Part shown: piece after piece, positions 1 through 64,000 of the stretch
Numbering within the stretch: position 1 is the stretch's first letter
Layout of the letters: each line of letters begins with the position of its first letter
Assembly: GCA_019637225.1 (NCBI GenBank)
Contig: JAHBWC010000022.1
Span: 1 to 64,000 of the forward strand
DNA length: 64,000 nucleotides
Source: Labilithrix sp.
GTDB taxonomy: Bacteria; Myxococcota_A; Polyangia; Polyangiales; Polyangiaceae
Direction of reading: 5' to 3'
The notes under the pieces: model-generated
Seen by the model: only the letters and a program-made list of their open reading frames with translations
The model's database searches: none
What the model was told of the DNA's origin: nothing
Translations under genes and position numbers: made by a program

Positions 1-80
1 CCCCCCTGCGCGGGCCGCCCTCACGACCGCCGCTCGATCCGCGCGAGCGCGCGGCGCGACGCGCATGTCGCGCCCGCGGC

Positions 81-1019
81 TCACTTGCAGCTGGCAGGAT
101 CGGTGATCGTGCAGACCCCGTTCGTGCAGCGCGCGGGCCCGACGCACTTCGGGCCGTCGCCGTCGCTGCACGCGGCGCCGTCCGCCGCGGGAGCGACGCA
201 CGGCCCCGTGCTGGCGCCCGCGGCGAGCTTGCATTCGGCGCCGCCGGTGCAGGCCGTGACCTTGTCCACACTGAGCTCGCACTGCCCGCCGGGCGGCGCG
301 GTGCCGATCGCGACGCAGACGCCGTCCCGCGGGTGGCAGTAGAACCCCTTCACCGCGTCGCACGGGTTCTCGTTCAGCTTGAAGGTGCAGGCGACGCCCG
401 CAGCGAGCGGCTCTGCGCAGACGCCGGCGTTGCAGCCGAGCGTCGGGAGGCACGGCTGCTTCGCGCTGCACGCGTTGCCGAGCTTCGCGTAGGCGATGCA
501 CCGCTGCTCGACGCACGTGAGCCCGTGCTCGCAGTCGTCCTGACGCTCGCACGCGCCCCCGGCGACGCCGAGCGACGAGCACGCTCCGCAGGGGCTGCCC
601 TGCGCCAGACGGCACAGGCGGTTCTTGCACTGCGCGTCGTGCCCGCAGGGCGTGCCGTCGTCGAGCGCGCCCGGAAGCGTTCGGCAAGTCTCGGGCAGCA
701 CCCGCCCGAGCGCGTCCGCGCACGTCGCCGACCGCACGTCGCGCGCGCACTGCGCCGCCCGGTCCGGCGTCGCGCTCGTCCCGTTCGCCGTGAAGCTCGA
801 CGCGCAGTTGATCGTGAAGCGGGCCGCGCAGGCCGCGCGGTCGGTGAAGAGCGTCGCCGAGAGGAACGGCGCGCACTCCTCCAGCTTGTCGCAAATCGCC
901 GTCGCCGCATCGTCGCAGGCGGTCTCGGGACGGATGGATGCGTCCCCTTCCGTGCCGCTGCACGCGACGACGACGGCCGAGAGAACCGAGACCGCGAAAG
1001 CCGCTCGCCTTTGCCCCAT
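81..1019 (-). CDS. Cys-rich secreted lipoprotein
   Basis: The chosen start gives a 312-residue protein beginning MGQRRAAF, with a hydrophobic stretch ending in the lipobox VVVAC near residue 20, so it is probably a lipoprotein. The mature part has about 25 cysteines in short spaced groups (for example CGHDAQC, CERQDDC, CSAKQPC), a pattern common in myxobacterial surface proteins of unknown role. A start 11 codons upstream would place charged residues before the signal peptide and is less likely. It is divergent from the HAMP protein at 1095, with only 75 bases between the starts. No enzymatic domain is recognised; a structural or binding role outside the cytoplasm is inferred. Confidence 0.8.
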   Translation of the reverse strand: MGQRRAAFAVSVLSAVVVACSGTEGDASIRPETACDDAATAICDKLEECAPFLSATLFTDRAACAARFTINCASSFTANGTSATPDRAAQCARDVRSATCADALGRVLPETCRTLPGALDDGTPCGHDAQCKNRLCRLAQGSPCGACSSLGVAGGACERQDDCEHGLTCVEQRCIAYAKLGNACSAKQPCLPTLGCNAGVCAEPLAAGVACTFKLNENPCDAVKGFYCHPRDGVCVAIGTAPPGGQCELSVDKVTACTGGAECKLAAGASTGPCVAPAADGAACSDGDGPKCVGPARCTNGVCTITDPASCK

Positions 1020-1094
1020 GGGCAGAACGATACCCAATCTCGCCGGCCCCATGCGCCGATCCCGAGGACGGCGAGCGGTGGTACGTTCTGCCAC

Positions 1095-1841
1095 ATGGCC
1101 GAGTCGCGGCGAAAGAAGTCGTACCTGCTCGATCCTCGCTTTCAGCTGAAATGGACCAGCTACCTCGTGGTCGTGGTCGTGCTCGTGATGGCCGGCCTCG
1201 GCTACGTCATCGCGCGGACGGCCGGACACGCCTCGGACACCGCGAGCCTCGCGGTCGCGCAGGCGGAGAAGGCGTACGAGGAGTCGAAGTCCAACAACAT
1301 CCTCACGCGCCGGACGATGCAGCTCGCGGGCGGAGACAACCCCGCGCTCCAGAGCGTGATGGATGAGTCGCTCGACGAGGTCGACGCGCAGTCGGAGAAG
1401 AACCTCGCCGAGGTGCGCAGCGTCCAGGCCGAGATCGCCTCCGACAGGCGGAAGCTCCAGCAGCTCCTCGCCGGCACCGGAGTGCTGCTCGTCGCGCTGC
1501 TCGCCTTCATGGGCATCGTCATCACGCACCGCATCGTGGGGCCGGTCCACAAGATGAAGCGCTTGCTCCGGCGGGTCAGCACGGGACGGCTCGTGATCGA
1601 GGAGCGGCTCCGGCGCGGAGACGAGCTCGAGGATCTGTTCGACACGTTCCTCCAGATGACCTACTCGCTGCGGGCGATGCAGGTCGCGCGGCTCGCCACG
1701 CTCGACGGAGCGCTCCGCCGGGCCGAGTCGTCGCCGAGCACGCCCGCCGACGTCGTGGAGGCGATGCGCGCCCTCCGCGCCCAGCTCGTCCTCGGCCTCG
1801 AGCCGCGGCGAGCCTCGATGATCCCGCCGCCGTCCAAGTGA
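1095..1841 (+). CDS. Two-TM HAMP-domain membrane protein
   Basis: A 248-residue protein with a short basic N-terminus, a transmembrane helix at about residues 22-44, an extracytoplasmic helical region, a second helix at about 122-144 and a HAMP linker at about 143-195 (RIVGPVHKMK followed by DELEDLF). This is the front half of a chemoreceptor or sensor kinase, but no signalling or kinase domain follows; only about 50 residues remain. It may act by pairing with a separate output protein. The stop lies 10 bases before the next gene, so the two are probably co-transcribed. The reading-frame start at 333 overlaps the opposite gene and is rejected in favour of 1095, at MAESRRKK. Confidence 0.82.
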   Translation: MAESRRKKSYLLDPRFQLKWTSYLVVVVVLVMAGLGYVIARTAGHASDTASLAVAQAEKAYEESKSNNILTRRTMQLAGGDNPALQSVMDESLDEVDAQSEKNLAEVRSVQAEIASDRRKLQQLLAGTGVLLVALLAFMGIVITHRIVGPVHKMKRLLRRVSTGRLVIEERLRRGDELEDLFDTFLQMTYSLRAMQVARLATLDGALRRAESSPSTPADVVEAMRALRAQLVLGLEPRRASMIPPPSK

Positions 1842-1851
1842 GGCCACCCGG

Positions 1852-2358
1852 ATGAGAGACATCGTCGCCGCCGCCATCGATCAGCTCTGCGTCGCCTTCG
1901 AGCGAGGCGGCTACAACCCGACCCCCATCATCGACCTCGGCGTCCTCGTCGTCATCGCCGACGGCGTCGTCGACGACAAGGAGCGCGAGGTGCTGCTCGA
2001 CCTCTTCCAGACGCTCCTCGACACCAAGCTCTCGCCGGAGGTCGTCGATCACCTCGTCACGGCCAGCGTCCAGGTGGTCGAGGCCGCGGGCGCCGAGTCG
2101 CGGGCGCGGCTCATCGCCGAGATCCTGCTCGACTGCGACGCGGTCGAGCCTGGAATCCTCGTCGCGCTCGCGGTCGCCTACGCGAGCGAAGGGCTCTCGA
2201 AGGAAGAGCGGGTCGTCATCGAGCGCATCGCGGACGCCGCCGAGCTCCCGCGGGCGCGCCTCGATCAGCTCATCTCCCGCGTCCGGCTCCGCGCCGACGG
2301 CGGCGATCCCATGAGCGTGCGGAGCCTCCTCGCCGCCGGACCGCCGAGCTCGCCCTGA
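1852..2358 (+). CDS. TerB-like (tellurite-resistance B fold) protein
   Basis: A 168-residue soluble, helical, acidic protein. Residues 33-47 read VIADGVVDDKEREVL, matching the TerB signature in which an Asp-containing loop (ADG...D..E) precedes a helix. A second similar segment appears near ALAVAYASEGLSKEERVVIE at about 104-123, suggesting two half-repeats. TerB-like proteins are typically membrane-associated stress or metal-binding adaptors. It follows the HAMP protein by 10 bases, and a joint role at the membrane is inferred. Another TerB-like domain occurs in the protein at 10454-11431. Confidence 0.75.
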   Translation: MRDIVAAAIDQLCVAFERGGYNPTPIIDLGVLVVIADGVVDDKEREVLLDLFQTLLDTKLSPEVVDHLVTASVQVVEAAGAESRARLIAEILLDCDAVEPGILVALAVAYASEGLSKEERVVIERIADAAELPRARLDQLISRVRLRADGGDPMSVRSLLAAGPPSSP

Positions 2359-2573
2359 CGCGCGGGGCGCCGCCCCCACCTCGGGGTGCGGGCGCGAGCC
2401 CCCAGTGAGGAGCCCGACGGCACGCCGCCAGCGGCCGCGCGCGCGAATCGCGGGCCGATCGCGCGCGCGCGCCCGATCGCGGGGCGCCGGCGGCGCCGTG
2501 GCCGAGGGTGGAGATCGCAGCCTTGGACCGCGGCAGACGTCCGAGAAAACTGGCCGAATCGGCTCCCTCCACC

Positions 2574-2601
2574 TTGCGTTGGTGGGGCGAGTCGCTAGAG
2601 T
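2574..2601 (+). promoter_or_regulatory. Possible sigma-70 promoter for RRM gene
   Basis: TTGCGT at 2574-2579 and TAGAGT at 2596-2601 are separated by 16 bases. The -35 matches TTGACA at its first three positions and the -10 matches TATAAT at four of six. Transcription would start near 2608, giving a leader of about 170 nucleotides. Confidence 0.35.
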
Positions 2602-2689
2602 GGGCGGCCTCACGAGCACGTTCTCTCGCACACGACGCCCTCTCGATTCTGGGATCGCGATTCTCTGCTGCGCGCCTCGTCACGTGAGG

Positions 2690-2706
2690 GGCGGAAGTAT
2701 TCCGCC
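2690..2706 (+). promoter_or_regulatory. Hairpin in leader of RRM gene
   Basis: GGCGGAA (2690-2696) and TTCCGCC (2700-2706) form a perfect 7-bp stem around a 3-base loop, 72 bases before the start codon. No poly-T follows, so it is not a terminator. It may be a stability or regulatory element in the mRNA leader; that role is inferred. Confidence 0.4.
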
Positions 2707-2778
2707 GACCTCCTCCGATCCCTACGGCACGTTGGATGGTGGTTCGTTCTCTCTCTGCCGTGAATTCGAGATCTAGAA

Positions 2779-3135
2779 ATGGGCAATCGTCTTTATGTGG
2801 GAAACCTGTCGTACGAGTCCACGGCTGAGGGGCTCCGTCAGACCTTCTCCGAGTTCGGAGAGGTCACCGACGCCCACGTCGTGATGGACCGCGAGAGCGG
2901 CCGCTCCCGTGGCTTCGGCTTCGTCACCATGGGCACGGCCCAGGACGCGCAGAAGGCCATGGAGAAAATGAACGGCGCCGTCTTCGACGGCCGTCCGCTC
3001 AAGGTCAACGAGGCCGAGGAGCGCCCGAACCGCGGCGGTGGCGGCGGTGGTGGCGGCCGCGGCGGTGGTGGCTTCGGCGGCGGCGGCGGCGGCGGCGGTG
3101 GTGGACCGCGCCGCGGCGGTCACCGCGGCTGGTGA
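2779..3135 (+). CDS. Glycine-rich RRM RNA-binding protein
   Basis: A 118-residue protein with one RNA-recognition motif at residues 4-80. RNP2 is LYVGNL (5-10) and RNP1 is RGFGFVTM (44-51), with the aromatic residues that stack on RNA bases intact. Residues about 85-117 are a Gly-rich tail with interspersed Arg (RGGGG type). Such single-RRM bacterial proteins resemble cyanobacterial Rbp and plant GRP proteins; many are cold- or stress-responsive. No strong Shine-Dalgarno precedes the ATG (GAGATCTAGAA), which with the long leader hints at regulated translation. A clear terminator follows, so it is probably a single-gene transcript. Confidence 0.93.
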   Translation: MGNRLYVGNLSYESTAEGLRQTFSEFGEVTDAHVVMDRESGRSRGFGFVTMGTAQDAQKAMEKMNGAVFDGRPLKVNEAEERPNRGGGGGGGGRGGGGFGGGGGGGGGGPRRGGHRGW

Positions 3136-3165
3136 TCGAAGCGAACCGTAACGAGTAATCCCGAC

Positions 3166-3203
3166 GCGAGGCGGAGCCGAGAGGCTTCGCCTCGCATCGT
3201 TTT
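3166..3203 (+). terminator. Intrinsic terminator after RRM gene
   Basis: GCGAGGCG (3166-3173) pairs with CGCCTCGC (3188-3195). The inner bases GAGCC and GGCTT extend this to a 13-bp stem (one G-T pair) closed by a GAGA tetraloop, followed by ATCGTTTT. This is the clearest rho-independent terminator in the window. Confidence 0.85.
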
Positions 3204-3299
3204 GTGGCTTGCCCCATCGCGCGCCGCGACCCTCGCGGCGTGGGCGACGCGGGCTCGCGCCGCTGCCCGGCCGGCGTCGTCGGTCGCCGCCGGCTCAGC

Positions 3300-4496
3300 T
3301 CATTCGTCGGGCGGGTCGCACGTCACGGTCCCGGACACGTTGGTCGCCGAGGCCAGGGCGCACGCCGCGCCGAAGAGCTGAAGGTGGCCGTACTCCTGAT
3401 CGATCCAGTCCCAGCCGTCGAGGTGGTCGGGGTCACGCGCGATCGTCGCGCCGCCGATCTCCACCGAGATCGCGTTCGGGTCCTGCGGGCTCGACGGCGT
3501 GATGTACGAGCAGTTCGCGACGCTGTCGCGGACCACCGTGAACGCCGCCGTGAGGTCGGCCGGAGTCCCGGCCGCGTAGTACTTCGGCGAGCCCGCGCGG
3601 GGGCGTCCGCCGGCGACGGCCATCGCGTCGAGCGTGCTCGCGAACGAGGCCGTGACGCCGATGCCGATCACGTAGACCGGGATCCTGCGGTTACTGACGA
3701 TGCCCGTGATCGTCTGGAGCGTCCGCGCGTCGTCGAGGCAGTTCGAGGCGCCGTTCGTGGCGGTCCGGCAGGCGTTGGGAGGTGTCGTCGCCGTGCACGT
3801 GCACGTGTTGCGGTCGAGCGAGCCGTTGCAGTTCGGCGCGCCGTCGGTCGCGATGACCATCGCGCGCGCCACCGCGCGGCTCGACGACACCTCCTGCGCC
3901 GCGAGCTGGAGCGCGGTCGCCGTGGGCGTGCCGCCGATGGGCTCCGTCTTCTTGAAGACGTCGAGGATCTTCGCCGCGTTGTTCAGCGCCGGGGAGATCG
4001 CGCCCGACGCCGGGTCCTGGATGCAGGCGAGGACCGCGTCGGTGCTGCTCGCGTTCGCCGCCGGGTAGAACCGCGCGCCCATCGCGATCTGGCTCGTGAA
4101 CGGGGTGATGGTCTGCGACAGCGAGCTCTCGAGCGCCTGCCACCGCGACGTCTGCCCCGGCAGCGCCGGCGAGTTGCTCGTCAGCAAGTAGTTCATCGAC
4201 AACGAGCGGTCGAGGACGAACATGAGCTGCGCCGTCGCGAGCGTGAAGGTGAACTTGCCGGGGACGCAGCCGACCGGCTCCTCGATGACGTCGATCGTCG
4301 CGTCGATGGGTGAGTCGTCGCGGACATCCGCGAGCGCGTCGCGCGGGACGATCACGTCGAGCGACGCGTCGGGGACGGGGTCCGGCGGCTCGGGTCCGAA
4401 CAGCCCCGTACGCGATCCACAGCTCGCGGCGGCCGCGAGGACGCCGAAGACGACGGCGCCGCGGAAGACGTGCCGCAGGGGACGCGAGGGGCTCAC
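3300..4496 (-). CDS. vWA-domain lipoprotein
   Basis: A 398-residue protein. The N-terminus has a signal peptide ending in the lipobox AAASC, followed by an Asp/Pro-rich linker. A von Willebrand A domain begins around residue 88; the metal-ion site DRSLS is at 96-100 (DxSxS), with TDGAPNC later as the typical TDG turn. It resembles myxobacterial surface proteins that bind partners through Mg2+. Cysteines in the second half (for example CTCTATTPPNAC) suggest disulfides. It is divergent from the bestrophin gene across 214 bases. Two further vWA lipoproteins lie in this window, at 15943 and 47240. Ligand unknown. Confidence 0.87.
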   Translation of the reverse strand: MSPSRPLRHVFRGAVVFGVLAAAASCGSRTGLFGPEPPDPVPDASLDVIVPRDALADVRDDSPIDATIDVIEEPVGCVPGKFTFTLATAQLMFVLDRSLSMNYLLTSNSPALPGQTSRWQALESSLSQTITPFTSQIAMGARFYPAANASSTDAVLACIQDPASGAISPALNNAAKILDVFKKTEPIGGTPTATALQLAAQEVSSSRAVARAMVIATDGAPNCNGSLDRNTCTCTATTPPNACRTATNGASNCLDDARTLQTITGIVSNRRIPVYVIGIGVTASFASTLDAMAVAGGRPRAGSPKYYAAGTPADLTAAFTVVRDSVANCSYITPSSPQDPNAISVEIGGATIARDPDHLDGWDWIDQEYGHLQLFGAACALASATNVSGTVTCDPPDE

Positions 4497-4710
4497 GCGA
4501 CAAAGATGGCGCGATCTCGAGCCGACGTCGACTCCTGCGTGCGGGGGACGACCGGAATTCAGGCGCGCCGAGCACGCAGCACAACGCAGCGCCTCGAGTC
4601 GCCTCGATCTTTCCGACGAGCTGCAGGATCGCTGCGACCGACCGCGCTGGCCGACGCAGACCCGTGCGTTTGCACGTAGCGACCCGTCCGGGCCGCTCTA
4701 CGTTCCTGCG

Positions 4711-5601
4711 ATGGCGCCCGAGCCGGAACCACGGAGCTTCTGGCGCGACGTCTGGGCGTTTCGCGGCGCCGTCACCGCGACGGTGCTGCCGCGCGTGCTG
4801 GCCTTCGGCGCCATGTCCGCGCTGGTCATGTTCGGACGCCATCAACTGGGCGGCTTCGCCCTCGAGATCGGCCCCGTGGAGCTGGTCGGCGGCGCCCTCG
4901 TGCTGCTCATCGTGCTCCGAACGAACGCCGGCTACGACCGGTGGTGGGAGGGCCGAAAGCTGTGGGGCGGCATCGTCAACCAGTCGCGCAACCTCGCGAT
5001 CGCCGCGCTCACCTACGGCGCGAGCGCCGAGCCCGAGTGGCGCGATCGCTGCGCTCGCTGGACGGCCGCCTTCGCCCACACCGCGCGACGGAGCCTGCGC
5101 GGCGAACGTGACTTGCCGGAGCTCACCGCGCTCCTCGGCGCCGAGGCGACCGCCCGGATCGCGCGCGCCGAGCACATGCCGAGCGCGGTCGCCGTCGAGA
5201 TCGCCGGGCTCCTTCGCGTCGCCGTCGAGCGAGGCTGGCTCTCCCCCTTCGCGCTGATCCAGTGCGAGCGGGAGCGCGCAGGGTTGATCGACCACGTCGG
5301 AGCCTGCGAGCGCATCCTCTTGACGCCTCTGCCGCAGGTCTACGTCATCAAGGTTCGTCGCTTCGTCGCGATCTACCTCGTGATGTTGCCGTTCTCACTC
5401 GTCGACCGGGTCGGCTGGGCCTCGCCTCTCCTCACGATGCTCGTCGCCTACCCGATCCTCGGGCTCGATCAGATCGCCGTCGAGCTCGAGAACCCGTTCT
5501 CGACGAGGAGGCTCGGCCACCTCCCGCTCGACGCGATCTGCGAGAAGATCGAAAAGAACGTCCTCGCGTTGCGCGACGAGGCGACGGAGGGCGGTCGGTG
5601 A
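4711..5601 (+). CDS. Bestrophin-family (UPF0187) ion channel protein
   Basis: A 296-residue membrane protein of bacterial bestrophin length. Family hallmarks are RTNAGYDRWWEGRK after the second helix and GLDQIAVELENPF near the C-terminus. Hydrophobic helices lie at about 20-40, 52-70 and a pair near 215-250. Bacterial homologues form pentameric cation or anion channels in the inner membrane. The ATG at 4711 is chosen because it gives the expected cytoplasmic N-terminus (FWRDVWAFRGAV); the reading frame upstream overlaps the opposite gene. It converges with the DUF4129-like gene, with one base between the stops. Confidence 0.92.
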   Translation: MAPEPEPRSFWRDVWAFRGAVTATVLPRVLAFGAMSALVMFGRHQLGGFALEIGPVELVGGALVLLIVLRTNAGYDRWWEGRKLWGGIVNQSRNLAIAALTYGASAEPEWRDRCARWTAAFAHTARRSLRGERDLPELTALLGAEATARIARAEHMPSAVAVEIAGLLRVAVERGWLSPFALIQCERERAGLIDHVGACERILLTPLPQVYVIKVRRFVAIYLVMLPFSLVDRVGWASPLLTMLVAYPILGLDQIAVELENPFSTRRLGHLPLDAICEKIEKNVLALRDEATEGGR

Positions 5602-5602
5602 T

Positions 5603-7222
5603 TCAGGACTCGACTTCGGGCGCTCGTCCCCACGCCGCCGCGAGCTTCTTCTTGAAGCCCACGCGCCGCTCGACGGTCTGTACGAAGGCCGTGATCGCCT
5701 CGCGCATCGTCTGCTCTTCGCCTGCGCCGAGGCCGCGGCCGGCGTAGTCGATCTTCTCGACGATGGCGGCGGCGTCTCTCAAGCCGACCGCATCGCAGTG
5801 GAGCGTCGCCTGTAGCTCGCTCTCGGCGCGCCGCGCGAAATCGCTCGGCGTCTCGCCGGCACTCGGCTCGATGTCGACCACGGCGAGGACGGCGAGCGCT
5901 CGGCGCCACAGGTTCATCACGCGTGCGGTCGGCGCCACGGGCCAGAGCGGGCGCTCGAGGTGCCGGAGGAGGAACGCTCGCCGGAAGGGCGGGAAGACGA
6001 CGAGCATCAGCACGAGGAGGGCCGCGACGGCCGCGAGCAGCCACATGAAGAGCTTCATCCCGAGGCCGAGCGCTTCGCCCGCGGCGTCTCCGGCGTGACT
6101 CGCATCGGGCTTGCCCAGCGGCTCGTCCGGTGGAGCGCCGTTCGATGAGCCGCCACCGCCCGACGACGCGCCTTGCCCGCCAGAGCCGCCACCCGACGCG
6201 CCTTGCCCGCTCGAGCCTCCTCCCGACGACGCGCCTTGCCCGCCCGAGCCCCCGCTCGATCCTCCACCCGACGACGCGCCTTGCCCGCCAGAGCCTCCAC
6301 CCGACGACGCACCCTGCCCGCCCGACGACGCACCCTGCCCGCCCGACGACGCACCCTGCCCGCCCGACGACGCGCCCTGGCCGCTCGATCCGCCGCCCGA
6401 CGACGACCCGCCCTGGCCACCCGAGCCACCGCCCGACGACGCGCCCTGGCCGCTCGAGCCTCCGCTCGACGATCCGCCGCTGCCGTCGTGCTCGCCGTGA
6501 GGCTCGCGTGTCCGGAAGAGGTACGGCGAGATGAGCGCCGTCGCGCCGAGCACGGCGAGCGTGAAGACGAACAGCACGGCGAAGCTGCCGCGTCCGGGAC
6601 GCGCGACCGCGACGGCGTCGTCCTGCACCGCAAGGCCCCGTGGACGCGCGACCTCCTGCCAGACGGTGAGGCCGAGCGAGTGCCGGGTCGCCAGGAAGAC
6701 GAGCATCAAGAAGACGCCGCCCGTCAGGCAGATCATCGTGAAGCCGTCCCACACCGCGTGCTTCGAGCCGCCGTGAAACGTCTCGACCGCGCCGTGGCGG
6801 TTCATCCAGACGATCGCGCCGCCGATGCAGAACGACAGCGGGTACCACGCGGCGACGACGTCGAGGCGGCTCGCGATGCCGAGGTAGCCGCCGAGCGCCG
6901 AGAACACCGCGATGACGAGGAAGAGCGCGATCGCTCCGAGCGCGACGCCGCTCAACGTGGCGCCGATGAAGAGCGCGAAGAAGAGCACGACGACCGGCAT
7001 GAGCCGGAGGCCGGACAGGCCGAGCAGGTTCCCACCGATGTGACCGGCGAGCGTCGCCGCGAAGACGCCGGCGAGGACGCCGAGGTCGCCGGGCGAGACG
7101 CCGAAGCCACCGCTGGTGAGCACGAGGCTCATCACGAGGCACATCACGCCCCACACGGAGAAGACTCCGTACGAGACGAGGACCGGCCACGATCGCCGGA
7201 GCGTCGCGCGGAAGCCGCTCAC
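5603..7222 (-). CDS. Multi-pass membrane protein with Gly/Ser/Gln linker and DUF4129-like tail
   Basis: A 539-residue protein. About seven transmembrane helices fill residues 10-290, followed by a low-complexity linker of roughly 110 residues built from GQGASSG-type repeats. A further helix (LFMWLLAAVAALLVLMLVVF) and a C-terminal soluble domain resembling DUF4129 follow (PSDFARRAESELQ...DYAGRGLGAGEEQ). The GTG start at 7222 is supported by a near-perfect ribosome site and by a GTGA overlap with the stop of the upstream DUF58 gene. MoxR-DUF58-DUF4129 operons are often linked to envelope or protease/chaperone functions; the exact role is unknown. Confidence 0.8.
   Translation of the reverse strand: MSGFRATLRRSWPVLVSYGVFSVWGVMCLVMSLVLTSGGFGVSPGDLGVLAGVFAATLAGHIGGNLLGLSGLRLMPVVVLFFALFIGATLSGVALGAIALFLVIAVFSALGGYLGIASRLDVVAAWYPLSFCIGGAIVWMNRHGAVETFHGGSKHAVWDGFTMICLTGGVFLMLVFLATRHSLGLTVWQEVARPRGLAVQDDAVAVARPGRGSFAVLFVFTLAVLGATALISPYLFRTREPHGEHDGSGGSSSGGSSGQGASSGGGSGGQGGSSSGGGSSGQGASSGGQGASSGGQGASSGGQGASSGGGSGGQGASSGGGSSGGSGGQGASSGGGSSGQGASGGGSGGQGASSGGGGSSNGAPPDEPLGKPDASHAGDAAGEALGLGMKLFMWLLAAVAALLVLMLVVFPPFRRAFLLRHLERPLWPVAPTARVMNLWRRALAVLAVVDIEPSAGETPSDFARRAESELQATLHCDAVGLRDAAAIVEKIDYAGRGLGAGEEQTMREAITAFVQTVERRVGFKKKLAAAWGRAPEVES
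6301..6372 (-). repeat. 21-bp tandem repeats coding GQGASSG
   Basis: Near-identical 21-base units (core GACGCACCCTGCCCGCCCGAC on the plus strand) occur in tandem here. The wider stretch 6160-6480 is made of diverged copies. They encode the Gly/Ser/Gln linker of the membrane protein and may vary in copy number by slippage without shifting the frame. Confidence 0.8.
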
Positions 7223-9369
7223 GCCGACCTCCTTTGACCTTGATGGACGTCGACGGCGCGCGCGACGCGCGCCGAGCCCTTGAGACCGACGAGCCGGTGC
7301 TGTCCGTTCACGATCTCGAGGCGGTAGACCGCGTCGGGCAGCGAGAGCAGCACGTTGAGCGCGTGCCTCCCCACCGCGACCGCGCGCCAGCGAAGCGCGA
7401 GCCGGTGCGCGCGCTCCTCGAGGCGGCGTTCGAGCCCCTTCATGCGCGCGAACATGCCATTCTCCTCCGCCCCGACCGGGTGCGGCAGGAAGAGGGCGCG
7501 CTTGAAGAGCTGGCCGGCCGTGAGCTTTCGCCCCGTGTCGTCGAAGTCGATCCACGTGTCGATCACTCCGCGCGGGAGCGGACCGAGCGCGTCGTCGGGA
7601 TCGTAGTAGACCCACGTGGTCTCGCGGGCGACGCGCGGGAGCGCCGGCGGCGCGAGGCGCATGGTCACGACGATCGCGTTGTCGAAGGCGACCTCCTCCG
7701 TCGCGCGCCGATCGCCCTGGCGGATCCCGAAATCGAGCACGTCCTCGATGCGGTAGTCCGCCTGCCACTCCGCGCGGGCGCCGGCGTCGAGGCCGTGCGC
7801 GTGGTTACCGCCCGCCGCCACCACCTCGGGTCGCAGCGTCCCGTCGTTCGCGCGCGCGACGAGCAAGAGCGTCACCTTCTCGCCTTGCTCGACGAGGCGC
7901 TGCGCGATCGCGAGCCACGCCTCGACGAGCGAGTCGAGCGCGTCGTCGATCACCGCGGCGTGGTCGAGCCAGTCCGCGGGCACCCAGGTGTCGAGCGCGA
8001 CGACGACGCGCTTCGCGGAGCTCTCCTTGCTGTCCGGCGTCTTGACGATCATCCGCCCGGCGCGGAGGCTCATCTCCCAGTGGATGCGGCGCGTGTCGTC
8101 GCCCGCGACGTACTCGCGGAAGCGGAAGAGGTCCTCGGTCGGGAAGCGATGCGGCCGCGAGAGGATGTCCGGCTGCTCCGTGTTCGTCGGCGGCGGCGCG
8201 ACGACCTCCGCGGGACGCACCGCGGGCAACACGCGAAGACGCGCGGTCGCGAGCGACGCCACGGTGGCGCTCGTCATGCCGAGGAGGTCCGAGAAGGCGA
8301 TCCGCAGCGGCGGGACGTCGTAGGTGCCGCGCGGCGTGCGCTTCAACAGCACCGAGAGCGCGAGGCGTTCCTCGCGCGACTTCGGCGGGATGACGTGACG
8401 CACCTCGGTCGCGAGGCGCGGCGGGAGCGTCCCCGCGAGCGTGAGGAAGAAGCCGGGCGGGACGGGCACGCCCTTCACGTCCAGGGTGTCGCGGACGACG
8501 TCGCCGGCGCGCGCGACGCCCGGCGCGTAGCGCCGATGAACGGCCGCGCCGCGCGCGAGCAGATCGTTCGAGAACCGGCGCACGATGAAGGCGCTCAAGA
8601 ACGCCGAGACCGACGTGACGAGGTAGAACGCGCTCAGCGCGAGCACGGCGATGACGCCGAGGTCCGCCCACTGGTACGCGAGCGAAAGCATCAGGAAGCC
8701 GAGGCCGGTCAGGAGCACGAGCAGCCCGCGCGGGGTCAGGATCGCCGCCGCGCGCGCGATCGCGTCGAGCCGCGTCCGGCGTGTGAGCGCGTTGGCCTTC
8801 CGCAAGAGCGCGATCTGCGCGCGCGCCTTCTTCACGGTGCCGACGAGCTGGATCAGGAAGAGCGGCGCGAGGACGAGCACCGAGAAGACGCCGAACTTGC
8901 CGGCGGTGTCCCTGACCTGACTCGTCTCGAAGAGGGTGAAGCCCCCGCTCACGACGAGGTACGGCAGGAGGAAGAGGAGGCCGACGTGGCCGACGATGCG
9001 CGCGACGGCCTCGGTCGGCTCGTAGGCGCCCTCCTCGAGCGGGTCGACGAAGAGCTTGCCGCGTCGCCACGACCACACGACCGGCAGGCCGTGCTGATCG
9101 CGCGGCGTTCCGAGCAAGAGGAGGAAGCCGTCGACGTAGCCGATGAAGCCGCCGAGGCCGCACGTCAGCATCGTCATGCCGGCGTAGATGCCGCCGACGG
9201 CGAAGCTCCCGAGGACCATGCGGTGCACGCCGAGCCAGCCGAGGAAGAACCACGCCAGGAGGACGGTCTCCTTCGCGGTCGGCGAGGTGGGCTTGTGACG
9301 CCGAGGCCGGACGTCTCCGAGCTCCGCCGCCGCGCGCGCGACGCCGGCTGTGTCGCGCGCCGGCATCAT
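7219..9369 (-). CDS. TM2-domain and DUF58 membrane protein
   Basis: A 716-residue protein. Residues about 40-95 form a TM2 domain (WFFLGWLGVHRMVLGS, then a Gly-rich turn and second helix). More helices follow around 130-230. The C-terminal half carries a DUF58 domain with the hallmark GDDTRRIHWEMSLR and a following vWA-like fold. DUF58 proteins are regular partners of MoxR ATPases. The start MMPARD overlaps the MoxR stop as ATGA, indicating translational coupling. The TM2-DUF58 fusion is unusual, since DUF58 proteins normally have two N-terminal helices only. Confidence 0.87.
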   Translation of the reverse strand: MMPARDTAGVARAAAELGDVRPRRHKPTSPTAKETVLLAWFFLGWLGVHRMVLGSFAVGGIYAGMTMLTCGLGGFIGYVDGFLLLLGTPRDQHGLPVVWSWRRGKLFVDPLEEGAYEPTEAVARIVGHVGLLFLLPYLVVSGGFTLFETSQVRDTAGKFGVFSVLVLAPLFLIQLVGTVKKARAQIALLRKANALTRRTRLDAIARAAAILTPRGLLVLLTGLGFLMLSLAYQWADLGVIAVLALSAFYLVTSVSAFLSAFIVRRFSNDLLARGAAVHRRYAPGVARAGDVVRDTLDVKGVPVPPGFFLTLAGTLPPRLATEVRHVIPPKSREERLALSVLLKRTPRGTYDVPPLRIAFSDLLGMTSATVASLATARLRVLPAVRPAEVVAPPPTNTEQPDILSRPHRFPTEDLFRFREYVAGDDTRRIHWEMSLRAGRMIVKTPDSKESSAKRVVVALDTWVPADWLDHAAVIDDALDSLVEAWLAIAQRLVEQGEKVTLLLVARANDGTLRPEVVAAGGNHAHGLDAGARAEWQADYRIEDVLDFGIRQGDRRATEEVAFDNAIVVTMRLAPPALPRVARETTWVYYDPDDALGPLPRGVIDTWIDFDDTGRKLTAGQLFKRALFLPHPVGAEENGMFARMKGLERRLEERAHRLALRWRAVAVGRHALNVLLSLPDAVYRLEIVNGQHRLVGLKGSARVARAVDVHQGQRRSA
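7227..7235 (-). promoter_or_regulatory. Strong ribosome binding site fixing a GTG start
   Basis: The minus strand reads AAAGGAGGT four bases before the GTG at 7222. This nearly full complement to the 16S rRNA tail lies inside the end of the upstream gene and decides the start of the DUF4129-like gene. Confidence 0.75.
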
Positions 9370-10442
9370 CGCTCGACGGGCACCTGCCGGACGAAGTAGT
9401 CGACGTACGCGCCGCCGCTGCGCTGGCCCGAGACGACGACGCGATGCGCGAGGACGTCGACGGCCGTGCGCTGGAGGTCGCCCGGCACGACGTGATCGCG
9501 GCCTTCGAGCATCGCGATCGCCATCGCCATGCGCAGCCACATCAAGGTCGCGCGCGGGCTCGGCGGCGTGAGGCACGCGGAGTCGGCGCGCATCGCGGTG
9601 ACGACGTTGACGGCGTGCCGCTTGACGCTCTCGGCGACGTAAATCGAGGGCAGGAGCTTCTGCCAGCCGAGGAACTCCTCGGTCCCGAGCACCGGCGAGA
9701 GCGCCTGGATGGCGACGTCCTTGCCCATGTGGACGTCGAGCATGCGCATCTCGGCGTCGGGCGGCGGGAAGCCCATCGAGATCCGGATCGAGAATCGATC
9801 GAGCTGCGCCGCCGGCAACGGGAAGGTGCCGTCGTGCTCGAGCGGGTTCATCGTCGCGAGGACGAGGAACGGCTGCGGCAGGACGTGGGTGGTGCCGTCG
9901 ACGGTCACCTGCCCCTCCGCCATGACCTCGAGCAGCGCGGCCTGCGTCTTCGGCGTCGCGCGGTTGATCTCGTCGGCGAGCAGGAGGTTCGCGAAGACCG
10001 GACCCGGCACGAACTCGAACGCCTTCTTCCGCAGGTTGAAGATGTTGTTGCCGGTGATGTCGAGCGGCAGAAGATCGGGCGTGAACTGGATTCGCTTGAA
10101 CGAGCAGTGGATCGACGCCGCGATCGATCGCGCGAGCATCGTCTTGCCGACGCCCGGCACGTCGAGCAAGAGCACGTGACCGCCCGCGCACATCGCGGCG
10201 AGGACGCGGGCGATGACGTCGGTCTTTCCGAGGATGACGCGCTCCACGTTCTGGAGCACGGCGCGGAACTGCTGACCGACGTGCGCGATGCGCTCTCGCT
10301 GGGGGTTCTGACCGGGCGCCTCGGCGTGCGCGTGGCCGGGCGTCTGCGCGTGAGGCGGCGCAGGATAGGGAGGCTGCCCCGGCGGATAGGGCGGGCCGCC
10401 CGGAGGGGGCGGATGACCGCCGTGGTTCGGAGGCTGCTGCAT
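9366..10442 (-). CDS. MoxR-family AAA+ ATPase
   Basis: A 358-residue protein. After a Pro/Gly/His-rich N-terminal extension of about 45 residues, the AAA+ core shows Walker A GVGKT (near 96-100), Walker B LLADEINR and sensor motif ATMNP, with the MoxR C-terminal lid. MoxR ATPases act as chaperones for vWA-type partners such as the DUF58 protein encoded next. The ATG at 10442 is preferred over one 33 codons upstream because that would overlap the preceding gene. The Pro-rich leader (HPPPPGGPPYPPG) is atypical for MoxR and may be an interaction segment. Confidence 0.93.
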   Translation of the reverse strand: MQQPPNHGGHPPPPGGPPYPPGQPPYPAPPHAQTPGHAHAEAPGQNPQRERIAHVGQQFRAVLQNVERVILGKTDVIARVLAAMCAGGHVLLLDVPGVGKTMLARSIAASIHCSFKRIQFTPDLLPLDITGNNIFNLRKKAFEFVPGPVFANLLLADEINRATPKTQAALLEVMAEGQVTVDGTTHVLPQPFLVLATMNPLEHDGTFPLPAAQLDRFSIRISMGFPPPDAEMRMLDVHMGKDVAIQALSPVLGTEEFLGWQKLLPSIYVAESVKRHAVNVVTAMRADSACLTPPSPRATLMWLRMAMAIAMLEGRDHVVPGDLQRTAVDVLAHRVVVSGQRSGGAYVDYFVRQVPVER

Positions 10443-10453
10443 GGTGGTCGTCG

Positions 10454-11431
10454 TTATTTCGCGGGAAAGAGGAAGAGACCGATACGCCGAAACCAGCGCT
10501 CGACGCGGTTCGAGTCGCCGAAAGAATAGAGCTCCGTCCACTCGCGGAGGCGCTCGGGATCGATCCCCCAGGCCCGAGCGAAATCGCGAATGACCCTGAG
10601 CTCGCTCTCGTCCATCTGCCCGTCGGACCAGCCCATCTGGAACATCTCCTCGAGCACGCGCTCTCGTTCGACGAGCGTGGGCGGCGGATCGATCTCGTTC
10701 GGCCGCCAGACGCGGACGTCCTCCGGCCCGAGCGGCGGCATCCCGCGTCGCTCTGCCGCGCGGACGAGCACCGCCTGGTCGTCCGCGCTCGCCTCGCCGT
10801 CCGCGGCCGCGACGGACGCGATCGCCAGGAGCTCCTCGCGGGGCCCGCCGACGCGCCGCAGCGAGGCCGGCTGCGGGTTTCGCTGCGTCGCGGGGGCCTC
10901 TTCCTCGAGTCGCATCATGATGGCCGGCTCGCCGGCGGCCGCGCCCCCTGCCCCGCCGCCCGAGAAGAGGTAATCGGCGACGTCGAAGGTCGTCTCGACG
11001 CGCTCGCCGCGGCAGAGCGCGTCGAAGACCTCACGCGGGGTCGGGAGCACGAAGTACGCGTCGAGCAGATCGCGCGCCGCGCCGAGGCCCTCTTCCCGAG
11101 CCCACGCGTCGAGCGCGAGCTCGAGGGCCTCGTGGTCGGCGAACGCGCGCGAAGCGGCGCGCTCGACGAGCGTCGCGTGGGTCCCGCAGAAGGGGCACCG
11201 GTGCGCCTCGCGCATGACCTCTTCGAGCTCCGTCCCACAACCGGGGCAACCCGCTCCCGGCGCGGCGGTCTCGACCCCGACGACCGTCCCGTCGGCGGCG
11301 TGGCCGCAGAGCCGACACCGCACCGTCTCGGGGACGCCGAGCCGGCAGCTCGCGAGCTCCGCGTCCCACGTCTCGATGCGCGTCCCCTCGACGGCGCAGG
11401 ACGGGCAATCGACGCGGACCTCGAACGTCAT
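10454..11431 (-). CDS. Zinc-ribbon protein with TerB-like C-terminal domains
   Basis: A 325-residue soluble protein. The first 95 residues contain several CxxC pairs (CPSC, CRLC, CPGC, CPFC), consistent with two zinc ribbons. A helical middle is followed by two TerB-like segments: ELLAIASVAAADGEASADDQ at about 200-219, and MGWSDGQMDESELRVIRDFA near 273-292. It is the first gene of the MoxR operon, 11 bases before the ATPase gene. A role as sensor or adaptor for the ATPase complex is inferred. No catalytic residues are recognised. Confidence 0.77.
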   Translation of the reverse strand: MTFEVRVDCPSCAVEGTRIETWDAELASCRLGVPETVRCRLCGHAADGTVVGVETAAPGAGCPGCGTELEEVMREAHRCPFCGTHATLVERAASRAFADHEALELALDAWAREEGLGAARDLLDAYFVLPTPREVFDALCRGERVETTFDVADYLFSGGGAGGAAAGEPAIMMRLEEEAPATQRNPQPASLRRVGGPREELLAIASVAAADGEASADDQAVLVRAAERRGMPPLGPEDVRVWRPNEIDPPPTLVERERVLEEMFQMGWSDGQMDESELRVIRDFARAWGIDPERLREWTELYSFGDSNRVERWFRRIGLFLFPAK

Positions 11432-11487
11432 GCCTCTCGATCATAGCCACGAAACCGCTGCGAACCACCGGCGATCGCGCCGCTGGA

Positions 11488-13062
11488 TCAGCCGATCGGA
11501 TAGCGCCGGCGCGTCTCCTGGACCGAGATCCAGTGGACCGAGGTGAGCTCGTCGAGCGCCCAGCGTCCACCATGGCGCCCGTGGCCCGACGCGCTCTCCC
11601 CGCCGAACGCCACGTGAGCCTCGTCGTTCACCGGCCAGTCGTTGACGTGCGTCATCGGGGCCTCGAGCCGCCGGGCGATGCGGGCGCCGCGCTCTCCGTC
11701 ACGCGTGAACACCGCGCTCGACAGGCCGAGCTCCGTGTCGTTCGCGATCCGGATCGCGTCCTCCTCGCCGTCGAAGCGGAGGATCGGCGCGACGGGGCCG
11801 AAGAGCTCCTCGTACGCCGCCGGCATGTCGTTGGTCACCCCCGAAAGGACGATCGGCGAGAGCACGAGGCCCGAGACTTGACCGCGAAGCAGCACGGCGG
11901 CGCCACGCGCGATGGTCGCGTCGACCTTGCGGAGGAGGTCGTCGAGCCGAGCACGGCTGATGATCGGTCCGATCGCCGTCTTCGGATCGGACGGATCGCC
12001 GACGCGGAGCGAAGCGACCCGAGGAACGAAGCGCGCGACGAAGGCGTCGTGGACCCTGGCGTCGACGAGGATGCGGTTGATCGCGAGGTCCGTCTGGCCT
12101 TGATGCAAGAACTTCCCGGCCACGGCGGCGTCGACGGCGCGATCGAGATCGGCGTCGTCGAGGACGATGAAGGGCACGTTGCCGCCGAGCTCGAGGCGCG
12201 CGCGCTTGACGTGTCGCCCGCAGAGCTCGCCGACACGCCGGCCCACCGCTTGGCTGCCGGTGAACGCAATGGCGCGCGCGAGCGCGTGCTCGACGAACGG
12301 CCCGCCGAGGTCCTCGCCCGCGCCGACGACGACGCTGAGCACTCCGGGCGGCAGGCCGGCCTCCTCGAAGACCTTCGCGATGACGAGCCCGCCCGTCACC
12401 GGCGTGTGGCTCGACGGCTTGACGACGACCGCGTTGCCGGCGGCCAGCGCCGGGCCGACCGCGCGGGTCGCGAGGTGGAGCGGGAAGCTCCACGTGCCGA
12501 TGACGCCGACCACGCCGACCGGACGACGGTAGACGCGGTTCTCCTTGCCGGGGACCGACGAGGGCAGGATCCGTCCCTCGGCGTGGAACGGATGACTCGC
12601 GTACTCGAGCAGGCCGTCGCGGAAGAGCTTCCACTCGAAGATGGCCTTCGTCCTCGTGCTGCCCGACTCCTTGATCAGCCACTCGACGATCTCCTCGCGC
12701 CGCGCCTCGGCGACACGCGCCGCACGCTCGAGCACGTCGCGCCGCTCTTGCGGCAAGGCGACGGCCCAGCGGCGCTGCGAGGCGGCGGCCGCGCGGTACG
12801 CCTCGTCGACGTCGCGCGCGTCGGCCGCGGGGATCTCGACGAGCACGTCTCCGCTGTACGGATCGTGATCCGTGAGGAGCTTGCCCGCGCGCCCCCGACG
12901 CCAGCTGCCGGCGAGGGGCATGCGCTCGAAGCCGTCGAAGCGCGCGGGCGCATCGAGCGCGCCGTCCAGCGGTACGCTCGGCGTCTCGTGTCCAACGTGC
13001 ATGAGCACCTCCTCGCGCGCGACGTCCTCGGTCAGCGTGGGGCCCGGCCGCGGCTCCTGCAA
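11488..13062 (-). CDS. Aldehyde dehydrogenase-like protein lacking the catalytic cysteine
   Basis: A 524-residue member of the aldehyde dehydrogenase superfamily, closest in feel to benzaldehyde/vanillin dehydrogenases. The cofactor region (VGVIGTWSFPLHLA), the general-base motif (LELGGN) and the FGPVAPI motif are present. The nucleophile motif, normally GQxC in HQGQICxAINR, reads HQGQTDLAINR. Asp325, codon GAC at 12088-12090, replaces the catalytic Cys. The only nearby Cys (in GELCGRH) is not at the active site. The frame is otherwise intact, so it may be a pseudoenzyme, have a changed reaction, or reflect a sequencing error. The first 36 residues extend beyond the usual start; a second Met at residue 21 is possible. 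Confidence 0.88.
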   Translation of the reverse strand: MQEPRPGPTLTEDVAREEVLMHVGHETPSVPLDGALDAPARFDGFERMPLAGSWRRGRAGKLLTDHDPYSGDVLVEIPAADARDVDEAYRAAAASQRRWAVALPQERRDVLERAARVAEARREEIVEWLIKESGSTRTKAIFEWKLFRDGLLEYASHPFHAEGRILPSSVPGKENRVYRRPVGVVGVIGTWSFPLHLATRAVGPALAAGNAVVVKPSSHTPVTGGLVIAKVFEEAGLPPGVLSVVVGAGEDLGGPFVEHALARAIAFTGSQAVGRRVGELCGRHVKRARLELGGNVPFIVLDDADLDRAVDAAVAGKFLHQGQTDLAINRILVDARVHDAFVARFVPRVASLRVGDPSDPKTAIGPIISRARLDDLLRKVDATIARGAAVLLRGQVSGLVLSPIVLSGVTNDMPAAYEELFGPVAPILRFDGEEDAIRIANDTELGLSSAVFTRDGERGARIARRLEAPMTHVNDWPVNDEAHVAFGGESASGHGRHGGRWALDELTSVHWISVQETRRRYPIG

Positions 13063-13131
13063 TGAGACGACCGAGCGCGCGACGAGGCTTCGCGGCCGCG
13101 CGGTCGGCGACGCTCCTTGCCGCGCCTGGCG

Positions 13132-14439
13132 TCACCCCGGCGCGCCGAGCGGGAGCGTGACGACCAGGTGCGTCCCACCGTCGGACGACCACGACGCCTC
13201 GCCTCCGAGGAGGTGGGCGCGCTTGACGATGTTCGAGAGCCCGCCGCGCGACGCCTCGAGCGCACCGTCCGGCATGCCCTCGCCGTCGTCGGAGATGCGG
13301 ACGACGACGCGAGCGCCGCGCTCGAGCTCGACGCGCACGACCTTCGCCCGAGCGTGGCGGACGGCGTTGCGCACGCCCTCCTGCACGATGCGCAAGACGT
13401 GGATCCGGACGTCGACCGGCACGTCGGCGGCGGCCTCGTCGTCGTGGAACACGATCTCGCAGCGGAGCGAGCCGGCGCAGAGCCGCGTGACCCGCGTGCG
13501 GAGCTCGGAGCAGAGCTCGTCCCACGTCCCGCCCGCGACGCGCAGCGCGAAGACGGTCGCGCGGAGCTCGTCGAGGCTGCTCCGCACGTCGCTCACGAGA
13601 TCGTCGACGATGGACGTCGCTTCGCCGTTTCCTGCCGCGGCGACGGCCTCCTTCAGCTCGCGCGCGCGCCACAAGAGCGTCGAGAGATCGGCCGCGACGC
13701 CGTCGTGGAGATCGCGCGCGATGCGATCGCGCTCGCGCTCGACGAGCAAGCCCTCGAGCCGCGCGCGGAGGGCGCGTCGCTCGGCTTCGCCACGGAGCCG
13801 GTGCCTCGCGGACGCGGCGAAGGCGTAGATGCACACGGCGCCGAGGACGCCGACGCTCGCCACGACCGCCACGTCGGTGAAGGCGCCTCGAACCGCGAAC
13901 GCGACCGCCAGGACGGAGGTCGCGACGCCGAACAAGGTCATCTGGATCCTGACGTCGCGCGGGTTGTTCCACGAGTCCGCGACGAAGAGGAGGAAGTACA
14001 GCCAGAAGACGCTGCTCGCCGAGCCGGAGAAGTAGATGAGAGCGACGCCACAGGAGACCGAGCACACCGACTCGACGTGCTCGGCGACGCGGTACCACCG
14101 GCCGCGCCCGCCGACCCTGCCGAACGCGATCGCGGCGTGGACGATCGACAGCGCCGAGATCGCCGCGAACGGCAGCGTCGTCTCCAGCCCGACGCCGAGC
14201 ATCCGACGCGCCGGAAGCCACGCGGGCAGCAGCGCCACGCCGGCCGCGAGCGCGACGAGCAGCGCCGTCGACGTGAGGCTGCGCATCCCGCGGCGGCCCT
14301 CCACGTAGTGCTCGGTCATCGCCCGATCGAGCTCGACGTCGATCTCCGCGGGCGAGACGGCCCCGGCGGGCGAGCTGATCTTCGCGGGAGGGATCGCGTG
14401 CGGATCGTTGCTCGTCGGGACAGCCAACGCCCGGTCCAT
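13132..14439 (-). CDS. NarL-type sensor histidine kinase
   Basis: A 435-residue membrane kinase. About five to six hydrophobic helices lie between residues 50 and 215 with only short loops, so it probably senses within the membrane. The HisKA_3 dimerisation box is ERDRIARDLHDGVAADLS with phospho-acceptor His245. The HATPase domain shows the N-box (IVQEGVRNAVRHA) and G-box (DDGEGMP), then GLSNIVKRAHLLGG. Its partner regulator is not adjacent. It lies 69 bases after the dehydrogenase start and 44 bases from the LysR stop, all on one strand. The ATG at 14439 follows a stretch shared with no other gene. Confidence 0.87.
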   Translation of the reverse strand: MDRALAVPTSNDPHAIPPAKISSPAGAVSPAEIDVELDRAMTEHYVEGRRGMRSLTSTALLVALAAGVALLPAWLPARRMLGVGLETTLPFAAISALSIVHAAIAFGRVGGRGRWYRVAEHVESVCSVSCGVALIYFSGSASSVFWLYFLLFVADSWNNPRDVRIQMTLFGVATSVLAVAFAVRGAFTDVAVVASVGVLGAVCIYAFAASARHRLRGEAERRALRARLEGLLVERERDRIARDLHDGVAADLSTLLWRARELKEAVAAAGNGEATSIVDDLVSDVRSSLDELRATVFALRVAGGTWDELCSELRTRVTRLCAGSLRCEIVFHDDEAAADVPVDVRIHVLRIVQEGVRNAVRHARAKVVRVELERGARVVVRISDDGEGMPDGALEASRGGLSNIVKRAHLLGGEASWSSDGGTHLVVTLPLGAPG

Positions 14440-14483
14440 AACATCGGAGAGCGGACGGCGGATAGCCCCGCTCCGGCGAGCGG

Positions 14484-15374
14484 TCACTTCGCGATCGCGG
14501 CCTCGAAGCTCTTCACGAGGTGCGCTCGGAACGCCGAGACTCGACGCGGCGTCGTCCGGTGCGACGGGACGACGAGGTACACGTAGGCGCCGGAGGGCGG
14601 AGCCTCGTTCCTGAGCACGCGCACGAGGACGCCTTCGCGCAGGAGCGGCTCGGCGAAGATGTTCCCGAGCGGCCCGATGCCGACGCCGCGACGGATGAGC
14701 TCGCGGAGGACGAGGTAGTCGTCCACGACGACGCGCCGGTGCGGACGGCTGCGTCGCCGCTCGTGCGCGTCCCGCGGAGCGAACGAGAGCCAGTCGTGCC
14801 CGTCGGCGCCCACGGCCTCGGGCTCCCCCTTTCGCCCCAGGTACTCGGGCGATGCGTAGTACCCCACGCGCACCGCGCCGATGCGTCGCGCGACCATGCG
14901 TGAGTCCTGAAGCGGACCACCCGCGACGCGAAGGGCGATGTCGATGTCGTGAGCGAGCAGATCGAGGCGCTCGTTCGACAGACGGAGATCGAAGCTCACG
15001 TCGGGATGACGCCGGCAGAACTGCTCGATGACACCGGCGAGGACGCTCACGCCCAGCGCGGCGGGCGCCGTCAGCCGGATCACTCCCGTGAGCGCGGACT
15101 CCCGGTCGGGGAGCTCGGTCACCAGCGTGCGGAGGGCCTGCACGGGCCCGCTCGCTCGGGCGTAGAGCTCGCGCCCCGTGGCGCTGAGCGCGACGTGATG
15201 GGTGCTCCGCCGGACCAGCTCGACCCCGGCGATCTCCTCCAGGCGGGCGATCCTCCGGCTGACGGTGCCCTTCGTGATCCCGAGGCGAAGCGCCGCCTTC
15301 GAGAAGCTCAGCGCCTCGGCCACGGCGACGAACGTGACCGCGAGATCCGGGGCGATCTCTTGCGTTGCATTCAT
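14484..15374 (-). CDS. LysR-family transcriptional regulator
   Basis: A 296-residue protein. The N-terminal winged helix-turn-helix spans about residues 10-68 (SFSKAALRLGITKGTVSRRIARLE), followed by the LysR substrate-binding domain (GVIRLTAPAALGVSVLAG). Length and layout are typical of the CrgA/AaeR-like group. It is divergent from the cytochrome lipoprotein at 15425, and a perfect palindrome overlaps its own start codon, suggesting self-repression. The effector is unknown. Confidence 0.93.
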   Translation of the reverse strand: MNATQEIAPDLAVTFVAVAEALSFSKAALRLGITKGTVSRRIARLEEIAGVELVRRSTHHVALSATGRELYARASGPVQALRTLVTELPDRESALTGVIRLTAPAALGVSVLAGVIEQFCRRHPDVSFDLRLSNERLDLLAHDIDIALRVAGGPLQDSRMVARRIGAVRVGYYASPEYLGRKGEPEAVGADGHDWLSFAPRDAHERRRSRPHRRVVVDDYLVLRELIRRGVGIGPLGNIFAEPLLREGVLVRVLRNEAPPSGAYVYLVVPSHRTTPRRVSAFRAHLVKSFEAAIAK

Positions 15375-15379
15375 GCAAC
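15364..15379. promoter_or_regulatory. Palindromic candidate operator at LysR start
   Basis: GTTGCAT-TC-ATGCAAC is a perfect 7+7 inverted repeat whose right half contains the LysR start codon (CAT at 15372-15374 on the plus strand). Its position between divergent genes fits a LysR binding site, although the classic T-N11-A spacing is not met. Confidence 0.5.
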
Positions 15380-15424
15380 ACCATGTATCGCTATCGACAA
15401 CTCCACGCCATCCCGAGCGGGTTC

Positions 15425-15760
15425 ATGGTGGAGGACATGAAGTCCTCGTTCCCCCTCGCGGGTCTCCTCCTCCTCGCGGCGTGCTTCCCGAAGACCGTCG
15501 ACACACCGCCCACGCTCGCGCCGGAGCAGATCGCGTCGGCCGGCAGTCGCGAGGCGGCGGCGACCCCGACGGCGCTCGCTCGTGGACGTGAGGTCTTTGC
15601 CGCCAAGTGCAACGGCTGTCACGGCTACCCCGCCGCCGACGCCGTCTCCGAAGCGAAGTGGCCCAAGGTGATGCGCGCCATGGGCGAGAAGTCGGACCTC
15701 ACGCCCGACGAGTCGCACGACGCGCTCCGCTTCATCCTGGCCGCACGCACCCGGCCGTGA
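15425..15760 (+). CDS. Small c-type cytochrome lipoprotein
   Basis: A protein of about 111 residues. A short signal peptide ends in the lipobox LLAAC, and a single haem-binding motif CNGCH lies near the middle, followed by Met-containing segments (MRAMGEKS) that could supply the axial ligand. It would be anchored in the envelope and carry one electron. Two ATGs are possible, 15425 and 15437. The second gives the cleaner signal MKSSFPLAG but has GGAGG only two bases away. It is divergent from the LysR gene and may be its target. Confidence 0.8.
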   Translation: MVEDMKSSFPLAGLLLLAACFPKTVDTPPTLAPEQIASAGSREAAATPTALARGREVFAAKCNGCHGYPAADAVSEAKWPKVMRAMGEKSDLTPDESHDALRFILAARTRP

Positions 15761-15942
15761 GTCGTCGACCCGCGCGTGCCGCCGCTCGGCCGGCGACGTC
15801 CGTGCCTCCGGCGATCTCACCCGCCACCCGAGCACCCCGGTCGCGCTGGCAGCCGCTGGCTCAGCACGGCACAGCCTCCTCCGCGTCTTCGCCGTGATCT
15901 GGATAGGTTGCGCGAGGCACGCGCGTTGCTCCTCGAGCCTCC

Positions 15943-17232
15943 ATGCGCCTCGTCCTCGGAGTCCTCGCGTTCACCTGTCTCTCGGCCGTTGCCTGCAGCG
16001 GTGGTAGCAGCCAAGGCATCGGCGGGAGCAGCGGCGGCAGCCCGACGACCCCGCCCGAGACCTGCGCCGACGGCTCGACGCCGGCACCCGAGCCGCCCGC
16101 GCCCACGTCGATCGACGGCACGGGCCCCCTCACTGGCGACGGCGAGGTCCGCGGAAGCGCACCGGTGCGCCCCGGAGGCTGCGCGGACGAGGGCGAGAGG
16201 GCCGCGGCCCCCGAGGCGAGCGGCTCGGCCGGCGCGCCCTCCGGCAGCAGCAGCAGCGGCGGGAGCAGCGGCTCGAGCGGCTCGGGCGGCGACGCGACCA
16301 GCAGCGGCGGCGCGACCAGCGGCGGCGGCGGCGCGACCAACGTGGGAGCGGGCATCCTCACCGCCGGCGCGTGGGACGACAACCGCAACTTCCAGCGCTT
16401 CCTCTCGTACCGCGAGCAGGTGTTCCAGGAGAACCTGCCGGGCCTCCTCCCGATCGACGTCGCCGAGCACCAGGCCGCCAACGCCGCGGCGCAGCCGGGC
16501 GCGAAGCAGAAGCTCGACGTGTCGCTCGTCATCGACACGACGGGCAGCATGGGAGACGAGATCGCGTACCTGCAGAAGGAGTTCGACGCCCTCGCCGCCA
16601 CGATCCAGGCGAAGTTCCCCGGCGCAGAGCAGCGCTGGTCGCTCGTCGTCTACAAGGACGACACCGACGACTACGTCGTTCGCTGGTACGACTTCCGCGC
16701 GAACACGGGCGAGTTTCGCGCCAAGCTCGCGGCGCAGTCCGCGGGCGGCGGTGGAGACTTCCCCGAGGCCGCCGATCGGGCGGTCGACGTCGGAACACGG
16801 CTCTCGTGGCGCACGGACGCGAACGTCGCGCGCCTGATGTTCTGGGTCGCCGACGCTCCGCACCACGCGGGCACCGAGCAGAAGCTCGCCAACGCGATCC
16901 GCTCCGCACGCAACAAGGGGATCCACATCTACCCCGTCGCCTCGAGCGGCATCGACGAGCTCACCGAGCTGTCGATGCGCTCGGCCGCGCAGATCACCGG
17001 CGGGCGCTACCTGTTCCTCACCGACGACTCCGGCGTCGGCGGCGCCCACAAGGAGCCGAAGATCCCCTGCTTCTTCGTCACGAAGCTCGACAAGGCGATC
17101 CTCCGCATGGTCGACGTCGAGATGACCGGCGCCTACCGCGAGCCGGAGGCGGCCGACGTCCTCCGCACGGGCGGCAATCCGCAGAGCGGCGTCTGCCAGC
17201 TCGAGGGCGGACAGCAGGCGACGATCTACTAG
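15943..17232 (+). CDS. vWA-domain lipoprotein with Ser/Gly linker
   Basis: A 429-residue protein. The signal peptide ends in the lipobox SAVAC. A long low-complexity Gly/Ser/Ala linker (about 20-135) follows, then a linker helix and a vWA domain from about 185. The metal site is DTTGS (VIDTTGSMGDE), with ADAPHH in place of the usual TDG. The C-terminus has a short Cys-containing tail. The gene is isolated by 182 bases upstream and 127 downstream. It is similar in design to the vWA lipoproteins at 3300 and 47240 but not close in sequence. A role in surface adhesion or sensing is inferred. Confidence 0.87.
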   Translation: MRLVLGVLAFTCLSAVACSGGSSQGIGGSSGGSPTTPPETCADGSTPAPEPPAPTSIDGTGPLTGDGEVRGSAPVRPGGCADEGERAAAPEASGSAGAPSGSSSSGGSSGSSGSGGDATSSGGATSGGGGATNVGAGILTAGAWDDNRNFQRFLSYREQVFQENLPGLLPIDVAEHQAANAAAQPGAKQKLDVSLVIDTTGSMGDEIAYLQKEFDALAATIQAKFPGAEQRWSLVVYKDDTDDYVVRWYDFRANTGEFRAKLAAQSAGGGGDFPEAADRAVDVGTRLSWRTDANVARLMFWVADAPHHAGTEQKLANAIRSARNKGIHIYPVASSGIDELTELSMRSAAQITGGRYLFLTDDSGVGGAHKEPKIPCFFVTKLDKAILRMVDVEMTGAYREPEAADVLRTGGNPQSGVCQLEGGQQATIY

Positions 17233-17344
17233 GTCCCCGGACGCCTCGACGTAGGCCGGTTCGTCGCTGCCGCACGGCAGGCGAGGCGATCTCGCCCGCG
17301 CTGCTCGACGCCGCGCGTCTGCTCTTGCGCCGCCTGCGCGCTGG

Positions 17345-17374
17345 GCCTATCGTAACCAAATGGTTACGATAGGC
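17345..17374. promoter_or_regulatory. 30-nt palindromic operator over ArsR start codon
   Basis: Two perfect 14-nt arms, GCCTATCGTAACCA and TGGTTACGATAGGC, flank AA. The ATG of the ArsR-family gene (17360-17362) lies inside the second half. Binding here would block both transcription and translation, so autoregulation is likely. Confidence 0.75.
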
Positions 17375-17698
17375 GCGGAGCGAAGTGCGTTCGAGGCGAT
17401 CGCGGACCCCACCCGACGGAAGATCCTCGATCTCGTGCGTGCGCGAGAGATGCGGGCGGGCGATCTCGCGGCGCGCTTCACCGTGAGTCGCCCCGCGATC
17501 GCGAAGCACGTGCGCGTCCTCCGCGAGGCCGGGCTCCTGCGGGAGCGCCGAGAGGCGACGCAGCGCTTCTACACACTCGAGCCGAAGGCGCTCGAGAGCG
17601 TCGACCGTTGGCTGGCCCCGTACCGCCTTTTCTGGGCGTCACGGCTCATGGATCTCAAACATGTCGTCGAAGAGGCGGCAAAGACGAGGACGAAATGA
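17360..17698 (+). CDS. ArsR-family transcriptional regulator
   Basis: A 112-residue winged-helix protein. FEAIADPTRRKILDLV begins the helix-turn-helix, with recognition helix near SRPAIAKHVRVLREAGL. It has no Cys metal site, and belongs to the group usually paired with SRPBCC/AHSA1 proteins rather than metal sensors. The stop overlaps the next start as ATGA, so the two are made together. Its start codon sits within a 30-nt palindrome. Confidence 0.93.
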   Translation: MVTIGAERSAFEAIADPTRRKILDLVRAREMRAGDLAARFTVSRPAIAKHVRVLREAGLLRERREATQRFYTLEPKALESVDRWLAPYRLFWASRLMDLKHVVEEAAKTRTK

Positions 17699-18555
17699 CC
17701 GCTCTCTCTCACGAGTACACCGCGACCATCGAAGCGTCGCCGGAGCGCGTGTTCGCCGCGCTGACGACGCCGGCGGATCTCACGCAGTGGTTCGCGGAGA
17801 AGATCGCGATCGAGGCCGCCCCCAACGGAACGTTTCGATTCTCGGGACGCGGCGCGTACGCACCGGTGTCCACGCGGCTCACGCGCTTCGAGCCGATGAA
17901 GACGCTCGCGTTCGGCTACCCCATCGAAGGAGTCGACGGCGAGGCGAAGCTCACGCTCACCGCCGACGACACGAAGACCGACGCGACGAAGCTGACGATC
18001 GAGCATGCGCTGGTCGCGACGCCCGCGATCCCGCGAGCGAAGGAGCTCGTCGACGATCTCTGGCGACTGGCGTTCAGCAATCTGTCCTGTCACCTCAAGG
18101 ACGGCGTGGGTGTACTCCTCGTCGACTTCGGCGACTCGAAGCCGGAGGTCCGACTCTCGATCTTCATCGACGCGTCGCCGGAGAACGTCTTCCGAGGCCT
18201 CGTCGATCCCGAGCTCCTGAACAAGTGGGTCGCCAAGAAGGCGGTCGTCGAGCCGCGGGTGAACGGACGCTACTCGTTCGGCTGGTCGCACGACGAGAAC
18301 GGAAAGACCGTCGAGGGCGGACCAACGAAGATCCTCGAGCTCGTGGAGAACGTGAAGCTCGTCGTCGACTGGCCCGATTGGCGCGGCGACTCGGCCGTCC
18401 CCGTGCAGAGGCTCACCTACTTGCTCGCCCCCGAAGGCAAGGGCACGCGGCTCACGCTCATCCACGACGGGTTCATCCGCCCCGCGGACGTCAGCGATTA
18501 CTCGGGCGGCTGGCTCTGGTTCGCCGAGCGCCTGAAGGGCGTCGCCGAGTCATGA
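17695..18555 (+). CDS. Tandem SRPBCC (AHSA1-like) domain protein
   Basis: A 286-residue protein with two START-like repeats, at about 5-140 and 158-280. Each repeat starts with the typical AHSA1 pattern (IEASPERVFAALTTPADLTQW; IDASPENVFRGLVDPELLNKW). Single-domain versions bind hydrophobic ligands or act in stress responses next to ArsR regulators; a tandem fusion is less usual. The ATG overlaps the ArsR stop. Ligand unknown. Confidence 0.9.
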   Translation: MTALSHEYTATIEASPERVFAALTTPADLTQWFAEKIAIEAAPNGTFRFSGRGAYAPVSTRLTRFEPMKTLAFGYPIEGVDGEAKLTLTADDTKTDATKLTIEHALVATPAIPRAKELVDDLWRLAFSNLSCHLKDGVGVLLVDFGDSKPEVRLSIFIDASPENVFRGLVDPELLNKWVAKKAVVEPRVNGRYSFGWSHDENGKTVEGGPTKILELVENVKLVVDWPDWRGDSAVPVQRLTYLLAPEGKGTRLTLIHDGFIRPADVSDYSGGWLWFAERLKGVAES

Positions 18556-18582
18556 GGCTCCGCCGGCGGCCTTGGCGCCGGC
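18554..18582. terminator. Possible bidirectional hairpin between convergent genes
   Basis: GCCGGCG (18562-18568) and CGCCGGC (18576-18582) form a 7-bp GC stem with a 7-base loop between the ends of the SRPBCC and RND pump genes. No T-tract follows on either strand, so termination is only likely, not certain. Confidence 0.35.
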
Positions 18583-18585
18583 ACC

Positions 18586-21632
<3,047 letters not shown>

Positions 21633-21636
<4 letters not shown>

Positions 21637-22862
21637 TCCTCGCCTCCCAGCTCCGAGCGCATCAGCTCGCCCTTGAGGAGGATGGCGCCCTCGACGGCGA
21701 CCTCCTCTCCTTCCGCGACGCCGGCGCCGACGACGAGGTCGCCTCCGATCCGGAGTCCGGGCTCGATCGGTCGCACCTCGAAGGCTCCGGCCTCGGCTCC
21801 TTTCACGAAGACGATCGTCGTCGACTTGATCTCGAGGGCGGCGGCCGCGGGGAGCACGAGGACGTCGTCCGCGCCGCCGTCGGGGGACGCTCGAGCGGGA
21901 ACCGCGATCTCGACTTCGACCTGAGCGCCCGGCGCGAGCCCGACACACGCGACGTCCGGAGCGAGGCGCACCTTCCTGCTCCGCGTCGACGTCTCGACCT
22001 GCGGCAGGACGCCGAGCACGCGCGCGGGGCAGCGCTCTCCACCACGCCGCTGGACGTGCGCAAGATCGGAGCTCGTGAGGACGACGTCGGCGCCGTCGGC
22101 GATACGCGCCTCGACGAGCACGCGCCCTTCGCTCACGAGGCGGAAGAGCCGCGTCTCCGGCGTGACGTGCGCTCCGAGCGCAGCGTTCCTCTCGACGACG
22201 ACGCCGTCGACCGGGCTCCGCACGGGGAGCTGCGCCGGGAGCGAGGGCGCCTTGCCCTCCGGCGCCTCCGCCGGCTCGGCGACGCCGAGGCTCCCCAGAA
22301 AGGTCCGGGCGGCAGAGAGATCGGCGCGCGCGAGGTCGAGCTCGAGGCGCGCCTCGTCGAGCACGGCCCTCGTAGCCGCCTCGGAGGCGACGAGACCTTC
22401 GAGTCGCGTGACCTTGCGCGCCAGAGTCTGCGTCCGAGTCCGCGCGCGAACGAAGTCCGCGACCGCGCGAGCGGCTTCGGGCGCGTCGAGCCACGCGAGC
22501 ACTTGCCCGCGTCGGACGTGGTCGCCTTCACGCGACTCGAAGCGGGCGACGCGCCCCGCGAGGAGCGTCCCGGCCTCCGCGGCGCCCTCCGGCGTCGCGA
22601 CCACGTCCGCAGGGAGCCGGAGCGCCCCGGTCGGCCTCCGCCGGGTCACGGGAGCGGTCCGAACGCGGCCGGCGTCGACGAGCGCCGGAGCGATGTGGAC
22701 GGCTCGCACGAGCGGAGCACGCGTGGACGATCCCGACGTGCTCGGCACGACGGCGCCGTCGGTGCTTCGAGTCTCCCCGTCGCATCCGCGGCGACCGCAC
22801 CCGACGGCGAGGGTCGCGGAGAGGAGAGCCGCAAAGAGGGCGAGCCGCGCGCCGCGCATCAT
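21633..22862 (-). CDS. RND efflux periplasmic adaptor (membrane fusion) lipoprotein
   Basis: A 409-residue adaptor. Lipobox LAVGC gives Cys22 as lipid anchor. A coiled-coil hairpin (FVRARTRTQTLARKVTRLEG) is flanked by two lipoyl halves (REGDHVRRGQVLAWLDAPE and LPVRSPVDGVVVERNAALG), followed by beta-barrel domains. No His-rich N-terminal segment like that of CzcB is present. The start MMRGARLAL overlaps the stop of the outer-membrane factor gene as ATGA. It bridges pump and outer-membrane channel. Confidence 0.92.
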
Positions 22863-24160
22863 CGGCCGGCTCCGTGGAGGAGGGTCCCCGCGACCACGGA
22901 GACCCGGACGTCCGCTCGCCACACGTCGGCCATCGCGACGACGAGGCGCTCTTCCGCGGCGAGGGCCGAGCGACGCGCCAGGAGGACGACGCCGAGGTCG
23001 TTCGTGCCCGCGGCGTAGGCGGTCATCGCCGTTCCGAGCGCGGAGCCGAGCGGCTTCACCACCCCGTCGCGAAGCTGCGCTCGCACCTCGCGCGCGTGCT
23101 TGCTGTCGTGGACTGCCAGGTGAACCTCCCGTTCGAGCTCGGCCCTGACGCGCGATGCGTGCCCGCTCGCCGCCGCCGCGATCGCCGCCTGACGAGCCGT
23201 GTCGTAGCGAGCGGGATCGAAGAACGGGAGCGGAACGGTCAGGGTCAGCGCCGCGGCGCGATCGCCGGAGCCTTCCCTCCACGCGGTCGCGCCGAGCATG
23301 AAGCTCGGGCCCGCCGAGGCGCGCGCGACCGACGCCTCCGCCGCGCTCTGCGCCGCGCGCCCGTCGGCGGCGCGGACGGCAGGGTGATCGCCGACGCCTC
23401 GCGAGGCGAGGCGCTCGTCCGTCGGGACGTCGCCCGCGCCGTCGAGGACGCCGTCGGCGAAGAACGCGCGATCGAGCGGCTGCCCCGTCGCGTGCGCGAG
23501 CGCGATGCGAGCCTCGGTCGCGCGCCCCTCGCCGTCGAGCACCGCGAGCTCTGCGTTCCCGACCTCGGCCTTGGCGAGGGAGCGCTCGACCGCCGTGGCC
23601 GTCCCGCTCGCGACGCGGACCTCGGCGAGCCGCGCGAGCTTCGCGGCGTCCTCGACGCCGGACGAGCGGAGGCGGACGAGGCTCTGAGCCTCGAGGAGAT
23701 CGATCCACGCGAGCGCCGCCGCCGCCCCGCCCTCGAGCCGCGCGCGTTCGAGCTCCGACTCCGCGGTGCGTGCGGTCCACGCCGCCGCGCGACGCCGCGC
23801 CGAGCCGAGGCCTCGCGCGGCGATCTCCTGCTGCACCGAGACCACCGCTTCGGGTCCCGTCGGCAGTCCCCGCGGAGCGCGCGCGCCGGCGAGGATCGTG
23901 AGCTGCGGCGCAGACGGGAGAGACGAGCCGGGCTCGCGTGCGAAGGCGACGGCGGCGGTCCGCGCGACCGACGACTCCGCGACGACGGGGCTGCGAAGAG
24001 CGCCCTCGTGGATCGCGCGCGACAGCGTGATCGACGGAGAGGTCGCCGGCGCCTCGGTCGAGGACGAAGCCTCGGCGGAGCGCGCCGCGCCGAGCGACAT
24101 GACGGCGAAAAGCGCGCCGAACCTCAGCCGGAGCGACCTCGTCCGATGACAGCGAAGCAC
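22859..24160 (-). CDS. TolC-family outer-membrane factor (CzcC type)
   Basis: A 433-residue protein with a signal peptide to about residue 31 (LGAARSAEA). Two helical outer-membrane-efflux repeats follow, each with long coiled coils; ISLSRA-like opening is ITLSRAIHEGAL. It forms the exit duct of the metal RND complex. First gene of the operon; its start is 89 bases from the divergent histidine kinase start. Confidence 0.9.
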   Translation of the reverse strand: MLRCHRTRSLRLRFGALFAVMSLGAARSAEASSSTEAPATSPSITLSRAIHEGALRSPVVAESSVARTAAVAFAREPGSSLPSAPQLTILAGARAPRGLPTGPEAVVSVQQEIAARGLGSARRRAAAWTARTAESELERARLEGGAAAALAWIDLLEAQSLVRLRSSGVEDAAKLARLAEVRVASGTATAVERSLAKAEVGNAELAVLDGEGRATEARIALAHATGQPLDRAFFADGVLDGAGDVPTDERLASRGVGDHPAVRAADGRAAQSAAEASVARASAGPSFMLGATAWREGSGDRAAALTLTVPLPFFDPARYDTARQAAIAAAASGHASRVRAELEREVHLAVHDSKHAREVRAQLRDGVVKPLGSALGTAMTAYAAGTNDLGVVLLARRSALAAEERLVVAMADVWRADVRVSVVAGTLLHGAGR

Positions 24161-24196
24161 CCCTTGGTCTCTACGCAGTTCGAGCCCAGCCGCCTA

Positions 24197-24212
24197 TCCG
24201 GCAACTGCCGGA
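24197..24212. promoter_or_regulatory. Palindrome in the efflux / two-component divergent promoter
   Basis: TCCGGCA-AC-TGCCGGA is a perfect 7+7 inverted repeat midway between the starts of the RND operon (24160) and the kinase gene (24250). It is a candidate binding site for the neighbouring LuxR-type regulator. Confidence 0.45.
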
Positions 24213-24249
24213 GGTGCCCCGCGCTCCCTTCGCGCTACGTTCACGCGGC

Positions 24250-25215
24250 ATGAGCTCCCGCCGGCAAGGGCGCCCCTACCTCTACGTCGCGGGAGGTCTC
24301 CTCCTCGGCGTCGGCTACGCGTTCTTGAACACGCAGACCGACGACTGGGCGAACGCCGGCGCGATCGGCCGATCGTTCGTCGCGTTCCACAGCTTCGTCG
24401 ATCGGGGCATCCCCGTCCTGGCCGGAGCGCTCCTCGGCCTCGCGGTTCACTGGCTCTATCTCCGCGCGGAGCTCGCTCAAGCGGAGGCGCGACGGGCCGA
24501 AGAGCTCCGCTCGCGCCTTCGCCACGTCGAGCGCGATCAAGCCGTGTGGCTCGTCGCGGCGTCCACGCTGCACGAGCTCAAGAACCCGCTCCACGCGCTC
24601 GGGTTGCTCGTCGACGAGCTCGAAGAGGTGGCCGAGAGCGGCGGCCCTCGGGCGATCGCCGAGCAGGTGACCCGCGTGCGCGGGCAGATGGATCGGGCGC
24701 TCGTGCCGCTCGACGCGTTGCGCGCCCTCACGCGGCGGGGACCGCGGGCCCGCAAGATGAGCCCGCTCGGGCCCACCGCCGAGGACGTCGTCTCGTCTCT
24801 CCAGCCGCTCGCGACGGAGATGGGGGTCGCGCTGCGCCTCGAGGGTGACCGCCACGCGACGGTGGGCGTCGACGCCGAGTCCGTGCGGATCATCCTCGAC
24901 AACCTCGTGGTGAACGCATTCGAAGGGAGGCCGGACGCGCGCCGGGCCCGCGTGGTCGTCGTTCAGATCGAGGACGAGCTGTCGAACGGGCACGTCGTGC
25001 TTCGCGTGAGCGACGACGGACCGGGTCTGCCCGACGCGACGCGCATCGCCGTCTTCGAGCCCCTCCGAACGGAGAAGTCGAATGGCCTCGGCCTCGGCCT
25101 GCCGATCGCCCGCGCGCTCGCGCGGACGCTCGGCGGTGACCTCACCGCGGCCGACAGGCCGGGCTTCTCGACGTCGTTCGAGCTCGTCCTCCCGGCTCAC
25201 GGAGAGCCCTCGTGA
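24250..25215 (+). CDS. Sensor histidine kinase with two N-terminal helices
   Basis: A 321-residue kinase. Two transmembrane helices (about 10-30 and 55-77) with a short loop form a minimal sensor. The HisKA box is STLHELKNPLHALG with phospho-acceptor His108. The ATPase domain has the N-box (IILDNLVVNAFEG), G1 (DDGPGLPD) and G2 (GLGLGLPIA). The stop overlaps the next start as GTGA, so kinase and regulator are coupled. Divergence from the metal efflux operon suggests it controls efflux, although direct sensing of metal is not evident. Confidence 0.93.
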   Translation: MSSRRQGRPYLYVAGGLLLGVGYAFLNTQTDDWANAGAIGRSFVAFHSFVDRGIPVLAGALLGLAVHWLYLRAELAQAEARRAEELRSRLRHVERDQAVWLVAASTLHELKNPLHALGLLVDELEEVAESGGPRAIAEQVTRVRGQMDRALVPLDALRALTRRGPRARKMSPLGPTAEDVVSSLQPLATEMGVALRLEGDRHATVGVDAESVRIILDNLVVNAFEGRPDARRARVVVVQIEDELSNGHVVLRVSDDGPGLPDATRIAVFEPLRTEKSNGLGLGLPIARALARTLGGDLTAADRPGFSTSFELVLPAHGEPS

Positions 25216-25814
25216 GCCGAGCTCAGCTGCTCCTCGTGGAAGACGACCGAGAAGCGCAGGGCGCGCTGGCGCGCGCGCTCGAGCGAGCGGGCTACGACGT
25301 CCGCACGGCGGCGGATACGCGGGCCGCCCTCCTCTGCCTCGACGACCTCCCATCCGGAGGTCCGGACGTGGCGGTCGTCGACGTCGTGCTGGACGACGAC
25401 GATCGCGGCGGGCTCCGCGTGCTCGAGGCGCTGCGCGCGCGATCGGCCGACGCTCCCGTCGTGATCGTGACGGCGTTCGCCGACGTCGACAAGGTCAAGA
25501 CCGCGCTCAACCTCGGAGCGTCCCATCTCATCGAGAAGCCGTTTCGCGCCGCCGAGCTCCTGCGCGTCCTCGAGCGCCTCATGACCTCGCGGCCCACCCG
25601 AGCGGAGACGGTGAAGCGAACGTTCGCGCGCGCCGGGCTGACGCCGCGCGAGACGGAGATCGCGCTGCTCGCGCTGAAAGGACTCTCGAGCCCGGAGATC
25701 GCGCAGGTCCTCTCCATGAGCGACAAGACCGTGCGCCAGCACCTCTCACGCGTCTACGAGAAGCACGGCGTCAGCGGACGCGGCGAGCTCGTTCACCTGC
25801 TCCTTCCGATCTGA
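25212..25814 (+). CDS. Response regulator with LuxR-type HTH
   Basis: A 200-residue protein. The receiver domain has the acidic pair ED-D (10-12), phospho-acceptor Asp57 (VVDVV) and Lys in EKPF. The C-terminal LuxR-type helix-turn-helix is LTPRETEIALLALKGLSSPE through DKTVRQHLSRVYEK. The GTG start overlaps the kinase stop. It is the cognate partner of the kinase, and the palindrome at 24197-24212 is a candidate site. Confidence 0.95.
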   Translation: MSRAQLLLVEDDREAQGALARALERAGYDVRTAADTRAALLCLDDLPSGGPDVAVVDVVLDDDDRGGLRVLEALRARSADAPVVIVTAFADVDKVKTALNLGASHLIEKPFRAAELLRVLERLMTSRPTRAETVKRTFARAGLTPRETEIALLALKGLSSPEIAQVLSMSDKTVRQHLSRVYEKHGVSGRGELVHLLLPI

Positions 25815-25850
25815 CCTCGACGCGGCGCCCGCCTCCGCGCTCGGGACCTC

Positions 25851-27494
25851 TCAGCCGGTCTTCGCGAGCGCCTCGAACACGGCGGCGACGGCCGCCGCCC
25901 CCGGATCGGGCACGCCGCGGAGCGCGTCCTCGCGGACGTAGCTCGAGCGGCCTGCGCGGGCGGCGGTCATCGACGCGGTCCGCGCCGCGCCGTCGCTCGC
26001 GGCCTTCGCCGCGGCGCCGAGGTCGCCGCCCGACTCGAGCGCGGCGACGGCCGGGATCAGCGCGTCGAGCATCGTGCGATCGCCCTCGCGCGCGCCGCCG
26101 TACTCCTCTACGCGCCGCACGCCCTCGCGGAGCGCGGCCGCCCACTCCGGCGGCTCGCCGACACGCGCGCCGGCAGCCGCCGCGAAGATGGCGAGCAGGA
26201 TTCCACTCGAGCCGCCCATCACGCGCGCGAGTCGCTCCGACAGCGCCTGGAGGAGATCTCCGGCCGTGGCGAACGGAAGGCTGTCGAGATCGCCCAGCAC
26301 GGCGCGCGCGGCGGTCGCGAACGTCGTGCCGGTGTCGCCGTCGCCGACCTTCGCGTCGAGCGCGTCGAGCTCCGCCTGCTTGCCGACGAGCGCCTCGCAC
26401 GCGCGCTCGAGCGCGGCGCGGCGAGGCGCGTTCGCGGACGGCCGATGCTCCGCGCGACGGAGCGCGGACGGAAGCGCGATCGGCGTGACGGCCTGAGGCC
26501 GCCGGCCCGAAAGCCACGCGCGCGGGCCGACGTCGGACAGGAGCGCCCGCTCGATGTCCGCGTCGAGCGGCAACGCCGAGAGCGAGATCCCCTTCATGTC
26601 GAGCGACGTCATGAGGCGGCCCGGACCGAAGACGAGCGCGACGTCGCGCTTCATCGCGCCGAGGAGCGCCTTCGTCGCGACGGCGAGCTCGATCGGCGGG
26701 ACGCCGCCGAGGTCGTTGACGAGGAGCGCGAGCGGCGCCCGCGCATCCCCGCGCGTCTCGAGCGCGCGCTCGACGCACGCGACCATCAGAGCCGCGAGCT
26801 CGTTCACCGGCCGCAGCGGGACGAGCTTCGCGCCCGGCTCGCCGTGGATCCCGAGGCCGAGCTCGACCTCGTTCGCCCCCATCCGGCTCTCCGCCGCGCG
26901 GCCGGGGATCGAGCACGACGACATCGAGAGCCCGATCGACGCGGCGCTCCCGGCCACACGCTCGGCCGCCGCCTTCACCTCGGCGAGCGACGCGCCGGCG
27001 CGGGCGAGGTGCCCCGCCACCTTGTGCACGAAGAGTGTCCCGGCGATCCCGCGCGGTCGCGGCGCGTCCTCGATCGCGACGTCGTCGCCGACGACGACCA
27101 TCTCCACCGCGAGCCCCAGCGCGCGCGCCTTCTCCGCGGCGAGGCCGAAGTTCAGACGATCGCCGGTGTAGTTCTTCACGACGAGGAGGCAGCCCGGCGC
27201 GCCGGTCACCGCGAGGATGCCGGCCAGCACCGCGTCGACGCTCGGCGAGGCGAAGATGTCCCCGCACACCGCCGCGGTGAGCATCCCGTCGCCGACGAAC
27301 CCGGCGTGCGACGGCTCGTGTCCCGCGCCGCCTCCGGAGACGACGGCCACCTTCGAGCGATCCCAGTCCGCGCGGACCACGACCTTGATCGCCGGAAAGC
27401 CGTCGAGGCGCGCGAGCGCGCCGTTCGAGAGAGACACCTCGGCGTCGATCGCCTCGGTGACCACGGAGCCCGGATCGTTGATGAAGTGGTTCAC
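25851..27494 (-). CDS. Dihydroxyacetone kinase, fused DhaK-DhaL
   Basis: A 547-residue ATP-dependent type enzyme. The DhaK half (1 to about 330) carries GGGAGHEPSHAGFVG and the substrate-binding GLGIHGEPG with His217, which forms the hemiaminal with dihydroxyacetone. The DhaL half carries KVGDGDTGTTF (about 380-390), which coordinates Mg-ATP. It phosphorylates dihydroxyacetone or glyceraldehyde for entry to glycolysis. The gene ends 36 bases from the response regulator stop (convergent) and stands alone. Confidence 0.95.
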   Translation of the reverse strand: MNHFINDPGSVVTEAIDAEVSLSNGALARLDGFPAIKVVVRADWDRSKVAVVSGGGAGHEPSHAGFVGDGMLTAAVCGDIFASPSVDAVLAGILAVTGAPGCLLVVKNYTGDRLNFGLAAEKARALGLAVEMVVVGDDVAIEDAPRPRGIAGTLFVHKVAGHLARAGASLAEVKAAAERVAGSAASIGLSMSSCSIPGRAAESRMGANEVELGLGIHGEPGAKLVPLRPVNELAALMVACVERALETRGDARAPLALLVNDLGGVPPIELAVATKALLGAMKRDVALVFGPGRLMTSLDMKGISLSALPLDADIERALLSDVGPRAWLSGRRPQAVTPIALPSALRRAEHRPSANAPRRAALERACEALVGKQAELDALDAKVGDGDTGTTFATAARAVLGDLDSLPFATAGDLLQALSERLARVMGGSSGILLAIFAAAAGARVGEPPEWAAALREGVRRVEEYGGAREGDRTMLDALIPAVAALESGGDLGAAAKAASDGAARTASMTAARAGRSSYVREDALRGVPDPGAAAVAAVFEALAKTG

Positions 27495-27537
27495 GCGCGT
27501 ATCGTGCCACGATGCGGCGCCGCTCGCGCTGGCGACG

Positions 27538-28320
27538 TCAGCGCACGCAGCCGAACTCGTAGAACGAGCGGCCGAACTCCTTCTCGACGAGCGCGACGAG
27601 CTCGGGCGCGAACGTGAGCCCCGCCGCCGCGACGTACTGCTCGCCGCAGTCGACCTTCAGCCCGAAGCGATAGGCGCCGCCGCCGGGCACCTTGTCCTTC
27701 GATCCGTCGAACGGGTTCGCGATCGTGGCGCTCCCCTTCGACGGATCGAACGTGCGGCTGCACTCGTCGCACTCCGCGAAGATGCCGGTCGATCGCTCGA
27801 AGGCGGCCACCACCTCCTCGTCGTCCCACTCGAACGACAGGTCCTCCGAGCAGCGGCACTCCGTCGGGAGCGCGCCGATGCCGGGCACCACGGGGTAGAC
27901 GTACTCGGGGGCGCGGTGGACCTCGAGCGCCCAGCGGACCGCGCCGTCGGGCCTCTGCGAGAGCGGGTACTTCACCGGCGGATCGTCGGCGTCGACCGGC
28001 CACACGAGGCGGACCTCCTCGCGCGCGTCGTCCGCGAGCCACTCCGCGGTGATCGCCTTCGGCAGGGCCTCGGTGCTCGCGGCGATCTTGGCGTCGGCGT
28101 CCTCGCCGAACGTGTTCTCCACCGTCTTCACCGCGTAGCCGCCCGTCGCCTTCGCCCGCTCCTCGCGCTTGCCGCGGAAGCGAAGCTTGCCGAGATCGGC
28201 CGAAGCCGGATCGACGATCCAACCCTCGGCGCGCAGGCGCTCGACGAGCTTCGCGACCGTCGCCGCGCTCGGAAGGAAGACGTTGCCCCTGGCGACGAGC
28301 CACCGTTCGTAGACACCCAT
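27538..28320 (-). CDS. Uncharacterised protein with Cys pairs
   Basis: A 260-residue soluble protein starting MGVYERWLVARGN. I recognise no family. The second half contains ECRCSED, ECDECSRTF and later DCGEQY, FGCVR; the CxC and CxxC pairs could bind zinc. The N-terminal third looks alpha-helical (ATVAKLVERLRAEGWIVD). It may belong to a family restricted to Myxococcota, which is inferred only. It is 43 bases upstream of the dihydroxyacetone kinase gene on the same strand and so may be transcribed with it. Confidence 0.7.
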   Translation of the reverse strand: MGVYERWLVARGNVFLPSAATVAKLVERLRAEGWIVDPASADLGKLRFRGKREERAKATGGYAVKTVENTFGEDADAKIAASTEALPKAITAEWLADDAREEVRLVWPVDADDPPVKYPLSQRPDGAVRWALEVHRAPEYVYPVVPGIGALPTECRCSEDLSFEWDDEEVVAAFERSTGIFAECDECSRTFDPSKGSATIANPFDGSKDKVPGGGAYRFGLKVDCGEQYVAAAGLTFAPELVALVEKEFGRSFYEFGCVR

Positions 28321-28524
28321 GATCGGTCCCCATGCTACCCCGCCGAGGCCTCGGCGAGGCGAGGTCGTCGTCCATCGCGCCCCGTGGACCGACCTCCGCG
28401 CACATCGGCGCCCGACGCCCCGTCCGCCCGCGAGCGTTTTGTACCCAAGGCCGGCGCGCCCCGAGCGTTGCACGAGGGTCCAATGCCCGCAGCTCATCCA
28501 GAGCAAGGGGCGGAGAGAAAGACC

Positions 28525-30588
28525 GTGCCGGCAATCAAGCGAACGCGAGCGAGCGGTGTCTTCGTGGTCCTGGCGGCGGCGGGTGCGCTCGCGGCCTGCG
28601 GTGGGAGCGGGACGAGCCCGAAGGGTCCGAGCGCCGTCGCCGGTGGCAAGAACCCGCCCGCCGGTCCGACAGGGGCCGCCGGGTGCAGGGCGCCGTCCGC
28701 CGCAGTCCCGATGAGCCGCGACGGCGCGAGCTCCACGCTGGCGCTCGCCACGGTCGATCGCGCGCGGGTCGCCTTCGTCGCCGACGAGGACGCGAAGGCG
28801 ATCCTGACGTTCGACCTCGACTCGCACAAGCAGCTCGCCGAGACGCGCCTCGACGGCACGCCCGCGCAGGTGTGGATCGCCACCGACGGCCGCGTCTTCG
28901 CGACGCTGCGTGACAAGAGCGAGCTCGTCGCGCTCGCGGCGTCGCGCGCCGACCAGCCGCTCACCCGCCTCTGCAGCGTAGCGACGCCCGCCGAGCCCAT
29001 CGCGATCGCCGCGACGCCCGACCAGTCGACGATCCTCGTCTCGAGCGGCTGGGGTCAGCGCCTCGCCGCGTTCGAGGCGGGCTCGCTCGCGGCGAAGTTC
29101 GAGGCGAAGCTCCCGCGCGAGCCGCGCGCGGTGGTCGTCGCCGACGACGGCAAGACCGCGTTCGTCTCGCACGCGGTCGGCTCGGTCGTGAGCTCCGTCG
29201 ATCTCGTGGGCGCGAAGCACGAGAGCCGCGAGGTCGCGATGCGCGGGTTCGACGTGCACCAGCTCCGCATGGCGAAGCAGCAGCGCCAGATGTTCGAGCG
29301 GATGAAGCAGACGAACGGCGTCAACAGCGACATGCTCGCGGCCTTCGAGGCCCAGGCGAAGCGATCCGAGGAGGGGCGCCAGAGCTGCCAGGGTTTCGCG
29401 CTCGCGAAGTCGGCCGCCGTCTCGGGACGCATCTTCGCGCCGCAGGTCATGGTCGATCCCGGCGACCTCGAGCAGCGGCCCGACGGATACGGCGACGAGC
29501 ACTCGCACACCGAGGCTCCGGCGGTCGCCGTCATCGACGAGGCCGCGCTGACGCCGATGCTCTCGAGCATGACGATCGCGCGCGACTCGACGCCGTTCTC
29601 GAGAGGCGACGCGCGCGAGACGCGCGCGGAGTGCCTCCTGCCGCGCGCGGCCGTCGTCGACGCGAAGACGAAGTCGCTCCTCGTCACCTGCTACGGCATC
29701 GACGCGGTGGTCGCGTACGACGCGACGGCCGCGAACCCGCGCCTGGCAGAGCGCCGCCGCTGGACCGTCGGCTCGGGGCCGAGCGGCGTCGCGGTCGACT
29801 CCGACAAGCACCGCGCGATCGTCTGGTCGCAGTTCGATCGCACGCTCTCGAGCTTCCCGATCGGGGAGAGCGAGCTCGTCGACGAGAGGACCGCGCGCCT
29901 CGACGTCCAGAAGACCGCCGCCGGGCCGCTTCACGACAAGCTCCCTGCCGAGTATGCGCTCGGCCGCATCCTCTTCCACGCGGCCGGCGACGCGCGGATC
30001 GCCTCCGACGGACGCGCGTGCGCGAGCTGCCATCCCGACGGACGCGACGACGCGATCACGTGGGCGACCCCGGAGGGCCCGCGGCGCTCGATCATGCTCG
30101 CGGGCCGCGTCTCTCCGACGGCCCCGTACTCCTGGAACGGCGACGAGACGACGCTGCACAACCACCTCGGCAACACGTTCGATCGCCTGAGCGGCAAGGG
30201 GCTCCGCAGCATCGAGCTCGACGCGCTCGTCACGTACATCTCGCAGATGCCCGCGCCGTCGCCGAGCGCGGGCGCGGACCGGACCAAGGTCGATCGCGGG
30301 CGCGCCATCTTCGCCTCGCGCGAGGCGGGCTGCGCGTCGTGCCACGCCGGCGCGACCTTCACGGACGGCAAGAACCACGACGTCGGGAGCAAGCACAAAG
30401 CCGACCGTGGATCGTCCTTCAACACGCCGTCGCTGCACCTCGTCGGCGGAACCGGCCCGTACTTCCACGACGGGCGCTACACGAGCCTGAGCGAGCTCCT
30501 CACGAAGAGCGACGGCACGATGGGCCGCACGAAGCACCTCTCCACCGCCGATCTCGACGCGCTCGAGACCTACCTGAGGACCCTCTGA
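28525..30588 (+). CDS. Beta-propeller / di-haem cytochrome c peroxidase-like lipoprotein
   Basis: A 687-residue exported protein. The GTG start (VPAIKRTRASG) gives a lipoprotein signal ending LAAC; an ATG at 28483 is an alternative. The first part looks like a YncE-type beta-propeller (repeats of VAFVADEDAKAILTFDLDSH and TILVSSGWGQRLAAFEAGS). The last 190 residues carry two haem motifs, CASCH at 499-503 and CASCH at 603-607, with the MauG/cytochrome c peroxidase pattern AGATFTDG. It is probably a periplasmic or surface peroxidase or electron acceptor. The stop overlaps the next ATG by one base. Confidence 0.85.
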   Translation: MPAIKRTRASGVFVVLAAAGALAACGGSGTSPKGPSAVAGGKNPPAGPTGAAGCRAPSAAVPMSRDGASSTLALATVDRARVAFVADEDAKAILTFDLDSHKQLAETRLDGTPAQVWIATDGRVFATLRDKSELVALAASRADQPLTRLCSVATPAEPIAIAATPDQSTILVSSGWGQRLAAFEAGSLAAKFEAKLPREPRAVVVADDGKTAFVSHAVGSVVSSVDLVGAKHESREVAMRGFDVHQLRMAKQQRQMFERMKQTNGVNSDMLAAFEAQAKRSEEGRQSCQGFALAKSAAVSGRIFAPQVMVDPGDLEQRPDGYGDEHSHTEAPAVAVIDEAALTPMLSSMTIARDSTPFSRGDARETRAECLLPRAAVVDAKTKSLLVTCYGIDAVVAYDATAANPRLAERRRWTVGSGPSGVAVDSDKHRAIVWSQFDRTLSSFPIGESELVDERTARLDVQKTAAGPLHDKLPAEYALGRILFHAAGDARIASDGRACASCHPDGRDDAITWATPEGPRRSIMLAGRVSPTAPYSWNGDETTLHNHLGNTFDRLSGKGLRSIELDALVTYISQMPAPSPSAGADRTKVDRGRAIFASREAGCASCHAGATFTDGKNHDVGSKHKADRGSSFNTPSLHLVGGTGPYFHDGRYTSLSELLTKSDGTMGRTKHLSTADLDALETYLRTL

Positions 30589-31721
30589 TGAAGGCCGAAA
30601 GCACCTCGCTGCGTGCGCTCTTCGCCCTCGGTGCGCTCGCCGGCGCGCTCGCGCTCACGCGTGACGCACGCGGCGGCGACGCCCCGACCTTCTCGAAGCT
30701 TCCGGCCGGCCGTCTCACGGTGCCGTCGAAGAAGAACGTGCCGGCCGTCTCCGCGCGCGAGTCCGTCCCCGGCGTCTTCGTCGTGACGCCTCGCCACCTC
30801 TTCGGCCGCGATCGACGGTACGTAACGGTCACCGCCGACGCTCGCATCGCCGCGGCCGCCAAGGAGGGCGGCGGATGGGACGCGAGCGCGCTGATGCCGT
30901 CCGCCTGCATGTCGCAGCTGAACCGCTCGCGCTTCGCCTTCGACGGCGACAGCGGGAGCCCCACGGAGTGGGAGGAGAACCTCGCCACCGAGGTCCAGGT
31001 CTACGCGAAGACGGCGGACAACCCCTCCTCGGGCGTGACGGCGATCCACTCGGAGCGCATCGTCGAACAGAACGGCGCGATCACGCTCGAGTCCGTCGAC
31101 GCGTGGGTGGATCCCGCCACGCGCGGCGCGCGGCTGATCTCGAAAGCGAGCCTCCCGCTCGAGCTCCTCCGTGAGCCGGCCTTCGGGATGAAGGTCTACG
31201 CCGGGCGCGACGAGCGACCGGACGGCAAGCGCTTCGTCCAGTTCGTCGTGGTCCGGCCGGAGGGGCCGCACATGGATCGCACGGGCCAGATTTGGGCGAT
31301 GCGCGAGGAAGGGTCGCTTTCGCACTCGAGCGGCTGCCGTCACCAGCGCGTCGCGATCGGCATCGGCGACTCGAACGGCGACACCGCGACGGTCATCGCC
31401 ACCGTCGTCCTCCCCGCGCTCGACGCGGGCTCCGACAAGGCGCGGAGGGTTCCGCCGACCCCGCCGGCGCCGGCCCTCTTGCCGACGCCGCTCCCCGCGA
31501 ACGGCGCGAAGCCGACGCCCGCCGTCTTCTTCGGACGCCGTGGGCCGCCGCGCGAGCCCGGCAGCTTCACGGAGACCGAAGTGCGAACGCGCGTGATGCA
31601 CATCCAGCTCAGCGTGAGTAAGACCACGCGCGAGAAGGAGCCCCTCGTCTCCGTGAGCTCGTCGTGGGGCGGACGCGAGCAGGTCAACCGCGTCGTCGAG
31701 CCCGACGCGACGCCGCTCTGA
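30588..31721 (+). CDS. Exported protein coupled to di-haem protein
   Basis: A 377-residue protein with a signal peptide (ALFALGALAGALALTRDARG). I recognise no domain. The body is mainly beta with Gly/Asp-rich turns, and ends with a Pro-rich segment (RRVPPTPPAPALLPTP) before a final beta-rich domain. Its start codon overlaps the stop of the di-haem gene (TGATG), so a joint function with that protein outside the cytoplasm is inferred. Confidence 0.8.
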   Translation: MKAESTSLRALFALGALAGALALTRDARGGDAPTFSKLPAGRLTVPSKKNVPAVSARESVPGVFVVTPRHLFGRDRRYVTVTADARIAAAAKEGGGWDASALMPSACMSQLNRSRFAFDGDSGSPTEWEENLATEVQVYAKTADNPSSGVTAIHSERIVEQNGAITLESVDAWVDPATRGARLISKASLPLELLREPAFGMKVYAGRDERPDGKRFVQFVVVRPEGPHMDRTGQIWAMREEGSLSHSSGCRHQRVAIGIGDSNGDTATVIATVVLPALDAGSDKARRVPPTPPAPALLPTPLPANGAKPTPAVFFGRRGPPREPGSFTETEVRTRVMHIQLSVSKTTREKEPLVSVSSSWGGREQVNRVVEPDATPL

Positions 31722-31773
31722 GCTGACGCGTCGTTGGTAAGCCGGTTGCACGCGCTCCCCGACGAGGAGCGCC

Positions 31774-32226
31774 ATGCACGAGGACACAGCTGCGGCACCG
31801 TCAGAGCACACGACCACGCCGAGCGCGACCGCGCCGCCAGGCGTCGCCGCCTCGTCTCGCGATGCCACGCCCGCGCCGACGTACCACACGCGCGAGCACG
31901 ACTTCGCGACCGGCGTCTACCTCCAGGTCGAGCGCTCGCTCCGCTCGCGGAGGGCGACCGAAGGGACGTTCGCCGCGCGGGTCGAGGAGCGGCTCAAGCG
32001 CAGGGCCTCGCAGCTCTGGGGCCGAATGAAACATCGACCGTCGCTCGCCGTCCTCCTCGCCGGCGCGATCGGCCTCGCGCTGGCGAGCGCGACGGGCGCC
32101 GCCGAGCTGCTCGTCGCGATCTCCGCCGCGTACGCGGCCTACCTCGTGCTGCGAGAGGGGGTCTCGCCGGCGGTCGCGGTCAAGGAGACCATGGTCCGGC
32201 TGGACGAATTGAGAGAGGAGCCATGA
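31774..32226 (+). CDS. Small membrane protein of P-type ATPase operon
   Basis: A 150-residue protein. The first 60 residues are Ala/Thr/Pro-rich and disordered-looking, followed by a basic helix (RLKRRASQLWGRMKHR) and a helical hairpin of two hydrophobic segments at about 89-125. A GAGGAG ribosome site lies just upstream of the ATG. The stop overlaps the next start as ATGA. No family is recognised. Position at the head of a coupled operon suggests an accessory subunit for the ATPase. Confidence 0.78.
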   Translation: MHEDTAAAPSEHTTTPSATAPPGVAASSRDATPAPTYHTREHDFATGVYLQVERSLRSRRATEGTFAARVEERLKRRASQLWGRMKHRPSLAVLLAGAIGLALASATGAAELLVAISAAYAAYLVLREGVSPAVAVKETMVRLDELREEP

Positions 32227-32513
32227 GCGTCACATCGTTCGCGATCGGGTTCGTGACCGGCTGGGTCGTGCGCAGCACCGTCGAGTCGTCGCGCGAGCTC
32301 GCGGTCGACGTCGCCGTCGGCTCTCAGGACGCGCTCCACAAGCTCCGGCGGGCGTTCGTCGCCGAGCGGGAGTTCCTCGAAGACCTCTGGTCCGAGGCGA
32401 AGGCGCGCGCCGGCGTCGAGCGGCCGCCCCCGAGGCCCGCGGGCGCGAACGACACGGACGGCCCTCTCTCGCGTGACGGAGCCCCGCGCGCCGAAGCCGA
32501 GGCGCCGTCGTGA
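32223..32513 (+). CDS. Small protein with N-terminal membrane segment
   Basis: A 96-residue protein starting MSVTSFAIGFVTGWVVRST, a short hydrophobic segment like those of DUF5132/YtxH-type small membrane proteins. A charged helix and a disordered acidic tail (EAEAPS end) follow. It overlaps the neighbours by four bases on both sides (ATGA and GTGA). The role is unknown; it is probably part of the ATPase complex. Confidence 0.75.
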   Translation: MSVTSFAIGFVTGWVVRSTVESSRELAVDVAVGSQDALHKLRRAFVAEREFLEDLWSEAKARAGVERPPPRPAGANDTDGPLSRDGAPRAEAEAPS

Positions 32514-33022
32514 GCGCGCCAGCCGGCGTCCGCGGGCTCCGGATCGCGCATCACCACCCCGGACGCTTGCGGTTACGCACGGACGCGTTCATGGGCAGCG
32601 TTCGCGCGGCCGAGCGCACGCGCGTCGGGCTCGCGCGAACGCACGGCGTGACGTGCGCGGCGCACGATCCGCGGACCGGCAGCCTGCTCGTCGAATACGA
32701 CCCGAGGGACATCGACGCCAACGGGCTCGTCGCGCGCGCGTGCGAGCTGAGCGGCCTCGAGCTCGCGCCGCCGCGTCAGGCGCGCCCCAGCGCGGCGTTC
32801 CGTATCGTCGGCTTCGTCCGCAGGGCCGATCGGCGCACGGAGTCGATCACGGGCGGACGAGTCAACCTCGGCGTATTGATCCCCGGCGGGCTGATGGCCC
32901 TCGCCTTCTATTCGTTCTTCAAGAGCTCGCACACGCGGCTGCCACGGTGGGACAGCCTCGTCTACTGGGGCTACTCCGTCTTCGTCCACGCGCACGCCGG
33001 CGCGACCCGCGACTCGCCATGA
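32510..33022 (+). CDS. HMA-like domain protein with C-terminal membrane segment
   Basis: A 170-residue protein with a GTG start overlapping the previous stop. Residues about 10-80 resemble the Cys-less heavy-metal-associated type 2 domain: HHPGRLRLRTDAF opening and SLLVEYDPRDID as the later strand. The CxxC metal site of classical HMA domains is absent. A hydrophobic stretch (VLIPGGLMALAFYSFF) follows near residue 127. It overlaps the ATPase gene by four bases. Similar domains occur at the N-terminus of that ATPase, so this may be a separate regulatory or docking domain. Confidence 0.8.
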   Translation: MSAPAGVRGLRIAHHHPGRLRLRTDAFMGSVRAAERTRVGLARTHGVTCAAHDPRTGSLLVEYDPRDIDANGLVARACELSGLELAPPRQARPSAAFRIVGFVRRADRRTESITGGRVNLGVLIPGGLMALAFYSFFKSSHTRLPRWDSLVYWGYSVFVHAHAGATRDSP

Positions 33023-35361
33023 GCGGGCCAGCTGCCGGAGAGGTCGTCGTACAGCGGTCGGGCCGGTCCCGGCTGCGCGTACGCAACTGCGTCGCTCCGG
33101 AGGTCGCGCGCGACCTCGTCGCGTGGTTCGAAGGGCGCCCCGACGTGACGCGCGTTCGATCGCGGCCGCGCTCGGCGACCATCGACGTCGACTACGACGA
33201 GCGCTGCCACGACGGCGACCTCGCGCGTGCGGCGCGCGACCGGGCGCACGCGCTGACGCATCCGGCGCGGCGGCGCCCGCGGGGCGTGCAGGTGTCCGTC
33301 ACGCACGTGGTCGCCGGGCGCGCGCGCCTCGAGATCGCCGGCGTCTCCGCCGACGAGCTCGCCCGCCTCGCCGCGTGGCTCGCCGAGCAGCCGGGGGTGC
33401 TCGCCGCGGCGCCGGGCGCGTCCTCGATCGTCGTGCGATGGGCGAACGACGACCTCGATCCCGCCGCGACGGCCCGCGCGATCGCGGCGAGCGACCCCTC
33501 GGAGTGGCCACCCTCGCCGCCCCCCGCCGACGAGAGCCCCTGGCGGGCGCTCTGCTTCGACGGCGCCGTGCTCCTCGCGGCGCGGCGGCGCTTCGTTCCG
33601 CGCTCGCTCCTCGCGCTCGCGGTCGCCGTCAGCGCCGAGCCGACCGCAAGGCGCGCGCTCCGCGCCGTGGGCGAGCGCCGCCTCAGCGTCGATCTCCTCG
33701 ATCTCCTCGCGATCATCGTGTCGGTCGCCGCCGGCGCTCCAGGCACGGCCGCGCTCATCACGCTCCTCCTCTCGGCCGGCGACTACATCCTCCACCTGAC
33801 CAAGCGACGCGCTCACGGCGCGCTCGCCGGGGCGATCAAGCTCGAGGTGCCCACGGCCTGGAAGCTCCGCCCCGACGGCCAGGCCGAGGCCGTCTCGACG
33901 AAGACGCTCGTGGTCGGAGACCGCATCGTCTGCGACCTCGGGGGACGACTGCCGGTCGACGGCGTCATCACGAGCGGCGCCGCGACGATCGACACGAAGG
34001 CGCTCACCGGCGAGTCGACGCCGCGCACGTGCCAGAGCGGCGACTCCGTGATGGCGTCGAGCGTCGTCGTCGAGGGGAGCATCGTGGTCGAGGTGCGCCG
34101 CGTCGGCCGCGACACCACGGCGGGGAGGATCGTGCAGATCCTGGAGAGCGCGGGGGACAAACCGACCTACCTGCAGCGCGAGACCGAGCGCGTCGCGGAC
34201 CAGCTCGTGATGCCCACGCTCGGCCTCGCGGGCGCCGCCGCGCTGCTCGCCTCCGAGATCGACCGCATGACGAGCGTGCTCATCACCGACTTCGGCACCG
34301 GGATCCGCATCAGCGTCCCCACGAGCGCGCTCGCCGCGATGACGGTCGCGACGCGCGACGGCGTCCTCGTGAAGGGCGGTCAGTTCCTCGAGCGGCTCGC
34401 GCGCGCCGACGCGGTCGTCTTCGACAAGACGGGCACGCTCACGAGCGGCACGCCCCGCGTGGTCGACGTCGTCGCGGTCGACGGCTTCGATCCGAGCCGC
34501 GCGATCGCGCTCGCCGCGGCCGTCGAGACCCGCCAGAGCCACCCGGTCGCCGAGGCCTTGCGCGCCCACACCCGCGCGCACGGGATCGCCGTTCCGCACG
34601 GTGCCGTGCGAGACCAGAGCTACGCGGTCGGGCAGGGCCTCGTCGCGCGATGCGGGAGCCACGAGGTCGCCGTCGGCGGAGCGCGCCTGATGAGCGCGAG
34701 GGGGATCACGATCGACGGCGCGCGCGCCGCGCTCGAGCGTCACGAGCGCTCGAGCGTCTCGTCGCTGCTCATCGCCGTCGACGGACGCCTCGCGGCGGTC
34801 CTCGGATACGCGGACGCGGTGCGCCCAGAGAGCCGAGGGGTCATTCGCGCGCTCGCGGCGAACGGCCGCCGCCGCATCGTCCTCATGTCGGGCGACGCGA
34901 GCGGTCCCGCGACGGAGATCGGCCGCTGCCTCGGAGTCGACGAGGTCTACTCGGAGCTCCTGCCGCACGAGAAGGCCGAGCACGTGCGACGGCTACAGCG
35001 CGCGGGGAGGGTCGTCGCGATGGTCGGCGACGGCATCAACGACGCACCCGCGCTCGCGCTCGCCGACGTCGGCATCTCGCTCACGGGAGGCACCGACGTC
35101 GCGCTCGACGCGGCGGACGTCGTCTTGCTGAGCGGCGGGCTCTCGAAGCTCCCGACCGCGTTTCGTATCGCCGACGACGCGATGCGCGCGGTTCGCACCG
35201 GCCTCGGTATCGTCATCGTCCCGAACGCGCTCGCGATCGTGCTCGGCGCGCTCGGCGTGATCGGCCCCGGCGTCGCGACGGTGCTCAACAACGGCTCGAC
35301 GGTCGTGGCGGCGATGGCGGCCCTCTCGCCGGTGCTCCGTCGCCCGCGCACGACCGCGTAG
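33019..35361 (+). CDS. P1B-like P-type ATPase without the metal-site cysteine motif
   Basis: A 780-residue membrane ATPase. Two Cys-less HMA-like domains (openings GRSRLRV and GRARLEI) cover about 1-150. Helices follow, then the actuator TGES (330-333), the phosphorylation site DKTGT (Asp469), the P1B-typical SHP motif (RQSHPVAEA) and the hinge GDGIND. The helix that in P1B pumps carries CPC (or a single-Cys variant) reads DFGTGIRI at 424-431, with no Cys. The catalytic residues are intact, so it should hydrolyse ATP, but the ion (or other substrate) is unclear. It is the last gene of a four-gene coupled operon. Confidence 0.9.
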   Translation: MSGPAAGEVVVQRSGRSRLRVRNCVAPEVARDLVAWFEGRPDVTRVRSRPRSATIDVDYDERCHDGDLARAARDRAHALTHPARRRPRGVQVSVTHVVAGRARLEIAGVSADELARLAAWLAEQPGVLAAAPGASSIVVRWANDDLDPAATARAIAASDPSEWPPSPPPADESPWRALCFDGAVLLAARRRFVPRSLLALAVAVSAEPTARRALRAVGERRLSVDLLDLLAIIVSVAAGAPGTAALITLLLSAGDYILHLTKRRAHGALAGAIKLEVPTAWKLRPDGQAEAVSTKTLVVGDRIVCDLGGRLPVDGVITSGAATIDTKALTGESTPRTCQSGDSVMASSVVVEGSIVVEVRRVGRDTTAGRIVQILESAGDKPTYLQRETERVADQLVMPTLGLAGAAALLASEIDRMTSVLITDFGTGIRISVPTSALAAMTVATRDGVLVKGGQFLERLARADAVVFDKTGTLTSGTPRVVDVVAVDGFDPSRAIALAAAVETRQSHPVAEALRAHTRAHGIAVPHGAVRDQSYAVGQGLVARCGSHEVAVGGARLMSARGITIDGARAALERHERSSVSSLLIAVDGRLAAVLGYADAVRPESRGVIRALAANGRRRIVLMSGDASGPATEIGRCLGVDEVYSELLPHEKAEHVRRLQRAGRVVAMVGDGINDAPALALADVGISLTGGTDVALDAADVVLLSGGLSKLPTAFRIADDAMRAVRTGLGIVIVPNALAIVLGALGVIGPGVATVLNNGSTVVAAMAALSPVLRRPRTTA

Positions 35362-35544
35362 GACTCGGATTCGCGCCCGGCGCGCTCGAGCAATAATTGG
35401 CGCGACCGCGCGTGCGCCGTCGAGGGTGATCCGATCCATCGCGCCCGCTTCAGAGAGCCCGATGATCCAGGCGAGCGCTGGGGGTGATCTCGATCCACTT
35501 CGCTCGGATCATCCTTATTTTCAGGGTTCTCCGCGACATCCCAC

Positions 35545-36117
35545 ATGGTGGCATCCCTGTTGCGGATAAGAGAGCCCGTGACCGACCTTACGCTCCCCAA
35601 GGCCCGCCCCCTCCCCTCGCAGCCCGCGCTGACCTCGGGTTCTCGCTCGTTCGTGACGCGCCTCTTGATCGTGCTCGGCTGCGTCGCGGGTGTGGTCGCG
35701 TGCTCGGGCGCCGAAGACTTCGACGACCTCGACGCCGAGGACGGCGATCACGACGACGACGACGACGCGTACGAGGCCACGAGCGACGAGCTCCGCACCG
35801 CCGGCCCGTGCGCCGGCAAGCCGATCGATCGCGCCGTCCGCTGCGCCCAGGCGAAGGGCGCGCGCGTCCTCAGCTACTACCGCAGCGCGAAGGAGCAGGA
35901 GCGCGTACGCCGCGAGAACCGGTGCACGAACCGCTGCACGGGGATGGCGGGCTGCGTTCGTCCGACGGCGAGCTGCACGTCGTCCCCGCACACCCGCTGC
36001 CTCTCCGTCGACCTCGTCAACGACGGCGCGCCGCTCACGCGCGCGCAGCTCCGCTCGTGCGGGCTCGCCAAGACGACGATGCCTCACCGAAACCACTACG
36101 ACCTCGTCGGCCGCTGA
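35545..36117 (+). CDS. M15 peptidase-like lipoprotein with acidic linker
   Basis: A 190-residue protein. A hydrophobic segment ends in the lipobox GVVAC, followed by a very acidic linker (DDLDAEDGDHDDDDD). The C-terminal part resembles a compact D-Ala-D-Ala carboxypeptidase/M15 fold: SYYRSAKEQ, then HTRCLSVDLV (His...Asp) and a terminal NHYDL that could give the second His. Six to eight cysteines suggest disulfides. A peptidoglycan-directed role is possible, but the zinc triad is degenerate. A GTG at 35578 with AAGAGAG upstream is an alternative start. Confidence 0.7.
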   Translation: MVASLLRIREPVTDLTLPKARPLPSQPALTSGSRSFVTRLLIVLGCVAGVVACSGAEDFDDLDAEDGDHDDDDDAYEATSDELRTAGPCAGKPIDRAVRCAQAKGARVLSYYRSAKEQERVRRENRCTNRCTGMAGCVRPTASCTSSPHTRCLSVDLVNDGAPLTRAQLRSCGLAKTTMPHRNHYDLVGR

Positions 36118-36267
36118 CGGGCGCGGGTCGCTTCGTCGTCGCTGCGCCGCACGACCGCGGACCGACGGCCGCAGCATCGAGCGCGCGTCGACGCGGACCA
36201 CCGAGCGCGCGCAACGTCGCGAGATGGTCGGATCCTCCCCGTCAGGATTGTCTAGCATGGCGACTCC

Positions 36268-38520
36268 ATGCCGACCCTCGACGAACAGATCTCCGAGATG
36301 CGCCGCTGGTTCGACTCGTCCCGCTTCGCGGGCATCAAGCGGCTCTACACGCCGCGTGAGGTCGTCGAGCAGCGGGGCACGATCCGCGACGAGTACAGCG
36401 TCGCGCGCGACACGGCCGCCGCGTTCCACGCGCGCCTGCGCGAGCTCTTCACGACGAAAAAGTGCATGACCTCGTTCGGCCCCTACTCGCCCGGCGAGGC
36501 GGTCGCGATGAAGCGCACGGGCATCGAGGGCATCTACGTCGGCGGCTGGGCCACGAGCGCGAAGGGCTCCGCCGACGAGGATCCCGGCCCGGACCTCGCG
36601 AGCTACCCGCTGAGCCGCGTGCCCGACGAGGCGCGCGCGATCGTCCGCGCCCTGCTCACGGCCGACCGGAACGAGTTCCACGCCCGCCTCCGCATGAACG
36701 ACGAGCAGCGCAAGGCGACGCCGGCCGTCGACTACCGGCCGTTCATCATCGCCGACGCCGACACCGGCCACGGCGGTGACGCCCACGTCCGGAACCTCAT
36801 CCGACGCTTCGTCGAGGCCGGCGTCCCCGGCTACCACATCGAGGATCAAAAGCCGGGCGTGAAGAAGTGCGGTCACCAGGGCGGCAAGGTGCTCGTCTCC
36901 GAGGACGAGCAGATCAAGCGCCTGAGCGCCGCCCGCTTCCAGCTCGACATCATGCAGGTGGCCGGCATCATCGTCGCCCGCACCGACGCCGAGTCCGCCA
37001 CGCTGCTCGACGGCCGGAGCGACGAGCGCGATCAGCCGTTCATCCTCGGCGCGACCAACACGAGCGTGCCCACGTTCAAGATCGCGTTCATCGCGATCCT
37101 GCGCGCCCTCAACGCCCGAGGGATCCAGGAGCTCACCGGCTTTCAGCTCTACGCGACGAGCGACGAGGAGTACGCGGCAGCGGACGCGTGGCTGGAGCGC
37201 GTCGGGCTCGCGGCGCTCTTCGACGGCGCCGTCGCCGTCTACGAGAAGTCCGGGCGCACGGCCCCCGACGCGGCGCTCGATCAGGTGTTCGATCGCTTCG
37301 TCGACGTCTGGCAGGTCGAGGCCAACGTGAAGACGTACGCCGAGGCGGTCGCGGAGCTCATTCGCTTCCGCGCGAGCGAGGGCGTCAAGGTGCCCATGAC
37401 CGAGGACGAGTGGCTCGCGTTCGCGAAGGGCGCCTCGTTCTACCAGATCGGCGTGAAGGCGAAGGCGCTCGGGCTCGCGGTCGTCTGGGACTGCGAGCAC
37501 GCCAAGACGCCGGACGGCTACTACCAGGTCCGCGGCGGCATCGACTACGCGATCGCCAAGTCGCTCGCGGCGGCGCCGTACGCCGACGTCCTCTGGATGG
37601 AGACGAAGACCGCCGACCTCCACGACGCCAAGGTGTTCGCCGACGCGATCCACGCGAAGTTCCCCGACCGCATGCTCGCCTACAACCTGTCGCCGTCGTT
37701 CAACTGGGACAGCACGGGAATGACGGACGAGCAGATGCGGCGCTTCCCCGAGGAGCTCGGCAAGCTCGGCTTCGTCTTCAACTTCATCACCTACGGCGGC
37801 CACCAGATCGACGGCCTCGCCGGCGAGGAGTTCGCGACCGCGCTCCGCCAGGACGGCATGCTGGCGCTCGCACGCCTCCAGCGAAAATTCCGCCTCCTCG
37901 AGTCGCCCTACCGCACGCCGCAGACGCTCGTCGGCGGCCCGCGCGCCGACGCCGCGCTCATGTCGCTCTCCGGGCGCACGGCGACGACGAAGGCGATGGG
38001 CGTCGGCTCGACGCAGTTCCAGCATCAGATCCAGATCGAGGTCCCGCCGAAGGTCCTCAAGGAGTGGCTCGACCTCTGGCGCGCGCACCACCGCGTCGCG
38101 ACGGCGCTCACCGTGTCGCTCAAGCCGATCAGCGCCGGCTCGCAGGTGCTCGAGCTCGCCCTCGCGTCGGACGGAGCGAAGGCCGCGAACGTCATCTTCG
38201 AGCCGATCCAGGACCGGCAGGGCCGGAGCATCCTGTCGATCCGCGACCAGAACACGTTCGACGCGAAGCTCCGGAAGAAGCGCCTCATGACGCTGGCGCA
38301 GCTCTTTCTGATCCACCGCTACAAGATCGACTCGATTCACTACCTGACGCCGACCGAGGACAACAAGCGCCAGACCGAGGGCATGAAGCGGCGCGGCGTC
38401 TTCAGCGCCGTCAACGACGAGGTCGGGCAGATCATCGTGGCCGAGGTGAACGCCGCCCGCGTCGAGGCGCTCCTCGACGCCGATCGCGCGGCGTTGACCG
38501 CGCTCATCGCCGAGAAGTGA
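36268..38520 (+). CDS. aceA: Isocitrate lyase, long form
   Basis: A 750-residue enzyme that splits isocitrate into succinate and glyoxylate, the first step of the glyoxylate bypass. The catalytic loop is KKCGHQGGK at 199-207 with Cys201. The metal-binding segment is ADADTGHGG, and the C-terminal SPSFNW is present. It is far longer than the usual form of about 430 residues and matches the mycobacterial AceA2-type layout with extra internal helices. No malate synthase gene is nearby. The start at 36268 follows 150 non-coding bases. Confidence 0.93.
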
Positions 38521-38675
38521 AGCGCGGCGCTCCCGCGACGACGCCGCCCGCGGGAGGCTGAGGACGCGGGTGCGACGACGAGGGACCGGCCGGGGACCGC
38601 ACATCGCGGCCCCGCGTCGTCGAGCGCGCGCGCCCAGGGCACGTCGCGTGCTCCGGCGCGCCACGAGGAAACCAC

Positions 38676-39212
38676 ATGACCCACCAGCATCCCGCGCTCC
38701 TTTGGATCTGCGTGCTCGCCGCGTCGTCGCTCGCCGCGTGCGGTGGCGGTCGGTCGCGCGCGAACGTGCCGCCGACCACGATCGAGCCCGCCGGGCTCAC
38801 GAGCGCCATCGTCCGCCCTGCGGGCGGGAGCCTCGGCGTGTCGGACGAGATCGCGCGCATGTGCAAGCTCGCGGCGCCCGACGCCAAGAGCACGCCGAAG
38901 TACGACTTCGACAAGAGCGATCTGCAGCCGGGCGACCGAGCGACGCTCACGAAGGTCGCCGACTGCCTCACGACCGGCGCGCTCAAGGGCAGGTCGGTGC
39001 AGCTCATCGGACGTGCCGACGCGCGCGGCGAGTCAAATTACAACATGGCGCTCGGCGCTCAGCGCGCGGGCGGCGTCGCCGACTACCTCGCGCACCTCGG
39101 CGTCGCGCGGGCACACCTCGACGTCACCTCGCGTGGAGAGCTCGACGCCGTCGGCCTCGACGAAGCCGGCTGGCAGGACGATCGCCGCGTCGACATCGTG
39201 CTCGCCAAGTAG
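38676..39212 (+). CDS. OmpA-domain lipoprotein
   Basis: A 178-residue protein with a lipobox SLAAC near residue 21. The C-terminal OmpA/Pal-type domain (about 75-175) has the peptidoglycan-binding pattern NMALGAQRA and later DDRRVDIVL. It is likely anchored in the outer membrane and attached to the cell wall. It lies 155 bases after the isocitrate lyase gene and 80 bases before the Cys-repeat lipoprotein gene. Confidence 0.9.
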   Translation: MTHQHPALLWICVLAASSLAACGGGRSRANVPPTTIEPAGLTSAIVRPAGGSLGVSDEIARMCKLAAPDAKSTPKYDFDKSDLQPGDRATLTKVADCLTTGALKGRSVQLIGRADARGESNYNMALGAQRAGGVADYLAHLGVARAHLDVTSRGELDAVGLDEAGWQDDRRVDIVLAK

Positions 39213-39292
39213 CGGGCGCTCGCGCGCACGGCAGCGCTTGCGCGGTTCTTGCTCCGGCCGCCGAGTCCCCTCGGCTCGGAAGGAGATCCGCG

Positions 39293-40567
39293 ATGACCGT
39301 CACCGCACGTTGGAAGCGCACCTGCTTCGTGGTCGCAGCGCTTTCGTTCTCGTTCGTCTCGGCGTGCGAGAACGACGGCAACCCGCTCGCGGCGGTCTGC
39401 TGCACGGAGTTCAAGGTCGGCGCCGATCTCTCGACGGCGGACTTCGGCCTTCGCGGAGAGGTGCGCGGCCAGTTCCTCGCGTTCGCGCAAGCGTCCTCCG
39501 ATCTCGCCGCGACGGCGAGCGCGGCGCTCGGCGACGTCCAGACGGCCTGCCGCAACATCGCCGTCGAGCTCGGCGCGACCGCGGCGGACATCGAGAAGGC
39601 CGACGAGAAGCCCGAGCGCGAGCGGACCACGGAGCTCTGTCGGCTCGCCGTCGCGCAGATCGACACGCGCGTGACGGCGCGCGCCTCGGTCGAAGTCATG
39701 TTCCAGCCGCCCGTCTGCGAGGTCTCCGTGCAGGCGCAGGCGCGCTGCGAAGGCGCGTGCAGCGCGTCGGGCACCTGCGACGTGCGCGCGAACCCGCCGG
39801 TGTGCCGGGGCGGGAGGCTCGAGATCGTCTGCAAGGGCGAGTGCACCGCCGAGGGCGGCGCGACGCTGTACTGCGAGGGCACTTGCAGCGGCAACTGCTC
39901 GGGCGCGTGCGTCGCAGAGGGCGGCGTGCGCTGCAACGGTCGCTGCGAAGGGACGTGCTCCGCCGAGGGCAGCGCGACCAACCAGGCCTTCGACGCGCAG
40001 GGCAACTGCGTCGGGACGTGTCGGGGCACGTGCTCGGCGACGGCTCCCGGCGTTCGCTGCGAGGGATCGTGCAAGGGCCAGTGCGACGCCGCCTGCCGCG
40101 CCGAGGCGAACGCCACGGTCACCTGCGACGGCAAGTGCTCGGGCGATTACGAGCCGCTCCGCTGCGAAGGCGGCACGCTCGAGGGTGGCTGCGACGTGCA
40201 GGCGAGCTGCAAGGCGAACTGCCAGGCGAGCGCCTCCGCGCGCGCCGAGTGCCGTCCACCCGCGGTCGTCGTGAAGTCGCAGGTCGCCGTCGACGCCGAG
40301 CTCGGCCGCGCCATCCAGGTGCTCGAGGCGAACCTGCCGTCGCTCCTCGTCATCCTGAAGGCGCGCGGTCAGGCCTTCGTCGACATCGCGGCACGCGTGG
40401 CCTCGTCCGCGGGCGCCACCGGCTCCGCCGCCGTCTCGGGGGACCTCGGCGTCCGCGCGACGGCGTGCCTCGTCCCCATCGCGACCACGATCGGCGAGGC
40501 CGCGATCAACGCGCGCGTGTCGGTGCAAGCGTCGGCGGACGTCCTCGGCTCGGTCGGCGTCCGCTGA
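39293..40567 (+). CDS. Lipoprotein with tandem Cys-rich repeats
   Basis: A 424-residue protein. Lipobox SFVSAC gives Cys25. Residues about 140-310 are built of short repeats of the type C-(E/K)G-x-C-x-x-x-C (CEGTCSGNC, CNGRCEGTC, CRGTCSATA, CKGQC), around 40 cysteines. The ends are alpha-helical, with a 110-residue helical head and an AVDAELGRAIQVLEANL tail. AAGGAG lies just before the ATG. The Cys pattern suggests a rod of disulfide-bonded turns displayed on the surface. No enzyme motif is present. Confidence 0.85.
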   Translation: MTVTARWKRTCFVVAALSFSFVSACENDGNPLAAVCCTEFKVGADLSTADFGLRGEVRGQFLAFAQASSDLAATASAALGDVQTACRNIAVELGATAADIEKADEKPERERTTELCRLAVAQIDTRVTARASVEVMFQPPVCEVSVQAQARCEGACSASGTCDVRANPPVCRGGRLEIVCKGECTAEGGATLYCEGTCSGNCSGACVAEGGVRCNGRCEGTCSAEGSATNQAFDAQGNCVGTCRGTCSATAPGVRCEGSCKGQCDAACRAEANATVTCDGKCSGDYEPLRCEGGTLEGGCDVQASCKANCQASASARAECRPPAVVVKSQVAVDAELGRAIQVLEANLPSLLVILKARGQAFVDIAARVASSAGATGSAAVSGDLGVRATACLVPIATTIGEAAINARVSVQASADVLGSVGVR

Positions 40568-40650
40568 CCTCCGAGCCGTCCCGAGACCGAGCGCGCCGGC
40601 TCGGCGGAGATACTCGGCCGAAGACCCGCTCGGTGCTCTAGACTCGGGGC

Positions 40651-40878
40651 ATGTCCGAGACTCGAACGGTCCGCGAGGAGTGCACGGCCTGGACGACGGC
40701 GAAGAACCGGAAGACCCAGGCGATCGGCTCGGACGCGAACGCGAAGCCGGTGATCCTCCAGGGTGGCGCGACGGTGACGGTCAGCGGCGTCCTCCTCGGC
40801 GTGTCGCCGAGGAGCCTCCTCGTCGAGGCGAACGGCCAGCTTCTCGAGCTCCGGGAGCAATTCCTCGATCCCGCGTGA
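40651..40878 (+). CDS. Small uncharacterised protein
   Basis: A 75-residue protein, MSETRTVREECTAW at the start and a beta-rich second half (VTVSGVLLGVSPRSLLVEA). It has no signal peptide or membrane segment. Its codon use matches its neighbours, and the frame is open with a tidy position between two genes on the same strand, supporting a real gene. The ribosome site is weak. Function not recognised. Confidence 0.55.
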   Translation: MSETRTVREECTAWTTAKNRKTQAIGSDANAKPVILQGGATVTVSGVLLGVSPRSLLVEANGQLLELREQFLDPA

Positions 40879-40917
40879 AACGCGCTACTCTGCAGGGCGG
40901 CACGGAGGGTCGTCGGC

Positions 40918-41445
40918 ATGCGGTGGCGTCTGCGGAGTCTCGTGTTGTCGTCGCTCGCGCTGGCGAGCGCGAGCGCGGTCGGGTGTGTCGGCGACGAGCC
41001 TGCTCCGGTGGCGGCGGCGCCTGACGGCGGCGGCGCGGACACCGGCGACGATCGACTCGCGCCTTTCCTCGGGACGTGGTCGACCTCCAAGGCGACGCAG
41101 ACGCTCTCGAACTGCCAGGCCGCCGGGACGCAGCGGGACATCACGATCACGCTGAACGTCACCCGCGGCACGACGAGCGACATCCTCGCGACGAACACCC
41201 TCGCGCCGAGCTGCGTCCTCCAGGCCAACGTCCGCGGCGACACGGCCACGCTGATCGCCGACCAGACCTGCACCGCGACCTTCCCGAACGCCGTCGACAC
41301 GTACACGTACGCGGGCACGAGCACGTTCAAGCTCGTCTCCGCCGACGGGGCGCAGGCGGTGATGCAGCTCGACGCGACGATCTCGAACAGCCCGAGCGGC
41401 GCCACGTGCACGTTCCAGGAGATCGCGCCGTACGCGAAGAAGTGA
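40918..41445 (+). CDS. Small lipoprotein
   Basis: A 175-residue protein. The signal peptide ends in the lipobox SAVGC at about residue 23, and an Asp/Gly/Ala linker follows. The mature part is beta-rich with four spaced Cys (NCQAAGTQRD, SCVLQ, TCTAT, TCTFQ), suggesting two disulfides and a small lipocalin-like or beta-sandwich fold, which is inferred. It lies 39 bases after the small gene at 40651. Confidence 0.8.
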   Translation: MRWRLRSLVLSSLALASASAVGCVGDEPAPVAAAPDGGGADTGDDRLAPFLGTWSTSKATQTLSNCQAAGTQRDITITLNVTRGTTSDILATNTLAPSCVLQANVRGDTATLIADQTCTATFPNAVDTYTYAGTSTFKLVSADGAQAVMQLDATISNSPSGATCTFQEIAPYAKK

Positions 41446-41541
41446 GCCGCGCGAGCGCCGCCCTGAGGGACGCGCGGCGTAGAGCGCTCGAGGCGACGGA
41501 CGCGCGGCGTCGCCCGCTCGGGCCGCCACGGCGTCGATCGA

Positions 41542-43548
41542 TCAAGCCGCCGCGGCGTCGCCGGCCGGGACGAGGACGCCTTGCACGGCGAGGCGCGCGC
41601 GGACCTCGTCGGTCATGACCTCCTCGATCTCGTCGCGGCTCGCGAAGAGCGTCCACACGTCCTCGTCGTCGTCTCCCGCCGGAGCGATGCTCGTCGCGAG
41701 CTCGCGCACCCAGGCGACGCGATCGTTCGGCTTCGGATGGCTGTCGTACGGAGAGGGCTCCTCCGCCATCGCGCGCGTGACCGCCTCCTCGACGTCGTCG
41801 CCCGGCTTCGCCTCGGGCTCGTAGCGATAGAGATTCGCGAGTGGGCGCGCCTTGCCGACCACCTCCTCGAGCGTCGCGTTGACGTGCACGTCGAACTCGA
41901 TGGTGCGGCGCACGACGTGCGTGAGGCCGCGCGCGAACGCCTCGGGTCCGTAGGCGAACGCGGCGATGCGGTCCGCCATGACCTCCTGCAGCCGCGAGGC
42001 GCCTTGGGAGATCCGCAGGAAGATTCGCTGGAAATTGACGACGAAGAGCCAGGCGGGGTTGTACCAGGCCGCCGCGCCGCGCTGCGCGAGGCCGAGCGCC
42101 GTCAGGAAGAGCGAACGGCGCACCGAGAGGGCCACGCCGCCCCCCGCGGTGTCGCGGTTCGAGAAGTGGCCGTACTCGTGCGCGAGGATCGCCTTGAAGG
42201 GCCCGAGCTTCATGCCGTCGAGGACGCCGACTCCGAGCACGAGGCAGCGGGTGCTCGTCCCGCGGAGCTGCCGGAGCATGCCGCCGCGCTCGAGCACGGC
42301 GACCTCCGTGTGCGTCGTGAGGTAGACGGCGTCGACGCTTCGGGTCCCCACGCGGGCCGCCACTTCGCGGACGACGCGCGCGAGCCCCGGGTGCTTCACG
42401 AGGTCGACGCCGACTCCGGGGTCCTCGTCGCGCGCGCGGACGAGGAGGCTCTTCACCACGCTGACGATCGTGAAGAGGACGACCGAGACGATGATGAGGA
42501 CGAAGTAGATAGGGATCCGCCCGATCCAGTAGAACGCGAGGATGAGCCCGAGCCCGAGCAGGACGGACAGGAGCAGCACGAGGGGGAGCGAGAGGTAGTA
42601 GTAGACGCTCGCGACGTGCAGGACCGCGCGGTAGACGCCGCGCAGCGCGCCGCCGCCTCGCGACGCGCTCGCGTCCGGGGAGAGCCGGCGCACGAAGCGG
42701 AGCGTCGCCGCGCTGAGCGCGCCGCCGACGCCGAAGAGGAGCCCGAGCCCGGCGAGCCAGAGCACGAACACGGCGAGGACACGCTTTCCCCAGCGGAAGA
42801 GCGGCGGTTCCGAGTCGTCGATCATCTTCGTCAGTCGATCGGCCGTGGCGACCTCGAGCCCGAGCCGTCGCGCCGTCGCGATCGACGCGTAGGCGGCGTC
42901 ACGGTCCCCACGCATCCCCGCCACGACCGTCGCCCAGACGTACGTCTCGGGCTCGGTCGGCGCGAGCCGGAGGAGCGCCGCCAAGCCGGCCTCGAGATCG
43001 GGCACGCTCTGCGCGTAGAGGGCGACCTGACAGAGCGCGTGGTGATCGTCCACGTCGGTCGGACGCTCCTCCACGCCTCGGCGGACGATCCCGAGCGCCT
43101 CGCGCGTGTCGGCTGCCGTCGGTTCGCCGGAGGGCGGCGGCGTGACCAGCACGAGCGCGAGCGCCAGCGCGTTCTCGGGCGAGCCCTCGAGCGCGCGCGC
43201 CCGGCGAACGAGCGCGAGGGCCTCCGCCCGCTTGCCGCTGAAGGCGAGGATGACGGCGCGACGGCGCATCGCCGGGGTGAACTCGGGCGCCAGCGTGTTG
43301 ACCCTCTCGTACAGCTCGAGCGCGCGGGCCTCGTTCGTCCCCGAGAGGCCGTTGGCTTCGACGAACGGCCCGACCGCCTCGGGGTTCAGCGCGCGGAGCT
43401 CCTCGGCGAAGCGCTCGTTTCGCGCCGCCTGGCGCTCGATGACGCCCGCGGCCGCGGGCCGAGCCGTCGCGAGGAGCGCGAGGAGCGCCGAGGCGATCGC
43501 CAGCAAGAGAAAGCGGAACGAGCGAAGGGTCGGTCGCGCGACGGACAT
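41542..43548 (-). CDS. M48-family membrane metalloprotease with TPR-like N-terminus
   Basis: A 668-residue protein. A signal or anchor segment (LLLAIASALLALLATARPAAA) is followed by helical TPR-like repeats over about 40-250, then three to four transmembrane helices (about 255-380) and the zinc peptidase domain. The catalytic motif is HEYGH at 457-461. This is a membrane protease of the HtpX/Ste24 type, with an added N-terminal scaffold likely for substrate binding. Confidence 0.9.
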   Translation of the reverse strand: MSVARPTLRSFRFLLLAIASALLALLATARPAAAGVIERQAARNERFAEELRALNPEAVGPFVEANGLSGTNEARALELYERVNTLAPEFTPAMRRRAVILAFSGKRAEALALVRRARALEGSPENALALALVLVTPPPSGEPTAADTREALGIVRRGVEERPTDVDDHHALCQVALYAQSVPDLEAGLAALLRLAPTEPETYVWATVVAGMRGDRDAAYASIATARRLGLEVATADRLTKMIDDSEPPLFRWGKRVLAVFVLWLAGLGLLFGVGGALSAATLRFVRRLSPDASASRGGGALRGVYRAVLHVASVYYYLSLPLVLLLSVLLGLGLILAFYWIGRIPIYFVLIIVSVVLFTIVSVVKSLLVRARDEDPGVGVDLVKHPGLARVVREVAARVGTRSVDAVYLTTHTEVAVLERGGMLRQLRGTSTRCLVLGVGVLDGMKLGPFKAILAHEYGHFSNRDTAGGGVALSVRRSLFLTALGLAQRGAAAWYNPAWLFVVNFQRIFLRISQGASRLQEVMADRIAAFAYGPEAFARGLTHVVRRTIEFDVHVNATLEEVVGKARPLANLYRYEPEAKPGDDVEEAVTRAMAEEPSPYDSHPKPNDRVAWVRELATSIAPAGDDDEDVWTLFASRDEIEEVMTDEVRARLAVQGVLVPAGDAAAA

Positions 43549-43676
43549 GGTCTCTCCCCCAGGAGCCTAGAATAGCGCTCGAGTCGCACGGATTTCGCTC
43601 GGGTCGATCCGACGGGCCCGAAAGACGGGTACGGCGAGGCTCCTCGGCCGCGACGACCCGCCGCGGCCCCCTCGCG

Positions 43677-44222
43677 TCAGACCTCGTCGCCTCGCGGCTC
43701 CGCGCGAAGGAGCACCATCAGGCGCACCACGGACGCCCCCGCGAGGCGCCGGCTCACGTAGGTGTGGTTGCACATGACCGTCGGCCCGCGCTCGACGATC
43801 GCGAGCGACCCGGGCGCCGAAGGCACCGTGAAGAAGACCTGCCCGCGGTGGCGGTAGTGAACCTCGGCGCCCGCGACGATCGCGGGTGAGAGATCGAGCA
43901 CGAGCTCGATCGGGCGGTCGTCGTGGACGCGATCGTGGCGGACGAGGAGGTAGTCGCCGGGATGGAGGCGGAGCACGCGCGCCTCGACGAGCGCGAGCGA
44001 GCGACCCGTGACCTCGGCGGCGACGCCGGTGAGCGCCTCGAGCAGCTCCGCCTCGTTCGGGCTCGTCGCCACGTCGTAGCTCCCGCGATCGACCCGCGTG
44101 AAGCGCGTGTACCCGGCGCCCTCGACGCGCCGGCGGACCTCGGCCGCGAGCGCGCGACCGACGGCGTCCGGTACGATCACCGCGGGCAGCGGCGTCGCGG
44201 TCCACGCGGCGCGCGAAGTCAC
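43677..44222 (-). CDS. Putative 2-oxoglutarate/Fe(II) oxygenase-like protein
   Basis: A 181-residue protein with a double-stranded beta-helix look. HPGDYLLVRHDRVHDD aligns loosely with the metal-site strand of the neighbouring oxygenase, and CNHTYVSRR gives a distal His and Arg. The exact HxD triad is uncertain (HDD is possible). The GTG start at 44222 overlaps the upstream stop as GTGA; an ATG at 44234 is an alternative. A coupled pair of related oxygenases points to a shared or sequential hydroxylation. Substrate unknown. Confidence 0.7.
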   Translation of the reverse strand: MTSRAAWTATPLPAVIVPDAVGRALAAEVRRRVEGAGYTRFTRVDRGSYDVATSPNEAELLEALTGVAAEVTGRSLALVEARVLRLHPGDYLLVRHDRVHDDRPIELVLDLSPAIVAGAEVHYRHRGQVFFTVPSAPGSLAIVERGPTVMCNHTYVSRRLAGASVVRLMVLLRAEPRGDEV

Positions 44223-44827
44223 GGGTAGAACCATCCCGAGAGGGAGGGACGGAGCCCGGCGAGCACCTCGCGGACCTGATGGAGCGACACGTCGCTCACG
44301 TCGAACACGACGAGGCGGTTCGGGCGCGGCTCGATGAGGCGGGCGCTCTCGATCGCGACGAGCTCGCCGCCTTCGCGGGTGCACCGGAAGAGCTCGAGCT
44401 CGCCGCCCTCGGGCGGCTCCGGCGAGGGGAAGTAGTAGGCGTAGGCGAGCGCGCGGCCCACGTCCTCCTGATGATCCGTGTGCGGCAAGAGGTAGTGCCC
44501 CGCGCGGTACGCGTAGGCGCGGAGGTCGGCGCGCCGGAGCGACTTCTCCGTGACGCGCCCGAGCGGCTCGGCGAGCGTGCGCGCGAAGGCGTCACGGAGA
44601 TCGCGGAGGCCGCTCGTCTTCGGCTCGGGCGCCGAGGCCTCGAACGCGTAGATGTCCGCTTCGTAGCGCTCGATCGGCTCCTCGTCGACGACACCGACGA
44701 GCTCGGCGAGCGCGTCCTCGGGGACGAAGTCGTCGAACACGAGGTGGGGGAACGGCTCGGCGCGCCGCCACTCCTCGGCGAGCCGCGCCTCGTCGCTCCA
44801 CGCAGGACCCAGACGCCAGGAGGCCAT
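44219..44827 (-). CDS. Prolyl 4-hydroxylase-like 2-oxoglutarate/Fe(II) oxygenase
   Basis: A 202-residue enzyme of P4H type. HYLLPHTDHQED carries the HxD iron ligands (HTD), VSLHQVREV the distal His, and RPSLSGWFY the Arg that binds 2-oxoglutarate. All three iron ligands and the Arg are present, so it is likely active. Proteins of this size hydroxylate a side chain of a protein or small molecule. Its stop overlaps the next gene (GTGA), giving a two-gene unit. Confidence 0.87.
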   Translation of the reverse strand: MASWRLGPAWSDEARLAEEWRRAEPFPHLVFDDFVPEDALAELVGVVDEEPIERYEADIYAFEASAPEPKTSGLRDLRDAFARTLAEPLGRVTEKSLRRADLRAYAYRAGHYLLPHTDHQEDVGRALAYAYYFPSPEPPEGGELELFRCTREGGELVAIESARLIEPRPNRLVVFDVSDVSLHQVREVLAGLRPSLSGWFYP

Positions 44828-44883
44828 CGCGGCGTGTGTACACGCTCTCGACGACGACGGCCACGACGGCGTCGGGCGCGCGC

Positions 44884-45804
44884 TCAGGCCTGCGCGGACA
44901 GACGCGCGTACTCGCGCTTCGCGCCTTCGACGTTGAACATGAAGGCGATCCAGAGGAACGGCGCGAGGAACATGTTCGCGTACGGGATCACCTGGAGGAT
45001 CGCGGCCGCGATCCCGAGCCCTCCGGACGCGCGCTTCGACGAGCCGAAGCCGGCGAGCGCGCGGTTCAGCGCAGCGCAGAGGCCCGCCGAGACGATGAAG
45101 TACCAGTAGAGGTTGTAAAACGGGATGAAGAGGTACCCGACGGCCGCGCCCGGGCTCACGCGCGTGCCGTCGCCGGTCATGCGCATCGAGTCGGGGAGCA
45201 TTTCCCACGACTTGTAGAGCCACACGAGCGCCGTCACGATGTACGTGAGCAAGAGCGGGAACGCGAACATCGAGAAGACGCCGCCGATGGTCGTGCCGAT
45301 GTCGTCGCCCTCCGCGACCGCGCTGATGACCGCGCCGATCAAGAAGAGGACGATGCTCCCGACGAAGCTGCCGAAGACGATCCACCGGAGCATCGGCGCG
45401 CCGTTCGTGATCGCGCCGAGCGAGTAGCCGTGGCTCGGCTGCTGGTAGCCGAAGTGCGCGGGCGGCGCGTAGCTCGGGCTCGGGCCGTACGCCCCGTACG
45501 CCGACGGCGGCTGACCGTAGCCTCCCGGCGGCGGACCGTACGACGGCGCCGGGCCGTAGGCGGAGGCCTGACCGCCGCCGTGCGGCGGACCGTAGGCGGA
45601 GGCTTGACCGGCGCCCGGCGCCTGGCCGTAGCCGGAGGCCTGACCGGCGCCCGGCGCCGGGCCGTAGGCGGAGCCCTGCGCGCCGTGCGCCGGACCGTGG
45701 GCGAACGGGCCGCGGGCGGCTTGACTGGCCGGCGGACCGTACGCCGATCCGCTGGGGCCGAAGGGAGCAGGCGGGGAGCCGTAGGAACCGTTCATGTGAC
45801 CCAT
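44884..45804 (-). CDS. Membrane protein with Gly/Pro/Tyr/Ala-rich repeat N-terminus
   Basis: A 306-residue protein. The first 120 residues are low-complexity repeats (GQASAYGP, GAGQASGY) without Cys. Four transmembrane helices follow (about 140-295), with the segment YLFIPFYNLYWYF typical of DUF4328-like membrane proteins. The repeats probably form a disordered cytoplasmic domain. Two Mets near the start (residues 1 and 4) leave the exact start open. It is divergent from the FKBP gene. Confidence 0.75.
   Translation of the reverse strand: MGHMNGSYGSPPAPFGPSGSAYGPPASQAARGPFAHGPAHGAQGSAYGPAPGAGQASGYGQAPGAGQASAYGPPHGGGQASAYGPAPSYGPPPGGYGQPPSAYGAYGPSPSYAPPAHFGYQQPSHGYSLGAITNGAPMLRWIVFGSFVGSIVLFLIGAVISAVAEGDDIGTTIGGVFSMFAFPLLLTYIVTALVWLYKSWEMLPDSMRMTGDGTRVSPGAAVGYLFIPFYNLYWYFIVSAGLCAALNRALAGFGSSKRASGGLGIAAAILQVIPYANMFLAPFLWIAFMFNVEGAKREYARLSAQA
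45540..45740 (-). repeat. Coding repeats of GQAS.YGP type
   Basis: Diverged units of about 30-40 bases with cores GGCGCCCGGCGCC and CCGTAGGCGGAG encode the low-complexity N-terminal part of the membrane protein. They are not identical enough for clean slippage. Confidence 0.6.
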
Positions 45805-45928
45805 CTACGTCGACGCCCGGCGAAGTGTCCCCTCGGCACCGCGATTTCCCTGGCCCCCCGCGCCCCGGCGCGCGCGCCGGCATCGATTGACGATTGCGTC
45901 CCGGCGGACGCCACGTAAGTTCGAGCAC

Positions 45929-46423
45929 ATGAAGGTGAGCGACGGCCAGTTCGTCCGCATCGACTGCGAGCTCCGCGTGAGCGGAGGAGAGGTCATCGAG
46001 TCCTCGAGCAAGACCGGTCCGGTCGAGTACCGCCACGGCGCTGGACAGATCCTCGCCGCCCTCGAGGCGCGCCTCGAGGCGATGAGCCCCGGCGAAGAGA
46101 AGAGCGGCGTCATCCCGGCCGCGGAGGCCTTCGGCGCCGAGAGCGCGCAGCCGGCGATGTCGATCCCGCGCGCGTCGTTCCCGTCCGACGCGAAGCTCGA
46201 GGTCGGGTCCCAGTTCGAGGCCAAGAGCCCGCAGGGCACGCCGATCACGCTCACCGTTCTCTCCGTCGACGCCGACACCGTCACGGCCAGGGCCGTGCAC
46301 CCGCTCGCGAGCAAGGACCTCGAGTTCCGCGTCAAGGTGCTCTCGATCCGGCCCCCTCCCCCGCCCGTGCCGAAGTCGCCGGTCGAGGAGCTCGAGCTCA
46401 CCGAGGTCACCGAGGCCGACTGA
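45929..46423 (+). CDS. FKBP-type peptidyl-prolyl isomerase (SlyD-like)
   Basis: A 164-residue soluble protein. The SlyD-like fold has the starting strand GQFVRIDCELRV, the loop GPVEYRHGAGQILAALEARL and a flap-like insert (IPAAEAFGAESAQPAM). The His-rich metal tail of SlyD is missing; a Pro-rich linker and acidic end replace it. It is a likely folding helper in the cytoplasm. The ATG at 45929 is chosen over 45887 because it matches the family N-terminus. Confidence 0.87.
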   Translation: MKVSDGQFVRIDCELRVSGGEVIESSSKTGPVEYRHGAGQILAALEARLEAMSPGEEKSGVIPAAEAFGAESAQPAMSIPRASFPSDAKLEVGSQFEAKSPQGTPITLTVLSVDADTVTARAVHPLASKDLEFRVKVLSIRPPPPPVPKSPVEELELTEVTEAD

Positions 46424-46787
46424 GCGCCGAAGATACCCGTATAGCAAACCTTTGACGCCCATTGAAACTAGGAATTAGCACCCTAGCGATATGGGGCTCG
46501 ACGCAGGGGAGACGCGCTCGCGCGTAACCCACGGATAGCTCAGGCTCATCCGTAATTTGTTGTTGCACAGCAAATCTCTGCCGCACTATAGAGCCGCACC
46601 GCGTCAGCCACGGACGTCGCCTCGACGTCTCGTGTCGGCATCTTTTGTGGCGCGCAACGTACGTCCGCTCGTTCGAGCGGAGTGGCATCGGTACGTCTTT
46701 CAACCAAGGGGGCGCAAGCCAGCGACGGTCGAAGCAATGCCAGCTTCGCGCATCGCTGAAACATCAAAGTAGATAGCAAGGACGAAA
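46424..46787. other. AT-richer gene-free stretch
   Basis: This 364-base region is less GC-rich than its surroundings (for example TAGCAAACCTTTGACG and TCCGTAATTTGTTGTTGC) and has no convincing gene. Short inverted repeats are CTAGG/CCTAG near 46470 and ACGGAT/ATCCGT near 46529. A TTGAC-like box precedes the first. It may be the regulatory region of the small gene at 46788, or remnant foreign DNA. Confidence 0.5.
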
Positions 46788-46886
46788 ATGATTTTCGTAG
46801 GGATTATTGCGTTCGTAGTCGTCACACTCGGCCTCACTGCGCTCGTCCTCAAGGGGAATGGCGACTCGCCGAGCAACTATTTCTGA
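46788..46886 (+). CDS. 32-residue single-span membrane protein
   Basis: The frame ATG ATT TTC GTA... to TGA encodes 32 residues: a hydrophobic segment MIFVGIIAFVVVTLGLTALV, then LKGNGDSPSNYF. AAGGA lies five bases before the ATG, an ideal ribosome site. Codons such as GTA and ATT are rare in neighbouring genes, so the gene stands out in composition. It is too short for a family call, but its form matches small regulatory membrane proteins. Confidence 0.6.
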   Translation: MIFVGIIAFVVVTLGLTALVLKGNGDSPSNYF

Positions 46887-47239
46887 CGGAGCGAATCCGC
46901 CGACCGCGCAGGTGACCATCGTCCGGCGCGGGACGAGCGTAGAGAGCCGCGAAGACGGCCACGCCGCTCCCGGAAGTCGGCGAATCTATAGCGCGTCCGT
47001 GCCGGCGCGGTAGGCCGTTCTACGGCTGAGCTAGGCGGGTGCGCCCGCCTGGCTTCGCGCGCGTCAGCGCCGCGAGGCCACTGCCGCCGACGTGTTTCGA
47101 CCTTGTCACGAGAGGGAGCCCGCGTCTCGGTAGTGTCGCGCGAGCGGGATCGCCTGACGCCGGGTTCGGAAGCGAGCGATGCTGCGGCGTCGCTCACCGG
47201 GCGACGCCGACGGTCCCGACCGAAGGAACAAGGAGCTCG
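46887..47239. other. Gene-free stretch with hairpin and tRNA-like fragment
   Basis: These 353 bases hold no supported gene. AGGCGGG (47033-47039) and CCCGCCT (47044-47050) form a perfect 7-bp stem with a TGCG loop. On the minus strand, near 47010-47045, CCCGCCTAGCTCAGCCGTAG resembles the 5' half of a tRNA, but no matching 3' half or anticodon arm follows. It is probably the promoter region of the vWA gene plus a degraded fragment. Confidence 0.4.
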
Positions 47240-48481
47240 ATGGTCCCGTATCTCCGCATCACCCTCGCTGCGCTCGTCGTCGTCGGCCCGTTCGCGTGCG
47301 CGCAGACGAGCAGCCGCGCCGGGTTCGACCCCTCGAGCGACGAAGACGCGCTGACCTCCCCCGACGCCTCCCGTCCCTCGGAGAGCTTCGGGTCCACCGG
47401 CGACGCTGGCGACGCGGGCGCGGGTGACGCGTCGTTCACGACGTGCGCGGCGACGGCGGTCGAGGCCACGCGCGAGCGGCGGCCCGTCGACATCATCTGG
47501 ATCGTCGACAACTCCTCGAGCATGCAGCCCGCGGTCGCCGAGGTGCAGGCCGGCCTCAACGCCTTCGCCAACCTGATCGGCAGCAAGGGCATCGACTACA
47601 AGGTCGTGATGCTGTCGCAGCGCGGGACCGTCCCGACGGCCAAGCGCTACCCGATCTGCATCCCGCCGCCGCTCGGCGGCGCGGACTGCGGGAACAGCGC
47701 GACCTTCTTCCACGCGTCGCTGGACGTGAAGAGCACGCAGCCCCTCGAGCAGTTCCTCGGGACGCTCGGCCAGACCGCGGGCTACACGGCGACCGAAGAG
47801 CGCGGGAGCGAGCCGTGGTCGCAGGAGCTCCGTCCCAACGCGACCAAGACGATCGTCGTCGTGTCCGACGACAACTCACGCTTCACCGCCACCGACTTCG
47901 AGACGTTCCCCGGCGGCAAGAACCCGAGCAACAGCACGACGCTCCCGCCGGGTCTGCTCGATCCGAGCCGCGGCGACCAGTTCAAGGACTACGTGTTCAG
48001 CGGCATCTACGGCTGGGGCTCCGCGACGGTGCCGAGCACGCGGTGCACCTACCCGGACAACACCCAGCCCGCGGCCGCGGGACACGTCTACACCGACCTC
48101 GTGAACAAGACGGGCGGCGTCCGCGCGAAGATCTGCGACGGCAGCGGCGCCTGGGGACCGTTCTTCGACAGCGTCGCGAACGCGGTCGTCACCACGTCGC
48201 GCGTCGCGTGCGACGTCCAGATCCCCCAACCCGACGGCGGCGTCCTCGACCCGGAAGCGGTCAACGTGCGCGTGTCGGACGGCACCAACCCTCCGGTCGT
48301 CGTGCCGCGCGTCGCGAGCGCGACAGCCTGCGGCGCCGCGGCGGGGTGGTACTACGACGACCCGAAGACGCCGACGAAGGTCTTCCTCTGCGCCGCTTCC
48401 TGCGAGGACGCGCAGTCGAAGGGAGGCGATACGCCTCCGAAGATCGAGGTCCTGTTCGGCTGCCAGTCGATCATCAAGTAG
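47240..48481 (+). CDS. vWA-domain lipoprotein (third copy)
   Basis: A 413-residue protein. AAGGAG lies just before the ATG. A signal peptide ends in the lipobox PFAC near residue 20, followed by an Asp/Ser/Gly linker. The vWA metal site is DNSSS (IVDNSSSMQPA), and VVVSDDNS stands for the TDG turn. Cys pairs (CIPPPLGGADC, FLCAASC) point to disulfides. It is separated by 170 bases from the hybrid kinase gene. It shares design but little sequence with the other two vWA lipoproteins. Confidence 0.87.
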   Translation: MVPYLRITLAALVVVGPFACAQTSSRAGFDPSSDEDALTSPDASRPSESFGSTGDAGDAGAGDASFTTCAATAVEATRERRPVDIIWIVDNSSSMQPAVAEVQAGLNAFANLIGSKGIDYKVVMLSQRGTVPTAKRYPICIPPPLGGADCGNSATFFHASLDVKSTQPLEQFLGTLGQTAGYTATEERGSEPWSQELRPNATKTIVVVSDDNSRFTATDFETFPGGKNPSNSTTLPPGLLDPSRGDQFKDYVFSGIYGWGSATVPSTRCTYPDNTQPAAAGHVYTDLVNKTGGVRAKICDGSGAWGPFFDSVANAVVTTSRVACDVQIPQPDGGVLDPEAVNVRVSDGTNPPVVVPRVASATACGAAAGWYYDDPKTPTKVFLCAASCEDAQSKGGDTPPKIEVLFGCQSIIK

Positions 48482-48651
48482 CTCGCCTCCGCGGCGCGAC
48501 GAGCGGAACGGAGCCTCGCCGGCCGAGCTGACTCGTCTGGCTGGAGCTCCGCCCGCGGAGCTCGACCTCGACGCTCGACGCCACAGGCGCCTCCGCGAGG
48601 CTCGGCGTGAGTTCGCGAAGCGCCGCGCGCCGGCCTACACCCTGAGGTGCC

Positions 48652-51105
48652 ATGGCGGCGACGTCGTCTCCCGCTCCCTACCAGGTGCTTCGGATCGTCC
48701 AGGAGGGCCCTCGGGTCTCGATCCGCCGCGCCTCGAGCCCGCGCGACGGCCGAAGGGTCCTGCTCAAGATCGAGCACAGCGCCGATCCCCGCGCAGCCGA
48801 CGCGCTGCGCCGCGAGCTCGAGATCGGCGGCGCCCTCGACCCCGCTATCGCGCTCCGGCCGCTGGAGATGAGCACGTTCGGCGATCGCCCGGCGCTCGTG
48901 CTCGAGGACTTCGGCGGGCTGCCGCTGAGGCAGCTCCTGGGCGCGCCGATGGAGGTCGGACTCGCGCTGCGGATCGCCGCGAGGCTCGTTTCGTGCCTCG
49001 AGAGCGTCCATCGCAAGGGCCTCGTGCATCGGAACCTCCGCCCCGAGAACGTCTACTTCGATACGCGCACCGGTGAGGTGAAGCTCACGGGCTTCGGGAG
49101 CGCGACGCCCGAGGACGGACACGTCCCCGACGGCACGGCGCTCGAAGGAACGCCGCCGTACGTGGCCCCCGAGCAGCGCGGGCGCGTCGAAAGGCCGCTC
49201 GACCGGCGCGCGGACCTCTACTCGGTGGGCGTGGTCCTCGTCGAGATGCTCACCGGAGTCCGTCCGGACGAGGACGAGGCCGACGTGCTCGGGTGGGCAG
49301 AGCGCCGCCTCGCCGAGCGGATGCCGCCGGCCGTGGAACCACCGGCGCTCGCCGTCTCGGACGTCGTGTCGAAGCTCCTCCGCGAGCTGCCTGACGAGCG
49401 CTACTCGACGGCGGCCGATCTCCACGACGACCTCGCCCGCTGCCTCGACGTGCCGGTCGCGCCGCCGCCCGACGAGACGGCCCCGCACGCCCTCGGCGCC
49501 GCCGGCGTAGAGGTGGATCGAGGCCATCCGGCAGTGCGGCTCGACCTGCTCGAGCTCACCCGCGTGCTCTCGAACGAGACCGTCCGCTGGAGGCTCCTCC
49601 GCGCGCTGACGCGCCTCCTCACGGAGCAGGCCGGCGTGCGGAGGGCGGTCTTCCTCTCGGTCTCCGGCGGCCGCTGGGCGCTCGAGTGCTCGGCGGGCCC
49701 CGTGGGCGGCGTTCCCACGTCGATCGTCGACCAGGTGATCTGCACGCGTGAGCGCGTGCTGCTCGACGACGCGAGCGTCCCCAACCCCCATTCGGCCGAT
49801 CCTTACATCGCGGCGAGGCGCCCGAGGTCGCTCGTCTGCCTCCCGATCCTCCGGCACACGGACCTGCTCGGCGCGCTCTACCTCGAGGACGACCTCGTTC
49901 CGGCAGCGTTCACCGACGATCGGCTGGCGCTGGTCGAGCTCCTCGCCGAGCTCGCCGCGATCTCGCTCGAGAACGCGCGCCTCCACGCCGAGATGCTGCG
50001 CGAGAGCGCGGACCGCCAGCAGGCCGAAGCGACGCTGCGCGCGATCCTCGACAACATGGTCGATGCCGTCCTCGTGTGCGATCGCTCGGGTTGGATCACG
50101 TTCACCAACCCCGCGGCGCTGCGGGTGTACGGGCTCCGGAACGTCGCTTCCGGAGGAAAGCTGCGGGTGGACGAGTTCGCCCGGCAGATGCACCCCGTCC
50201 ACGCCAACGGAGAGGCGTTCCGCGCCGACGAGCTCCCGCTCTTGCGCGCGCTCGCAGGCGAGATCCTGAGCTCGGTCGACATGACCGTCCGGCACCCGGA
50301 GACCGGCCGCGCGACGCACCTGCGCCTGAGCGCCGCGCCGCTCCAGGACACGCGCGGCGCCCTCGCCGGCGCCATCTCGCTCGGGGTGAACGTTACCGAG
50401 GCGATCGAGCTCGATCGTCTCAAGGAGCAGTTCATCCGCATCGTCGCGCACGAGCTGAAGACGCCGATCGCCATCGTGAAGGGGTACGCGGATCTCCTTC
50501 GCCACGTCGACGCTCCGTCGGGACAACAGCGCCGGCTCGTCGACGCGCTGATCCGCGGCACCGATCGGATCGACCGGCTCGTGACCGATCTCCTGATCCT
50601 GTGGCAGCTCCAGACAGGGCGTCTCGTGCCGGCGCCCGAGACGAACGTCGACCTCGTCGAGCTCGCAGAGAGGGTCGCCGGACGCTTCGAGCGCGAGACC
50701 AACCGGCGCGTGGAGGTGGTGAGCTCGCCGGCGGTGATCACCGCGGACCGGCAGCTGATCGAGCGAGCGATCGGCAGTCTCGTCGACAACGCGCTCCGCT
50801 ATTCGCCCGGCAGCGGCGACGTGCGGATCCGCGTGGGCGCGATGAACGGGGCCGCGAGCGTCGAGATCGAAGATCACGGGATCGGCATCCCCATGGAAAA
50901 GCAGGCGGACATCTTCGAGCCGTTCTATCGCGCCCACACGGACACCCCTTACGACTCCGGCGGGCTCGGCCTCGGGCTCTACGTGGCACGGGCGATCGCG
51001 ACGCTGCACGGAGGCGACGTCGTGGCGGAGAGCAGGGAGGGAGAAGGGAGCACCTTCCGCATCACCCTGAGGCGGCCGGTCGAGAGCGCGGAGCGTACCG
51101 CCTGA
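48652..51105 (+). CDS. Pseudokinase-GAF-PAS-histidine kinase hybrid
   Basis: An 817-residue cytoplasmic sensor. Residues about 10-275 form a Ser/Thr kinase fold: Lys39 is present and GTPPYVAPEQ is typical. However, the catalytic loop reads VHRNLRPEN (Asn128 replaces Asp) and DFG is GFG (147-149), so phosphotransfer is unlikely. A GAF domain (about 300-440), a PAS domain (about 455-570) and an intact HisKA/HATPase pair follow (AHELKTPIAIVKG with His600; GIGIPMEKQ; GLGLGLYVA). The pseudokinase probably senses a ligand or partner. Its 3' end overlaps the opposite response regulator gene by 44 bases. Confidence 0.92.
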   Translation: MAATSSPAPYQVLRIVQEGPRVSIRRASSPRDGRRVLLKIEHSADPRAADALRRELEIGGALDPAIALRPLEMSTFGDRPALVLEDFGGLPLRQLLGAPMEVGLALRIAARLVSCLESVHRKGLVHRNLRPENVYFDTRTGEVKLTGFGSATPEDGHVPDGTALEGTPPYVAPEQRGRVERPLDRRADLYSVGVVLVEMLTGVRPDEDEADVLGWAERRLAERMPPAVEPPALAVSDVVSKLLRELPDERYSTAADLHDDLARCLDVPVAPPPDETAPHALGAAGVEVDRGHPAVRLDLLELTRVLSNETVRWRLLRALTRLLTEQAGVRRAVFLSVSGGRWALECSAGPVGGVPTSIVDQVICTRERVLLDDASVPNPHSADPYIAARRPRSLVCLPILRHTDLLGALYLEDDLVPAAFTDDRLALVELLAELAAISLENARLHAEMLRESADRQQAEATLRAILDNMVDAVLVCDRSGWITFTNPAALRVYGLRNVASGGKLRVDEFARQMHPVHANGEAFRADELPLLRALAGEILSSVDMTVRHPETGRATHLRLSAAPLQDTRGALAGAISLGVNVTEAIELDRLKEQFIRIVAHELKTPIAIVKGYADLLRHVDAPSGQQRRLVDALIRGTDRIDRLVTDLLILWQLQTGRLVPAPETNVDLVELAERVAGRFERETNRRVEVVSSPAVITADRQLIERAIGSLVDNALRYSPGSGDVRIRVGAMNGAASVEIEDHGIGIPMEKQADIFEPFYRAHTDTPYDSGGLGLGLYVARAIATLHGGDVVAESREGEGSTFRITLRRPVESAERTA

Positions 51106-51448
51106 CCACCTCGATCAGCTCTTCGGCGGAGAACGGCTTCGGCAGGAAGCCGCGCCCACCGAGCTGCTGGCAGCGTCGCGATGCGTGCTCCCCTGCGGTC
51201 ATCACGATGAACGGGGCGCGCGGCCCGTCCGCGTAGCGGGCATGGTACTGGGCGACGAACTCGACGCCGGACATGACCGGCATCCTCAGGTCGAGCAGGA
51301 TCAGATCGGGCATCTGCTCCTCTACTCGCGACAGCGCCTCGCGCCCGTTCGTCGCCGTGGTCACGACGTAGCCCTCCTGCTCGAGGACGATGGCGAGGAG
51401 GCTCCGAAGATCCGGGTCGTCCTCCACCGCCAGGATCGTCGGCGTCAT
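51062..51448 (-). CDS. Single-domain response regulator
   Basis: A 128-residue receiver-only protein. The acidic pair is EDD (9-11), the phospho-acceptor Asp is in LILLDLRMP, and Lys is in LPKPFSAEE. It lacks an output domain, so it may act in a phosphorelay or by protein contact. It is convergent with the hybrid kinase, overlapping its end by 44 bases, so it is a candidate partner. The ATG overlaps the stop of the dehydrogenase gene as ATGA. Confidence 0.9.
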   Translation of the reverse strand: MTPTILAVEDDPDLRSLLAIVLEQEGYVVTTATNGREALSRVEEQMPDLILLDLRMPVMSGVEFVAQYHARYADGPRAPFIVMTAGEHASRRCQQLGGRGFLPKPFSAEELIEVVRRYAPRSRPAASG

Positions 51449-52647
51449 CCGCTCACCCGAGGCCCCGGCCTGAGGATCACCTTCGTGTACCCGGCGGCGC
51501 GCTGCTCGAACTTCGCGTAGGCGTCCTGAGCCTCTTCGAGCGGCAAGCGATGGCTCACCAGGAAGTCCGGCTTGGCCTTGCCGAGGACGATGAGGTCGCG
51601 GAGCGTCGGCGCGAAGCGGACGACCGGCGTCTGGCCGGTCCCGAGCGACAGCCCCTTCTCCCACAGCTTGCCGAACGAGAGCCGGAACTCGCCTCGCTTT
51701 GCGTGAGGGTTGATCCCGCCCGGGTCGTTCGGGACGTAGAGCCCGACGGATCCGATTCGACCCGTCGGATTGACGAGGCGGATCAGATCCTCCAGCACCC
51801 GGCCGGGGTTCTCCGCCATCGTCGGATCGCTCCAGTCGATCGCCTGGTAGCCGACCGCTTCGATCCCGCACATGACGCCCATCATCTTCTCTTCGCCGGG
51901 GCGGAGCTTGCCGGCGGTCCTCCGCCGGCGCTGCGCGACGATCTGCTCGACGGGATCGCCCTGTCGAAAGTCGATCGGACACGCGCCGATCTCGGCGGCC
52001 TTCGCCAGTCGATCGTCGACGCCGTCGACGATGTACACCTCGCCCGCGTCCTTGAGCAGAGCGCTGTACGCCGCGAGGAGCCCGACAGGACCGGCGCCGA
52101 AGACGGCGACCGTGCTGCCTCCGTCGACCCCCGCGAGCTCGTTCGCGTACCAGCCTGTGGGGAAGACGTCGGCGAGGAGGACGAACGCGTCTTCCCACTC
52201 GTCTCCGGGCTTGCCCGGAACCTTCAGGCAGTTGGTCTCGGCGAACGGGACGCGCAGGTATTCGGCCTGCGCGCCTCGGTACGGGCCCATGCCCACGTAG
52301 CCGTAGGCACCTCCCGCCGAGTCGGCGGTGACCGCGAGACAGGCCGACGTGAACCCGCGCGCGCAGTTGAAGCAAACGCCGCACGAGACGTTGAAAGGAA
52401 CGACGACGCGATCGCCGCGCCGCACGGACGTCACGTCGGCACCGACCTCCTCGACGACGCCGAGCGGCTCGTGGCCGAGGACGAGGCCGGCAGGCGCGAC
52501 CGTTCGCCCGGCGAACATGTGGAGATCGCTCCCGCAGATCGCCGCTGAGGTGACCCGGATGATCGCGTCCGTCGGCGCTTCGATCTCCGGATCCGGCACG
52601 CGCTCGACCGCGACCTCGCGTGTGCCTTTCAACACCACAGCTCTCAC
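51445..52647 (-). CDS. Zinc-dependent alcohol/formaldehyde dehydrogenase
   Basis: A 400-residue medium-chain dehydrogenase, closest in length and pattern to glutathione-independent formaldehyde dehydrogenase. The catalytic zinc ligands are Cys (AAICGSDLH) and His/Glu (LGHEPLGVVEEVG). The structural zinc lobe is SCGVCFNCARGFTSAC, and the cofactor loop is FGAGPVGLL. It oxidises an alcohol or aldehyde with NAD. The gene precedes the response regulator with an overlap, an unusual pairing that suggests co-expression. Confidence 0.93.
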   Translation of the reverse strand: MRAVVLKGTREVAVERVPDPEIEAPTDAIIRVTSAAICGSDLHMFAGRTVAPAGLVLGHEPLGVVEEVGADVTSVRRGDRVVVPFNVSCGVCFNCARGFTSACLAVTADSAGGAYGYVGMGPYRGAQAEYLRVPFAETNCLKVPGKPGDEWEDAFVLLADVFPTGWYANELAGVDGGSTVAVFGAGPVGLLAAYSALLKDAGEVYIVDGVDDRLAKAAEIGACPIDFRQGDPVEQIVAQRRRRTAGKLRPGEEKMMGVMCGIEAVGYQAIDWSDPTMAENPGRVLEDLIRLVNPTGRIGSVGLYVPNDPGGINPHAKRGEFRLSFGKLWEKGLSLGTGQTPVVRFAPTLRDLIVLGKAKPDFLVSHRLPLEEAQDAYAKFEQRAAGYTKVILRPGPRVSG

Positions 52648-52933
52648 GTGCGACTCCTTCAGGCGCTGGTGAGATACAAGTTGCGTACCGGTGGGCGCGT
52701 GGACGCGGCGCGGAGGTCTCGTTTCGCGGCAGGAACCTCGAGCTCGGCAGCGGCGAGGAGACTGGCCGAAAGCAGGAACGGATGGCCCCGTCCAGCGGGA
52801 AGCTCCGCGATGCGCGGCGCGCGGACGGCAGCGGTCTGTTGGCTCGCTCGATCAACCGTGACAGCATGGCTGAGAGCGGTTCGAGGCGGGCCACCCCGAG
52901 CGTGCCCCCGTCGTCGCCGAGAAAGCGGGTGAC
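52648..52933. other. Divergent promoter region
   Basis: Between the dehydrogenase start (minus) and the repeat-membrane gene (plus) there are 286 bases. The only frames are Arg-rich and lie against base composition; I see no gene, hairpin or clear promoter. Confidence 0.4.
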
Positions 52934-53803
52934 ATGATCATCGTCTACGGGACTCGTCTCTACGGTCATGCGGACGCCATCGAAGGCGTTGGACACGTGT
53001 CCTGTCGCTTCGTGCACATCATGTTCGTGCCGCTCATCCCGGTCGAGACCGTGTTCATGCTGGACGAGGAGCGCGGCATCAAGCTGCCCTTCAGCTTCAA
53101 GGCGGCCGCGTGTGGATGGCTTCGCGGCGGCACACTCGTCTGGGGCATCGGCTCGATCATCGGAGCGGTCGTCGAATTCGTCGAGGGCGACTACCTGTTC
53201 GGTGCCCTGTCGCTCGGTAGTGCCGTCCTCGCCTTCGTGAGCTTCTTCGTGGTCGGGCTGCTCTTCGGAAGGTGCTCTCCCGCGCGGCGCGCCGAGCTGA
53301 TGTCGGCGCTCGGCATGGATCCGGGCTCGGACGGCGCCGGCCACTACGCGCCGGCTTCCGCCCCGCATGGCTTCGGCCCGACGCCCTACATGCCGCAGCC
53401 CGCGGGGCCGCCTCCCCCGGCGGGCGGGTTCGGGCAACCGCCGTACGCGACGGCGCCGTCGTCGTACGGCGCTCCACACCACGGAGCGCCCCCTATGCCG
53501 CAAGCGTTCGGGCCTCCGCAGGGCTACGGCGGTCCTCTGCCGCCCGGAGCTCCTCCGCAAGGCCATGGCGGGCCTCCGCAGGGCTACGCTCCACCGCAGG
53601 GATACGGTCCGCCGCAAGGCTACGGTCCTCCGCAGGGCTACGGTCCGCCGCAAGGCTACGGTCCGCCGCAAGGCTACGGTCCGCCGCAAGGTCAGGGCGC
53701 TCCGGCGCAGGGCTACGGTCCTCCGCAGGGCCACGGCGGTCCCCCTTCACCGCAAGCGCCAGGCAACTACGGCGCGCCACCTCCCGAAGGGTGGAGACGC
53801 TAG
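52934..53803 (+). CDS. Membrane protein with PPQGYG tandem repeats
   Basis: A 289-residue protein. The N-terminal 60 residues are beta-rich with a Cys ([19 protein letters not shown]), a pattern of small zinc-ribbon-like membrane heads. Two transmembrane helices follow (about 67-110). The C-terminal 170 residues are low-complexity, with at least six PPQGYG units. The repeats are Pro/Gly/Gln/Tyr-rich and likely disordered. No family with a known role is recognised. Confidence 0.75.
53571..53694 (+). repeat. 18-bp tandem repeats coding PPQGYG
   Basis: Units such as CCGCCGCAAGGCTACGGT recur with 1-2 base changes across this stretch. They keep the frame, so copy number changes would lengthen or shorten the tail without breaking the protein. 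Confidence 0.8.
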
Positions 53804-53859
53804 AAGCCCTGAATCGGGGCGCGCTCGCACTCGCCGCGACGGGCGACGTCCGGCCCTCG

Positions 53860-54780
53860 TCAGGGCGCTGCCCGCCGCGTCCGGCGTAGGCGCGCCCATG
53901 CGCGATCGAGACGGCCGGCGATCCGGTAGGCGTTGAACTTGAGCTCGTCGGACAGCGCCGACGCGCCGACCTCGCCCGGCGTGATGCCACGGCGCCGGAG
54001 GAACGCGTTCGCCGTATGCAGCGCGCGCACGCGCGCGCCATGCTTCGACAGGAACGTGATGCTGAGCGAGATCGACACCTGCGCGCCGACCTCGACCCAG
54101 TGCGGCGACGAGAGCGGCACCTGGAGGCCCATGCCCGGCCGAAGATCGAACGAGCGTCCGCTGGCCGCGAATCGGTCGTCCCACGGCAGGTTGCGTTTGT
54201 CGCCGGTCACCTTGCGCTCGCGCTCCTCCTCGCTCATGACCGCGCGGTCCTCTCCGATCCATACGGTCATGCGCTTGTCGCCCCGCAGGTGCAGGAGGAA
54301 GTTGTGCTCGAAGTCGACGTGGTACGGCGTCACCGCGCCGGGCGACGAGACGAACACGAAGGCGTGACGCCTGCTCATGCCGGGTCGGATCCGCTCGATG
54401 TGCGGGCGCACCGGCTCCAGGCAATCGTCGAGCAGCCGCGCGTAGGACGGATCGGTCTCGATGTACTTCAGCACCATCCACGAACCGCATGTCTCGATCT
54501 GGTGCAGCGTCTCCTCGACGCCGAGCCCGGTGCGCGGGGTGCGCTCCGGCGACTGGCCGATCGCGAGGTCGCCCGCGTTGTATTCGACCGCGCTCGCCGG
54601 CAGCGTACGCGCGAGCTCGATGAGCCGCGGCAGCTGCAAGAGCGGGTGGCTAGAGAGGTCGTGCGCGACGAGGAACGGCTCGCGATCGAAAGACGCCTCG
54701 AGCCTGGCCGGATCGAAGCGCAAGAAGCCGTGGCGAGCCCACGAGGACGGCGCCCGGTCGCTGTACGTCTCGGCTTGCAT
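53860..54780 (-). CDS. JmjC/cupin-8-like oxygenase
   Basis: A 306-residue protein with a cupin fold. The motif YHVDFEHNFLLHLRG carries the HxD iron site, and HWVEVG the distal His, as in Fe(II)/2-oxoglutarate oxygenases of the cupin-8 group. It probably hydroxylates a protein or natural product. The start at 54780 overlaps the upstream stop (TGATG), so it is coupled to the acyltransferase-like gene. Substrate unknown. Confidence 0.85.
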   Translation of the reverse strand: MQAETYSDRAPSSWARHGFLRFDPARLEASFDREPFLVAHDLSSHPLLQLPRLIELARTLPASAVEYNAGDLAIGQSPERTPRTGLGVEETLHQIETCGSWMVLKYIETDPSYARLLDDCLEPVRPHIERIRPGMSRRHAFVFVSSPGAVTPYHVDFEHNFLLHLRGDKRMTVWIGEDRAVMSEEERERKVTGDKRNLPWDDRFAASGRSFDLRPGMGLQVPLSSPHWVEVGAQVSISLSITFLSKHGARVRALHTANAFLRRRGITPGEVGASALSDELKFNAYRIAGRLDRAWARLRRTRRAAP

Positions 54781-55910
54781 CACGTTCGCGCGGACGCCGT
54801 CACGTACCGCTTGAGGTCGCGCAGGCGATCGGCGTGGGTGATGAGCGCGCGGGCGACGCGACCGCGCGCGCAGATCGAGTAGTCGCCGAGCGCGCGACGA
54901 TCGGACCACAAGCGCTCGGCCATGAAGTGCTCCGGCCGCGCGCACGAGTCGGCCCAGGCGAAGCGCGTCGCGCCCGCCTGCAGCACGCCCATGCCGAACA
55001 GCTCCAGCAGCACGCCCGGAGAGTACTTCGCGTACCGCTCGTCGTAGGCGATCTTGAACATGAACACCCCCTCCCCTCCGATGAAGTTGCACTTCGCGGC
55101 GATCGCTGCGCCGTCGAGGCGCATCTCCAGCATCTGCAATCGTCCGCGGCGGCTCGCCTCGCGCGCCGCCGCGAGGAAGAACGCGCGGCCCCCGGAGCGC
55201 GCGGCGAGGGCGGTGCCGCCCCGCCCCTTCCAGCCCGCAGCTTCGAGCGCGAGGAACCGCTCGAGCCAGGGCTCTGCGTCTTCGCCCGCCGCGAGGTCGC
55301 TGTAGTCGAGCCGACCGAGGTCGCCGAGGCGTCGCTCAAGCCGACGCAGCTCCTTCTTGTGCTTGCCCGAAACGCCGCTTCGCGACGGCGCGCGCAGGTC
55401 GAGCAGCGCGCGTTCCGACTTCGCGACGCGCATCGCGCAGCCCCTCGCGTGCGACGCGGCGGTGATCGCCGCGGCGAGCGGGCCGTCCGCGCGCACGTCG
55501 AGCAGCTCGAGGACGCCCGCGGGAGCGTCTCCGCTGGCGCACCAGTCGAGCAGCGCGCCGATCGTGCGCTCGGCGCCGTCGGCAGCGACCAGCGGCGAAC
55601 CGAGGAACAGGTAGTCGTGCTGCCACGAGCGCAGGCAGCGCAGCGGGACGCCGTGATAGCGCCGCTCGAGGTGCAGCGGGAAGAGCCCGCTCAGCGTGCC
55701 GGAGCCGTCGCGCACGGCGACCAAGAGGAGCTCGGCGGCTCCCAGGTGCGCGAGCGCAGGTGCGAGCATCCAGCTCTCGTGGAATACGTTGGGCTCGATC
55801 GCGACGCGAGCGAGCGCGTCGATCTCGTCCGCGAGCACGCGGTCGACGTGCCGCACGCCGCGCGCTTCGACGCGGTAGCTGCCGAGGTGCTTCAGAGGCG
55901 TGGCGTTCAT
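54780..55910 (-). CDS. GNAT-fold acyltransferase (FemAB/BcsL-like)
   Basis: A 376-residue protein with two GNAT-like halves. SGKHKKELRRLERRLGDLG is typical of the BcsL/CelD-type group, and the later AAIAAKCNFIGGEGVFMFKIAYDERYAKYSPGVLLELF (given here as a segment around 275-310) is the conserved acyl-CoA/acceptor region. Such enzymes transfer acyl or aminoacyl groups to polysaccharides or peptides. Its stop overlaps the JmjC-like gene, so the pair may modify one product in two steps. Confidence 0.82.
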   Translation of the reverse strand: MNATPLKHLGSYRVEARGVRHVDRVLADEIDALARVAIEPNVFHESWMLAPALAHLGAAELLLVAVRDGSGTLSGLFPLHLERRYHGVPLRCLRSWQHDYLFLGSPLVAADGAERTIGALLDWCASGDAPAGVLELLDVRADGPLAAAITAASHARGCAMRVAKSERALLDLRAPSRSGVSGKHKKELRRLERRLGDLGRLDYSDLAAGEDAEPWLERFLALEAAGWKGRGGTALAARSGGRAFFLAAAREASRRGRLQMLEMRLDGAAIAAKCNFIGGEGVFMFKIAYDERYAKYSPGVLLELFGMGVLQAGATRFAWADSCARPEHFMAERLWSDRRALGDYSICARGRVARALITHADRLRDLKRYVTASART

Positions 55911-56058
55911 GAAAAACCGGAGGGGCGCGCCGGAGCGGAGCGGCCGAGCGCGGCGACCGGCAGTCTACTCCCATCCGCAGCGTCTCCGGCAGCGGTCGAT
56001 GCGCCCCGGCGCGACTCCGCACCCGCCGCGGCGGCACACGGGTTGCTCCGGAGCGAAC

Positions 56059-57078
56059 ATGATCTCGCGCCCTTGTCTCCTGGCTGTGCTCGGCGTCGCG
56101 CTCCTCGTCGGTGCCTGCGCGGATCGCTCGCGCCCACCCTCTGCGCCGACGTCGCGCGCGACGACGACGTCGGCCTCGATGCCGGTGGACCCCGCCGCGA
56201 CCGGACGTGCACACGCGCTCGTGATCCAGGCGACGAGCTGCTGGCTCGGCGGTCTGTGGAGCGACGCGCTCGGCGAGCGAGAGGACGCGCGCACGGCGGG
56301 CATCATCAAGCGCTGCCTCGAGGTCGTTCAGGCCGTCGGAGACACTTCCCGCGTCTCGTACTACCCGCTCCGCGCCCTCGACGCCGAGACCGTCGGCCAC
56401 ATCGCCGAGCACGTCCGTGCGGTCGCAGCCACGGACGAGAACGACGCCCCCCACGCCGCGGAGCTCGCCTCGCTCCTCACGCGCATCGCCGACGCATCGC
56501 GCGAATCCATGCACGCCCGCCGCGCGGCCGACGAGCTGAAGGCCGGCTACGACTCGTCCCTCTCCGTCGAGGACCGCCGGGCGGCCAAGCTCGCGGCAGC
56601 GCCGCCGCTCCGAGCCTCGCGCGGCCTAGCGGAGCTTCTCGCGTACCGAGGACCTTACGAAGCCGACGCGCGGTCGATCGGGCTCCTGATGGTCGTCGAC
56701 CGGATGGAGATCGCCCGAGGGCTCCCGAAGCACCTCAAGATCTACGCCGTGGAAGGCGCGTTCTCGGACGTCTTCGGTGTGTCGGCGCCGCCGCTCTCGG
56801 AGGACGCGGCCCAGCCCATCCCGACGGGGACGTGGCTCGCCTACCTCACGAGGGTGGCGGGGGCGGCAGGTCACCCCGTCCCGCCCGAAGCGCGGAACCC
56901 ACAGAACCGCGAGCCCTTCGCGTGGAGCGGCGCCCTCGAGGGCCTCGCGGATCGCCTGCGAGGTCTCCACGCCGATCCGGCGCTCGAGCGCGTTGCCGAC
57001 GCCGTGACTCGGCGACTCGACCACGAGGCGAAAGGAGTGCGCGCGGCCTTCGACGCGCTCGCGCCCGAGATGCGTTGA
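56059..57078 (+). CDS. Lipoprotein of unknown function
   Basis: A 339-residue protein. Signal peptide and lipobox VGAC near residue 20. The mature part is mainly helical, with Ala/Arg-rich segments (RAVAATDENDAPHAAELASLL) and no catalytic motif I recognise. Its position between the acyltransferase pair and the PQQ-like propeller gives no functional clue. Confidence 0.8.
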   Translation: MISRPCLLAVLGVALLVGACADRSRPPSAPTSRATTTSASMPVDPAATGRAHALVIQATSCWLGGLWSDALGEREDARTAGIIKRCLEVVQAVGDTSRVSYYPLRALDAETVGHIAEHVRAVAATDENDAPHAAELASLLTRIADASRESMHARRAADELKAGYDSSLSVEDRRAAKLAAAPPLRASRGLAELLAYRGPYEADARSIGLLMVVDRMEIARGLPKHLKIYAVEGAFSDVFGVSAPPLSEDAAQPIPTGTWLAYLTRVAGAAGHPVPPEARNPQNREPFAWSGALEGLADRLRGLHADPALERVADAVTRRLDHEAKGVRAAFDALAPEMR

Positions 57079-57152
57079 GGGGCCTCTTCGAAGGGGCTCG
57101 GCGTGCGATAATTTCGCCGTCCGGCGCTCCCCTCCGGCCACTCGACGACGCC

Positions 57153-58571
57153 ATGAGCACGACGTTTCATTGCCCGTTCTGCGGCGCGCCGATCGCCGGC
57201 GCCGCGCCGGGGATCACGTTCGCCTGTCCTTATTGCCGGGCGAAGGTCATGGCCCCCTACGACGGCCACGCGAGCGGCGCGCCTTCGGGGCGCGGCTGGG
57301 ACGGCGGCGCATCGCAGGCGGGACCGAGCGCACCCCTGTCGAACGGCGTCGACGGCGTCGCGGTCACGGTCGATCCGGAGCTCGGCTTCATCGCGATCGG
57401 TGCGCACGCGCCCCACGGCCAGCCGCCGTGCCTGCGCGCGTGGGACGTGAAGGCCGGGCGCGCGCTCTGGGAGACGCTGCAAGGTCAGGGCTGGCTCGAG
57501 GGCGTGCGCCGCTCGACGCTCGCGATCCTCGGGCGGAACGTCTACGTCGCCAACAAGCGGCAGCTCCTGTGCCTCGATCTCGCGTCGGGCAGCCGCAAGT
57601 GGACGGCTTCGCTCTCCGACGTGCCCGACAGCGAAGACGACGGGCTCTCGATCGCCGATCCGTTCCCGCAAGGGCCGGGGCAGCGCGGCGCGATCCTCGT
57701 CCCTACGATCGACCACTGCCTCTTCGCGTTCGATCGCGACTCGGGGCAGCCGCTCTGGCACCGCGCCTTCGGCGACACGATCGTCCACGTCGAGGTCGTG
57801 CCGAACCTCGGCGCGTGCGTCGTGCGCTACGGGTTCCCGTACGTGAAGGCCGAGATCGTCAACCCGGCCTTCGCGCAGCCCATCGCCTCGTTCGGGCATG
57901 ACCACTGGAGCACCGACCTCGGTCGCGCCAAGGTCTCGGGCCGCAGCGTCATCACCGCGGCAGAGGACATGGGGCCCGACGGCGACGACGACGGGCTGCT
58001 CTGCTTCGACGCCGTGACCGGTCAGATCCACTTCTTCGAGCCGATCGAGGATCTCGAGACGGACGAGATCGCGCCGTGCGCGATGGGAGCGCGAGTCTTC
58101 GCGGCGACCTCGGATGGCAAGGGCCTCTACGTCGGACCGCGCGGGAGGACGATGCCGCCGCCCGTGCCGAACCACTCGATCTCGGCGCTCGTCCCGGCGG
58201 GCCCGGCGCTCGCTCTCCTCCTCAGGAAGTCGCACGGGACGCCGGTGCGCCGGATCATCGCGATCGATCCGCACACGCTCGCCTTCCGCTTCGACGCAGG
58301 CGAGGCGGGGACCGAGCCCGACGACGACTGGACCGATCAGCTGGCGACCGACGGCTATACGCTCGTCTTCGTCGCGACGCCGACCGACGATCTCGCCGAG
58401 GCGGAGCTCCGCAGCGTCGACACGTCGACAGGTCGGATGCTGTGGTCTCGACCCGTCGGTTCGTGGTGCGGACACCGCTTCATCGGGGGACAGCTCGTCG
58501 TCTGGAGCGACACGAAGATCGAGCTGCTCTCTCCACCGAATGGCCAGGTGCTCGCGTCGCTCACGCTCTGA
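57153..58571 (+). CDS. Zinc-ribbon protein with PQQ-like beta-propeller
   Basis: A 472-residue protein without signal peptide, so cytoplasmic. The N-terminus has a zinc ribbon with four Cys (CPFCGAP and CPYCRAK, about 7-31). From about 70 to the end are repeats of the PQQ/WD-like propeller type (LRAWDVKAGRALWETL, LLCLDLASGSRKWTAS, LFAFDRDSGQPLWHRA). The propeller probably binds a partner rather than PQQ. Cytoplasmic zinc-ribbon propellers are uncommon. The gene stands alone. Confidence 0.82.
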   Translation: MSTTFHCPFCGAPIAGAAPGITFACPYCRAKVMAPYDGHASGAPSGRGWDGGASQAGPSAPLSNGVDGVAVTVDPELGFIAIGAHAPHGQPPCLRAWDVKAGRALWETLQGQGWLEGVRRSTLAILGRNVYVANKRQLLCLDLASGSRKWTASLSDVPDSEDDGLSIADPFPQGPGQRGAILVPTIDHCLFAFDRDSGQPLWHRAFGDTIVHVEVVPNLGACVVRYGFPYVKAEIVNPAFAQPIASFGHDHWSTDLGRAKVSGRSVITAAEDMGPDGDDDGLLCFDAVTGQIHFFEPIEDLETDEIAPCAMGARVFAATSDGKGLYVGPRGRTMPPPVPNHSISALVPAGPALALLLRKSHGTPVRRIIAIDPHTLAFRFDAGEAGTEPDDDWTDQLATDGYTLVFVATPTDDLAEAELRSVDTSTGRMLWSRPVGSWCGHRFIGGQLVVWSDTKIELLSPPNGQVLASLTL

Positions 58572-58767
58572 CGGCTCCTCGACGAGCGCTCGCCCGCACC
58601 GGCGTGTCGGCTGGAGGCGACTCTTCCGCGCCTTCCATCGCGCGTACTCGGGCCGGCGCACATCCGTACGCGCGCAGTTGTCGGCTCGAAGCGACGCCCG
58701 TCGCGGCGAAGCGATTTCGGCGGACGGATCCCTTCCGCGCCGCGTCGAAGCCGCTTATGCATGGCGT

Positions 58768-59760
58768 GTGCGTCGCGTCGCTCCGCTGCTCTGCATCGCG
58801 CTCGTTGCTTGCGCTCCGGCCAGCGTGGCCGAGGCGGAGGCCCAGAAGGACGTCTCGTGGCTCGACAAGAACGAGAGCCGCGCGGCGATGGAGGCGCTCG
58901 GTCGCCTCGCCGATCACGAGCCCAAGGCCGTCGCGGCGCTCGCGAAGCGACGCGGGAACCAGGACGTCTACCACGCGGCCTGGCAGGCACACACGCGAGG
59001 CGTGGCGTGGGGCGACGACGTGCTCCGCGCGGCGCTCTCGTCACCGGCAGAGCTGCCGCTGGCCGTCGCCGAGCTTCCTCCGCGCGATCCGCGCCTCGAG
59101 GGCTTCGCCGGCGACCTCGAGATGGGCATCACGTCCGCACGCACCGAGCACGGCGCCGCGGCCGTGAGCCTGCTCGCGAGCCTCGGTCCTTCCTCGCAGC
59201 CACACCTCTTGCGCTTGCTCGAGCGTCCGGCGACGCGCGAGGCGACCTGCGCGGGGCTCGCGTCGCCTCACGTCACGCCCGATTCGCGGCTCGCGCTCAC
59301 GCTCGCGCCGCCGGACGCCCGCACGTCGCCCACTTGCCAGAAGACCCTCTTCCTTCACGCCGCGGCCGACACCAAGGTGCTCGACTGGCTCGGCAACGCC
59401 GGCGAGCCCGCGCTGGTCACTGCCGCCGTCGAGACGCTCGAGTGCCCGAAGCTGGCCCACCTCTGGGAGCGGGTCTTTGCATCTCCACGCGAGGCGCTGA
59501 CCGATCTCGAGCCCGCGCTCATCGCCTCGATGGGGCGCTGCTCGAGCGCGCTCGATCCGGTGATCGCGCGCGCGCTTCCCTCCGTGCGCCGCGCACGCGC
59601 GAGCATCCTGCACGCGCTCGAGGCCGAAGCCGCGCACGCCGAGCAGCTCGAGGCGACCTGCAAGCAGCTGCCCCGACTGAGCCACGGCCGTGCCGTCTCC
59701 GAAGAGGTGCGCACGCTCGCCAGCAGCGTCTACGGCGTGCGCTGCAAGACGTCGTCGTAG
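58768..59760 (+). CDS. Helical-repeat lipoprotein
   Basis: A 330-residue protein with a GTG start at VRRVAPLLCIALVACAP, chosen because it gives a lipoprotein signal (lipobox LVAC) and no ATG is in frame near it. The rest is alpha-helical in paired repeats (PAELPLAVAELPPRDPRLEG, HLLRLLERPATREA), resembling HEAT-like folds. No enzyme motif. It converges with the TolC-like gene, with 19 bases between stops. Confidence 0.78.
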   Translation: MRRVAPLLCIALVACAPASVAEAEAQKDVSWLDKNESRAAMEALGRLADHEPKAVAALAKRRGNQDVYHAAWQAHTRGVAWGDDVLRAALSSPAELPLAVAELPPRDPRLEGFAGDLEMGITSARTEHGAAAVSLLASLGPSSQPHLLRLLERPATREATCAGLASPHVTPDSRLALTLAPPDARTSPTCQKTLFLHAAADTKVLDWLGNAGEPALVTAAVETLECPKLAHLWERVFASPREALTDLEPALIASMGRCSSALDPVIARALPSVRRARASILHALEAEAAHAEQLEATCKQLPRLSHGRAVSEEVRTLASSVYGVRCKTSS

Positions 59761-59779
59761 ACGTCCGAGGCGGCCGGGA

Positions 59780-61315
59780 TCAGCGTCCGCCGACGACGGC
59801 GCGGTAGAGCGCGAGCGCCTTGTGGTGCTCGAGCAGCGTGTCGAGCTCGCGGGTGGCGGCGTCGAACGTGGCCTGCTCGCGGATGTTCACGAAGAGGATC
59901 GTGCTGTCGCCCATGTCGAAGCGCTGCCGCTCGGCCTGCTCGAGCTGCTGCGCGAGCTCGAGCTCGCGTCGTGCGAGCCCGAGGCGCGCGGCGGCGGCGT
60001 CCGTACCGGCCGCGGCGTCGCGGACCTCGAGCGTGATCTTGTCCTTCGCGTACCGGAGCTGGAGATCGTAGCTGAGAAAGCGGGCGTCGGCCGCGCGCGC
60101 GCGACCGTCGGCCTTGCGGGTGCGGAGCGGGATATCGAGGAACAGGCCGGCCTCGACGGCCGCCGGCTGACGCTCGGGGTAGCCGTCGCCGAACTGCTTG
60201 GAGCCCGCGAGGAGCACGTTGAGCGTCGGCCAGGCGTCGTTCTCCGCCAGCTCGCGCTCGACCTCGTACTGCCGGCGCCTGGCCTCGTAGACGCGGATCT
60301 CCGGCCGCTTTCCGAGCGCACGCGAGACGTCGCTCTCGACCGTGCGCGCGTCGAGCCGAGTCGGCTCGGGGAAGCGCTCCGGCACACGCTCGGCGGCCGG
60401 GATGACCGGGTTGCCTTCTTCGTCGCGGAGGTAGAGCGAGAGCGCCAGACGCGCCGTGGTCAGGATCCGCTCGGCGGAGACCACCTGCTGCTCGCGCTGC
60501 ACGATCGCGCGCGCGTTGTCGGTCCGGTCGACGGCGGGGGCGTCGCCGCGGGCCACGCGGATCGTGATGGCGGTGTTGCGATCGAGCGCGCGCTGCAAGA
60601 GCGTCTTGGCGACCTCGAGCTTCTTTGCGGCCGCGATCCACTCCCAGTACTTGTAGGCGGCGCCCCGCTGGAACTCGAGCTTGGTCGCCGCGAGCCCCTC
60701 GCGCGCGGCGTTGATCCCGGCCTCCGCCTTCCAGAGCTTCGCGCGCTCCTCGTCGATCGAGCCGCCGCGGAGGAGCGGCACGACGACGCCGGCGCGCGCC
60801 TCGCCGAAGCTGTTGGTGCGGTAGCCGTCGTAATAGAGCGGGAACTTCCCCTGGCCGAGGCGGTAGCCTCCGAACACCGAGAGGCCGCGCCAGTAGAGCG
60901 GCTGCTCGATGAAGCTGTCGACCATGCCGTACTGGTAGTAGCCGACGGGAAACGCCGTGGCCTTCGTCTTCCACTTCGGGTCGAACGAACCCCAGGCGGA
61001 GAGCTCTTCACCCTGCGCGGCCGTGACGGCCTGCATCTCGGCGAGGAGGAGCGGGTAGCGCGTCTCGACGTTGGTGAGCACCTCGTCGAGGGAGAGCGGC
61101 GTGCGCTTCTGCGGTGGCGGCGTGAGCGTCACGATCGGCGCCGGCGTCATGGGCACGTCGATCGGCTCGTTGGAGTTGATCGGCGGCACCGTCGGCACGG
61201 GGGCTCGCGGCGGCGGCGCGCCCGGCGAGGGCGGCGCGGCCCCCGGCGTCGTCTGCGCGAGCGCGGGCGCAGCAGAGGCGCAAACGATCGCGAGCGCGAG
61301 GAGCGAGCGCCTCAC
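59780..61315 (-). CDS. TolC-family outer-membrane efflux protein
   Basis: A 511-residue protein. Signal peptide ending near ALAQ, then a Pro-rich linker (residues about 22-60) and two outer-membrane-efflux repeats with long coiled coils. The GTG start at 61315 overlaps the HlyD stop. With the HlyD and ABC proteins it forms a tripartite type I-like export channel. The Pro-rich linker after the signal is unusual for TolC and may span the peptidoglycan. Confidence 0.9.
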   Translation of the reverse strand: MRRSLLALAIVCASAAPALAQTTPGAAPPSPGAPPPRAPVPTVPPINSNEPIDVPMTPAPIVTLTPPPQKRTPLSLDEVLTNVETRYPLLLAEMQAVTAAQGEELSAWGSFDPKWKTKATAFPVGYYQYGMVDSFIEQPLYWRGLSVFGGYRLGQGKFPLYYDGYRTNSFGEARAGVVVPLLRGGSIDEERAKLWKAEAGINAAREGLAATKLEFQRGAAYKYWEWIAAAKKLEVAKTLLQRALDRNTAITIRVARGDAPAVDRTDNARAIVQREQQVVSAERILTTARLALSLYLRDEEGNPVIPAAERVPERFPEPTRLDARTVESDVSRALGKRPEIRVYEARRRQYEVERELAENDAWPTLNVLLAGSKQFGDGYPERQPAAVEAGLFLDIPLRTRKADGRARAADARFLSYDLQLRYAKDKITLEVRDAAAGTDAAAARLGLARRELELAQQLEQAERQRFDMGDSTILFVNIREQATFDAATRELDTLLEHHKALALYRAVVGGR

Positions 61316-62640
61316 TTGCCCCCCTTCTTGTCCGGCGAAGTGCTGGCGACGACCGGCGGGAACCCGTTCATCTGGCGCCACAGCTCGAAGCCGAGGCGGA
61401 CGCGGCTGAGGAGCACCCACCCGTTCACGCGCGTGCCCTGACGCAGGTAGGTCCCGCTCGGCCACGGCTCGTCGCCGTCCGGCACGATCACGATCCGGAA
61501 CTTTCCTTGCCCGTTGTCGGCGGCGTCGACCCAGGCCACGCGCCCGCCGAACGTACCGACCGCCACCGACGGCCAGCCGGTGAACTGGACGGCCGGCCAT
61601 CCCTCGAACTGCAAGCGGACGTGACGCCCCTCGCTGATGAGCGGCGCGTCGTTGCCGGCCATGACGAGCTCGACGGCGCGGACGTCGGTGTCGGGCACGA
61701 ACGAGAGCAGCGGCTCGCCGGCCTTGAGCAGCTCGCCGCCCTGCCGGGCGATCACGCTGAGGATGACGCCGTCGCGCGGCGCGGTGATCTGCTGCGTCTG
61801 CTGGCGCGCGAGGCGGCTCTCGGTGCGCGCGAGCTCGGCGCTCGCGCTGGCCTCGTCCGAGAGCGCCGAGGCCCGTCCGGCGTGGGCGTCGTTGATGGTG
61901 GCGCCGACGTCGGCCATCACCTTGAGCTGGTCGGACGCGAGCGCCGCTTCTTCGCTGCGCGCCGCGCTGAGCTGCGAGCGAGCGCGCTCGGTGTCGGTCC
62001 GCGCCTTCACGAGGTCGAGCTCCGCCAGCTCCACCTGACGCTTCGACGATAGCCCCTCCGCGAAGAGGCCGTGCTGGCGCTCGTAGTTGAGCTCGCTGGT
62101 CTTGAGCGCCGTCTCCGAGGCCTCGACCACCTGCTGCGCCTGCTGGATGCGCTGCTTCGCCATGGCGATGCGCGCGCCGGCGGCGTCGAGGGCGCTCTTC
62201 CGCGCGGTCTCGAGCTCCTGGATGCGGCTCTCGATGCTCTCCGCGCGCGCTCGCGCGGCGGCGATGCGCTGCTTGAGCATGTCGATCTCGGTCTGGATCC
62301 GCGCGAGGATGTGCGGGTCGTTGTCGGTCATCTCGCAGAGGATGTCGCCCTTCTTGACCTTGGCGCCCTCCTGCACGTGCCACGACACGAGGCGTCCCTC
62401 GAGCGGCGCCTCGATGAACTGCTGGCGCTCTTGAGGCGCGTACGCGATGACCCGCCCGGTGCCGTCGACGGACTGCTGCCACGGCACGAAGATCAAGAGG
62501 AGCGCGAAGATCGCGATCGCGCCCGAGAGGATGCGCGACATGACCTTGGTGACGCGCGTACGCGACGAGAGGCCGAGCGTCCCGAGGTCGCGCTCGACGA
62601 TCGCGTCGTCCGCGGCGCTCGCGGCGTGCGGCGCGCTCAC
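61312..62640 (-). CDS. HlyD-family membrane fusion protein
   Basis: A 442-residue adaptor. A single N-terminal helix (IAIFALLLIFVPWQ at about 40-55) anchors it in the inner membrane. It is followed by the first lipoyl half (EAPLEGRLVSWHVQEGAKVK), a long coiled coil (about 110-250) and the second lipoyl half (ITAPRDGVILSVIARQGGEL). The GTG start overlaps the ABC gene stop and the gene end overlaps the TolC start, so all three are translated together. Confidence 0.93.
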   Translation of the reverse strand: MSAPHAASAADDAIVERDLGTLGLSSRTRVTKVMSRILSGAIAIFALLLIFVPWQQSVDGTGRVIAYAPQERQQFIEAPLEGRLVSWHVQEGAKVKKGDILCEMTDNDPHILARIQTEIDMLKQRIAAARARAESIESRIQELETARKSALDAAGARIAMAKQRIQQAQQVVEASETALKTSELNYERQHGLFAEGLSSKRQVELAELDLVKARTDTERARSQLSAARSEEAALASDQLKVMADVGATINDAHAGRASALSDEASASAELARTESRLARQQTQQITAPRDGVILSVIARQGGELLKAGEPLLSFVPDTDVRAVELVMAGNDAPLISEGRHVRLQFEGWPAVQFTGWPSVAVGTFGGRVAWVDAADNGQGKFRIVIVPDGDEPWPSGTYLRQGTRVNGWVLLSRVRLGFELWRQMNGFPPVVASTSPDKKGGK

Positions 62641-64000
62641 GAGAGCCCTCCGTCCGTCGCGGCCGAGAGCTCCTTCGGGACGTCGCGGAAGAGACCGCGC
62701 TCGAGGGCGACGGCGCGCGTGCAGTGCTGGAGCGTCGCCGCGTCGTGCGTGGTGACGATCACGGTCCACGGGCGCGCGGACGAGAACAGGAACCGCGCGA
62801 CGCTCTCACGGCTCACGGCGTCGAGATCGTCGAGCGACTCGTCGAGCAGCAAGAGGCGCGGCTTCGCGGCGACGGCGCGCGCGATCACGAGCTTGCGGGC
62901 CTGCCCCATCGAGAGGCTCGAGCCGTACGGGTTGAGGTGCGTGTCGACGCCGGCCGGCCACAGCTTCACGTCGTCCCACAGGTGGACGTGCTCGAGCGCT
63001 TCGCGCGCGTCGTCCGGGCTCACGTTGCTCCGACCGGCGATGACGTTGTCGAGCACGCTGCCGTCGAAGATCTCGATGCCGCGCACCATGCTGACGTGGG
63101 AGCGAAGCGAGCTCGCGGTGAGCGTGTGCACGGTCTCGCCGTCCACCTCGATCACGCCGCTGCCGGGTGGGCGGAGCCCGTAGAGCAGGTTCATCAGCGT
63201 GCTCTTGCCCGAGCCGTTCGGACCGAGGAGCGCGACCCGCTCGCCGGGGTTCACGGAGAGCGACGCGCCGGAGAGGATGTCGCGCCCGCCGTAGCGGAAC
63301 GTGACCTCCTTGACGGCGAGGCTCGCCGGGCCGCGGAGGCGCTCGGGGAAGCGGCCGGTGCCTCCGCGCTCCTGCGGGAGATCGAGCAGGTGCCCGAGCT
63401 TGTCGAGGCCGGCGAGCATGTCGTAGAGGCTCTCGAGCTGCTTGCCGACCTTGGAGAAGCTCGCGAGCACGCCCGAGACGATGATCTCCGCGGCCACGAG
63501 CTGGCCCAGCGTGAGCTGCTTCTGCAACACCAGAAAGCCGCCGGTCGCGATCAGGAGCGAGCTGAAGATCACCTGGAAGCCGAGGGCGCCGACGATCTGC
63601 CGGAAGAGGACCCTGAAGTGGGCGCGGCGCGCGCCGAGGTACTTCTTCGTGAGCTCGTAGGTCCGGCGGGCGGCGAACTCCTCGCCGCCCGTGCCCTTGA
63701 AGAGCACCGAGTGGCGCATCATCTCCTGCAGCCAGGCGGCCATCGCGTACTTCGCCTTCGACTCGACGATCGCCGTGCGCTCGGCGCCGCGGCCGAGCCC
63801 GACGAAGATGAACGCCATGGCGAGCACGAGGAGCGCGTCGAAAGCGAGGAGGTACGGGTGGTAGAACGCGAGAACCACCATGCCGACGAGCGTCTGCAGC
63901 GCGAGCGCGCTGCCGTCGACGAGCAGCGTCGAGCCGGCCTTCTGGACGGTCAGGACGTCGAAGAAGCGGTTGGCCAGCTCGGGACCGTGCGCGTCGTCCA
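62637..64000 (-). CDS. ABC exporter (membrane plus ATPase domain), partial at window edge
   Basis: The frame runs off the right edge; 453 residues are visible. The visible part starts in the transmembrane domain (helices around GMVVLAFYHPYLLAFDALL and QVIFSSLLIATGGFLVL) and continues into the ATPase domain. Walker A is GPNGSGKST, Walker B LLLLDE and the His loop TTHDA. The signature reads LSMGQ instead of LSGGQ, and the Q-loop is MVRGIEIF, without the usual Gln. It would export a peptide or protein with the HlyD and TolC partners. Cargo unknown. Confidence 0.9.
   Translation of the reverse strand, partial: DDAHGPELANRFFDVLTVQKAGSTLLVDGSALALQTLVGMVVLAFYHPYLLAFDALLVLAMAFIFVGLGRGAERTAIVESKAKYAMAAWLQEMMRHSVLFKGTGGEEFAARRTYELTKKYLGARRAHFRVLFRQIVGALGFQVIFSSLLIATGGFLVLQKQLTLGQLVAAEIIVSGVLASFSKVGKQLESLYDMLAGLDKLGHLLDLPQERGGTGRFPERLRGPASLAVKEVTFRYGGRDILSGASLSVNPGERVALLGPNGSGKSTLMNLLYGLRPPGSGVIEVDGETVHTLTASSLRSHVSMVRGIEIFDGSVLDNVIAGRSNVSPDDAREALEHVHLWDDVKLWPAGVDTHLNPYGSSLSMGQARKLVIARAVAAKPRLLLLDESLDDLDAVSRESVARFLFSSARPWTVIVTTHDAATLQHCTRAVALERGLFRDVPKELSAATDGGLS

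Follow-up and report, generated by a model that had tools for sequence, protein, structure and literature searches.

The catalytic roles of the Cys, Asn and Glu residues of aldehyde dehydrogenases (ALDHs) have been described (PMC12718228, PMC10650815), and human ALDH16A1, from which the catalytic triad is missing, is considered a pseudoenzyme (PMC10650815, PMC8160307). The nearest solved relatives of the protein considered here are 4-hydroxybenzaldehyde dehydrogenases (E = 8.5e-163): PHBDD (PDB 9jw2/9jem) and the Klebsiella ALDH (8zcx/9j0w) share 50-55% identity with it over the full length, and agree with it in fold (TM to query 0.87-0.94), cofactor and general-base residues. These enzymes carry the motifs PWN and GQIC, whereas our protein carries TWS and GQTD. 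To our knowledge, the catalytic Cys is taken to be invariant among active ALDHs, the textbook exception being eukaryotic ALDH16. By best identity and tree placement, the protein belongs to the benzaldehyde/4-hydroxybenzaldehyde dehydrogenase subfamily; its gene lies in the window, by which we mean the whole 64,000-nucleotide stretch of Labilithrix sp. DNA that was analysed, and the source assembly comprises 8.2 Mb in 182 contigs and is 83% complete. The gene and its putative ribosome-binding site are the following.

11488-13002, minus strand: ALDH-family gene (open reading frame list; Pfam PF00171, Aldedh, E = 5.4e-145, covering profile positions 1-461 of 461; homologues start at about residue 20 counted from the ATG)
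13008-13014, minus strand: Shine-Dalgarno-like GAGGAGG, 5 nt before the ATG at 13002 (read from the sequence)

The product has 504 aa, from the ATG at 13002 to the stop codon at 11488-11490, and the reading frame could be extended upstream to a TTG at 13062, giving 524 aa (11488-13062, minus strand). Judging from the GAGGAGG upstream and the homologue starts nearby, the ATG appears to be the better start; the aspartate numbered 325 in the earlier note, a number that is correct from the TTG, is therefore called Asp305 here. The frame is unbroken: neither a stop nor a frameshift interrupts its 504 codons, and GC3 (0.911) is similar to that of the neighbouring genes (0.89). The residues that matter for the argument are listed below, with the residue expected at each position.

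12088-12090, minus strand: GAC codon, Asp305, in place of the catalytic Cys302 (ALDH2 numbering); Cys in 80 of 80 relatives
12487-12489, minus strand: AGC codon, Ser172, where the oxyanion Asn169 (ALDH2 numbering) is expected; Asn in 79 of 80 relatives, Asp in L073
12493-12495, minus strand: ACG codon, Thr170; the Pro of the PWN motif expected here is otherwise invariant (relatives' alignment)
12250-12252, minus strand: Gln251, where the FTGST cofactor motif has a near-invariant Thr (relatives' alignment)
11656-11658, minus strand: Pro449, in place of an invariant Gly (relatives' alignment)
11593-11595, minus strand: Ser470, in place of the invariant Lys of the FGGEKNSG motif (relatives' alignment)
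12418-12420, minus strand: Lys195, equivalent of cofactor Lys192, kept (relatives' alignment)
12190-12192, minus strand: Glu271, equivalent of the general base Glu268 (ELGG), kept (relatives' alignment)
11806-11808, minus strand: Glu399, equivalent of cofactor-ribose Glu399 (EELFGP), kept (relatives' alignment)
12220-12222, minus strand: Cys261, with no other Cys in the protein, close to where a predicted helix (251-263) ends

The most striking of these changes concerns the nucleophile. The plus strand reads GTC at 12088-12090, which gives GAC in the minus-strand frame, within the motif FLHQGQ-T-D-LAINR, and the surrounding block FLHQGQTDLAINR aligns without gaps to FLHQGQICMAINR of the solved 4-hydroxybenzaldehyde dehydrogenases. 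The relatives are homologous loci at 50-65% identity, taken as one genome per species, and every one of the 80 has Cys in the Asp305 column; the same holds for the 12 further ALDHs encoded by this genome. The replacement of GQxC by GQTD was thus correctly read in the earlier note, and the mis-assigned alignment that it had considered as a way of being wrong is ruled out by the ungapped block and by the Cys in that column of all relatives; Asp is not conserved among them. Its remark that no other Cys lies nearby holds in the sequence, Cys261 being the sole one remaining. A further ALDH homologue of this genome, L010 (G000:C104:25602-26933), aligns with EMEG for ELGG and with a gap following the cofactor Lys, and is possibly another odd ALDH.

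The loss of the catalytic apparatus is more complete than first described. The sequence around the nucleophile had been called otherwise well conserved; this stands for Lys195, Glu271 and Glu399, and the general-base region was rightly said to be kept, but the oxyanion Asn has become Ser172 and the invariant Pro two positions ahead of it has become Thr170, so that ISPWNFPLH of the relatives reads IGTWSFPLH. Four of the 90 strictly invariant columns, defined on 38 thinned relatives, differ in the protein (P170T, C305D, G449P and K470S), a count exceeding that of nearly all relatives. One of the latter, L073:6001-7497 (Myxococcales UBA5297), keeps its Cys, has Asp at the oxyanion position (LTPWDFPFH) and shows unusual residues at further conserved sites. 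Among the residues expected of an active ALDH, the equivalents of Glu268, Lys192 and Glu399 are present and those of Cys302 and Asn169 are absent. Since both the nucleophile and the residue stabilising the thiohemiacetal oxyanion are lost, the established ALDH mechanism is ruled out, an exclusion founded on established knowledge of the family, and it is all but certain that the protein does not function as an aldehyde dehydrogenase. The claim that it cannot use the thiohemiacetal route is thereby strengthened. NAD(P) binding may also be impaired, because Thr251Gln and Lys470Ser touch conserved motifs of the active site and cofactor side.

We propose, with a confidence slightly above even, that this intact gene of the benzaldehyde-dehydrogenase subfamily encodes a dehydrogenase-dead protein (C305D, N172S) that has been kept as a non-catalytic pseudoenzyme. 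In such a scenario, aldehyde oxidation by the ALDH mechanism would be impossible without the nucleophile and the oxyanion residue, the protein would probably still fold as an ALDH subunit and perhaps bind NAD(P), or perhaps an aromatic ligand, and it would be retained as a binding, scaffold or sensor protein. The AlphaFold model is consistent with a preserved fold (pLDDT 87; TM 0.93-0.94 to 4-hydroxybenzaldehyde dehydrogenase). Its confidence is low at 301-310 and 468-475; these dips are not taken as damage to the active site, because the control model of the Cys-bearing relative L017 shows equivalent ones. That relative (Myxococcales bacterium RYN_365, JAQBQE010000009.1) is the sister of our protein in the tree (64% identity, support 100/98) and retains the Cys, Asn, Pro and Lys, whereas our protein has changed at all four. 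Of the three readings suggested in the earlier note, the pseudoenzyme is the best single one, on one Asp-form sequence, and we found no positive support for a regulator or for another reaction.

The main rival is early gene decay, in which an acquired gene lost its use and the catalytic residues were by chance mutated first, the frame being still whole; we regard it as a serious but clearly less probable explanation. It is favoured by the number of invariant columns changed and by the slightly more radical substitutions than in L017. The distribution of the changes argues against it. Among columns conserved at ≥90%, 17 lie no more than two residues from a catalytic one (our definition of near), and the protein has changed at 5 of them; of the other 150 it has changed at 11 (Fisher p = 0.013; p = 0.04 without Cys305 itself, which was dropped since it had chosen the case). 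In L017 the corresponding figures are 0 of 16 and 10 of 149, and in 32 pooled relatives the change rate is 0.9% near catalytic residues and 3.7% elsewhere. The statistical support is modest: among the three radii and two thresholds tried, only the two-residue radius with the 90% threshold fell below 0.05. The figures suggest that protection has lapsed at the catalytic centre and that constraint on the remainder equals that in the working-looking sister, whereas uniform decay predicts an even loss. The terminal branches are also similar (0.46 for our protein and 0.38 for L017), and together with the intact frame, the ribosome-binding site, the GC3 and the constraint pattern they speak for maintenance of the protein and against uniform decay. 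The catalytic residues may have been lost only after most of the branch to L017 had elapsed. Since the NG86 dS (0.82) is unreliable at a GC3 of 0.9, only identities by codon position were used for the two genes (73, 80 and 56% at positions 1, 2 and 3).

The locus bears on the same question, and decay draws some support from it.

11459-13128, no strand: interval without DNA similarity to the compared congener regions, with only the ALDH gene inside (blastn of window 7000-17499)

The flanking blocks are conserved up to 11458 and from 13129, the TerB-MoxR-DUF58 block and the histidine-kinase block having 77-92% DNA identity in congeners, where the ALDH gene is absent from the corresponding locus. 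One congener, G004, has both blocks; there each lies on a contig of its own, and another gene follows the kinase. Because similarity ends at these borders and the blocks are separated in G004, the gene is taken to sit in a rearranged, lineage-specific interval, around which only short imperfect repeats were found. A close subfamily member is present in only one of 11 congeners (L014, the same gene as L047; 57% identity), and it branches elsewhere in the tree with good support. It is likely that the gene was acquired horizontally, probably as a single gene at this rearranged locus, or else it was lost by the congeners. In L017 (L017:5926-10578) the ALDH is followed by genes which we take, from reading their sequences, to encode a putative aldo/keto reductase, a quinone-reductase-like protein and an OYE-like flavoprotein. 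The aldo/keto reductase and the quinone-reductase-like protein also have homologues near the ALDH of L047, and these shared neighbours may represent a conserved aromatic-aldehyde module. Our gene is a singleton without either of these two neighbours, two points that count in favour of decay, and no close homologues of the L017 neighbours were found in the assembly (best 37% for the aldo/keto reductase and 33% for the quinone-reductase-like protein). Upstream of the ALDH gene and on the same strand, window 13132-15374 holds a LysR regulator and a histidine kinase (HisKA_3), next to which no response regulator was seen. The kinase is conserved in congeners that do not have the ALDH, and its homologue in a congener, L118 (G009:C75:170367-171581), contains one in-frame TGA.

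Protein searches of the genomes of the family, class and phylum returned no orthologue above 65% identity. A GQTDLAI-like DNA pattern in 184 genomes of the order and a looser HQGQxD in 379 genomes of the phylum together gave 16 matches outside the window locus, none of them in an ALDH, and thus no second Asp lineage was found among the Myxococcota genomes searched. For want of an Asp-form relative in these genomes, a maintained pseudoenzyme and early decay are not fully separable. Within the assembly, 83% complete as it is, there is no active paralogue of the subfamily (next best 35% identity), and no partner protein is evident.

It could also be hypothesised that the lineage swapped a thiol for a carboxylate, Asp305 being functionally essential either in a different reaction or in a regulator that binds NAD(P) or an aromatic ligand; we consider this broader proposition improbable. 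Its enzymatic form, in which Asp305 and Glu271 would act as a carboxylate pair on NAD(P) or an aromatic ligand, for example in hydrolysis or in redox chemistry of a hydrated substrate, is more improbable still. The acid stands exactly at the nucleophile site, Glu271, Lys195 and Glu399 are kept, and the changes are concentrated on the active site, all of which would suit new chemistry; yet the oxyanion Asn has been lost as well, there is no conserved Asp clade, the gene context suggests no reaction, and two near carboxylates could equally be drift.

That the Asp codon is a sequencing or assembly error, and the enzyme in truth active, is highly unlikely. The earlier note had held that orthologues with Cys, together with poor read support, would undo its finding; Cys is indeed present in all relatives and the assembly is fragmented, but TGC to GAC requires two base changes in one codon, and N172S, P170T, T251Q, G449P and K470S co-occur in an unbroken frame. 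Equally far-fetched is a relocated nucleophile that keeps the protein active, whether Cys261, which within the pair with L017 is specific to our protein but lies near a helix end before the ELGG strand, or a Ser or Thr such as Ser172 or Thr304, the latter adjoining Asp305 but being no substitute, because Thr is common in that column in relatives that also have Cys (Nitrosomonas).

We return to the maintained pseudoenzyme and to its place among known proteins. No report of a Cys to Asp replacement in the benzaldehyde-dehydrogenase subfamily was found in the open-access literature. A single-domain bacterial ALDH that has lost Cys and Asn and kept the cofactor residues and Glu would offer a compact test system for a non-catalytic ALDH fold, and it calls for caution in automatic annotation, as Pfam scores the protein as a normal aldehyde dehydrogenase. 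The omega-crystallins of cephalopods are ALDH-fold proteins recruited to non-catalytic roles, but they differ from our protein in both ALDH subfamily and role. With ALDH16A1 it shares the absence of the catalytic Cys and Asn; membership of ALDH16 is nevertheless ruled out, since Pfam detects a single ALDH domain in the 504 aa and no second, ALDH-like domain at the C-terminus. ALDH16A1 has also lost the Glu, which our protein retains along with the cofactor residues, and it is a form conserved across species with an extra C-terminal domain, whereas the protein described here is a one-domain singleton of a bacterial aromatic-aldehyde subfamily.

Follow-up and report, generated by a model that had tools for sequence, protein, structure and literature searches.

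A Ser/Thr kinase domain that lacks both catalytic aspartates forms the N-terminal part of a sensor histidine kinase in Labilithrix sp., and we think it probable that this pseudokinase, selectively maintained and derived from an HstK-type dual kinase, is a non-catalytic binding module that tunes the histidine kinase, which would in turn phosphorylate a receiver encoded next to it. The gene lies on contig JAHBWC010000022.1, whose first 64,000 nt, the whole stretch that was analysed, are called the window here. It is an open reading frame from ATG to TGA for 817 residues (48652–51105, forward strand, as are all parts of the protein below).

Pfam assigns to the protein, in this order, Pkinase (residues 20–255, E 9.7e-21), GAF (315–439; 49594–49968), PAS (461–584, matched by PAS_8 and PAS_4; 50032–50403), HisKA (591–654; 50422–50613) and HATPase_c (699–808; 50746–51075). 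The H, N, G1, F and G2 boxes of a sensor histidine kinase are all present by Pfam and motif check, with HELKTP at 600, VDNALRYS at 711, DHGIGIP at 741 and GGLGLGLY at 770, the phospho-acceptor being H600 (50449–50451); with all these motifs found, the histidine kinase part is intact, as a sequence-only reading of this DNA had held. Pfam detected no AAA or TPR domain between the kinase and GAF domains, which are joined there by a linker of ~32 residues, and among the matches listed from NCBIfam (25 of 90) every one to the protein fell below its cut-off.

The pseudokinase domain, delimited by the Pfam match and a structure model, comprises residues 9–268 (48676–49455). By sequence and alignment, H126-R127-N128 (49027–49035) replaces HRD, so that the catalytic Asp is gone, and G147-F148-G149 (49090–49098) replaces DFG, with the metal-binding Asp gone; moreover, the catalytic-loop Lys of HRDLKPEN is Arg130 (Gln in an orthologue 72% identical) and the glycine-rich loop is degenerate. 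Kept are the VAIK-type lysine K39 (48766–48768) and E55, the beta3 Lys/alphaC Glu pair, as well as N133, A172-P173-E174 of the APE motif (49165–49173) and the motif D184-R-R-A-D-L-Y-S; K39, E55 and N133 are invariant across three compact proteins, this one and the two orthologues described below. Structure prediction, which the sequence-only reading had called for, gave for residues 1–283 (from an alignment of five sequences) a kinase fold with pLDDT 78.9 and pTM 0.80, in which the activation loop (151–167) stayed below a pLDDT of 50. The model's top PDB matches are PknB, the first being 3ori_A (Z 25.9, rmsd 2.7 over 241 residues, 28% identity), and M. tuberculosis PknB is also the best PDB match by sequence. 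Hence what that reading had seen in this domain holds up: the HRN and GFG substitutions, identical in both orthologues, the retained Lys39 and APE-like motif, and a catalytic loss with the fold kept, given the absence of both Asp, the Pkinase E-value and the Z score against PknB. A model of the full-length protein (pLDDT 41.5) was too low in confidence for judging domain docking. From the loss of both Asp we infer that the domain no longer transfers phosphate to Ser/Thr; nucleotide binding without catalysis may still be possible, since K39, E55 and N133 are retained.

Full-length matches were found in only two other genomes (L021/L032, 90% identical, and L022/L033, 72%; L032 and L033 hereafter) among 96 relatives, 108 genomes of the family and 183 of the order, sets that overlap and include the own genome; a scan of the genome contigs returned the same two orthologues. 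All three compact genes are free of stops and frameshifts and all three carry HRN and GFG. The sequence-only reading had allowed for orthologues with an active HRD and DFG and a recent mutation in this one copy; with identical HRN and GFG in 3/3, we reject recent inactivation or a sequencing error, and coincidence is very unlikely as well. The 90% identical gene is on a 4.5 kb contig (JAHBWH010000323.1) of a genome assigned to another family, and the copy in the same-genus genome is just 72% identical, below the 90% of L032; either a misplaced contig or horizontal transfer would explain the L032 case.

Purifying selection acts on the kinase domain, as shown by substitution rates among the three related compact sequences. 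For residues 9–270, NG86 omega was 0.38 (window–L032), 0.33 (window–L033) and 0.30 (L032–L033), and the YN00 values, where obtained, were lower (0.20, 0.12 and 0.11). Constraint was strongest from the hinge to GFG (residues 81–149; 48892–49098), with omega of 0.11, 0.10 and 0.08 for the same three pairs and 63 of 69 residues invariant in the three orthologues: none of the protein's 749 windows of that length scores higher, those starting at 79 and 80 tie, and within the kinase domain 0 of 20,000 permutations reached this conservation. For comparison, 17 of 19 residues are invariant in the H box and 14 of 26 in segment 150–175, which includes the activation loop; constraint was weaker in the C-lobe with the activation loop (150–268; omega 0.59, 0.44 and 0.45 in the order above). 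In the compact protein, the dead cleft and its surroundings are thus better preserved than any other part. In 26 pairs of HstK-type kinases with HRD and DFG intact and 65–82% identity, which share sequences and hence are not independent, stretch 81–149 was no more conserved than the domain as a whole (mean ratio 0.99); the corresponding values for window–L033 are 0.91 in 81–149 and 0.74 for the whole kinase domain. In contrast to the domain, the linker (residues 269–300; 49456–49551) evolves fast: it has 5 of 32 residues invariant, and omega over 271–300 (24–30 codons) was 1.1 for window–L033, 0.96 for L032–L033 and 4.7 for window–L032, this last value depending on a single silent change.

We also considered whether constraint at the DNA level explains the conservation of residues 81–149. 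In 81–149, dS was 0.18 (window–L032), 0.52 (window–L033) and 0.40 (L032–L033), compared with 0.12–0.23, 0.37–0.56 and 0.46–0.79 in the other domain regions, linker excluded; it is thus normal in the two pairs with the window and low in the third, and for the two L033 pairs the fourfold-site difference (0.26 and 0.24) was the lowest of the regions compared. On these values we mostly reject a DNA-level constraint, and some such effect or rate variation may contribute.

The sequence-only reading had described a pseudokinase fused to GAF-PAS-histidine kinase. Pfam confirms that domain order; a fresh fusion of an unrelated kinase is rejected, for the two halves lead to one and the same full-length relative and the neighbouring genes correspond. 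In HstK-type dual kinases, found in cyanobacteria, myxobacteria and others, the order is Ser/Thr kinase-AAA-TPR-GAF-PAS-histidine kinase. After the orthologues, the nearest relatives of the GAF-PAS-histidine kinase half are two proteins of genome G004, followed by full-length proteins of 1827, 1906 and 1872 residues encoded by open frames. The first of these, L057 (1827 residues; Pkinase, AAA_16, GAF, PAS, HisKA and HATPase_c), is the nearest full-length relative of both halves (kinase 46%, 45.6% to one decimal; GAF-PAS-histidine kinase 52%) and keeps HRD, but already has GFG; L044 (1872 residues) has HKD and DFG. Outside the orthologues, L057 is also the best match of the kinase domain, with 201 bits in a search of the fetched loci, mostly HstK-type, compared with at most 85 bits, over a different query span, for kinases of the own genome, in which (83% complete) no kinase-AAA match was found at 1e-70. 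Where L057 has ~1000 residues with AAA and TPR, the window protein has the ~32-residue linker, and it carries HRN besides GFG.

The trees point the same way in part. In the GAF-PAS-histidine kinase tree the compact proteins group with L053, which is the same gene as L057, with support 0.997. In the kinase tree without outgroup, the compact clade joins L057 (UFBoot 100) within a clade of 18 (UFBoot 100); none of the other 14 members of that clade has lost the DFG Asp, and 12 still have both Asp. Once Ser/Thr-kinase outgroups are added, the compact proteins move next to the outgroup (UFBoot 93), probably by long-branch attraction, and a larger FastTree of kinases was unresolved at 0.55. The window protein therefore appears to be an internally shortened HstK-type kinase that lost AAA and TPR; most likely, DFG changed to GFG first, and HRD then changed to HRN and AAA and TPR were lost on the same branch. 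The two G004 proteins (L048, 278–2869, and L049, 7005–9647, both reverse strand), which look alike by eye, are TPR-GAF-PAS-histidine kinases whose TPR parts are 35–38% identical to that of L057; nothing in the 10–12 kb fetched around them matched the kinase or AAA region of L057.

Convergent to the histidine kinase gene, a stand-alone receiver-domain response regulator (51062–51448, reverse strand; Pfam Response_reg alone, stops checked) is its likely partner, as far as gene position tells. It is preceded by a gene of the zinc alcohol-dehydrogenase family (51445–52647, reverse strand), whose stop overlaps the regulator's start (ATGA); an assignment as formaldehyde dehydrogenase was rejected (292 bits against a cut-off of 637). 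A related receiver is convergent to the histidine kinase gene in 7 of the 10 related loci searched, at 48–95% identity (L032 95%, L033 78%, L049 63%, L048 61%, L058 54%, L057 53% and L044 48%); in L034 a receiver (43%) lies downstream in the same direction, and none was found near the gene in two HstK-type loci of the ten, L046 and L047. In seven of the eight convergent pairs, window counted, the 3' ends of the two genes overlap, L058 being the exception: by 44 nt in the window (51062–51105), L032 (2740–2783) and L033 (8399–8442), by 62 in L048 and L049 (one genome), by 37 in L057 and by 32 in L044. Mutual antisense or terminator effects of these overlaps are possible. A related dehydrogenase gene is present in 4 of the 10 loci (L032, L033, L049 and L057; 70–94% identical). 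With matching receiver and dehydrogenase neighbours, the window gene corresponds in position to the gene for full-length L057. The upstream context of the kinase gene is not conserved between the window and L033, where a short ORF (5326–5724, reverse strand), of PemK/MazF type by eye, lies directly upstream. Elsewhere in the window, tandem repeats of 18, 36 and 54 nt occur at 53569–53736 and 45526–45703, both arrays inside ORFs, on opposite strands, for proteins rich in Gly/Pro/Gln or Gly/Ala.

In the explanation that we consider probable, the pseudokinase would sit on the flexible ~32-residue linker in front of GAF-PAS, and its conserved face (hinge, alphaD, alphaE and dead catalytic loop) would dock a partner protein or hold a ligand, possibly a nucleotide bound without catalysis. 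Docking or ligand would shift the autokinase/phosphatase balance of the histidine kinase, which would autophosphorylate at H600 and pass the phosphate to the convergently encoded receiver. The binding role and the direction of regulation are what we infer here: a binding role is suggested because the conserved stretch covers hinge, alphaD, alphaE and catalytic loop, a flexible tether because the linker evolves freely, and a non-catalytic role because neither Asp nor the catalytic-loop Lys is left. The non-catalytic use of the domain proposed in the sequence-only reading gains support from the selection acting on it. The pathway can do without a kinase domain, as none is present in the two G004 proteins encoded at the equivalent position. 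A bolder and more tentative version is that the cleft binds a nucleotide or metabolite and that its occupancy directly gates the histidine kinase, the dead site having turned sensor.

It seems to us unlikely that the domain, its cleft empty, is no more than a scaffold on which the histidine kinase, or a separate active kinase acting in trans, dimerises or assembles. The fast-evolving linker suits tethering, and many matches to the kinase domain occur in the own genome, but the hinge and catalytic loop that line the cleft fall within the most conserved stretch, and K39 and E55, not needed for a surface-only role, are kept. Residual phosphotransfer has been claimed for the human pseudokinases CASK (GFG) and HER3 (HRN), each with a single substitution; the window protein has both losses, is bacterial and is joined to a histidine kinase. 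We give little credence to the idea that weak or metal-independent phosphotransfer persists here and regulates the histidine kinase. It would accord with the invariance of K39, E55 and N133, with L057 keeping HRD next to GFG and with the cleft region being the most conserved, but both Asp and the catalytic-loop Lys were lost together, the glycine loop is degenerate, and conservation and model confidence are both low in segment 150–175, which includes the activation loop. Least probable of all is a functionless, decaying remnant kept only through its fusion to a needed histidine kinase, for although the catalytic residues are gone, two G004 relatives do without the domain and omega reaches 0.59 in 150–268 for one pair, no window is more conserved than 81–149, with its omega of 0.08–0.11, all three genes are intact, and the adjacent linker shows, over few sites, what free drift looks like (omega ~1 or more).

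Dual kinases of cyanobacteria and other organisms have been surveyed earlier, as portions of two papers indicate (PMC2176072, PMC1262709). According to passages of a review (O'Boyle et al., 2025; PMC12599244), about 40% of the CP1 family of bacterial Ser/Thr kinases are pseudokinases, every one of them described as linked to the COG3899 ATPase; as in the window protein, a pseudokinase occurs there with GAF and PAS sensors. Judged by domain content, CP1 apparently matches the HstK type, and we take the AAA_16 ATPase of the full-length relatives to be the COG3899 part; the window protein, in which no AAA match was found, differs from the CP1 pseudokinases described in those passages by having no COG3899 link. 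Pseudokinases in the CP1 family are thus already in print, and the compact form without the COG3899 part would be a variant of them; among the open-licence papers listed we recognised none describing a pseudokinase joined directly to GAF-PAS-histidine kinase. The fungal hybrid histidine kinases Chk1, Mak2 and Mak3 have, in the parts of the report by Feng et al. (2022; PMC9069115) that describe them, the order S_TKc-AAA_16-GAF-histidine kinase of full-length HstK, and joint deletion of S_TKc and AAA_16 from Chk1 gave a phenotype like that of full deletion, so that N-terminal parts matter there. As those parts describe it, the Chk1 type is unlike the window protein in being eukaryotic, 2471 residues long and provided with its own receiver domain, and S_TKc was deleted together with AAA_16.

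Loss of a catalytic Asp recurs in the HstK-type family. When kinase-AAA proteins were surveyed across the phylum (235 genomes), 49 of 60 had both Asp and 11 lacked that of HRD or DFG, two of the 11 (L149, L175) showing an alignment gap at the DFG Asp. The 60 are all but one of 61 AAA matches, the other being too near a contig start to fetch; all have a kinase match, the selection was by AAA match whatever the histidine kinase end, and L170 may be another kinase type. On a poorly resolved pooled tree with one duplicate (L095 and L117 are the same gene), canonical and non-canonical states required 8 Fitch changes compared with a mean of 29.6 in 200 shuffles, so that losses cluster in lineages. 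Both Asp are kept in 39 of 62 aligned kinase domains (59 HstK-type or compact and three Ser/Thr kinases of the own genome, left from 73 hits after removal of redundant ones), a sample biased towards the top hits of two queries, one of which (L057, giving eight plasmid loci) is itself GFG. Among those eight plasmid-borne hits, seven lack the DFG Asp and the beta3 Lys and keep HRD, and the Leptolyngbya protein keeps both. The seven have TGFG (Caballeronia, two Microvirga, Mesorhizobium, Rhizobium etli and Cupriavidus) or TGFC (Bradyrhizobium, L114); they are L109–L111 and L113–L116, four annotated as 'AAA family ATPase', one as 'trifunctional serine/threonine-protein kinase/ATP-binding protein/sensor histidine kinase' and two without annotation, the first two being the names given to HstK-type plasmid records. 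These proteobacterial proteins perhaps form a broad pseudokinase class, of an origin likely independent of the window GFG, as the two stand apart in the kinase tree (L115 not included).

Altogether, our analyses indicate that the pseudokinase is real, common to all three orthologues known here and, judged from selection, functional. Because the strongest constraint falls on the dead active site, it argues that in at least some such proteins the kinase fold works by binding and not by phosphorylation, and at 817 residues the compact protein is of a practical size for testing such a role. If the gating reading is true, the protein would be a pseudokinase-gated histidine kinase in minimal form, released from the ATPase that accompanies every CP1 pseudokinase according to the review passages cited above (PMC12599244). 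At one conserved locus, with related receiver genes alongside, nature offers a deletion series of a full-length protein with a GFG kinase, one with the dead kinase only and one without kinase, and this evolutionary series would allow the gating reading to be tested.
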